Shown: one piece after another, positions 1-36,510 of the stretch | Layout: each line of letters opens with the position of its first letter | Position numbering within the stretch: position 1 is the first letter of the stretch | NCBI GenBank assembly: GCA_021298155.1 | Contig: JAJTEN010000024.1 | Coordinates: 1-36,510 of the forward strand | Length of the DNA: 36,510 bases | Source: Sphingobacteriales bacterium | GTDB lineage: Bacteria; Bacteroidota; Bacteroidia; UKL13-3 | Reading direction: 5' to 3' | Program-made: the position numbers and the translations under genes | Notes under the pieces: model-generated | Databases searched by the model: none | What the model was told of the DNA's origin: nothing | The model's input: the letters and a program-made list of their open reading frames with translations, nothing else

Positions 1-1533
1 ATGAAAACCCGTCCATCGCGCAAGCCAAAATTAATCGAAAGAAATGCAGAGAAATCTGATTTAGTGGATATCATGGAGCTATCCAAGGTATGTTTCCCTA
101 AAAATGATCCTTGGACTTTAGCCATGTTGGAAAGTCAGTTTAAAATTTTTCCTGAGGGCATGCAAGTGGTCGAATATGAAGGAAAAATTGTAGGTTCAGC
201 CAGCAGTTTAATTGTAAGTTGGGATGAGTATGACGATGATCATTCTTGGAAAGAGATTTGCGACAATGGTTTAATAACCAACCACGATGAAGAAGGCGAT
301 ACCTTATATGGCATTGAGGTAATGGTTCATCCAGATTATCAAGGTTTGAAAATTGGCAGAAGGTTGTACGAAATGCGTAAAACCTTGTGTTTAGAGAAAA
401 ATCTGAAGCGTATTTTTATTGGGGGCAGGGTGCCAAATTACCATAGATTCTCTGAAGATTTTGGTATTAGGGCTTATATTAAACGTGTTGTAGATAAAAA
501 AATCAAAGACCCAGTAGTTACTTTTCAACTTTCTCAAGGTTTTACCATACAGCGTATTATCAAAGATTATTTACCCGAAGATGAAGAGAGTGAAGGCTAT
601 GCATTGCTATTAGAATGGATTAATTTGGACTATGTACCAGAAATTCGTGAGCGCAATGTATTGATGAAAAAAGTACGTATCTGCTGCATTCAATATGAAT
701 TACGTAAGATTAGAGCCTTTCGAGAATTTGCGCAACAGTGTGAATATTTTACGGATGTAGCATCTAATTACAAATCAGACTTTGTGTTATTCCCAGAGCT
801 CTTCACCACGCAATTACTCTCATTACATGAGTATAAAAGTATGAGTCCGGAAGACAGTATTAGGAAGCTAGATGATTACACCAAAGAATACATTGAACTA
901 TTTTCGCGCTTATCATTGGAGTATAATATCAATATTATAGCAGGCACTCATTTACAAGTAGAAGGTGAAAATTTATACAATATCTCCTATTTATTTAAAA
1001 GAGATGGAACCTTTGAGAAGCAATATAAGATTCATATTACGAGCAATGAAAGCAAGTGGTGGGGCGTAAAGCCGGGTAATGAAGTAAAAGTATTTAACAC
1101 AGATTGTGGTAAAATTGCAATTAACGTTTGTTATGATGTTGAATTTCCGGAGATGGCCAGAATTGCTTGTACTAAAGGCGCCAAGATTTTATTTGTGCCA
1201 TTTAGTACAGATGAGAAACACGGACACTTACGCGTAAAAATATGTGCCCAAGCCCGTGCGGTAGAAAATCAAATTTTTGTTGCTACTGCAGGAACTATCG
1301 GTAATATCCCGTCTGTAGATAATATGGACATTAACTATGCGCAATCGGGCATATATACTCCAAGTGATTTTGCTTTTCCTCCAGATGCCATTGCAGGTGA
1401 ATGCAGCACCAATATTGAAACTGTTGTTATTGCAGACCTCGACTTAGCCGCTTTAGAGCGTGCAAGAAATACAGGTACGGTATTAAACTGGAAAGACAGA
1501 AGATTAGATATGTATGAGGTATTGGAAAAATAG
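1..1533 (+). CDS. bifunctional GNAT acetyltransferase / carbon-nitrogen hydrolase (nitrilase superfamily) protein
   Basis: A 510-residue two-domain protein. Residues about 10-205 look like a GNAT acetyltransferase; the acetyl-CoA loop is seen as HPDYQGLKIGRRL near residues 110-122. Residues about 223-505 form a nitrilase-type amidohydrolase with the Glu-Lys-Cys triad visible: Glu266 in LFPELF, Lys343 in QYKIHI and Cys377 in NVCYDVEFPE. Nitrilase-fold enzymes hydrolyse amide or nitrile bonds through a cysteine thioester. The GNAT half would transfer an acyl group to an amine. The substrate of neither half can be read from sequence. GNAT/nitrilase fusions of about this length are a known architecture. 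No signal peptide is seen, so it is probably cytoplasmic. The reading begins exactly at the first base of the window. The ATG is plausible as the true start, but an upstream extension cannot be excluded. Confidence 0.9.
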   Translation: MKTRPSRKPKLIERNAEKSDLVDIMELSKVCFPKNDPWTLAMLESQFKIFPEGMQVVEYEGKIVGSASSLIVSWDEYDDDHSWKEICDNGLITNHDEEGDTLYGIEVMVHPDYQGLKIGRRLYEMRKTLCLEKNLKRIFIGGRVPNYHRFSEDFGIRAYIKRVVDKKIKDPVVTFQLSQGFTIQRIIKDYLPEDEESEGYALLLEWINLDYVPEIRERNVLMKKVRICCIQYELRKIRAFREFAQQCEYFTDVASNYKSDFVLFPELFTTQLLSLHEYKSMSPEDSIRKLDDYTKEYIELFSRLSLEYNINIIAGTHLQVEGENLYNISYLFKRDGTFEKQYKIHITSNESKWWGVKPGNEVKVFNTDCGKIAINVCYDVEFPEMARIACTKGAKILFVPFSTDEKHGHLRVKICAQARAVENQIFVATAGTIGNIPSVDNMDINYAQSGIYTPSDFAFPPDAIAGECSTNIETVVIADLDLAALERARNTGTVLNWKDRRLDMYEVLEK

Positions 1534-1544
1534 TTCTACAAGCT

Positions 1545-1564
1545 AACTATAATTCTTTATAGTT
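1545..1564. terminator. possible weak bidirectional terminator between convergent genes
   Basis: A perfect 8-bp inverted repeat (AACTATAA / TTATAGTT) with a 4-base loop lies between the ends of the converging GNAT/nitrilase and exonuclease genes. The stem is AT-rich and no strong T-run follows on either strand, so termination here is a guess from position. Confidence 0.3.
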
Positions 1565-1578
1565 CTTGGATTTATGGA

Positions 1579-2352
1579 CTAAGAACCAAACTTCATACGC
1601 AGCTTAATTTTGGTGAGGCGGCGTTTGGTATCTAGGGAAAAGTCGTTATCCATCATCCATTGGTAGTATCCGGGTTCTTTATTAAACACCTCTTCTACTA
1701 ATTTATTTTTGTGTTTACCAAAGTTAAACACCTCTTTGCCCTCTGCATTATAAATCATTCTACCGGCAAGATCTACAAGGTTATGCTGGCCCGAAATTTT
1801 ACCCAACTCATCAATGGTATTTTTGAGCTGAGGGTAGCGCGTTATTTGCGATTGAATTATTTCCCAAGTAGCTCGCGTGTCAGCTTCGGCACTGTGTGCA
1901 TTTTCTAAGTTTTTATCGCAGTAAAACCGATAAGCAGCACTTAAGTTTCGTGGTTCCATCATATGAAAAATACGCTGGGCATCAATAAATTTTCGGTTTT
2001 CAACATCAAAATCTACTCCTGCTCTTAGAAACTCTTCAACGAGCATTGGAAAGTCGAATTTATTGGAATTAAATCCAGCAAAATCGCATCCTTGCATATA
2101 GGTAGCAAGATCTTTAGCCAATTCTTCAAACTTTGGTTCATTCGCCACATCTGCATCACTAATTCCATGAATTGCGGTAACTTCGGCCGGAATAGGCATA
2201 CCCGGATTAATGCGTTTATGCAGGGTATCTTCCCTCCCATCTGGATATACTTTGATACAAGCAATTTCTACAATACGATCAGTAGATATGCTAATGCCCG
2301 TTGTTTCTAAATCAAAAACAATAAGCGGTTTTGTGAGTTGTAAATTGAGCAT
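1579..2352 (-). CDS. DnaQ-like 3'-5' exonuclease with ExoX-like C-terminal domain
   Basis: A 257-residue DEDDh-family exonuclease. The metal-binding acidic residues are visible: Asp14 and Glu16 in FDLETTG, Asp100 in NSNKFDFP, and His153 with Asp158 in AHSAEADTR. Such enzymes remove 3' nucleotides from DNA or RNA. They include the proofreading subunit of DNA polymerase III and exonucleases such as ExoX and RNase T. The C-terminal part (about 188-255, with FGKHKNK and YYQWMMDNDF) matches the small domain that follows the nuclease in ExoX-like proteins. It is therefore unlikely to be the replicative epsilon subunit itself. It starts 6 bases after the stop of the pRiA4b-like gene, so it is probably the last gene of that operon. 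It overlaps no real gene on the other strand. Confidence 0.88.
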   Translation of the reverse strand: MLNLQLTKPLIVFDLETTGISISTDRIVEIACIKVYPDGREDTLHKRINPGMPIPAEVTAIHGISDADVANEPKFEELAKDLATYMQGCDFAGFNSNKFDFPMLVEEFLRAGVDFDVENRKFIDAQRIFHMMEPRNLSAAYRFYCDKNLENAHSAEADTRATWEIIQSQITRYPQLKNTIDELGKISGQHNLVDLAGRMIYNAEGKEVFNFGKHKNKLVEEVFNKEPGYYQWMMDNDFSLDTKRRLTKIKLRMKFGS

Positions 2353-2358
2353 CTTAGA

Positions 2359-2940
2359 TTAATCCTCAATACTTGTTTCTTCGCCACCCTCACCATTTTC
2401 AAACAAGCCAAATTCATCTGCTTCATCATCTGCAATTTCACCTGGTTCCTCATCTGAATGGTCTAAGTAATTTTTAGTTATCTCGTCGAATTCATTATCG
2501 TCTACCATACCAAACTTTTGCACTTTATCATATTGTTTTGGAGCTAAACCAACCGACTTTACACACACTGGATATTTAGTTTTAGGGTTTTCATCCTTAC
2601 TAATTCCTGTAAGTTCTATGAGCATAGTCCAACATTCTATGAAATCATAAACGTATAAAATTTTCTGATGAGGGTCTATGATATACTGGCTAAGTTTAGC
2701 ATTTTTCATCACGGGAATGGGTTCAGCCCCATCCTCACTCATATCTTCCAAAGTAATTTCTTGCCCCTTTTTCCAGCTGTCGTTACTCATGAAAAAGGAG
2801 GCTAATTGTTTTTCATCAAAATTAATACTTGCTAAAATTCCTTTGTGGAGGTCGAGAAAAGTTTGAGTAGACTTAATCTCAATTACGCGATAAATATCAT
2901 CGTAATCTTCAAAATACACTTTAAATTTATATACAGCCAT
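2359..2940 (-). CDS. plasmid pRiA4b ORF-3 family protein (PRiA4_ORF3-like), acidic tail
   Basis: A 193-residue protein. Residues 1-145 resemble the PRiA4_ORF3-like family seen in Agrobacterium plasmid pRiA4b ORF-3 and IS1096 TnpR; visible blocks are YKFKVYFEDYDDIYR, WKKGQ and ILYVYDFIECWTM. The molecular function of the family is not established. The last 50 or so residues are strongly acidic and low in complexity (DNEFDE, DHSDEEPGE, DDEADEFG), which suggests a flexible tail. There is no transposase or IS end nearby, so the name does not imply a mobile element here. It sits between cca (73 bases upstream) and the exonuclease (6 bases downstream), all on the minus strand, consistent with one transcript. 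Confidence 0.8.
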   Translation of the reverse strand: MAVYKFKVYFEDYDDIYRVIEIKSTQTFLDLHKGILASINFDEKQLASFFMSNDSWKKGQEITLEDMSEDGAEPIPVMKNAKLSQYIIDPHQKILYVYDFIECWTMLIELTGISKDENPKTKYPVCVKSVGLAPKQYDKVQKFGMVDDNEFDEITKNYLDHSDEEPGEIADDEADEFGLFENGEGGEETSIED

Positions 2941-3013
2941 TTTACTAATACTTGCTGCGAATATTGAATAATTTTGGTTGAAAGCAAAATAAATATGAAG
3001 GTAAAATTATGAA

Positions 3014-4435
3014 TTATGCCTTAGGAAATTGCTTTTCATTTATAATTCTGCTTCCAATTTCAACCATTTTTTTGAAGGCATCTTCATACGAATTGGGTAC
3101 ATCTCCGTCTAGAATGGCTTCCCGTAATTCTGCTTTAATGAGGCCTACTTCGCGACACGGACGCAAATCAAAATATTTCATGATATCTTCTCCGCTAACA
3201 GGGGGCTGCCAATTTCTGAGTGCATCCCTTTCCTCTAGCTCCTTTACCAGCTCTTGTACTTTGCCTAAATTGGATCTATACAATTTAATTTTTTCTGGAA
3301 ATTTGCTCGTCATATCGGCCCTGCAAAGCGTAAATAAATCTTCCAAATCATCGCCAGCATCAACAATTAATCTGCGAATAGCAGAATCTGTAATTCCTTC
3401 CTCGGCAAGAACTTTCGGGCGATGGTGAAGGGCTACCAATTTCTCAACATATTTTAGTTTTTCATTGAGGGGTAATTTCAATTTCCTGAAAATACGCGCA
3501 ACCATTTTACTTCCTCTATCTTCATGACCGTGGAAGGTCCATCCTCCCTCTTCTATCATAAATCTTTTGGTAACAGGTTTACCTATATCATGCAGTAATG
3601 TAGCCCAGCGTAACCAAAGATTATTGGTTTCCTTACATACATTATCAATTACTTGCAGGGTATGATAAAAGTTATCCTTATGCGCTTTTTTGTTAATTAC
3701 CTCGACCCCATGCATGGCATGTAATTCTGGAAAAATGAGCTTTAATAGTCCACTTTCAAAAAGTAGGTTCAGCCCGATACTGGGTTTTGGACTGAGCATT
3801 ATTTTATTCAACTCATCGCTCACACGTTCCATTGAAACGATATGAATTCTATCCGCATGAAGTTTAATAGCTTCAAAAGTTTGGGGGTGAATATCAAAAT
3901 TTAATTGAGATGCAAACCGAATGGCGCGCATCATTCGAAGTGGATCGTCGCTGAAGGTAATTTCAGGTTCTAAAGGTGTTCTGATGATTTTTCTTTCGAG
4001 ATCCAGAACGCCATCAAACGGGTCAACCAACTCAAATAAATTCGATGCATTTAAACTGATGGCTAAGGCATTGATAGTAAAATCTCTTCGCAGTTGATCA
4101 TCTTTTATTGAGCCGGGAATGACTGCAGGTTTTCTGCTCTCTTTGCTATAACTTTCTTTACGTGCACCCACAAACTCAATTTCCCAGTCCTGCGTTTTTA
4201 CCATGGCAGTTCCAAAGTTTTTAAACACTACTAAATCTGATTTACCATTCAATGACGCAGAAAAAGCCTCAGCAAAGGCAATTCCATCACCTACAACCAC
4301 CACATCAATGTCTTTGGAAGGTCGACCCAAAATAGCATCTCTAACAAAGCCACCAATAATAAATGCCTCTTGTTGTTTACTTTCAACTATGGTTAATAGC
4401 TTTTTAAAAATAGGGTCTTGCAACGGAATATTCAC
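3014..4435 (-). CDS. cca: CCA tRNA nucleotidyltransferase / poly(A) polymerase family protein with HD domain
   Basis: A 473-residue class II nucleotidyltransferase. The catalytic signature GGFVRD (28-33) is followed by the metal-binding carboxylates Asp42 and Asp44 in KDIDVVVVG. The RRDFTINAL motif is at 116-124, and an SMERVSDELNK motif at about 201-211 resembles the ERxxxE region that helps choose ATP and CTP. An HD domain with LLHDIGKP at 280-287 follows at about 255-380, as in many bacterial CCA enzymes. The expected role is adding or repairing the 3' CCA of tRNAs. The one tRNA gene in this window already encodes CCA, so repair would be its role for that tRNA. It lies 32 bases downstream of the glycosyltransferase on the same strand and may be co-transcribed. 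Poly(A) polymerase activity cannot be excluded by sequence alone. Confidence 0.92.
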   Translation of the reverse strand: MNIPLQDPIFKKLLTIVESKQQEAFIIGGFVRDAILGRPSKDIDVVVVGDGIAFAEAFSASLNGKSDLVVFKNFGTAMVKTQDWEIEFVGARKESYSKESRKPAVIPGSIKDDQLRRDFTINALAISLNASNLFELVDPFDGVLDLERKIIRTPLEPEITFSDDPLRMMRAIRFASQLNFDIHPQTFEAIKLHADRIHIVSMERVSDELNKIMLSPKPSIGLNLLFESGLLKLIFPELHAMHGVEVINKKAHKDNFYHTLQVIDNVCKETNNLWLRWATLLHDIGKPVTKRFMIEEGGWTFHGHEDRGSKMVARIFRKLKLPLNEKLKYVEKLVALHHRPKVLAEEGITDSAIRRLIVDAGDDLEDLFTLCRADMTSKFPEKIKLYRSNLGKVQELVKELEERDALRNWQPPVSGEDIMKYFDLRPCREVGLIKAELREAILDGDVPNSYEDAFKKMVEIGSRIINEKQFPKA

Positions 4436-4467
4436 CCTACGAAGGTATAAAAAATTGCCAAATGCTA

Positions 4468-5595
4468 CTAAGAAAGTAAACGATCGTAAGCCCGTAATAA
4501 TTGGGCACTTATCGATTCTATGCTAAATTTGGGAAGTTCGAACTGAGCTAATTGATGCAATTCTTGGCGAATAGATTGATTATAAACCAAAGCATTTAAA
4601 CCCATAGAAATTTCATCAATATTATTTGGATGCGCATAAATCGCAGCTTTACCTGCCACTTCAGGTAGAGATGAAATTGTACCGGTTAACACTGGTATAT
4701 CAGATTGTAAGGCCTCTACAATTGGGATTCCAAATCCTTCATAATTACTAAGGTAAACCATACCCAGTGCAGATTTATATAATGCCGGAAAATCTCCAAA
4801 TGGTACATCATGCAAAAACTTAACCCTATCTTCTAGAGCATTATTTTTCACAAAAGCGGCGAGTGCCGGATATGCATCGGCTTTTTTACCAATACAAATT
4901 AAATCGATATCATGTAAATCACTTTTAACAAAGGCCTTAAAAATGTTCAAATGATTTTTGCGTTGTTCTAATGTACCTACACTTAGCACATATTCTCGCG
5001 ATAAACCATATTTTCGCTTCGTTACAGCGCGCTGATCCAAGCTTAGCTCTTGCGAGAACTGCGCATCGCAACTTTGATACAAAACTTCAATCTTTTGTGG
5101 GTCGCACGGAAAGTAACTCAAAATATCATGCTTGGTATTTTCACTCGTTGCCAAAACCAAATCGGCTTGTCTAATGGCCAACTCGAACTTTCTCGCATAA
5201 ATTTTTCTATCAATCCAAGGATATAAGTTAGGGAATTTTAAAAAAATTAAATCGTGGATACTTACTACACGCTTGATATCGGTTCGAGCCAAAGCGTTTG
5301 GCAACTCATTACTCAACCCATGATAAATTTGAATATTAGCCTTTTTTATATCTTGAATAATTCCGTGCGAGCGCCAAATAGATGGGAATTTTTTATGCAC
5401 GAACCCTGTTGGAAAACACCTAAAAACATTGGCTTCCTTTTCAAGAAAATCTGAATATATGTTGATCCCAGGGGTAAATAAATGATATTGATGTTGTGGG
5501 GCTATTTGGCTTAAACCAGTTACCAAGGAACGCGCATAATTTCCTAAGCCTGTTTTATTGTAAAATATACGTTTAGCATCAAAGCCAATATTCAT
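4468..5595 (-). CDS. GT4-family glycosyltransferase
   Basis: A 375-residue GT-B glycosyltransferase. The N-terminal half begins with MNIGFDAKRI and a glycine-containing acceptor-side loop (KTGLGNYARSL). The C-terminal half has the nucleotide-sugar donor site: SVGTLEQRKNH (205-215), with the basic pair Arg212/Lys213, and the EX7E motif Glu286-Glu294 in NYEGFGIPIVEAL. Family members transfer a sugar from an activated donor to lipids, proteins or polysaccharides at the cytoplasmic face of the membrane. Donor and acceptor cannot be assigned. No other glycan genes are nearby, so the neighbourhood gives no pathway. It is the first gene of the minus-strand cluster and is divergent from the ArsR gene, sharing the AT-rich region 5596-5692. 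Confidence 0.9.
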   Translation of the reverse strand: MNIGFDAKRIFYNKTGLGNYARSLVTGLSQIAPQHQYHLFTPGINIYSDFLEKEANVFRCFPTGFVHKKFPSIWRSHGIIQDIKKANIQIYHGLSNELPNALARTDIKRVVSIHDLIFLKFPNLYPWIDRKIYARKFELAIRQADLVLATSENTKHDILSYFPCDPQKIEVLYQSCDAQFSQELSLDQRAVTKRKYGLSREYVLSVGTLEQRKNHLNIFKAFVKSDLHDIDLICIGKKADAYPALAAFVKNNALEDRVKFLHDVPFGDFPALYKSALGMVYLSNYEGFGIPIVEALQSDIPVLTGTISSLPEVAGKAAIYAHPNNIDEISMGLNALVYNQSIRQELHQLAQFELPKFSIESISAQLLRAYDRLLS

Positions 5596-5659
5596 GATAC
5601 AAATAAAACAGAATTGATCAATTGTTTGCCAATTAAAAAAAATATTGATAAAATTTTAA

Positions 5660-5684
5660 ATATGAAAATATGTTCATATATTTG
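5660..5684 (+). promoter_or_regulatory. ArsR-type operator overlapping a Bacteroidota -7 promoter element
   Basis: ATATGAA (5660-5666) and TTCATAT (5673-5679) form a perfect 7-bp inverted repeat around a 6-base spacer. This is the usual shape of ArsR/SmtB operators. TATATTTG at 5677-5684 matches the Bacteroidota -7 consensus TAnnTTTG and overlaps the right half of the repeat. A bound repressor would therefore block the polymerase. The distance from the element to the ArsR ATG (5693) leaves almost no 5' leader, so the transcript may be leaderless. Autoregulation is inferred, not shown. Confidence 0.6.
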
Positions 5685-5692
5685 TAAACGAA

Positions 5693-5986
5693 ATGGAGAT
5701 TAATAAAAACAAACTAGAAAAGGCGGCATATATATTAAAGACCATTGCGCATCCTACGCGATTGGCGGTGATAGCGCAATTGCAGAACAAGGCGGAGTTA
5801 TCGGTAAATGAGCTGATTGAAAGAACCGGTTGTGAGCAATCGTTATTATCACATCATTTAACCAATATGCGTAGCAAAGGATTGTTGCAGGTTAGAAAAG
5901 AGGGAACGAGTTCTTATTATAGTTTGCGGGAGCTTAATTTATCATCGGTATTAGCTTGCATTGAGAAGTGTGATTGCCATATGTGA
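5693..5986 (+). CDS. ArsR/SmtB-family winged-helix transcriptional regulator
   Basis: A 97-residue ArsR-type repressor. It shows the typical core: LKTIAHPTRLAVIAQL (15-30), the helix-turn-helix ELIERTGCEQSLLSHHLTNM (40-59) and the wing VRKEGTSSYYSL. The classical alpha-3 metal site (CxC in ELCVCDL) is absent and reads ELSVNEL instead. Cysteines are Cys47 in the recognition region and Cys89, Cys93 and Cys95 at the C-terminus (ACIEKCDCH). Thiol- or metal-based sensing through these is possible. The downstream thioredoxin, rhodanese and OsmC genes suggest a role in redox or reactive-sulfur control, which is inference. An operator-like inverted repeat lies just upstream. Confidence 0.92.
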   Translation: MEINKNKLEKAAYILKTIAHPTRLAVIAQLQNKAELSVNELIERTGCEQSLLSHHLTNMRSKGLLQVRKEGTSSYYSLRELNLSSVLACIEKCDCHM

Positions 5987-6042
5987 TGAATTTTAATTAC
6001 GGATTAGAATTTACGGAGATGTATATTAGAGACTAAAGACAA

Positions 6043-6231
6043 ATGACTAACTACATAAAAAAATATAAAATAATCGGCATATTTTCGGGGCTCGGGGCTT
6101 TGGCGGGATATGCGTATTATTACTTTGTGGGTTGCGCGGATGGCACCTGTGCTATAACCTCTAACCCCATAAACATAGCGCTCTACGGTGCATTTATGGG
6201 TGGCCTACTTGGAGATATGTTTAGGAAATAA
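6043..6231 (+). CDS. small DUF6132-like membrane protein
   Basis: A 62-residue protein with two hydrophobic segments: roughly 9-28 (IIGIFSGLGALAGYAYYYFV) and 44-58. Between them is a short cysteine-containing loop, VGCADGTCAITSNP. The pattern GCxxGTCxITSxP resembles small Bacteroidota membrane proteins grouped as DUF6132, whose function is unknown. Those proteins are often found near rhodanese or thioredoxin genes, as here. The paired cysteines (Cys31 and Cys36) could be redox-active, but that is a guess. It lies 56 bases after arsR on the same strand and is probably in the same transcription unit. Confidence 0.75.
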   Translation: MTNYIKKYKIIGIFSGLGALAGYAYYYFVGCADGTCAITSNPINIALYGAFMGGLLGDMFRK

Positions 6232-6242
6232 AATTTAGAGGC

Positions 6243-6267
6243 GAGAAGCGAGAGATGAGAAGCGAGA
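6243..6267. repeat. short direct repeat GAGAAGCGAGA, two copies
   Basis: The 11-base unit GAGAAGCGAGA occurs at 6243-6253 and 6257-6267, offset by 14 bases. It lies in the gap between the DUF6132 gene and trxA and has a purine-only bias on the plus strand except for the C. It does not look like a promoter or a hairpin. Confidence 0.55.
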
Positions 6268-6303
6268 AACCAGAATCTAGACATGAAACAAACGCACACC
6301 CCG

Positions 6304-6324
6304 TAATTCATAATTCGTAATTCA
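6304..6324. repeat. TAATTCR heptamer tandem repeat, three copies
   Basis: Three uninterrupted 7-base units (TAATTCA, TAATTCG, TAATTCA) end 19 bases before the trxA start codon. The same unit recurs upstream of ligA (31471-31498), which suggests an interspersed low-complexity element of this genome. Confidence 0.6.
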
Positions 6325-6343
6325 TCAATAAAATTAAAAAAAT

Positions 6344-6640
6344 ATGTCAGCATTTACCGAATTGATCAATGGAAAAACTCCAGTTTTAGTAGATTTTACA
6401 GCCACTTGGTGTGGCCCCTGTAAAATGATGTCGCCCATATTAGACCAAGTTGCCGGGGAGATGGCCGATATAGTAAAAATTATTAAAGTTGATGTAGATA
6501 AAAATCCACAAGCTGCGGCACACTATCAGGTGCAGGGTGTCCCAACACTTATTTTATTTAAAGAAGGTAAAACACTTTGGAGGCAGAGCGGAGTGGTACC
6601 AGCAAATCAGTTATGTGCAATTATTCAACAATTTAAATAA
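6344..6640 (+). CDS. trxA: thioredoxin
   Basis: A 98-residue single-domain thioredoxin with the canonical active site WCGPCK (Cys23 and Cys26) and the cis-proline Pro67 in QGVPTLILF. Length and motif order match classical cytoplasmic thioredoxins, which reduce protein disulfides using electrons from thioredoxin reductase. No signal peptide is present. It is followed after 5 bases by the rhodanese gene and then OsmC, a tight operon of thiol chemistry. In such a setting it may reduce persulfides formed on the rhodanese, which is inference. Other thioredoxins probably exist in the genome, so it need not be the main housekeeping copy. Confidence 0.95.
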   Translation: MSAFTELINGKTPVLVDFTATWCGPCKMMSPILDQVAGEMADIVKIIKVDVDKNPQAAAHYQVQGVPTLILFKEGKTLWRQSGVVPANQLCAIIQQFK

Positions 6641-6645
6641 ACACT

Positions 6646-6963
6646 ATGATAAACTTTATTAAATCATTGTTTTCTGGCAAAGGAAACGAAGAAATTGAGC
6701 TACAATTAACAGCAGGAGCAGTTATTATTGATGTGCGCAGCGAGGGTGAATACAGCGGTGGACATATCAAAGGATCCAAGAACATCCCTTTAAATAAACT
6801 TGCCGACAAACTAGAGTCAATTAAAAAGTTAAACAAATCAGTTATATGCGTTTGTGCAAGTGGCATGAGAAGTTCACAAGCGACTAATTTTTTAAAACGA
6901 AGCGGACTTCAAGCCATCAATGGCGGATCTTGGCGTTCAGTTAACAATTTAATTAAATCTTAA
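6646..6963 (+). CDS. single-domain rhodanese-like sulfurtransferase
   Basis: A 105-residue rhodanese domain. The signature VIIDVRSEGEYSGGHIKG (26-43) holds the conserved DVR and the GHI turn. The active-site loop CASGMR places the catalytic cysteine at Cys70 with Arg75 closing the loop. Single-domain rhodaneses of this size carry sulfur as a cysteine persulfide between donors such as thiosulfate or low-molecular-weight persulfides and thiol acceptors. The 5-base and 4-base gaps to trxA and the OsmC gene support co-translation with both. No export signal is seen. Confidence 0.93.
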   Translation: MINFIKSLFSGKGNEEIELQLTAGAVIIDVRSEGEYSGGHIKGSKNIPLNKLADKLESIKKLNKSVICVCASGMRSSQATNFLKRSGLQAINGGSWRSVNNLIKS

Positions 6964-6967
6964 AAAT

Positions 6968-7381
6968 ATGCCAAGTATTCATCAAACAAGCACCCGCTTT
7001 GTTGGCAAAATGGAGTTCGAAACAGAAATAAATGGTCACCATTTAATATTAGATACCACTGAAACCAACGGAGGAGAAAATAAAGGTCCTAGTCCGAAAC
7101 CCCTAATTCTATCTTCTTTAGCGGGATGCACGGGTATAGATGTGGTTTCCTTACTAAACAAAATGCATGTAAGTTATTCTGATTTTAACATAACAGTTGA
7201 GGCCGATTTAGGCGATGAACATCCAAAAATGTACACAGAAATTCGCCTCACCTATTTTATTAAAACAGATGAAAGAGATAAAATGGAAAAAGCTGTACAA
7301 CTAAGTTTAGAAAAATATTGTGGAGTAAGTGCCATGTTGAGGAAAGTTTGCCCCATTATTCATAAAATTGTATTTCTATAA
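6968..7381 (+). CDS. OsmC/Ohr family protein
   Basis: A 137-residue OsmC-fold protein. The two family cysteines are visible: Cys54 in SSLAGCTGID and Cys118 in LEKYCGVSAML. Members reduce organic or other hydroperoxides with a cysteine pair. A broader OsmC group occurs beside sulfur-transfer genes and is implicated in persulfide chemistry. The block KPLILSSLAGC is typical. It closes the tight trxA-rhodanese-osmC cluster, starting 4 bases after the rhodanese stop. I cannot decide between the OsmC and Ohr subgroups. Confidence 0.9.
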   Translation: MPSIHQTSTRFVGKMEFETEINGHHLILDTTETNGGENKGPSPKPLILSSLAGCTGIDVVSLLNKMHVSYSDFNITVEADLGDEHPKMYTEIRLTYFIKTDERDKMEKAVQLSLEKYCGVSAMLRKVCPIIHKIVFL

Positions 7382-7474
7382 TTAAAAATATATTGTCCAA
7401 AAAAAATGAAGTTACGCACAAGCTTTATAATACAGATGTTTTTTCGGGCAATTTGTGCGTATCCGATTTATTTT

Positions 7475-8257
7475 ATGAACAAAAAACAGGTCTTGCATAC
7501 CTTAATATTGTTGTTTGGATTGTGGAACATCTCCATTGCCCAAAACAATAGGATACAAACGAGCGAAAATATTGGTTGGTACAATTATTTTGGATCATTT
7601 AAACTGAGCAAAAACATTGGATTACACAGCGAGTACCAGTGGCGAAGGGCTAATTATATTACAGATTGGCAACAAAGTTTACTGCGTATTGGCATAAACT
7701 ATCAGGCCAATAAAAGTTTGCTTTTGAGGGCAGGTTATGCTTGGATAGAAACCTTTAATTATGGCGAAATTCCAATAAATACATTTGGTAAAAACTTTAC
7801 AGAACACAGAATATTTCAGATGGCACAAGTAAGTCATAACGAAGGCAAAGTAAACTTCTCGCATAGGTTTATGTTAGAACAGCGTTTTGTAGGCAAATAC
7901 AGCTCGGCAAATGTTAATCATGAAGATTCGTATCCCTTGCTTCATCGCATGCGCTATATGTTTAGAATGCAGGCGCCATTAGTTGGTTCAAGTTTAACTG
8001 ATAAAACACCTTATTGGGCCATGTACAATGAGGTATTTATTGGCTTCGGAAAAAATGTACAAGCAAACGTGTTCGACCAAAACAGATTGGGCATATTACT
8101 GGGATATCAATGGAATAAAAAATATCGAGTAGAAGCCGGCTATTTGAACCAAATAATCCAATTTGGCAGGCAAATTAATAATCAGGCCGTATTTCAAAAC
8201 AATTCAGGTTTTATAGTAAACGCCTATATGAATATCGATTTAACTGATAGAAAATAA
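7475..8257 (+). CDS. DUF2490 domain outer-membrane-type protein
   Basis: I chose the start at 7475, which gives about 260 residues. From there the protein begins with a clean signal peptide (MNKKQVLHTLILLFGLWNISIAQ). The reading frame is open from an earlier ATG at 7406, which would put 23 less signal-like residues in front. The mature part matches DUF2490, with blocks such as GWYNYFGSFKLSKNIGLHSE and LLRIGINYQ. Alternating polar and hydrophobic residues fit amphipathic beta strands, so a beta barrel in the outer membrane is likely. Function is unknown. It follows the OsmC gene by 93 bases on the same strand and may be read through from the redox operon or have its own promoter. A terminator follows at 8262. 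Confidence 0.8.
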   Translation: MNKKQVLHTLILLFGLWNISIAQNNRIQTSENIGWYNYFGSFKLSKNIGLHSEYQWRRANYITDWQQSLLRIGINYQANKSLLLRAGYAWIETFNYGEIPINTFGKNFTEHRIFQMAQVSHNEGKVNFSHRFMLEQRFVGKYSSANVNHEDSYPLLHRMRYMFRMQAPLVGSSLTDKTPYWAMYNEVFIGFGKNVQANVFDQNRLGILLGYQWNKKYRVEAGYLNQIIQFGRQINNQAVFQNNSGFIVNAYMNIDLTDRK

Positions 8258-8261
8258 AACA

Positions 8262-8295
8262 AAAAAGCTCTCATTATTTCTAATGAAAGCTTTTT
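8262..8295. terminator. bidirectional rho-independent terminator
   Basis: A 15-bp stem with one mismatch and a 4-base loop is flanked by A-run and T-run. Arms are AAAAAGCTCTCATTA and TAATGAAAGCTTTTT. It ends in five T on the plus strand and six on the minus strand, so it can terminate both the DUF2490 gene and the tRNA-Asp transcript coming the other way. Confidence 0.85.
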
Positions 8296-8300
8296 GAAAC

Positions 8301-8377
8301 TGGCGGAGCGGACGGGACTCGAACCCGCGACCCCGTGCGTGACAGGCACGTATTCTAACCAGCTGAACTACCGCTCC
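8301..8377 (-). tRNA. tRNA-Asp (anticodon GTC)
   Basis: A 77-nt cloverleaf including an encoded 3' CCA. The acceptor arms GGAGCGG and CCGCTCC pair perfectly. The D arm is GTTC/GAAT, the anticodon stem CGTGC/GCACG encloses CTGTCAC with anticodon GTC (plus-strand 8341-8343), and the T arm carries TTCGAGT. It decodes GAC/GAU. A promoter lies 20 bases upstream and a terminator 5 bases downstream, so it is a single-gene unit. Confidence 0.97.
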
Positions 8378-8397
8378 TCTCTTCCTTTTGGGGAGTG

Positions 8398-8427
8398 CAA
8401 ATATAAAAATATTACTTTACTTGTCAA
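8398..8427 (-). promoter_or_regulatory. promoter of tRNA-Asp (Bacteroidota type)
   Basis: On the minus strand TTGACA (8427-8422) and TATATTTG (8405-8398) are present, with 19 bases between the TTG and the -7 element TAnnTTTG. This is the expected spacing for the Bacteroidota primary sigma factor. The predicted transcription start lies about 15 bases before the mature tRNA. Confidence 0.75.
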
Positions 8428-8444
8428 GTACTATTTTAAAAATT

Positions 8445-8473
8445 TTGTAAATTCTTTTAATTACGTAAAATTG
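8445..8473 (+). promoter_or_regulatory. candidate promoter of accA
   Basis: TTG at 8445-8447 is followed after 18 bases by TAAAATTG (8466-8473), one mismatch from TAnnTTTG. The expected start leaves a leader of about 28 bases before accA. Confidence 0.4.
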
Positions 8474-8507
8474 CACCACGCATTGAAAGCGGCATAAACA
8501 AAATAAC

Positions 8508-9461
8508 ATGGCACACTTTGATTTTGAAAAACCAATTCAAGAACTTGAAGACCAATTAGAAGAGGTTAAAAAGGTTCACGAAAAAGGTAAAGTTGATATG
8601 CAAGCTAAAATGAAAGAGCTTGAGGAAAAAATACTTGAAACAAAGAAAGAAATATATAAAAGTTTAACTGGATGGCAGCGCGTACAAATAAGCAGACACC
8701 CAGAGAGACCATATACTTTAGATTATATTGAACATTGTTTTGATCATTTTATAGAACTGCATGGAGATAGAACGGTAAAAGATGACAAAGCCATGGTAGG
8801 TGGATTTGCTTCTATTAACGGAACCAGTGTAATGGTTATCGGTCAACAAAAAGGCAGAAACACCAAACAAAGGCAATATAGAAATTTTGGCATGCCAAAC
8901 CCTGAAGGCTACAGAAAGGCATTACGCCTCATGAAAATGGCAGAAAGATTCAAGCTACCAATCGTTTGTTTAATTGATACTCCCGGCGCTTCTCCAGGTT
9001 TGGAAGCAGAAGAACGCGGGCAGGGCGAGGCCATTGCAAGAAACTTGTATGAAATGAGTGTTTTTAAAGTACCAATTATATGTATTATAATTGGAGAGGG
9101 TGCATCGGGCGGAGCGCTCGGAATTGGGGTTGGCGACAGGGTTTTAATGATGGAAAACACCTGGTATTCGGTAATTTCACCTGAATCATGTTCTTCTATT
9201 TTATGGAGAAGTTGGGAACACAAAGAAAAAGCTGCTGAAGCCTTAAAACTTACAGCAAATGATATGTTGCAAAATAAATTAATAGATGGCGTGATACCAG
9301 AACCACTTGGTGGTGCGCATATGAATATATCTGAAACATATGATATCTTCAAGAAACACCTTGTGTTAGAATTGAACAAATTAGTTGGCACAGCGCCAGA
9401 TAAATTGGTTCAAACCAGAATAGAAAAATTCTCCTTAATGGGAGATTTTACTGAAGCATAG
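8508..9461 (+). CDS. accA: acetyl-CoA carboxylase carboxyltransferase subunit alpha
   Basis: A 317-residue AccA. A short coiled-coil-like N-terminus (about 10-50) precedes a crotonase-fold carboxyltransferase core. Characteristic blocks are [16 protein letters not shown] (85-100), [17 protein letters not shown] (156-172) and [16 protein letters not shown] (197-211). The glycine-rich turns form oxyanion holes for the carboxybiotin and acetyl-CoA enolate chemistry. With AccD (not in this window) it transfers CO2 from biotin carboxyl carrier protein to acetyl-CoA, making malonyl-CoA for fatty acid synthesis. Length is normal for the family. It is flanked by a likely promoter and by an unrelated secreted protein, so it appears to be a single-gene unit. 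Confidence 0.97.
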
Positions 9462-9594
9462 ACGAAGACACCCTATTTTTATTTTGAATGTAAACAGCCT
9501 ATTCAACTTTACTTCGAAACTCGGCTGGCTGGATGCAAATCAATCGACTATCAATTAACATTGCTAATTGATTCAGATAAATTTTCATAAGTAT

Positions 9595-9602
9595 TATACT
9601 TG
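9595..9602 (+). promoter_or_regulatory. possible -7 element for the VWA/LRR gene
   Basis: TATACTTG differs from TAnnTTTG by one base and lies 11 bases before the ATG. No upstream TTG at proper spacing is evident, so support is weak. Confidence 0.25.
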
Positions 9603-9613
9603 TATCCACTGTT

Positions 9614-11788
9614 ATGTTTATGCACAAAATCAGAATTCATACAATTATTACAAGATCCTGCTTGCTAAGTATGATTTTGCAATTGTTTTGTGCAGTATCT
9701 GTATTGGGTCAAACCGAATTTGATTTAAAAAAACTTCAAAACCCTAAGAAATACGGACCAGAAACCAAGTCGCATTTTAAGGAATTATTGGTTCCAGAAT
9801 ACACATTAGCCAAGGGGAAAAAGGCTATATTCTTGAAAAACGGATTAAGAAGTTCACAATTTATTGCGCCACAATTATGGCGTAATATAAAAGATACTGT
9901 ATTCCCCTATCGTGTGGATATTGTTTATTCACGCTACCCTGTAAAAGATGGCGAATACAAAGAAATATACCCCTTGTTATGCAATAGATTAATTAGACTA
10001 TTTGAATTGGATCCAAGTTTAAATGATACAGCCATTAAATGGAGAACGATTTTACAAACACATGTAGTAAATGATGACCAAGTAAATTCTTTGTTTCATG
10101 GTGTGGTAATTTGGTATAGAACAGCATCAGAAGAAGCAGAAAATACGGATAGTTTGGCTAAAGAGCATAAATTGGTTCAAACCGATATTGGGAGCCAAAG
10201 CAACTCGATAGAATTACTAAAAACAATCAACGGATTAAAAGAAAATGCCCTGCTAAACGACTCGATTAGACAATTAATTGACGGAAAAAGCATCGATATT
10301 CAAAGACATATTATTCAGCAATACCTGGCCAAGGCATTAACCATCAAAAATACAATTCCGTTGAATGAACGTACACCATTGGAGATGATGCAATTTAAAA
10401 AACAAATTAATGAGTATTTAAAACATAATCCCTTTTCAGATTCGGTGGTTTGGAAGGTTATGGATAGGCATCCAGAATGGACAGATGCATTGGTGATAAA
10501 TGATTGGACGGGCAGCATGTATGGATATGGTGCGCAAGTGTTACATTGGCACCTTAACAACTATAAACACTCTGGTATTAGATTTTTAAGCTTATTTAAT
10601 GATGGCGATGGAAAAACTACCGCACAAAAAGTAATTGGCGAAACAGGTGGAATTTATTCGGCTGAAGCTTCAGATATACCTACCATCTTGAACTTATTTA
10701 ACTTTGTTCGATTAAATGGCGGCGGCGGAGATAGGCCCGAAAATGACATAGAAGCTATATTAAGTTCGATAGAACGATTCCCAGACCATAAAGAAATTAT
10801 TTTGATTGCAGATAATTTTGCCTGCATAAGAGATATAGAATTAGCGCATAAAATAACCAAACCCATACGCGTTATTGTTTGCGGATATAACAAAGATTTT
10901 GGTGTAAATACCCATTTAGCCTATCTAGCAAAAATTAGCAATGGTGGTTTATATACACTCGAAAGTGATTTTGAAAATTTAAGAATTGATCTATTACCAA
11001 AAGGCGAAATTGGGCACAATAAAGACAATAGATTTTATATTAGTATGCTTAATTGCTCGCCCAAACCCACTTTTGAATTAAATTATGGCAAGGAGAGTTT
11101 TAAAACATTCACCCATTTAGACTCTGCCATTAAGGTAATTAAAGAGGTAAGGAAACTTGAACTGAAGGCCCAAAATTTTGATAAGCTACCGAGTAAAGTA
11201 GCACAAATGAAAAATTTATTATACCTAGATGTAAGTGATAATAATATAGCTAAAATTCCATCTTCAATTAAACAAATAAAAGATTTAAAGGAAATCAATT
11301 TAAGCAAGAATAAACTAGAAAAATTGCCTAAAGGCTTTTATAAACTGAAGTATTTAGAGGCGGTAGATTTAAGTTTTAATATGCTGCAAGACTTAAATAA
11401 TCTTTTTGAACAAGGATTTTATCTCAAAAAAATTGACTTATCTTTTAATCAAATTACAAACATTGAACGCATCTATCAGTTAAAAAATATCCTTGAAGCA
11501 AAACTAAACAACAATAAAATAACTGAATTACCTCAAGAAATAAATCAGCTAAAGAAGTTAAAATTACTAGACCTGAGCAATAACCAATTATTATATCTAC
11601 CTAAAACCATTATTGGCTTGGTTAAATTAGAAGAACTAAATCTAGAAAATAATCAATTGGGCTCCCTTCCACCAAATTTAAAAAGATTACGTAAACTAAA
11701 AACCCTGAATTTAGGTGGAAATCCCTTGGGCGAGAAAGAAAAAGAACGCATTAGGCGTGAATTGCCAGAAGTAGAAATAAGTTTTTAA
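9614..11788 (+). CDS. secreted VWA-like / leucine-rich-repeat protein
   Basis: A 724-residue exported protein. A signal peptide covers about the first 33 residues (hydrophobic stretch ending AVSVLGQ); the second Met at residue 3 is an alternative start. The central region (about 285-480) resembles a von Willebrand factor A fold. LVINDWTGSMYG places a MIDAS-like D-x-T-x-S at Asp297-Thr299-Ser301, followed by a glycine-rich GGGGDRPEND and EIILIADNF. From about 511 to 715 there are nine leucine-rich repeats of 22-23 residues with the pattern LxxLxLxxNxIxxLPxxI. Both modules are protein-binding, so a surface or periplasmic interaction role is likely, but no partner can be named. There is no T9SS tail. 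It stands alone between accA and the giant beta-helix gene. Confidence 0.85.
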   Translation: MFMHKIRIHTIITRSCLLSMILQLFCAVSVLGQTEFDLKKLQNPKKYGPETKSHFKELLVPEYTLAKGKKAIFLKNGLRSSQFIAPQLWRNIKDTVFPYRVDIVYSRYPVKDGEYKEIYPLLCNRLIRLFELDPSLNDTAIKWRTILQTHVVNDDQVNSLFHGVVIWYRTASEEAENTDSLAKEHKLVQTDIGSQSNSIELLKTINGLKENALLNDSIRQLIDGKSIDIQRHIIQQYLAKALTIKNTIPLNERTPLEMMQFKKQINEYLKHNPFSDSVVWKVMDRHPEWTDALVINDWTGSMYGYGAQVLHWHLNNYKHSGIRFLSLFNDGDGKTTAQKVIGETGGIYSAEASDIPTILNLFNFVRLNGGGGDRPENDIEAILSSIERFPDHKEIILIADNFACIRDIELAHKITKPIRVIVCGYNKDFGVNTHLAYLAKISNGGLYTLESDFENLRIDLLPKGEIGHNKDNRFYISMLNCSPKPTFELNYGKESFKTFTHLDSAIKVIKEVRKLELKAQNFDKLPSKVAQMKNLLYLDVSDNNIAKIPSSIKQIKDLKEINLSKNKLEKLPKGFYKLKYLEAVDLSFNMLQDLNNLFEQGFYLKKIDLSFNQITNIERIYQLKNILEAKLNNNKITELPQEINQLKKLKLLDLSNNQLLYLPKTIIGLVKLEELNLENNQLGSLPPNLKRLRKLKTLNLGGNPLGEKEKERIRRELPEVEISF

Positions 11789-11857
11789 TGTTTCTTTTTT
11801 GATTTTCCCCAAATATCTCTAACCCATTAATATAGATTGGGTCTATTCTCAGATTCA

Positions 11858-11883
11858 TTTCTTTTTTATCCATAAAAAAGAAA
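11858..11883. other. AT-rich perfect inverted repeat in the gap before the giant gene
   Basis: Arms TTTCTTTTTTAT and ATAAAAAAGAAA form a 12-bp perfect match around CC. It is 70 bases past the LRR gene stop. It could be part of a terminator, but no separate T-run follows the stem on the plus strand. Confidence 0.35.
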
Positions 11884-11933
11884 AATGCTAGGTTTTATAA
11901 AATAAATTAATCATTTTTTTCTTGATTTAAGTG

Positions 11934-11953
11934 TAATTATTAAAAAATAATTA
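11934..11953. promoter_or_regulatory. AT-only palindrome upstream of the giant T9SS gene
   Basis: TAATTATT and AATAATTA are perfect inverted 8-mers separated by AAAA, 27 bases before the ATG at 11981. This is the position of a possible operator, but AT-rich palindromes arise easily by chance. Confidence 0.25.
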
Positions 11954-11980
11954 AATTACATCCTTAAAATTCTGTACTTT

Positions 11981-14900
11981 ATGAAAAAAATATACTTTTT
12001 TTTCTACGTATTAGCTTTTCTTTTTTCACCCATTTATCAGGCAAAAGGACAAAGTGTGGTTAATTATGTATTAAGTGCATCTGCCTCAAGCTATACGCCA
12101 ATTTCTGGTGGTGTTCCAATATCCATTTCTGGAAATTTAAATGATGGATATGCGAATAATATTCCAATTGGCTTTGTATTTGTATATAATAGTCAGTCCT
12201 ACACATCCATATCTGTTTCAACAAACGGATTTATTAGTTTGGGGGGTACAATTTCCAATCCAGCCAATGGCACTAATAATTTAAGTACGGGAGGAGGCAC
12301 CATTTCCCCTCGCCCTATCATTGCGCCACTTTGGGATAATTTAAATTTTAATTTAAATAGTGATTTAAGCTATCAAACTATTGGCAATGCACCAAATAGA
12401 ACCTTTATTATGCAATGGCAAAATGCCCGTTGGGGATCATTGGCAATTAACCCGGGTATTTCTTTTCAGGTAAGATTATTTGAAGCCGACAGCAAAATAG
12501 AATTTATTTACAGAAATGAATCTGGAACATTAAACGCGCCAAGCGCTAGTATTGGGATTACCAATAACAATTCAGGAACTAAAAACTTTTTATGCCTTAC
12601 CAGCACAAGCAATAATAGTTCAGATACAAGTACCATTATTGAAACTACCACGCTAAACACGAAACCTAGCAGCGGACAATCCTATACTTTTGCGCCCAAA
12701 TTTCAGGTTCCTACCACACCATCAGTGCTTACCTACACAAATATCACCGGCACACAACTTACACTCAATTGGAATGATAGCAGTAATTCTGAAACTTATT
12801 TTTTGGTTTACATGAGTTCAGATGATATTAACTATAACTTAATTAGTACCATCAATTCAATAAATAGCGCAGGAACGGGCACTAGCTATCAACAAAACTT
12901 TAGTGGCTTGGTTCCAGGAAACAGATATTACTTTAGGGTTTATGCATGTAATGAAGGAAGTTTACCCGTAAATTATACTCAAGGTAATGTTACTACAGCA
13001 GCTGGATTGTTGAGTGGAGTTAAACAAATTTGCCCTAGTTTATGTGATTATACAAGTATTGGTGCTGCATGCAATGACATACGGGCCAAAGGTGTTGATG
13101 GATCCTTAGTCTTAGAATTAATGAACACCTATTCGCCTAGCGTAGAGAGTTATCCACTAATTTTTGGAAATTTACTTAGCAACAATACCAATACAATTAC
13201 CATAAAACCGCATTCTGCTGTTGTTAACCCAATCATATTTACCTCTAATGCTACTAGCACTTTTGCATTTAATCAAACCAATTATTTAACCATAGATGGG
13301 CAAAAAAACGGACAAACAGCTAGCGAATTTATTCAAATTTTTAATAGCAATAGTTCTGGTAGTGCCATTAGTTTCATAAACGGAAGCAGTAATAACACCA
13401 TCACCAATTGTAGAATTTTAGGAACAACCCAAAGTAATAATTCAGGTGTAATAGGTTTTTTAGGGAGCTCAATGACTACTGGAAACAACTACAATTCGAT
13501 TTTTAATAATAGCATAAAGGATAGTATCAATACGCCAATGAACTGTATTTATTCGGGTGGAAATACAAATGCACCTAATTTATACAATAGCATTTACAAC
13601 AATAATATTTACAACTACCACAACGCCTCTAATCCAAGTTATGGGATATTTATTGGATCAGGCAGTAATGCTTGGTTCATTTCTAATAATTCCTTTTACC
13701 AAACGAGCATTAGAAATATTAGTTTTACCTATGCGGGTGCCATGCACTTGGCTAACGGGTCTAATTATACCGTTATTGGCAATTATATTGGAGGATCAGC
13801 TCCCAGCTGCGGTGGTGCAGCCAGTCAATATACTGGCAATGGATTTGTTAATTTGATCAGACTAAACCTTTCTGCCAGCAATACCAATGTTTTATTGGGT
13901 AATTATGTTCAAAACATTAACTTAAATTGGTCGGGTAGTTCAGGGATAAATTCTTTAATTCATTTAATAAATGGTGCTTTCAATATTAGTGGTAATCAAT
14001 TAGGATCTGAAACAGAAAGCCTAAAAATTACTGTAAATAATACAACTGGGACCATTGATTTTGCGGCCATTTATCTGGGAGGTGGCAGCTCTTATGATGA
14101 AACCCAAATAAACTATAATTCGATTTCTGGTTTTAATATTGGATCAAGCGGACTAGGAAATATTCAATTTGCGGGGATTAGAATTGCCAATACAGTACCC
14201 GCATTGCAAATTAATGATAATACCATTGGCAGTGCAACTCAGTCAAATAATATTCACAATCAAAGTAAAGCCTACACTTATGGTATTATAGGTCCCGCTG
14301 GTTCATCACAAAATACCATTACAGGCAATTTAATTGCAAATATGCATGCCAACAATACAGATAGCAATGCAAATGTTTGCGGTATATTCATTAATTCTTC
14401 AGGAAGTTTTACGGTAAGTAGAAATACCATTTTTAAATTATTTTCAAAAAGTGTACTAGCTCAAAACGCCTATAACTCCCCTACTGTGGGCATTTGGCAT
14501 GCCAGTAGTGGTCCAGACCAAATTTGCAGTTTTAACACCATTCATAATCTATATGCCACAAATAATAGCAATCCAAATATGAATAACGTATTTGGAATCA
14601 GGTATATTAATTCTGCAAGTGGAACCAATGTATTAGCAAATAATTTCGTTCATACGTTAGGATCTTCGGCCACAATTGGTGCAACAATATATGGTATTCA
14701 AAATGCGAATCAATTTTGCATTAGCACCAATAACATGATAAGACTTGGTATTGATAGCAATGGTAATAATATGATTGGTAATCACTCATTCATAGGCATA
14801 CATGATTATAATAGCACCAATTCAAATTCGTATTACCATAATTCTATATACATTGGTGGCCAAAATTTAGGTCCGAATAACCTCAATAGCTATGCATTTT

Positions 14901-17900
14901 TTAACTCTGATGTGGCTAGTGGAACTAGAAATATTATAAACAATATTTTTTATAATGCCAGGAGTAATGTAAGCGGCACAGGTAAACAATATGCAATATG
15001 TTTTGCCTTATTTAACATCAATGGTTTAACACTAGACCATAACATATATTATGCACCTAATAGTGGAGGTAATTTTGGCAGAATAAATGTTACAGATTAT
15101 ACCAATATTCATGCTTGGCGTTCTCAAACGTTTATGGACTTTAACACAGGTATTGGCGACCCAAATTTTGTTAATCCGAATGGCAATAGCAATAACTTAT
15201 CGCTGAAGTTACAGAGCAATAGCGCTGCTGAAGGAAGCGGAATGGAGATACCAGAGGTAGAAATAGATTATGAAGGAGAAATTAGGCAAAACAATACGCC
15301 AAATGATATTGGTGCAGACGCCGGAAATTATACTAAAATAGACATTTTTGCTCCATATATAGATTATCAACCGCTAAGCAATACCACAAGCATTAGCAAT
15401 AGGACAGTCGTTGCAAAAATTAAAGATGCAGGAGTAGGTGTAAATACCAATGTAGTGTGGAGACCGAGAATTTATTTTAGAAGAATATTACCAACAGTTA
15501 GTGCATGGCAAACAACCCAGGGAACACAAACCTCAGGAACAAGTAAAGATGGCACTTGGAGCTTTAGCATAGATTACTCACTTACTGGAACGCCTGTTTT
15601 GAACGGTCACAGATATCAATATTATATTGTTGCACAAGATTCTGCAAACCCTACAAATGTATTTTTTAATCCTTTTGCTGGCGGAAATCATGCGACAGTT
15701 AATAGCATGATTACAGCCCCTACAAACGCATACACCTATTCTATTGTTAACGGATTAGCAACTAATTTATTTGTTGGTACCGGACAAACATATACAAATT
15801 TAACCGGACCTAGTGGTTTATTTGCAGCCATTAATAATGGTGTATTAACAGGAAATACCACTGCAACCATTTTAACAAATACAACAGAGCCAGGAACAAT
15901 TGCCTTAAATAATTTGGGTTTAAATGGATTTAACTTACTAATCAAACCAACTAACTCGCCCATTTTGGTTTCAGGCAATGCAAATACTGGCGTCTTGGCT
16001 ATGATTGCCATAGATGGTGCAGAGGGTGTTTGCATAGATGGGGGTAGCAATAGATTACTTACTTTTAGAAATAGTATAGGAACCATACCGAATGCAGGAA
16101 CAGCCTCAACCATAAGAATTAGAAATGGGTACAGAGACACGATCAAAAATTGTATTATTGAAGGTAATTCTGCAAATTCTTCTATTGGAACGGTTAATTT
16201 TGGAACTAGCTCAGTTGCACAATCTTCAGAATCAATTGTACTTAACAACAATCAAATTAGGCCACCTCTGAACGATAGTACAAATGCACCTAATTCGCCA
16301 GTTGTAATAAATTCTGCTGCAGGAAATATTTCAAATTGCCGCATTTCAGCTAATCAAATCATAGATTTTAACACATTTGGGATCTATATTCAGAATGCCG
16401 GTAGGAATATTATTATTGGAGATTCTATGGATGCTGGCAGCGGAAATCATCTGATACAGAGAAGGGCAAGAACCGCCATGCAATATCCCATTATGGTTGG
16501 GTCTGGAAATGGAAATACCATCGGAAATAATAAGATTTATAACCTACATAATATTACGCATTCGGGTGGCATATATGGCATTTATGTATACAATGGAATT
16601 AATAACACATTGATTACAAAAAATTCAATTGGTGGAAGCAATGAAAACAGAGGTGGTGACCCTATGAGAATGAGCAATATTTTTACCGGAATTATAATTA
16701 ATGGGGGAAATTTACAGCATACCAGAATAGAACAAAATAGAATTGGAAATATCTTATTAAATGGCACTTCTGGAACCTTTACAGGAATCTATGGCATTGG
16801 CGGAAAGCTAATGATCAACAATAATCTTATTGGGGTAGATAAAAACAATAGTATAGCCAGCGATAGCATAAGTATTAGTCAGAGTTTTTATGGTATCAGA
16901 TACAATAGCTCAAGTACTGTAAACATTAGCAATAACCAAATTAGAAATTTATATAATAATGGAATTGGTTTTTCTGTTGGTATAAGCATAGACAATGGGA
17001 TTTTTCAAATTAACAACAATGATATCTCACATTTATACACCAAAGCAACTACAAATAATAGCGTAGATTATAGTTGCGTTGGAATCAGAATCTCATCAGC
17101 CAGAACAGATAATAATATAGAAAACAATAACATATCAGATCTACATAATTTGAGTAATTTTATCAGTAGCTCAGTTACTGGAATTGCTGTTATGAATACC
17201 ATCAAAACCAGTATGATTCAGAGAAATAGAATCTATAATTTATTCTCAACTAATACTGGTTTAACCACTTCGAGTCCCATTATTAGAGGAATATTCGTTG
17301 GCTCAAATGGGTCGAGTATATACCATAATAACCAAATAAGTTTGGCTCAAGAAATAGCCAATACACAACCAAGGATAAGAGGAATTGATATTTCAAGTTC
17401 TGGCGGAACCAATCAGTTTTATTATAATACCATTTATATTGGCGGAGTAAACGCGGGTGATAACAATAGCTCTGCATTCTTCAGGAATGTGAGCAGCAGC
17501 ACTGCGGCAGTTGAATTGGTGAATAATATTCTATACAATGAAAGAATGGGAGCTGGAACCCATTATTCCCTAAGTAGTAATTTAAGTGGAAATTTCATTC
17601 AAGATAATAATTTATTTGTGGCAAGAGCAGTTGGATCAATCATTGAATTTCCACTTGGTACCTCACGTACACTAGCTACTTGGAATTCGTTTACAGGAAA
17701 CCCTATTTACAATATATTAAATACCAATACTGAATTGCTTGCAGATTCATTTTTTGAGAATAAAAATATGGGTAATCTTAAAAGTACCTCCTGCAGAATT
17801 GCGGATATTGGTGCTTATGTAAGTGTTCAAAACGACTTCCAAAATCAATTGCGTGGCATTCCATCCGACATCGGTTCAACTGAATTTACACTCAGTAATG

Positions 17901-19675
17901 ACAGACCTAGCATTACGCAACAAGCTATAAATGATACCATTTTCTGCAATGGTGGAAATGCCCATTTTAAAATTTTGGCCAGAGCCAGCGGCATTAAATA
18001 CCAATGGCAATTAAAACAAGGAAGCACCTGGCAAAACCTTACAGATAACTTATCTTATATTGGAACAAATACAGACTCATTGCGTATTATCAATCCAAAC
18101 TCATTATTTAATAACAATCAATATAGATGTGTGGTGAGTGGTGCTTGCAACCCCGCCGACACAAGTATTGCAAGAACCCTAATAGTTGTTAGCAACAATT
18201 ATTGGACAGGTGCCACAGGAACAAACTGGAACAATGCGGCTAATTGGAGTTGTGGAATCCTTCCAACGGCAAGCACAGATGCCATCATAAATAATGTAAG
18301 TAACCTACCTGTTATTAGTGATAGCGTTCAACAGTGTTATAAATTAAGTATTGCAGCAGGTGCAAGTGTTACCCTGAATAATGCTGCTTCTAAACTTGCC
18401 ATATTTGGCCCAATCGAACTCAATGGAAATATCATTCATTCTAATGGAACCATATCCTTTTCAGGAAATGTAACCCAAAACATACCACCTATTGCTTTTC
18501 ATAAATTAGAAATAAATAATAGCAGCGGTGTGCAACTAGGGGGACATATAAGCGTTGCGAATCAACTTCATTTTATTCAGGGAACCATTCAATTAAACCA
18601 GTATCATTTAAGTTTACTGGGTAATAATTCACAAATATTTGGCGCTAATTCTGCTAATAAATTCATAGTTAGTAACGATACAGGTTCATTGATTATCCAA
18701 CACATTGGAACGGGTAATAGATTGGGATCCGTTTTGTTTCCTATTGGTTCGAACCCCAATAGCTATACCCCATTAAGCCTGCTTAATGCAGGCGTAAGCG
18801 ACCACTTTACAGCACGCGTAATGCCACAAGTTTACAACCAATATCAAAGCAATGGCAACCCACTGGGCGCTGCATACACCGCAAATGCAGTAAATAAAAC
18901 CTGGGTATTACATGAGTTAGTTAGCGGAGGAAGTAATGCCCAAGTGCAATTTTCATGGAATATAAACGATGAATTATTTACGTTTAATAGAAGTGCTAGT
19001 TATGTAGCCCAATATTCAGGTACACAATGGACCGGAAATACACCAACTGCAGCAGGCGGTATAAATCCTTATTTTCAAAGTATAAGTGGCGTAACTCAAT
19101 TTACTATTTTTGGGGTAGCAAGTGGTGGACTTTTACCTATCAAATTGTTGTCATTCGAGGCAAATCAAGAAAATCGGTTGGTTCAATTGAATTGGAAAAC
19201 ACTTTCTGAAAAAAATAGTAAAATATTTCAGGTTGAACGATCAACAGATGGCATACTATTTACTAAAATTGGTGAGGTAAAAGCAGCCGGCAATAGCGAA
19301 GTTTTAAAAACCTATGGGTTCACAGATACAGATTTACCACAACATACTAACTGGTACTATCGCCTAAGGTTAGTTGATAGAGATGATACTTATTCATTCT
19401 CAAAAGTCATACAATTACAATCCATTGCATCAAACCAAATACATGTATTCCCAAATCCTTTTTGTAAAGAAATACATATTGATCCAAAAGAACTTGAAAA
19501 CACAGAAGTACTTATTACTTTAAGTCATATAAATGGCAACACAGTTTTACAAAAAAAGATGCTGTTGCAGGGGTTGCAGCAAATAAATGATATTGCACAA
19601 TTGGTTCCGGGGATATACATTTTGAGCATTCAATCTCAAAATTATGCCACCCAAATAAAGCTCATCAAAGAATAG
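11981..19675 (+). CDS. giant beta-helix surface protein with T9SS type A sorting domain
   Basis: A 2564-residue secreted protein rich in Asn, Ser, Gly and Thr. In order there are: a signal peptide (1-24, ending AKGQ); an N-terminal beta domain; an fibronectin-III-like domain at about 243-340 (NWNDSSNSETYFLVY); a first long right-handed beta-helix region at about 346-1110 with repeated NNxIxN/GNxIGG turns; an Ig-like spacer at about 1121-1255; and a second beta-helix region at about 1263-1960. Then come an Ig-like domain (1974-2070), a WTGATGTNWNNAANW module from about 2072, a LPIKLLSFEA linker (2385) and a type A sorting domain with VFPNPF at 2489-2494. The last domain directs export through the type IX system and attachment to the surface. 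The beta-helix parts may bind or cleave polysaccharide, but no catalytic residues can be named. It is convergent with the ABC gene, 6 bases away. Confidence 0.9.
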   Translation: MKKIYFFFYVLAFLFSPIYQAKGQSVVNYVLSASASSYTPISGGVPISISGNLNDGYANNIPIGFVFVYNSQSYTSISVSTNGFISLGGTISNPANGTNNLSTGGGTISPRPIIAPLWDNLNFNLNSDLSYQTIGNAPNRTFIMQWQNARWGSLAINPGISFQVRLFEADSKIEFIYRNESGTLNAPSASIGITNNNSGTKNFLCLTSTSNNSSDTSTIIETTTLNTKPSSGQSYTFAPKFQVPTTPSVLTYTNITGTQLTLNWNDSSNSETYFLVYMSSDDINYNLISTINSINSAGTGTSYQQNFSGLVPGNRYYFRVYACNEGSLPVNYTQGNVTTAAGLLSGVKQICPSLCDYTSIGAACNDIRAKGVDGSLVLELMNTYSPSVESYPLIFGNLLSNNTNTITIKPHSAVVNPIIFTSNATSTFAFNQTNYLTIDGQKNGQTASEFIQIFNSNSSGSAISFINGSSNNTITNCRILGTTQSNNSGVIGFLGSSMTTGNNYNSIFNNSIKDSINTPMNCIYSGGNTNAPNLYNSIYNNNIYNYHNASNPSYGIFIGSGSNAWFISNNSFYQTSIRNISFTYAGAMHLANGSNYTVIGNYIGGSAPSCGGAASQYTGNGFVNLIRLNLSASNTNVLLGNYVQNINLNWSGSSGINSLIHLINGAFNISGNQLGSETESLKITVNNTTGTIDFAAIYLGGGSSYDETQINYNSISGFNIGSSGLGNIQFAGIRIANTVPALQINDNTIGSATQSNNIHNQSKAYTYGIIGPAGSSQNTITGNLIANMHANNTDSNANVCGIFINSSGSFTVSRNTIFKLFSKSVLAQNAYNSPTVGIWHASSGPDQICSFNTIHNLYATNNSNPNMNNVFGIRYINSASGTNVLANNFVHTLGSSATIGATIYGIQNANQFCISTNNMIRLGIDSNGNNMIGNHSFIGIHDYNSTNSNSYYHNSIYIGGQNLGPNNLNSYAFFNSDVASGTRNIINNIFYNARSNVSGTGKQYAICFALFNINGLTLDHNIYYAPNSGGNFGRINVTDYTNIHAWRSQTFMDFNTGIGDPNFVNPNGNSNNLSLKLQSNSAAEGSGMEIPEVEIDYEGEIRQNNTPNDIGADAGNYTKIDIFAPYIDYQPLSNTTSISNRTVVAKIKDAGVGVNTNVVWRPRIYFRRILPTVSAWQTTQGTQTSGTSKDGTWSFSIDYSLTGTPVLNGHRYQYYIVAQDSANPTNVFFNPFAGGNHATVNSMITAPTNAYTYSIVNGLATNLFVGTGQTYTNLTGPSGLFAAINNGVLTGNTTATILTNTTEPGTIALNNLGLNGFNLLIKPTNSPILVSGNANTGVLAMIAIDGAEGVCIDGGSNRLLTFRNSIGTIPNAGTASTIRIRNGYRDTIKNCIIEGNSANSSIGTVNFGTSSVAQSSESIVLNNNQIRPPLNDSTNAPNSPVVINSAAGNISNCRISANQIIDFNTFGIYIQNAGRNIIIGDSMDAGSGNHLIQRRARTAMQYPIMVGSGNGNTIGNNKIYNLHNITHSGGIYGIYVYNGINNTLITKNSIGGSNENRGGDPMRMSNIFTGIIINGGNLQHTRIEQNRIGNILLNGTSGTFTGIYGIGGKLMINNNLIGVDKNNSIASDSISISQSFYGIRYNSSSTVNISNNQIRNLYNNGIGFSVGISIDNGIFQINNNDISHLYTKATTNNSVDYSCVGIRISSARTDNNIENNNISDLHNLSNFISSSVTGIAVMNTIKTSMIQRNRIYNLFSTNTGLTTSSPIIRGIFVGSNGSSIYHNNQISLAQEIANTQPRIRGIDISSSGGTNQFYYNTIYIGGVNAGDNNSSAFFRNVSSSTAAVELVNNILYNERMGAGTHYSLSSNLSGNFIQDNNLFVARAVGSIIEFPLGTSRTLATWNSFTGNPIYNILNTNTELLADSFFENKNMGNLKSTSCRIADIGAYVSVQNDFQNQLRGIPSDIGSTEFTLSNDRPSITQQAINDTIFCNGGNAHFKILARASGIKYQWQLKQGSTWQNLTDNLSYIGTNTDSLRIINPNSLFNNNQYRCVVSGACNPADTSIARTLIVVSNNYWTGATGTNWNNAANWSCGILPTASTDAIINNVSNLPVISDSVQQCYKLSIAAGASVTLNNAASKLAIFGPIELNGNIIHSNGTISFSGNVTQNIPPIAFHKLEINNSSGVQLGGHISVANQLHFIQGTIQLNQYHLSLLGNNSQIFGANSANKFIVSNDTGSLIIQHIGTGNRLGSVLFPIGSNPNSYTPLSLLNAGVSDHFTARVMPQVYNQYQSNGNPLGAAYTANAVNKTWVLHELVSGGSNAQVQFSWNINDELFTFNRSASYVAQYSGTQWTGNTPTAAGGINPYFQSISGVTQFTIFGVASGGLLPIKLLSFEANQENRLVQLNWKTLSEKNSKIFQVERSTDGILFTKIGEVKAAGNSEVLKTYGFTDTDLPQHTNWYYRLRLVDRDDTYSFSKVIQLQSIASNQIHVFPNPFCKEIHIDPKELENTEVLITLSHINGNTVLQKKMLLQGLQQINDIAQLVPGIYILSIQSQNYATQIKLIKE

Positions 19676-19681
19676 GTGCTT

Positions 19682-21421
19682 TTATCTCTCTCCTATTTGT
19701 TGACGCCACATGGCATAATACAATCCCCTTTGGGCCAACAGCTCGGTATGTTCACCTGTTTCTACCAATTCTCCTTTTTCTAATACATAAATCCGATTGG
19801 CGTGCATAATGGTTGAAAGCCTGTGCGCAATCATTACTGTGATATGATTCTTACTTGAACTAATTTCTCTGATAGTTTTGCCTATTTCTTCCTCTGTAAT
19901 ACTATCTAATGCAGAAGTAGCCTCATCAAAAATCAACAAGCTTGGATTTCTAAGCAAAGCCCTAGCGATAGATAAGCGCTGTTTCTCTCCACCAGAAATT
20001 TTTATTCCACCCTCACCTATTACACTATTGATTCCATTTTCACTTCTCGCCAGTAAATTTTGACAAGATGCCTGGTGGAGTGCCTGTGTGATTTGCTCAT
20101 CTGATGCCCTGGGGTTAACAAACAATAAATTTTCTTTAATTGTGCCCGAGAACAACTGAGTGTCTTGTGTAACAAATCCAATTTGATTACGCAATGCCTC
20201 TATATCTATTTCCTTAGTCGGAATTTGATTAAATTTAATTTCACCCACATTGGGCTCATACAAACCCACAAGTAATTTTACCAAAGTAGTTTTGCCTGAA
20301 CCAGATGGCCCAACAAAAGCGATAGTTTCTCCACTCTTCACATCAAAACTTACGCCACTCAATGCAGCTTGCTTTCCGGTTTTATGCATAAAACCAACCT
20401 GATTAAAAGAAACCGTATGAAGGGTTTCTATTGAAATAGGATTAACAGGTTTAACGGCCAAGGGCTTTTCCATAATCTGATTAAAATTCTGCAAAGAAGC
20501 TTCTGCCTCTCGATAACTTAAAATCACATTGCCCATTTCTTGCATTGGCCCAAAAATAAAAAAGGAATAAAACTGCAGTGTCATTAATTGTCCTAAACTC
20601 ATTTCCGCTTTAAAAATCATATACATGAGAACAAACAAGATTGATTGACGCAAAAAATTAACGATAGTACCTTGTAAGAAACTAATACTGCGAATATCTT
20701 TTACCTTTTGTAGTTCCAATTGCAAAATCTTTTGGGTAGAAACATGCAAACGTTTCATTTCTTGATGCGTTAATCCTAAACTTTTGATGAGTTCAATATT
20801 TCTTAGTGATTCTGTTGTAGACCCGGCCATTGCCTTAGTTTGGGATACAATGCGTTGTTGCACTACTTTAACTTTTTTAGATAAAATATTGGTTAAACTG
20901 GCCAATAGAAAACTAGCTGCGAAATACAATACAATAAGCCAAGGCTGAACTTGAATAGCATAAATGACTACAAACACAATCCCCACTAAAGATGTAAAAA
21001 AGATATTGATAAAATTTAAAATAAACTTTTCAGAATCCGTTCGAACTTTTTGTAACACATTTAAAAGTTCACCGCTACGCTGATCTTCAAACTCTTGAAA
21101 AGGTAATTGCAAAGCATGTTTTAATCCATCGGTATAAACAGCAGCGCCAAATTTTTGAATAATTAAATTCAATGTATAATCTTGAAAGGCCTTTGCAATT
21201 CTACTTACCATAGCCACACCAACTGCAGCAGAAATAAGTATGGCAACCCCAATTAAAAAAGTATGCTCATCATAATTAGCAGGCTTACTTGCAAATCTAT
21301 CTATCAGTTTACCGTAAATAAATGGATCCAACATAGAAAACATTTGATTTACTGCAGCCAAGAATAAAGCCAAAGCAACCAAGTTTTTATAAGGTCTTAA
21401 ATATTTTAAAAAAATGTTCAT
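19682..21421 (-). CDS. ABC transporter, fused permease and ATP-binding protein
   Basis: A 579-residue half-transporter of the exporter type. Residues 1-310 hold about six membrane segments (for example 14-30, 55-75, 140-170 and 255-290). The nucleotide-binding domain shows Walker A GPSGSGKT (371-378), Q-loop Gln419, signature SGGEKQR (476-482), Walker B LLIFDE with catalytic Glu500, and H-loop His533. All catalytic residues are intact, so it can work as a homodimer. The substrate could be lipid, peptide or drug and cannot be predicted. No partner half-transporter gene is adjacent. A TACCTTTG promoter element lies upstream. Confidence 0.93.
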   Translation of the reverse strand: MNIFLKYLRPYKNLVALALFLAAVNQMFSMLDPFIYGKLIDRFASKPANYDEHTFLIGVAILISAAVGVAMVSRIAKAFQDYTLNLIIQKFGAAVYTDGLKHALQLPFQEFEDQRSGELLNVLQKVRTDSEKFILNFINIFFTSLVGIVFVVIYAIQVQPWLIVLYFAASFLLASLTNILSKKVKVVQQRIVSQTKAMAGSTTESLRNIELIKSLGLTHQEMKRLHVSTQKILQLELQKVKDIRSISFLQGTIVNFLRQSILFVLMYMIFKAEMSLGQLMTLQFYSFFIFGPMQEMGNVILSYREAEASLQNFNQIMEKPLAVKPVNPISIETLHTVSFNQVGFMHKTGKQAALSGVSFDVKSGETIAFVGPSGSGKTTLVKLLVGLYEPNVGEIKFNQIPTKEIDIEALRNQIGFVTQDTQLFSGTIKENLLFVNPRASDEQITQALHQASCQNLLARSENGINSVIGEGGIKISGGEKQRLSIARALLRNPSLLIFDEATSALDSITEEEIGKTIREISSSKNHITVMIAHRLSTIMHANRIYVLEKGELVETGEHTELLAQRGLYYAMWRQQIGER

Positions 21422-21454
21422 GGAATGTAGTTTTTAACGCGCCAAATAGCATTT

Positions 21455-21462
21455 CAAAGGTA
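21455..21462 (-). promoter_or_regulatory. -7 promoter element of the ABC transporter gene
   Basis: Minus-strand TACCTTTG matches TAnnTTTG exactly. It would start transcription about 28 bases before the ATG at 21421. A TTG at ideal spacing is not clear. Confidence 0.45.
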
Positions 21463-21519
21463 AACAGCAATTTGTCAATTTGAGTATTACATACAAATAA
21501 ATTATTCATTCAATGAACA

Positions 21520-22956
21520 TCAGGATTGAAAGGGGAGTTGGGGTTTTACCAGTATAGATTCTTCCCGCTCCACAGATACTTGTCCGGCATGAGCCCCTTT
21601 TGGCTTACGTACATATTTTTTAGGTGTATATATCACTGGAACCCATTCACTGCCTGAAGCAGACGAATAATAAGCAGCTATGGCAGCGGCTATTTGAATA
21701 ATCGGTTCAGGAAAATGTTGAACCTGTTGGTGTTTAATAACAACATGACTTCCACTAACTCCTTTGGCATGCAACCATAAATCATCTTTATGAGCAAATT
21801 TTAAAGTAAGTTCATCATTATTCCGTGCATTTTTACCCACGTAAATTTGAAATCCCTGACAATCGAATTTTCTAAACTTTTCTTTGAGTGGTATTTGCAC
21901 CCGTAGTTTTTCTTCTTTTATCCAAGGCTTTAAATCTTTTAAAAATTGAGCCTCGCCTATATACCTATAGATTTGTTCAACTTCGGCTAATCTACTTTGG
22001 GCTTGCACCAATTGCTGTTGCTTTATTGCAATTTCCTTTTTTCGATTTTTGTGCTTTTGGTAATAATATGCCGCATTTTCTTGAGGCGATAAGTCCTTTT
22101 TTAAGGCAATATCAATAGTCTGATTTCGATAAAAATCATACAATATTACAGCTGTCTGTTTACCTTGAATCAGATGCAAATTAGCCATTATGATATGACC
22201 AATTTCATCGAATGGAATGGCTTTTTCAGCCAATTGAAAAAATTGGGACGCTCCTTGAATGATTGCCTTCTCTCGTTTGATCTTTTGTTTATATTGAGCC
22301 AATAATGAATACTGCGCTTCCACAAATACATGTAATTGCAAATATCTTTTAGCAAAGTAATTTAAAGCTTCGAAAATAGAATCTGTTTGCAATAAACATG
22401 TTCCTATTTGTTCACCAAAATTTAAAACTATGCTTTTATTTGGCTCTATGGTTTCCCAAACAAAATAATTACCTGTAAATTGTATGTTTTCAACCACTTT
22501 GTCCGCTTGATTAAAATCAGCCAATTGCAATCGTTTATCGTTTTCAATTTGTGATCTAAAGAGTTGTTTTGGTTCAGACCCTGCATAATACAACACATTG
22601 GTTAATGGACCATATAGTTTAAACACCAAGTGTTGGTTCGAAGCAAAAGACAACTGAAAGGAACGATTATGCTTGTGTACTTCTACCTTTTCAACGGCTA
22701 TTCCCAGCAAGTCTTTAAATAGCGGAAAAACACCCGTATCTCTTGAAACAGCATACTCTGAGAATAGGAGTAATCCAGTTTTACATTCAGTATTAACTTG
22801 TATGCTTATGTTTTCTTTACCTTTAAAAAACACCAAGCTTAATACTGATTGTTGATAATCTCTAAATGCATCCTGTAAGATATAGCCGCTCAATAATTCA
22901 TTTAAATGTTGTGCCAATAAAGGAAAAATCACCTGATGTTGGTGTAATGATCGCAT
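21520..22956 (-). CDS. NFACT-family (RqcH/NEMF-like) RNA-binding protein
   Basis: A 478-residue protein with an NFACT-N-like region (about 1-120), a coiled-coil middle (about 210-345, rich in Lys, Gln and Glu) and an NFACT-R (DUF814) domain at about 362-470. The last has the typical FQIYVGKNARNNDELT and DLWLHAKGVSGSHVVIKH. RqcH relatives bind obstructed 50S ribosomal subunits and recruit tRNA-Ala to tail stalled peptides. The Asp-Arg pair needed for tailing in Bacillus RqcH aligns, in my reading, with Asn97-Arg98 (KHNRSF). The protein is about 90 residues shorter than Bacillus RqcH. Ribosome or tRNA binding is likely, and alanine tailing is uncertain. It starts 1 base after the stop of the upstream MBL gene, so the pair is translationally coupled. 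Confidence 0.88.
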   Translation of the reverse strand: MRSLHQHQVIFPLLAQHLNELLSGYILQDAFRDYQQSVLSLVFFKGKENISIQVNTECKTGLLLFSEYAVSRDTGVFPLFKDLLGIAVEKVEVHKHNRSFQLSFASNQHLVFKLYGPLTNVLYYAGSEPKQLFRSQIENDKRLQLADFNQADKVVENIQFTGNYFVWETIEPNKSIVLNFGEQIGTCLLQTDSIFEALNYFAKRYLQLHVFVEAQYSLLAQYKQKIKREKAIIQGASQFFQLAEKAIPFDEIGHIIMANLHLIQGKQTAVILYDFYRNQTIDIALKKDLSPQENAAYYYQKHKNRKKEIAIKQQQLVQAQSRLAEVEQIYRYIGEAQFLKDLKPWIKEEKLRVQIPLKEKFRKFDCQGFQIYVGKNARNNDELTLKFAHKDDLWLHAKGVSGSHVVIKHQQVQHFPEPIIQIAAAIAAYYSSASGSEWVPVIYTPKKYVRKPKGAHAGQVSVEREESILVKPQLPFQS

Positions 22957-22957
22957 G

Positions 22958-23719
22958 TTAAAATTGCAGTGTTAACCCGTCGTATGCCAAATGAATATGG
23001 TTTGGCAGTTCATTTTCTACCTCTTTGTGTATACCCAATTGGTGACTTATATGAGTAAAATAAGCTACTTCAGGTTGTATCACATTTACCATGGCTATAG
23101 CCTCATCTAAAGTAAAATGGGAAATATGATGCTCTTTACGCAGCGCATTTAATACCAATACTTTGCAACCTTTTATTTTTTCCAATTCTTTGGGCTCAAT
23201 TTTATTGGCATCTGTAATGTAAACAAAATCATTCAATCGAAAGCCCAATACAGGTAATTTATGATGCATTACTTGTATCGGAATAATGGGTAGTTCAATG
23301 AGCGAAAAAGGTTCCAAAGAAATTTGATGTAGGTTCATCTCAGGCACACCAGGGTATTTGGGTTCTTCAAATGCATAAAAAAACTCCCTCCGAATGGCAT
23401 TTTCAACTCTTTTTTCACAATACACATCAATGGGTTTTTTCATGGCAAAATTAAAACCACGTATATCATCTAATCCCGCCATATGATCTCTATGTGCATG
23501 CGTAAACAAAATACCATCTAGGCGCTCTATGCCACATCGTAGCATTTGTGCTCTAAAATCTGGTCCGCAATCTACCACCAAATGTTGGTTATTATGGCTA
23601 ATTAAAATACTTGTGCGCAAGCGTTTATCTTTAGGGTCTACAGAGTTGCACACCTCACATTTGCAAGCAATAATTGGCACCCCCTGCGATGTTCCTGTTC
23701 CTAAAAATTCTACTTTCAT
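22958..23719 (-). CDS. PhnP-like metallo-beta-lactamase-fold hydrolase
   Basis: A 253-residue MBL-fold enzyme. The metal motif FTHAHRDHMAG supplies His74, His76, Asp78 and His79. A bridging Asp is in the YITDANKI segment, and a late histidine is in YFTHISH. An N-terminal CKCEVC cluster (Cys19, Cys21, Cys24) is typical of the PhnP-like group, where it binds a structural zinc. PhnP itself is a cyclic ribose phosphodiesterase, but most relatives act on unknown phosphodiesters or nucleotides. There are no phosphonate genes here, so the PhnP role should not be assumed. It is the first gene of a two-gene unit with the NFACT protein and diverges from the Spy-like gene. Confidence 0.9.
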   Translation of the reverse strand: MKVEFLGTGTSQGVPIIACKCEVCNSVDPKDKRLRTSILISHNNQHLVVDCGPDFRAQMLRCGIERLDGILFTHAHRDHMAGLDDIRGFNFAMKKPIDVYCEKRVENAIRREFFYAFEEPKYPGVPEMNLHQISLEPFSLIELPIIPIQVMHHKLPVLGFRLNDFVYITDANKIEPKELEKIKGCKVLVLNALRKEHHISHFTLDEAIAMVNVIQPEVAYFTHISHQLGIHKEVENELPNHIHLAYDGLTLQF

Positions 23720-23830
23720 TCCTTTGGCAAATTATTAAGATATGCTGGTTAAACAAAGAAAAAATATTTCATTTTAAACCAATAGCCTAAATTTACATCT
23801 TACTACAACAAGCATATTCATCTTATAACT

Positions 23831-24241
23831 ATGAAAAAATTAATCAAATTAGTATCACTTAGCCTAATTGCTTTCTTGTTTTTTGGTTCGAACCAAAGTT
23901 TTGCACAACAAAAGGGAAATAGACCAAATTCTGCATTTGGTGCCCTGAAGGAAAAATCAGATTCTTTAAAAATCAAATTAAAACTAACTGATTTTCAATC
24001 GGCTAAATTTGATGAAATCATGAAACGGAATAGAGAGGAGATTCGAAAAAGAATGATGGAATTACCCGATGATGCAAGCCGTATGGAAAGAGCCGAAGTA
24101 ATGCGTGAAACCATGAAAAACGCTGATAAAGAAATACTAGAAATTTTGGATAGCGATCAACAAATTGTATATAGATCTGAAAAAGAGAAGATGCAACAAG
24201 AGAGAAAATCAAACAGGAAGAGGACTACCAAAAACGAATAG
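23831..24241 (+). CDS. Spy/CpxP-like small exported protein
   Basis: A 136-residue protein with a clear signal peptide (MKKLIKLVSLSLIAFLFFGS...FAQ, cleavage near residue 25). The mature part is helical and highly charged (Arg, Lys, Glu, Met). An LTDFQ motif at 52-56 resembles the LTxxQ motif of Spy/CpxP proteins, which act as periplasmic chaperones or stress sensors. Function is inferred from that motif, composition and size only. It is convergent with the TlpA-type gene, which ends 16 bases away. Confidence 0.7.
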   Translation: MKKLIKLVSLSLIAFLFFGSNQSFAQQKGNRPNSAFGALKEKSDSLKIKLKLTDFQSAKFDEIMKRNREEIRKRMMELPDDASRMERAEVMRETMKNADKEILEILDSDQQIVYRSEKEKMQQERKSNRKRTTKNE

Positions 24242-24257
24242 TTACAGACCATTGCAG

Positions 24258-25685
24258 TTATTTATCAGGAACGCTATCCCAAGTGCTATACTTACCCAAA
24301 ATCACCTTGTTTGAATCTAACAGGATAAAGCTGGGTGTGGCAGCAATATAATATTTTAATACTGCATCAGCATTCCACCCTTTATAGTCGCAACTATGCC
24401 ATAAATTTGGGAATTTTTTAATGCTGGCATCATGTATTTCTTTATTTGTATCTATGCTTATTGCCAAAACCGTAATTTCTTTGTGGGCAGCAGCCCACTC
24501 ATTTATTTTTGGTAATTCTTCGAGGCAATGCGGACAATTACTGCTCCAAAAAACCAATAACGTTTTAACTGATTTTATCTGATGAAGGGTAGCCTTCTTT
24601 TTTGTTTTGTTCAATTGGGTTTGTTCAATTAAGTTGAGCGAAAAATCTGGCGCTTTATTTCCAATTTTCATGGCAGCATAACCAATCATTCTTTTCTCAA
24701 ATTCGGTTTTTTCAAAAGTATCAAAACACTGCTCAGCTAAATCTTTATATTGCTGATCCAAGTATTGCAACACTTCCTCCTCGCCTATTTCTTTAAATCC
24801 AAGACTCAGGTATTTAAAGGCAAAAGCATGGGTTTCTTTATTTCCAGAAAACTTGCGAATGATTACATCTACCGAACGTTTAAAGCCATTGGTTTTTTCT
24901 TCGGCAGAAAAATTCATATTTGGATTCATCCAATAACGCAGGTAATTAAGAATATGATCTGTATATAATGGGGTATTAATTAAGGCTGGGTTATTGGCAT
25001 CAAACCCATCCCAAAAATGTTCTCTTTTTTCAAAATCCTGAATTCTAGGCTCATCTTTTGGATCAGCAAAATAGTATGGTCTATTGGCAACCATTTCATA
25101 TGCCAATGTTCCACGCATCAGATTTTTAAAGGCAGTAAATTGTTCGAAATATAAAGCCTTCTCCAATTCCCATTCTTTTATAGCGGCTTTTACTACCTCT
25201 GCGTTAGCTTGTGGATAGGCATGTATAAATTGATTGAGTAAATTAATTCTTTCCATTTGTTTGCTGCTCTCTTTTAAATAATCATACCAGTTTTTATTTT
25301 CTTGAGAACTCACAAATTGAGGATAAGCAAGGGGATCATTTGCCAATATAGTAAAGTCAATTAGCTTTTCTTTTCCATTGATAATGATATCTACATATTG
25401 CTCAGCTTCTGCCACTGCATATTGAAATCTATACACACCAATGGGTATATCAGGCGGTAAAGAGATAGAAAAATAACCATTTTTAATGGTGGCACCGCCA
25501 ACTGCAAAAGTGCCAACGCCATATTTTTTCATGATTACTTTTGCAAATTTGGTATTATTCACGAATTGTCCTTTTACCAAAATGCTATCTTGCGCATAAG
25601 CCGGCAATGAAGCCAAATACAACAAACACAAAAAGATTGGTAGGCGAAATCCAAATTTTAAATACTTCATCATTATAAATTTCAA
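24258..25685 (-). CDS. TlpA-type thioredoxin-fold protein with DUF4369-like N-terminus
   Basis: A 475-residue exported protein. The signal peptide ends in LPAYAQ at about residue 32; Met5 or Met6 are alternative starts. Residues about 35-115 resemble the DUF4369 beta domain. Residues about 120-335 form a helical region similar to DUF5106. Residues about 340-475 are a TlpA/AhpC-type thioredoxin domain with active site SSNCPHCLEE (Cys384, Cys387) and cis-Pro451 in AATPSFILLD. Members of this Bacteroidota group are periplasmic thiol-disulfide oxidoreductases. The exact client is unknown. It has no close partner on its strand, and a terminator of the neighbouring FISUMP operon lies just upstream. 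Confidence 0.88.
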   Translation of the reverse strand: MKFIMMKYLKFGFRLPIFLCLLYLASLPAYAQDSILVKGQFVNNTKFAKVIMKKYGVGTFAVGGATIKNGYFSISLPPDIPIGVYRFQYAVAEAEQYVDIIINGKEKLIDFTILANDPLAYPQFVSSQENKNWYDYLKESSKQMERINLLNQFIHAYPQANAEVVKAAIKEWELEKALYFEQFTAFKNLMRGTLAYEMVANRPYYFADPKDEPRIQDFEKREHFWDGFDANNPALINTPLYTDHILNYLRYWMNPNMNFSAEEKTNGFKRSVDVIIRKFSGNKETHAFAFKYLSLGFKEIGEEEVLQYLDQQYKDLAEQCFDTFEKTEFEKRMIGYAAMKIGNKAPDFSLNLIEQTQLNKTKKKATLHQIKSVKTLLVFWSSNCPHCLEELPKINEWAAAHKEITVLAISIDTNKEIHDASIKKFPNLWHSCDYKGWNADAVLKYYIAATPSFILLDSNKVILGKYSTWDSVPDK

Positions 25686-25722
25686 TCAAAATTACACTAT
25701 TCGGCATGCTTACACAATGCAA

Positions 25723-25766
25723 TATAAAAAGAAACATCCCCAAGAAGCGTATTTCTGGGGATGTTT
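25723..25766 (-). terminator. rho-independent terminator of the surface-protein operon
   Basis: AAACATCCCC (25732-25741) and GGGGATGTTT (25757-25766) form a 10-bp perfect stem, extended by AGAA/TTCT with one bulge. On the minus strand the stem is followed by a T-rich run (TTTCTTTTT). It lies 20 bases past the FISUMP gene stop. Confidence 0.85.
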
Positions 25767-25785
25767 AACCTGTATCGAATTGCGT

Positions 25786-27297
25786 TTAATCCTTTAAACA
25801 ACGAACTGAAAAGGCAGAACCTTTTCCATATACCTGTCGTAGTACACCTTGTTTACTTGTTAGTAAGTTTCTACTATAACCATTTCCAACAGATTGTGAG
25901 GTAGAAGACCAAAAATTAGCACTTTCTCCCCTTCCAATATAGGAAGCAGTCTCACCGCGCATGCCCGATACTATTGCTGTGAACCCACTTGCGTTAGTAT
26001 GGTACAATGGGTTATAAATATTCAATAATTTATCGGCAGGCCTCCCTTGGTTGATATTGGTATCAGCTCTATATTCAGACACAACAATTTGCTCTGCAAT
26101 GCTCATACCCATTCCATGCTCTAAATACATCCATTCACAATCACTAGGAATATGAAAACCTGCTGGACAAATTCCTTTACTGCGTTCACTAATGCTGGCA
26201 TCCATAGCTCCGCACCATTGATATAAAACACCTTCATTTGTACCAGGCTCTGTACTTTGCCAAGCTGCACTATTGTTATTATTGTTGTGCATAGAGGTAT
26301 TGTAATATCCCCAATATCCTTGATCGCCTGTTGTTGTGCCCGTCCAAGAAGAACTTGTATAAGCACTATATACACTTGGTGCATCAATCATATTAGTTAA
26401 CAACCAACATTGGCCATTAATATTCACTGTACTGTGCGTTCGTGAATTGGCTGTAACACTGGTTACACCGCCGCAACCCTGAGCCGAAACAGGCTTATCT
26501 TGGCAGAAAGCATTATTGCTAAATACCTCTCCAGTAGTTTGAGTAGCCAAATTATAAGTAGTACCAACATGAGCAGAACCAATTATACCATTGTAATGGG
26601 CATAATAACTAGATCCTAAGGGTGCCTCAACAGTTAGCACAGATCCATGAATAGAAATACTAGGCGTTGAGTTGGTGGTCCACATAAAGTTACCTGCAGC
26701 CAAAGGTGAACCTGTGGCAGTAAGTGTGATGGTCTGACTACCAGTAGCACCAAAAGTTCCAGAGGCTGAGAAATATATTCCGTTAACCGTGTTGGTAAGA
26801 ATATTATATGTTCCTGCAGTGCTCACTGTAGCCACTAAGGTAACTGTTGCTGTAGGTGCCGACCCCATAACCATGGTTTGAGTTACTGCACCTCGGCGCA
26901 CACCAGCGGGACTATTATTAACCCCTGCACCAACGCGACAACCTACATTGCTAGACCAAGCACTTACAACTGCTGTTCCGCCAGAAGAAATTTCACCCCC
27001 ATTCGAAGGAGTTGTTGTTCTATCACATGCATTATACCAAGCCGACCCATTATAATGTTCTACACAGTTCTTAGTGGTATTATAGATTACCAAACCAGTG
27101 GCGGGACTCACAATAGCGTTTCTTTGAGCACTTGTCATGCGTGGTAACAATAATCCCTTACTCGTGCTCTCCATTTCAAACACTGCACTGCTGTTTACAA
27201 CTGTTGGATTATCGCCAACTTTTACCTGAGCTGAAACCTTTATTGCTAATAATCCTGTGGTTAAAAATAGAATTACACCCTTATTTATTTTATTCAT
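25786..27297 (-). CDS. FISUMP-domain secreted protein
   Basis: A 503-residue exported protein. After a signal peptide (about 1-23, ending KVSAQ) comes a segment common in Bacteroidota surface proteins, with GLLLPRMTSAQRNAI and GLVIYNTTKNCVEHYNGSAW. A Thr/Ser/Gly-rich beta region follows (about 95-265). The C-terminal FISUMP domain runs from about 273 to 503, recognised by INGQCWLLTNM, GVLYQWCGAMD, GICPAGFHIPSDCEWMYLE, NFWSSTSQ and a final AFSVRCLKD. The domain is widespread in secreted proteins of Fibrobacter and Bacteroidota and has no established biochemical activity. There is no T9SS tail. It is the last gene of a three-gene operon, 31 bases after the PID-like gene, and is followed by a strong terminator. 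Confidence 0.9.
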   Translation of the reverse strand: MNKINKGVILFLTTGLLAIKVSAQVKVGDNPTVVNSSAVFEMESTSKGLLLPRMTSAQRNAIVSPATGLVIYNTTKNCVEHYNGSAWYNACDRTTTPSNGGEISSGGTAVVSAWSSNVGCRVGAGVNNSPAGVRRGAVTQTMVMGSAPTATVTLVATVSTAGTYNILTNTVNGIYFSASGTFGATGSQTITLTATGSPLAAGNFMWTTNSTPSISIHGSVLTVEAPLGSSYYAHYNGIIGSAHVGTTYNLATQTTGEVFSNNAFCQDKPVSAQGCGGVTSVTANSRTHSTVNINGQCWLLTNMIDAPSVYSAYTSSSWTGTTTGDQGYWGYYNTSMHNNNNNSAAWQSTEPGTNEGVLYQWCGAMDASISERSKGICPAGFHIPSDCEWMYLEHGMGMSIAEQIVVSEYRADTNINQGRPADKLLNIYNPLYHTNASGFTAIVSGMRGETASYIGRGESANFWSSTSQSVGNGYSRNLLTSKQGVLRQVYGKGSAFSVRCLKD

Positions 27298-27328
27298 ATT
27301 AGATATGATTTTAGTATGCGTTTAAAAT

Positions 27329-27520
27329 TTATTCCGACTTATCTTTGTTTTTATTATGTATTTTTCTTACCCCATAGGTTAGCGCTGCTGCAGCCAATAA
27401 GCTTACACCACCATCTACAGGAACATCATTTACATCATCATCAAATTCAGGCTCATCCTGAGCAATCACAAATGCATTAAATGCGAAGAGCAAAGATAAG
27501 GTTAATACTAATTTTTTCAT
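27329..27520 (-). CDS. 63-residue protein with PID-CTERM-like sorting tail
   Basis: A short exported protein. The start at 27520 gives a clean signal peptide (MKKLVLTLSLLFAFNAFVIAQ). The frame is open further upstream, but that part overlaps the previous gene and looks unrelated. The mature part is only about 42 residues: an acidic stretch (DEPEFDDDVNDV), then PVDGG, a hydrophobic run (VSLLAAAALTYGV) and a basic tail (RKIHNKNKDK). Motif, membrane segment and basic end form a tripartite sorting-signal pattern. It resembles short Bacteroidota proteins annotated with a PID-CTERM domain, where the motif is usually PIDGG. Function is unknown. The ATG lies 1 base after the stop of the T9SS adhesin gene, implying coupled translation. 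Confidence 0.75.
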   Translation of the reverse strand: MKKLVLTLSLLFAFNAFVIAQDEPEFDDDVNDVPVDGGVSLLAAAALTYGVRKIHNKNKDKSE

Positions 27521-27521
27521 G

Positions 27522-29561
27522 TTATTGTTTAATAAACTTATCATGTGTAACTTTTGTATTCGTGGTAATAATGATATGATACACACCACTTGCCAAATCA
27601 AAAATAGAAATAGGAAATAAAGACGCTCCCTTACTCACGAAAGTAGAAAGCACTTTTTTGCCATTAATATCAATGATTTCAACTAGTTTATCTTCGTGAA
27701 TATATTTTCCATCAAATGCGAGTTGAATGGTCTCAGAAGCGGGATTAGGATACATAAAAAAAGAAGCCTGGTCCGCTATGCTTCCTGTAGCATTCGCTGT
27801 TTTCTTGAAAACAATGGCTAAACGACCTTCTGCTAATAAAGTTGAATCTGCCAATGAAATAGCTTGAGTATATTCATCGGTAATGGCAGTTAAAGTACCT
27901 TTTACCTTATCTTGCAAATAGGGTTTATAAAACTCAAATGAATTGGCTCCATCTATTTGAATTTTATACAAGGCTGAAGGCGTAGACCTAGCAGTGCTCA
28001 ATGGAACAATAATTTCATCCGACTCCATTACACCATAACTGGCAATACTCTGCCTTAACATATCTGAAGATAAAAAAGAAATATTTACATTTGGATTGTT
28101 CATTTTGGCAGCATCCCAGCGATCTATACCGTTTTCAGCATCAGCCCTAAAATGTAAAAAGGCAACATCATAATTTGACGAATCGTACATTAGGGTTAAT
28201 TTTAAATGATTTGTTAATTGCGTTTTACCAAAAAAACCACCAACTCCAGAAACTTTATCGGCCTCTTCTATACTAATTGAAGCGCCAGAACCTGTTGCGC
28301 GCACAAAAAAAGCTTGAGAAGATTGTATAATATCACCAGCTAAACCTGTTGAACCATTGTACGAAACATAGGAATTTGAGTTTGGATTCCATACAGAATA
28401 TGAACCACTTACAGAGGCGTTTTTCGTAATCGCATTCCAACTAATAGGTGATGGAAAAGGATTACCAATTAGATGCCAGCCATTTGAACCTGTTAGGGAA
28501 AGACTCTTTGTAAACACTCCAGAAGGGTAAGTGCCCGAAACCGATAAGGTAGTATTGGTTGCAGCAGGTGCTGGACTTGTAGTTAAACTTATGGTTCTAT
28601 CTCCGCGAACCAATACACGATAACCCTCTCCGTTTAGTAAAGACATATTACCACTAGCAAAAGGAGTCCAACCTGGATCTGTCGTCATGGTTGGATTTCC
28701 TGCTGATTCAGTATAACTAAATGCAGAAGGATTATTTGAAATACTTGGATCAAAGCCATTTGAATTTCCACCAGCACCTGTAATATGCGTTCCTAATCCT
28801 GCTGTACTATCTCCGTTATTTCGCCATTGTAAAGCAGTTCCACCAACCACAGGTGAAGCTAAAAAACGAAATCTTCTGATCGCAGGAATATATCTTTCTA
28901 CAGTATAAGTGCCAGAGATCCCAACACCAGCAGGCAATTGGGCAATACGTGCAGTGGCAGTAGCATTTGATTTTAATATAAGTTTACCATTTGCATTTAA
29001 TACCGCACTACTTCCAGAACCCGTAACAGTTCCAAAAACTTGAACCTCATCATCAAGTGTTTTCGTCCCTGAACCAGAAAAATTTAAATTGATTAAGCTT
29101 AACTTTTTGCTATCAATTAGTTGATTTCCTGATCCAATCAAACTCAAACTTAAATTTGTAGCTACAATTTCGGCCCCCGTATTGTTAATATTTCCACCAA
29201 CTATTAAATGAGCATTATCACTAAAGGTAATATTTGTATTGGAAATATTGAAATTTCCATTTATTCTAATATCACCTGCAAAACTAACACCCGCTGGATT
29301 GTTTAATACAATATTTTGTAGATCTTTTATACTCGTATTATTAATGGTTTGTGCTGAAGTACCATTTAAAACCATGGTTCCTGAGCCACTAATACCAGTA
29401 GCATTTTGAATAATTAGGTCGCCTTTTAAGGAAATGGTTGCATTGGCATCCATCCAAAAATCTGCACCCGAACCAATAAATAAGCTCTGAGCAGAAACAG
29501 AAATGAGTCCACCTAAACCCAATAAGAGACAAAGAAATATATACTTTTTCATACTTTTCAT
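27522..29561 (-). CDS. T9SS type A sorting domain adhesin-like protein
   Basis: I place the start at 29561 (MKSMKKYIFLC) or 29552 (MKKYIFLC), because a signal peptide ending SVSAQ begins there. The frame is open from 29645, but that extra part is not signal-like. The mature protein (about 655 residues) starts with beta-solenoid-like repeats rich in N, G and S (GDLIIQNATGISGSG). It continues with the YTVERYIPA...RFRFLASPV module common in Bacteroidota surface proteins and a WHLIGNPFPSPI motif. It ends with a sorting domain (FFMYPNPASE) and a DKFIKQ C-terminus. It should be exported by the type IX system. No catalytic motif is visible. It heads the operon with the PID-like and FISUMP genes. Confidence 0.85.
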   Translation of the reverse strand: MKSMKKYIFLCLLLGLGGLISVSAQSLFIGSGADFWMDANATISLKGDLIIQNATGISGSGTMVLNGTSAQTINNTSIKDLQNIVLNNPAGVSFAGDIRINGNFNISNTNITFSDNAHLIVGGNINNTGAEIVATNLSLSLIGSGNQLIDSKKLSLINLNFSGSGTKTLDDEVQVFGTVTGSGSSAVLNANGKLILKSNATATARIAQLPAGVGISGTYTVERYIPAIRRFRFLASPVVGGTALQWRNNGDSTAGLGTHITGAGGNSNGFDPSISNNPSAFSYTESAGNPTMTTDPGWTPFASGNMSLLNGEGYRVLVRGDRTISLTTSPAPAATNTTLSVSGTYPSGVFTKSLSLTGSNGWHLIGNPFPSPISWNAITKNASVSGSYSVWNPNSNSYVSYNGSTGLAGDIIQSSQAFFVRATGSGASISIEEADKVSGVGGFFGKTQLTNHLKLTLMYDSSNYDVAFLHFRADAENGIDRWDAAKMNNPNVNISFLSSDMLRQSIASYGVMESDEIIVPLSTARSTPSALYKIQIDGANSFEFYKPYLQDKVKGTLTAITDEYTQAISLADSTLLAEGRLAIVFKKTANATGSIADQASFFMYPNPASETIQLAFDGKYIHEDKLVEIIDINGKKVLSTFVSKGASLFPISIFDLASGVYHIIITTNTKVTHDKFIKQ

Positions 29562-29972
29562 TTTTACGCTAAATATGGACATAAGACATACATCCAACTT
29601 TTGGCATAAGATTAATTTATGAACGATTAATTTATTTTTACTCATTTGAACCTATTTCTACAATAGTCATTTTTGGCAAAATCAATTCCACGCTAAAAAA
29701 AGATTCATAGAATCGCAAAAAACACTAATTATCAACTAATTAAAGTAAATCCCAAATTAATACAGCTCCTAAAACACAGGAAAAATAATCCCAAAATGAG
29801 ACAAAAATCCCAAAATTAACACTTTAATATGCCAAACATAGTAGCAACTTAACGTCAAATTCAAAAACATTTCACAATAAAAAAAGTTTATGTTATCCGC
29901 TCATTTTTATTTGATTCATTGGATGTATAATTGCTCATATTTTTAAAAAATGATTTGCTGAATTTCCAAATT
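29562..29972. other. 420-base AT-rich divergent intergenic region with direct repeats
   Basis: No gene with good support is seen here. It separates the minus-strand surface operon from plus-strand selO. It contains three AATCCCAAA-type direct repeats (listed separately) and one exact minus-strand TAnnTTTG (TAATTTTG at 29818-29811, inside the third repeat). A near match for selO, TTTATTTG, is at 29906-29913. No hairpin of note was seen. Confidence 0.6.
29747..29817. repeat. three direct repeats of AATCCCAAA(A)T
   Basis: Copies are at about 29748-29757 (AATCCCAAAT), 29787-29797 (AATCCCAAAAT) and 29806-29816 (AATCCCAAAAT). The first C of the CCC triplets falls at 29751, 29790 and 29809, so offsets are 39 and 19 bases, close to two and four turns of the helix (19.5 per pair). 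All have the same orientation. Possible binding sites for a regulator of the surface-protein operon. Confidence 0.55.
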
Positions 29973-31409
29973 ATGTCTAAAACTGAATTTACGTATTTAA
30001 ACCTTCCCTCCTTGTTTTATGAAAAGGTGCAACCGAGTCGTTTACCTAAACCAGAAATAGCTCTATTAAACCAAGCGCTTTTAAATGTATTGGGGATTCC
30101 AAATAACAATCTTCCTAAATTATTGTCCTTTTTACAATTGGCCGATCCAAACCCCGAGGCGCAAACCTTTGCTCAGGCTTATGCCGGACACCAATTTGGG
30201 CATTTTACGATGTTGGGAGATGGCAGAGCCATAATCATTGGAGAATGGGTTCAGGCAGAAAATTTACGTTATGATATTCAATTAAAAGGTGGCGGGCGAA
30301 CCAAATATTCACGCGGTGGAGATGGTAAGGCCACCTACAGAGCCATGTTAAGAGAATACCTAATTAGTGAATCAATGTTTCACTTAAATATTGCTACATC
30401 AAGAAGTTTAGCTGTAATTAAAACAGGCGAATGGGTGCAAAGAGAGATGGTAGTTGAAGGAGCGGTATTGCCAAGAATTATGAAAAGTCATATTAGAATT
30501 GGCACATTTGAATTTGCACGGCATTTCGGCACCTTAAACGATTTAACTGCCCTGTGTAACTATAGCATTAACAGGTTATATCCGCAGCTTAAAACTAAGG
30601 AAAACAGCGCCGCAGCTCTACTTGAAACCGTAATGGTTTCTCAAATTAATTTGATATGTGAATGGATGCGTGTGGGTTTTATTCATGGGGTTATGAATAC
30701 AGATAATGTGGCCATCAGTGGAGAGACTTTTGATTATGGTCCGTGCGCGTTTATAAACAGCTACAATCCCAATACAGTATATAGTTCTATTGATAGAGAT
30801 GGCAGGTACGCTTTTAAAAACCAGGCAAATATTTGTAAATGGAATATCACCCGATTTGCAGAAGCATTATTACCATTGCTGCATACAGAGGAAGAAAAAG
30901 CCATTTTAATTGCTAAAGAAATAATTGGCACTTTTGATCAAATTTGGGTTAATCAGTATTATAAAACCATGTTGTTAAAACTAGGGATAACAGAAGTAAA
31001 TATAAGCTTATGTGATTGGGTAAATGAATTACTAAAAATTATGGAAGAGGAGCAAATGGATTATACCAATACCTTTTTAGCACTCGGAAATCCTGATTTT
31101 GCGTCAGAAACACATCATTGCTCTGAGCGCTTTAGTACTTGGCGAAATAATTGGGAAAAGTATATAGAAAATAGCATTGGTCTATCTAAAGCTCAGGCCA
31201 TTATGCAAGTCAATAATCCGGCTTTTATCCCAAGGAATCATGAAGTAGAAAAGGCATTAGATGAAATGAGTATGGGTAACGCAAAACCCTTTGAAAACCT
31301 CTTACAAGTGCTCCAAAACCCTTATACCTATAATCCAACATTTCATAGCTATACCAATCCACCACAGTCCGAATTTGACAAAAAATTCAAAACATTCTGT
31401 GGCACCTAA
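29973..31409 (+). CDS. selO: protein adenylyltransferase SelO (YdiU/UPF0061 family)
   Basis: The start at 29973 (MSKTEFTYLN) gives 478 residues, the length of E. coli YdiU. An earlier ATG at 29931 would add 14 residues. SelO is a pseudokinase-fold enzyme that binds ATP in a flipped orientation and transfers AMP to Ser, Thr or Tyr of proteins. Family blocks are AGHQFGHFTMLGDGRA, LKGGGRTKYSRGGDGKAT, HGVMNTDN (238-245) and FDYGPC (253-258). Asp244, Asn245 and Asp254 correspond to the catalytic and metal residues Asp246, Asn247 and Asp256 of E. coli. The C-terminal TFCGT has Cys476. The family's usual partner cysteine in the loop after DYGP is not present at its E. coli position, although Cys258 is close. 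Likely cytoplasmic and linked to oxidative stress, as in E. coli. Confidence 0.93.
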   Translation: MSKTEFTYLNLPSLFYEKVQPSRLPKPEIALLNQALLNVLGIPNNNLPKLLSFLQLADPNPEAQTFAQAYAGHQFGHFTMLGDGRAIIIGEWVQAENLRYDIQLKGGGRTKYSRGGDGKATYRAMLREYLISESMFHLNIATSRSLAVIKTGEWVQREMVVEGAVLPRIMKSHIRIGTFEFARHFGTLNDLTALCNYSINRLYPQLKTKENSAAALLETVMVSQINLICEWMRVGFIHGVMNTDNVAISGETFDYGPCAFINSYNPNTVYSSIDRDGRYAFKNQANICKWNITRFAEALLPLLHTEEEKAILIAKEIIGTFDQIWVNQYYKTMLLKLGITEVNISLCDWVNELLKIMEEEQMDYTNTFLALGNPDFASETHHCSERFSTWRNNWEKYIENSIGLSKAQAIMQVNNPAFIPRNHEVEKALDEMSMGNAKPFENLLQVLQNPYTYNPTFHSYTNPPQSEFDKKFKTFCGT

Positions 31410-31459
31410 GCAACAATAATTAATAAACCGAAACCAAAATAGACATCAAAAAAACGTAA

Positions 31460-33613
<2,154 letters not shown>

Positions 33614-33619
33614 CCCCTA

Positions 33620-33637
33620 TTTCAATTCGGATTGAAA
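33620..33637. other. 7-bp hairpin with TCGG loop between ligA and mnmE
   Basis: TTTCAAT and ATTGAAA pair perfectly around TCGG. It sits 10 bases before the mnmE -7 element. It could be a second part of the ligA 3' end or a binding site. Confidence 0.35.
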
Positions 33638-33647
33638 CGCAAATACG

Positions 33648-33655
33648 TATATTTG
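33648..33655 (+). promoter_or_regulatory. -7 promoter element of mnmE
   Basis: TATATTTG matches TAnnTTTG exactly and lies 11 bases before the ATG at 33667. Its start site would leave a leader of only a few bases. No well-spaced TTG is clear. Confidence 0.45.
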
Positions 33656-33666
33656 AAATCGAAATC

Positions 33667-34926
33667 ATGAATAAAATTCAATTAGATGAAACCATTTGCG
33701 CCTTGGCAACACCTGCCGGAGTTGGTGCTATTGGCGTAATACGGGTGAGTGGCGAGCAATCTATACAAATTGTAAACACTCTCTTTAGGGGTAAAAATTT
33801 GTTGGAAGCACCCACACACGGCTCTCCCTATATTCAACAACGTATTTTGCATGTTTTGGTTCAGACCGGGGCTCGACTTGCGCAGCCTGGTGAGTTTACC
33901 ATGCGTGCCTTTCTCAACAAAAAATTAGACTTATCGCAAGCAGAAGCGGTAGCAGATGTGATTGCCTCTCATTCTGAGATGAGTCACAAAACCGCCATGA
34001 ACCAAATGCGCGGCGGCTTTAGTAGAGAGATTGCGGGTTTAAAAGAACGCCTGGTAAACTTTGCTTCCTTAATTGAATTAGAGCTCGATTTTAGCGAGGA
34101 AGATGTAGAATTTGCCAGCAGACCCGAGTTAAAGGAATTGGTTCAGAACATGGTTCGTTTAATACATGGATTAACAGAAACATTTAAAGTTGGCAATGCC
34201 ATTAAAAACGGCATTCCAACGGTAATTGCCGGTAAGCCCAATGCAGGTAAATCTACGCTATTAAACGCTTTGGTAAAAGAAGACAGGGCCATTGTAAGTG
34301 CCATTGCAGGTACCACCCGCGATACCATTGAAGAGTCGTTTATCATTGATGGCATTCAGTTTAGGTTAATAGATACTGCGGGCATTAGAGAGCATACCAG
34401 TGATAGTATAGAAAGCATTGGCATTGAAAAAACATATGAAAAAATAAGGCAAGCCAGTATTGTTTTATATGTGTTTGATGTGCACGAAACAAGTGCAGCA
34501 GCATTAGAACAGGAGACCGCCGCCTTGGCCCAAATGGATTTAGTGTTGATACCCATTGGCAATAAAGTAGATTTGGTAAATGAGCTAGAAATTAAACAAA
34601 AATTTTCGGGCCGAACCGATATCATTTACCTATCTAGTAAAGAACAAATTGGCATGAATTTACTAGAATCAAGGTTAAAGCAGGTTTTGAATAAAGATCA
34701 AATAAAGAACGATGTTATTATTTCAAACATCAGACATTATCAAGGGCTATTATTGGCGGGAGAATCTTTACAGCAAGTATTAGAAAGCATGGCCATTGGC
34801 CGCAGTGGCGAATTACTGGCATTTGATATCCGCAAAGCCATTTTTCACCTCTCCGAAATTATTGGCGAGGTATCAACAGATGATTTGTTAGAGAATATCT
34901 TTAGTAAGTTCTGTATCGGAAAGTAA
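33667..34926 (+). CDS. mnmE: tRNA modification GTPase MnmE with an internal N-terminal deletion
   Basis: A 419-residue MnmE, about 40 residues short of the usual 455-465. With MnmG it installs 5-carboxymethylaminomethyl-type groups at U34 of some tRNAs. Visible are the N-terminal start DETICALATPAGVGAIGVIRVSG, helical blocks (PGEFTMRAFLNKKLDLSQAEA, ELELDFSEEDVEFA), the GTPase motifs G1 GKPNAGKS (189-196), G2 GTTRD (215-219), G3 DTAG (236-239) and G4 NKVD (299-302), and the catalytic C-terminal FCIGK with Cys416. Between Thr50 and His51 the usual block (GxI...IDEVLV...SYTGED...EISC) of the folate-binding domain is missing, without a frameshift. The rest looks normal and constrained. The loss could be real, or a local assembly or sequencing error. 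Confidence 0.93.
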   Translation: MNKIQLDETICALATPAGVGAIGVIRVSGEQSIQIVNTLFRGKNLLEAPTHGSPYIQQRILHVLVQTGARLAQPGEFTMRAFLNKKLDLSQAEAVADVIASHSEMSHKTAMNQMRGGFSREIAGLKERLVNFASLIELELDFSEEDVEFASRPELKELVQNMVRLIHGLTETFKVGNAIKNGIPTVIAGKPNAGKSTLLNALVKEDRAIVSAIAGTTRDTIEESFIIDGIQFRLIDTAGIREHTSDSIESIGIEKTYEKIRQASIVLYVFDVHETSAAALEQETAALAQMDLVLIPIGNKVDLVNELEIKQKFSGRTDIIYLSSKEQIGMNLLESRLKQVLNKDQIKNDVIISNIRHYQGLLLAGESLQQVLESMAIGRSGELLAFDIRKAIFHLSEIIGEVSTDDLLENIFSKFCIGK

Positions 34927-34927
34927 G

Positions 34928-35518
34928 TTACCTTGGCTGCAGGCTATAAGGAGGTACTTGATAATCGTTATAAATGAAAGCAGGTTTGAAAATAGTAGAT
35001 TGCTCAAATAACAATAAAATAAAACTTTCTGTATCAATCCATTGACCATTTGGTGATTTAATGATTAAGGTGTTGTTTTTCGTTTTTTTTATCGGAGGAT
35101 TTAAATTATTTAACCAATGAAATAATGTTAATGCCTCTGCCCTAAAGTAAAATACATTGTATTCTGTTTTATCATAGCTCAGCTTATAGTGCGTAACAGT
35201 ATTTGGAATTTGTTCAATATAAGATTGATATTCAATACCATATATTAAACCTAATTTATTGTATAAACAGCTAATCGGATAAATTTCTTCAATTAAAATG
35301 GTTTCAATTTCTTGATAATCAAATCCATTAACCTTAATTTGTGGGACGAATTGTTCGATATTTAAACTGCCACCATCTGCATTCTCCGAATTACAATAAA
35401 CAAAATTACTTGTTCTAGATTGTAAATTTCGAAGGGTATGAATCATCTCAAAATCGAAACCTGAACAAGGATAAAATGCGATGCCATTTTTCAGGGCCAT
35501 CGTAAATAAATCTTTCAT
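34928..35518 (-). CDS. hypothetical protein coupled to an AAA+ ATPase
   Basis: A 196-residue protein that I do not recognise. It has a basic/hydrophobic N-terminus without a clear signal peptide, then IAFYPCSGFDFEMIHTLRN (13-31). That begins with a beta strand and ends in a Gly-Phe-Asp turn, reminiscent of a Rossmann-like nucleotide or SAM fold, but this is only a resemblance. Later blocks include LIEEIYPISCLYNK, FYFRAEALTLFHWLNN and LIIKSPNGQWIDTESFILLLF. Its start codon lies 1 base after the stop of the upstream AAA+ ATPase gene on the same strand, so the two are translationally coupled and probably work together. It is convergent with mnmE, whose stop is 1 base away. Confidence 0.7.
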   Translation of the reverse strand: MKDLFTMALKNGIAFYPCSGFDFEMIHTLRNLQSRTSNFVYCNSENADGGSLNIEQFVPQIKVNGFDYQEIETILIEEIYPISCLYNKLGLIYGIEYQSYIEQIPNTVTHYKLSYDKTEYNVFYFRAEALTLFHWLNNLNPPIKKTKNNTLIIKSPNGQWIDTESFILLLFEQSTIFKPAFIYNDYQVPPYSLQPR

Positions 35519-35519
35519 T

Positions 35520-36510
35520 TTATTTAATTTTTAGAAAACCAATTCCTGCATTATCTTTTTTACGAAAACCTAGCTCTTCTTCAATATAACTTAAGAGTAA
35601 TTCAATATTCGAATTGTCTAAATTAAACAAAAGTGAATCAACCAACAACTTACGTTTTATATTCTGAATTTGAGATCCGCTTAATTCATAATCTGAGGCA
35701 ATAATCTTGACCCAATCATCAGGCCATTTAGGAAATAAATCCTGAATGATTTTAACTCGTGTAGCTGAATCAGGTAACTCAAATGCTTTTTTATAAAATA
35801 TACGTCGATCAAATGCATCATCCAAATTATTGATATAATTTGTTGTTGCCATAAAAATGCCTTCAAAATCTTCTAAATATTGCAACAAAATATTCTGCAT
35901 GGAATTCAACATTTGGTCGGATGATGATTCAATTCCTCTGCGTTTATTTAAAATTGCATCGGCTTCATTAAAAAACAAAATTGGCGCTGTATCACAAATC
36001 TTTAAAGCGTCAGAATATTCTTTAAATACCCGTTTAATATTTTTTTCTGACTCACCTACCCACATACTTTTTATAGCAGAAATATCCACCATCAATAAGA
36101 AACGATTGTGTTGTTTTGCAATTTGTTTAACCAATTCTGTTTTTCCAGTTCCGGATAAGCCATAAAACAATATAGTTATTGCCTCTTTCATTTTATGTGA
36201 CTTAAACCTTGCAGCCATTAATTCATATTTTTCAGGCGATAACATCTCAATTATTTTAGTGATATCATGTTGTTGCTTATCATTAAAATATAAATTTTTA
36301 AATTCAATGTCATCAGGTTTAATCAATTGACAAAACTTATGTTTTACTTTTCTATGTTCTACTTTGGTACAACTTTTAGCAAGTAAATCAAGCATTTTTT
36401 CACCATAAGTTATGCAGCTAAAATCAGCCATTTCAGGATTGACAAAACTAATGTAATTATCAATAAACAAGGAACTTCTGTCGTTTTTTATAAGTTGTTT
36501 TATGCTATAT
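35520..36510 (-). CDS. AAA+ family ATPase (5' end cut by the window)
   Basis: At least 330 residues. The first ATG-like reading begins at a TTG near 36470, but the frame stays open to the window edge, giving an N-terminal segment (YSIKQLIKNDRSS) before it. The gene therefore continues off the right end. The AAA+ core shows Walker A GLSGTGKTE, followed by WVGESEKNIKRVFKEY. Walker B is ILFFNEADAIL (the first acidic residue is Asn and the catalytic Glu is kept), sensor-1 is ATTN and the arginine-finger region is DDAFDRRIFYKK. Domain order resembles FtsH/Cdc48-type unfoldase modules. The partner and substrate are unknown. It precedes the hypothetical protein by 1 base. Confidence 0.85.
   Translation of the reverse strand, partial: YSIKQLIKNDRSSLFIDNYISFVNPEMADFSCITYGEKMLDLLAKSCTKVEHRKVKHKFCQLIKPDDIEFKNLYFNDKQQHDITKIIEMLSPEKYELMAARFKSHKMKEAITILFYGLSGTGKTELVKQIAKQHNRFLLMVDISAIKSMWVGESEKNIKRVFKEYSDALKICDTAPILFFNEADAILNKRRGIESSSDQMLNSMQNILLQYLEDFEGIFMATTNYINNLDDAFDRRIFYKKAFELPDSATRVKIIQDLFPKWPDDWVKIIASDYELSGSQIQNIKRKLLVDSLLFNLDNSNIELLLSYIEEELGFRKKDNAGIGFLKIK

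Follow-up and report, generated by a model that had tools for sequence, protein, structure and literature searches.

One of the closest described counterparts of the gene pair considered here is IetAS, a toxin-antitoxin and anti-phage system in which an ATPase, IetA, is coupled to a subtilisin-like protease. SGI1 carries a relative of IetAS in which a protease acts as the toxin and the AAA-ATPase homologue as its antitoxin (PMC5006074). A second point of comparison is provided by defence islands regulated by WYL proteins of the BrxR/CapW type; defence systems are known to be accompanied by WYL regulators (PMC9122601, PMC10924106). In the PMC open-library literature, no title or abstract start describes either the pair itself or the island in which its nearest relatives are found.

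The window, a stretch of 36,510 nt, is a complete contig (G000:C39:1-36510) of a 2.5 Mb genome in 71 contigs, 98.7% complete. The preliminary description had placed an AAA+ ATPase gene and a gene of unknown function at its edge, one base apart, and this is confirmed from the ORFs and their coordinates (Table 1); the interval it gave (35520-36510) spans the ATPase alone, with the partner just outside. On the minus strand, the ATPase stop codon (35520-35522) and the ATG of the partner (35516-35518) flank the single intergenic base, and at its other end the partner stops 1 base away from the stop of a converging mnmE gene (33667-34926, +). Near 33817, the 419-aa product of this mnmE is without about 40 residues, in frame, of the N-terminal part of a 459-aa MnmE from another genome (G027), a gap which may be either real or assembly-made. 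Elsewhere in the window, positions 11981-19675 (+) encode a repeat-rich and, in our reading, probably secreted protein of 2564 aa.

Both ORFs of the pair are genes, because homologues in genome G191 align along them, with 79.6% identity over 329 residues for the ATPase and 60.7% over 196 residues for the partner. Chance ORFs are also excluded by length: when the 1583-bp region was shuffled 1000 times at the mononucleotide level, stop-free stretches reached at most 116 codons, compared with the 196 and 329 observed. Promoter and terminator scans gave no signal exceeding that of shuffled sequence.

Table 1. Features of the gene pair and its surroundings, in window positions.
Feature	Position	Strand	Basis and remarks
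AAA+ ATPase, C-terminal 329 residues of a protein of about 570 aa	35520..36509	-	ORF, PF00004, relatives; 5' part lost at contig end
Walker A GLSGTGKT, residues 117-124 of the 329-aa frame	36138..36161	-	alignment; coordinates by arithmetic
Walker B ILFFNEAD, residues 177-184; Asn at first acidic position, Glu intact	35958..35981	-	alignment; coordinates by arithmetic
Sensor-1-type ATTN, residues 221-224	35838..35849	-	alignment
DRR, residues 234-236, candidate arginine fingers	35802..35810	-	alignment
Single base between ATPase and partner	35519	.	sequence
Partner of 196 aa (YP protein), without a named family	34928..35518	-	ORF
YPCSGFDF motif of the partner, residues 16-23	35450..35473	-	motif common to 7 grouped proteins
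Low-GC block	34928..36510	.	GC 0.292 (remainder of contig 0.361); abuts the 3' end of mnmE

The ATPase matches PF00004 at 84.1 bits (Pfam gathering cut-off 21.2), and by this score, its Walker A motif, Walker B glutamate, sensor 1 and candidate arginine fingers it belongs to the AAA+ proteins. The names "sensor-1" for ATTN and "arginine fingers" for DRR are those customary for AAA proteins and are presumptive here. The asparagine at the first Walker B position, to which attention had been drawn earlier along with the intact glutamate, is indeed present, but it is not special to this protein: 22 of 23 aligned family members carry it, that of the window included and G024 being the exception, so it is a mark of the family. 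In a search of 98 genomes, the frames of the closest kin of the ATPase were about 530-600 aa long, and the window therefore holds about the C-terminal 60% of the protein. Searches for the missing N-terminus elsewhere in the same genome, made with the G051 relative and the 80% identical G191 relative and run without a positive control, gave no match.

The N-terminus can be considered from the G191 relative, whose first 300 residues were modelled with 15 rows at pLDDT 82.7 and pTM 0.80. Nearly all VIA-align rows for this model are winged-helix proteins by title, aligned over residues 14-143; the best is SdaI (Z 8.4), with others at 7.5 or less, and Foldseek gave no match at E<=0.001. A winged-helix domain is thus predicted for residues 14-143 of that relative. 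The AAA module itself matches VCP/CDC48- and Vps4/CdvC-type ATPases, both for the window protein in the NCBIfam search and for the G051 relative. This resemblance could be taken to indicate a chaperone of protein quality control, with its partner as a substrate adaptor and no part in defence, but the partner is rare and patchy (3 of 64 genomes of its own family), and the low GC, divergent alleles and neighbouring WYL and nuclease genes of its relatives described below also argue against such a role, which is already disfavoured and seems very improbable.

Another kind that is presumably related comprises the AAA ATPases found in extracellular contractile injection systems, such as Afp15. Matches to the ATPase were found in 31 Serratia plasmid records, at about 33% along the AAA module in the listed rows. 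Among the matches in the 98 genomes, those provisionally assigned to this kind from their context have shorter frames, of about 440-480 aa. The neighbourhood of the pair showed no recognisable injection-system genes. A viral scan with the G191 ATPase returned 37 stretches, none of them confirmed.

Among named profiles, IetA scores best against the window ATPase (97 bits for PADLOC PDLC02196, 87 bits in NCBIfam), and like IetA it has a coupled partner gene. Beyond this the two differ. The IetA/IteA equivalog cut-off of 510 is missed by the window fragment (87 bits) and by the full-length G191 protein (91.3 bits) alike, and where IetAS has a subtilisin-like protease the window has a partner without a Pfam match, while the gene on the upstream side of the ATPase falls beyond the contig end. 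A further apparent difference is the N-terminal winged-helix region predicted for the G191 relative, the fold comparison covering that protein alone. A toxin-antitoxin-like arrangement on the IetAS pattern, in which the ATPase would restrain a YP toxin that is freed upon ATPase loss or inhibition, would agree with the best-scoring profile, with the antitoxin ATPase and protease toxin of the SGI1 relative, and with the tight coupling of the two genes. The missed cut-off and a partner that is no protease by Pfam weigh against it, as does the frequent absence of the partner next to relatives of the ATPase; the ATPase is thus not an obligate antitoxin, and we regard this arrangement as unlikely. 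The pair may nevertheless resemble IetAS in its way of working, with the ATPase controlling a small protein coupled to it. PADLOC found no complete known system among the proteins tested, only single matches (WYL models, RTasRmuC, a weak Cas4 and HEC-02B).

The partner, here called the YP protein, was said in the preliminary description to have no recognised family, and searches of Pfam, NCBIfam, PADLOC and PHROGs, all without a family match, bear this out. Seven proteins were grouped as YP, all of which have the motif [YWF]P.S[GC].DF near residue 16, although three of the seven (G045b, G045c and G035) were first noticed through the motif itself and the G035 protein is only weakly supported by pairwise comparison, with E 2e-4 when six proteins were compared. 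The family is sparsely distributed. The window partner was matched in 3 of 98 genomes, its own and one weak match included. A seven-row profile, built from all seven proteins so that these are its hits by construction, matched 3 of the 64 genomes of its own family (G000, G035 and G045) and 3 of 395 genomes of the class, one marginally, while a two-row profile matched 2 of 395 genomes of the class. A three-row profile, run on 395 genomes of the phylum, matched 3, of which two were marginal. Marginal matches (G062, G606, G723 and G102; E 2e-4 to 1e-3, 20-22 bits) were not counted as family. A scan of genome contigs gave three loci, of which two are G191:C6 and G045:C101. At L004 (from the motif scan), L051 and L052 there is no YPxSGxDF protein at the matched site.

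A structural model of the partner from four rows (pLDDT 77.3, pTM 0.80) has helices alternating with strands, with YPxSGxDF in the loop after the first strand. Its best VIA-align rows are Trm1 (2ytz, Z 6.6) and TPMT (2bzg, Z 5.6; 2gb4, Z 5.4), other alpha/beta folds coming next at Z 4.4. The order of alpha and beta elements and the position of the YPxSGxDF loop are like those of Class I SAM-dependent methyltransferases such as these, but the Z scores are under 8 and the classical glycine-rich motif is lacking. Structure prediction and remote homology search thus yield an alpha/beta model, but with a best Z, 6.6, below the level that would exceed a common arrangement. Foldseek with the model gave no match at E<=0.001, and a sequence search of the PDB found nothing credible. 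Outside the cellular genomes, tblastn of plasmids and phages with the partner gave no match at E<=1, and a broader viral scan returned 23 stretches with none confirmed. A phage origin was considered and rejected, the sole viral match (L037) being a 34-residue motif in a 501-aa protein, judged to be chance; that protein is, in our reading, part of a phage structural region.

Whether the two genes are found together in other genomes, on which the preliminary description had made its coupling depend, has a one-sided answer. ATPase and partner recur in the same order and with the same 1-bp gap in G191:C6 (L038) and in JABMMZ010000065.1 (L049), both Bacteroidota. The ATPase is 80% identical to that of the window in both cases, and the partner 61% (G191) and 55% (L049). 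Most of the ATPase relatives read have no YP neighbour, however: those of G051, G040, G054 and G045:C247, which are 46-53% identical, have other neighbours and no YP in the stretches read, the G054 and G045:C247 genes being on contigs of only 3-4 kb. In G035 a YP gene lies upstream of the ATPase with one gene between them, and the same stretch has WYL and DUF2779 genes. In G045:C101 (L042, 1-6650) there are three YP paralogues together with a WYL gene, a PD-(D/E)XK nuclease and an 'IGEA' protein, with no ATPase on the contig. The suggestion that the two products work together is thus supported by the recurring pair, its order and its gap, within the limit of about one independent instance besides the window, because the G191 and L049 islands are closely similar (92-98% nt identity per gene for eight of ten genes).

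These distributions also bear on the simplest alternative, that the genes share an operon and no function, YP being chance cargo behind a promiscuous AAA+ gene. The neighbours of the ATPase family are diverse (an ADP-ribosylglycohydrolase, a 3'-5' exonuclease, a HAD-domain protein and others), of the three pairs, two come from islands that closely resemble each other, and the three G045 paralogues are beside a WYL gene on a 6.65-kb contig without an ATPase. Against this, the window and G191 ATPases have diverged to a dS of about 1.4 and have different adjoining genes, yet order and 1-bp gap are kept, and a pairing by chance appears rather improbable.

The pair in G191 and L049 is part of a low-GC block of 10.7 kb common to the two. 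Its blastn pieces match at 93.8% and 95.6%, with a weaker one (77.5%) falling in the gene for a protein called 'ILIGEAPP' here, and the match ends at L049:1151 and 11921, with flanks (0.8 to 4 kb) unmatched; the two are therefore seen as one island lineage at two sites. The ten genes are a 147-aa gene, ATPase-2, WYL, a 113-117-aa gene, 'ILIGEAPP', DUF2779, a 109/162-aa gene, ATPase-1, YP and RmuC. Between the islands, amino acid identity is 91-99% for ATPase-1, ATPase-2, WYL, DUF2779, RmuC and the 147-aa gene. The two small genes (113-117-aa and 109/162-aa) reach 85-88%, but YP just 65% (78% nt) and 'ILIGEAPP' 56% (71% nt). Synonymous divergence follows the same pattern, with dS 0.55 for YP and 0.67 for 'ILIGEAPP' but 0.08-0.19 for ATPase-1, ATPase-2, RmuC, WYL and DUF2779. 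Identity within YP is uneven, at 98-100% in a central block but 63-85% to either side of it, with abrupt edges. The high dS and sharp edges indicate an exchange of divergent alleles, beyond fast substitution alone, and this comparison of one pair of islands is the strongest hint that YP may be the variable part.

PADLOC matches in the island are to WYL models and, at 415 bits, to the DRT-linked model RTasRmuC, the latter by RmuC. Pfam found neither a reverse transcriptase nor a peptidase among the eight of ten island genes scanned (all except the 109/162-aa gene and full-length ATPase-1). DUF2779 is not itself a PD-(D/E)XK family: PMC3985635 assigns it to the RNase H-like superfamily as a presumed 3'-5' exonuclease, with members that have a PD-(D/E)XK-like DUF83. 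For the 'ILIGEAPP' protein, a PDB sequence search with its alignment found nothing credible. Its motifs look uracil-glycosylase-like to us, a resemblance that is unsupported by Pfam, NCBIfam, PADLOC and PHROGs. Near the G191 island, a 138-aa ORF (L038:1341-1757) may, in our reading, be the beginning of a methylase gene of a type III restriction-modification system.

The WYL gene of this island is not an isolated case. Across 19 genomes with 22 ATPase-family loci, 11 of 33 WYL genes are within 8 kb of such a locus where 0.23 would be expected, assuming uniform placement and rounded genome sizes; at 2, 4 and 6 kb the counts are 7, 9 and 10, with 0.07, 0.12 and 0.17 expected. The 22 loci comprise the window, the two G191 genes and 19 others judged to encode proteins of 530-600 aa or fragments of such proteins, and the count leaves out FtsH-like matches, the shorter-frame kind (G059, G078, G069 and G088 among them, at 95-101 bits), weaker matches, the G057 fragment and the broken frame in G001. 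Viewed from the ATPase, 12 of the 22 loci have a WYL gene within 8 kb and 10 do not, some of these being on short contigs. BLAST clustering found a WYL homologue in 16 of 27 ATPase-bearing stretches, which include some related ones (L038/L049, L039/L041 and L082/L083). Plasmids have a similar arrangement: 77 records match the ATPase at E<=1e-20, and of the 20 listed, six were read, five of which (Prevotella, Aliarcobacter, two Segatella and Chryseobacterium) have an annotated WYL gene, the sixth being an Arcobacter stretch cut by the record end and without one. Several of the six also have DUF262, 3'-5' exonuclease, PD-(D/E)XK, SLOG or HAD genes.

Other neighbours of the ATPase family are more scattered. 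DUF2779 is not specially tied to it, as just 2 of 12 PF11074 matches share a contig with an ATPase (G191:C6 and G035:C32); in addition, BLAST clustering puts a partial gene of DUF2779 type next to the ATPase of G048. A 3'-5' exonuclease family recurs nearby in L046, L054, L079, L082 and L084 and is so annotated in three plasmids. In two genomes of different families the ATPase family adjoins an ADP-ribosylglycohydrolase and a DSP-type phosphatase gene (L060, G035:C2, with neighbours assigned by Pfam; L053, G094:C177, by clustering).

The earlier statement that nothing else supports defence is true of the window alone. Among its relatives, WYL, DUF2779, PD-(D/E)XK and DUF262 genes are found beside the ATPase family, and because the family is near WYL genes far above chance, support for defence does exist. 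The locus is like WYL-regulated defence islands of the BrxR/CapW type in that its ATPase family adjoins WYL genes in many genomes, in nuclease-bearing, low-GC and patchy islands, but unlike them in that no WYL gene is seen in the genome of the window. PF13280 and PF11074 have no matches there, although both matched other genomes in the same search, and the G191 WYL protein used as query also found none. With neither WYL, DUF2779 nor the ATPase N-terminus found in this genome, we infer its island rather than see it.

Base composition sets the pair apart from the rest of its contig: none of 334 contig windows of equal size is as low in GC, and the G191 and L049 islands are similarly low (0.285-0.289). 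Low GC and patchy distribution together point to horizontal acquisition next to mnmE. On that side the blastn homology between the window and G191 ends within the partner gene, and no RmuC follows, so the right border of the pair differs from that of its relatives. On the other, the pair would be the 3' end of an island, the missing flank presumably resembling those of the relatives.

The explanation we favour, to which we give about an even chance, is that the pair consists of the ATPase and a variable specificity or effector protein of an uncharacterised, WYL-associated conflict island, directed against phages and other mobile DNA, that was horizontally acquired in Bacteroidota. By homology the ATPase has a winged-helix N-terminus and a single AAA+ module of VPS4/CDC48/IetA type, and it would most likely assemble into a ring driven by ATP. 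This ring would interact physically with the small, translationally coupled partner, remodelling, loading or restraining it. YP, a fast-changing alpha/beta protein, would most likely be the variable specificity or effector part, in what may be an anti-phage function; related islands also have exonucleases and a WYL regulator. A bolder and distinctly less probable version is that the islands represent an immune system of Bacteroidota under WYL control that has so far gone undescribed. Winged-helix AAA+ ATPases, DUF2779 exonuclease and RmuC would be its constant chassis, the YPxSGxDF and 'ILIGEAPP' proteins would be two exchangeable, variable cassettes that set recognition or attack, and the pair in the window would be its core.

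The two divergent genes in otherwise near-alike islands point at the parts that may be under arms-race pressure. If the favoured explanation is right, the conflict repertoire of bacteria would gain a module that is powered by an ATPase and has an exchangeable variable subunit, and further islands of this sort in Bacteroidota and Campylobacterota could be sought through the WYL adjacency of the winged-helix AAA+ family.
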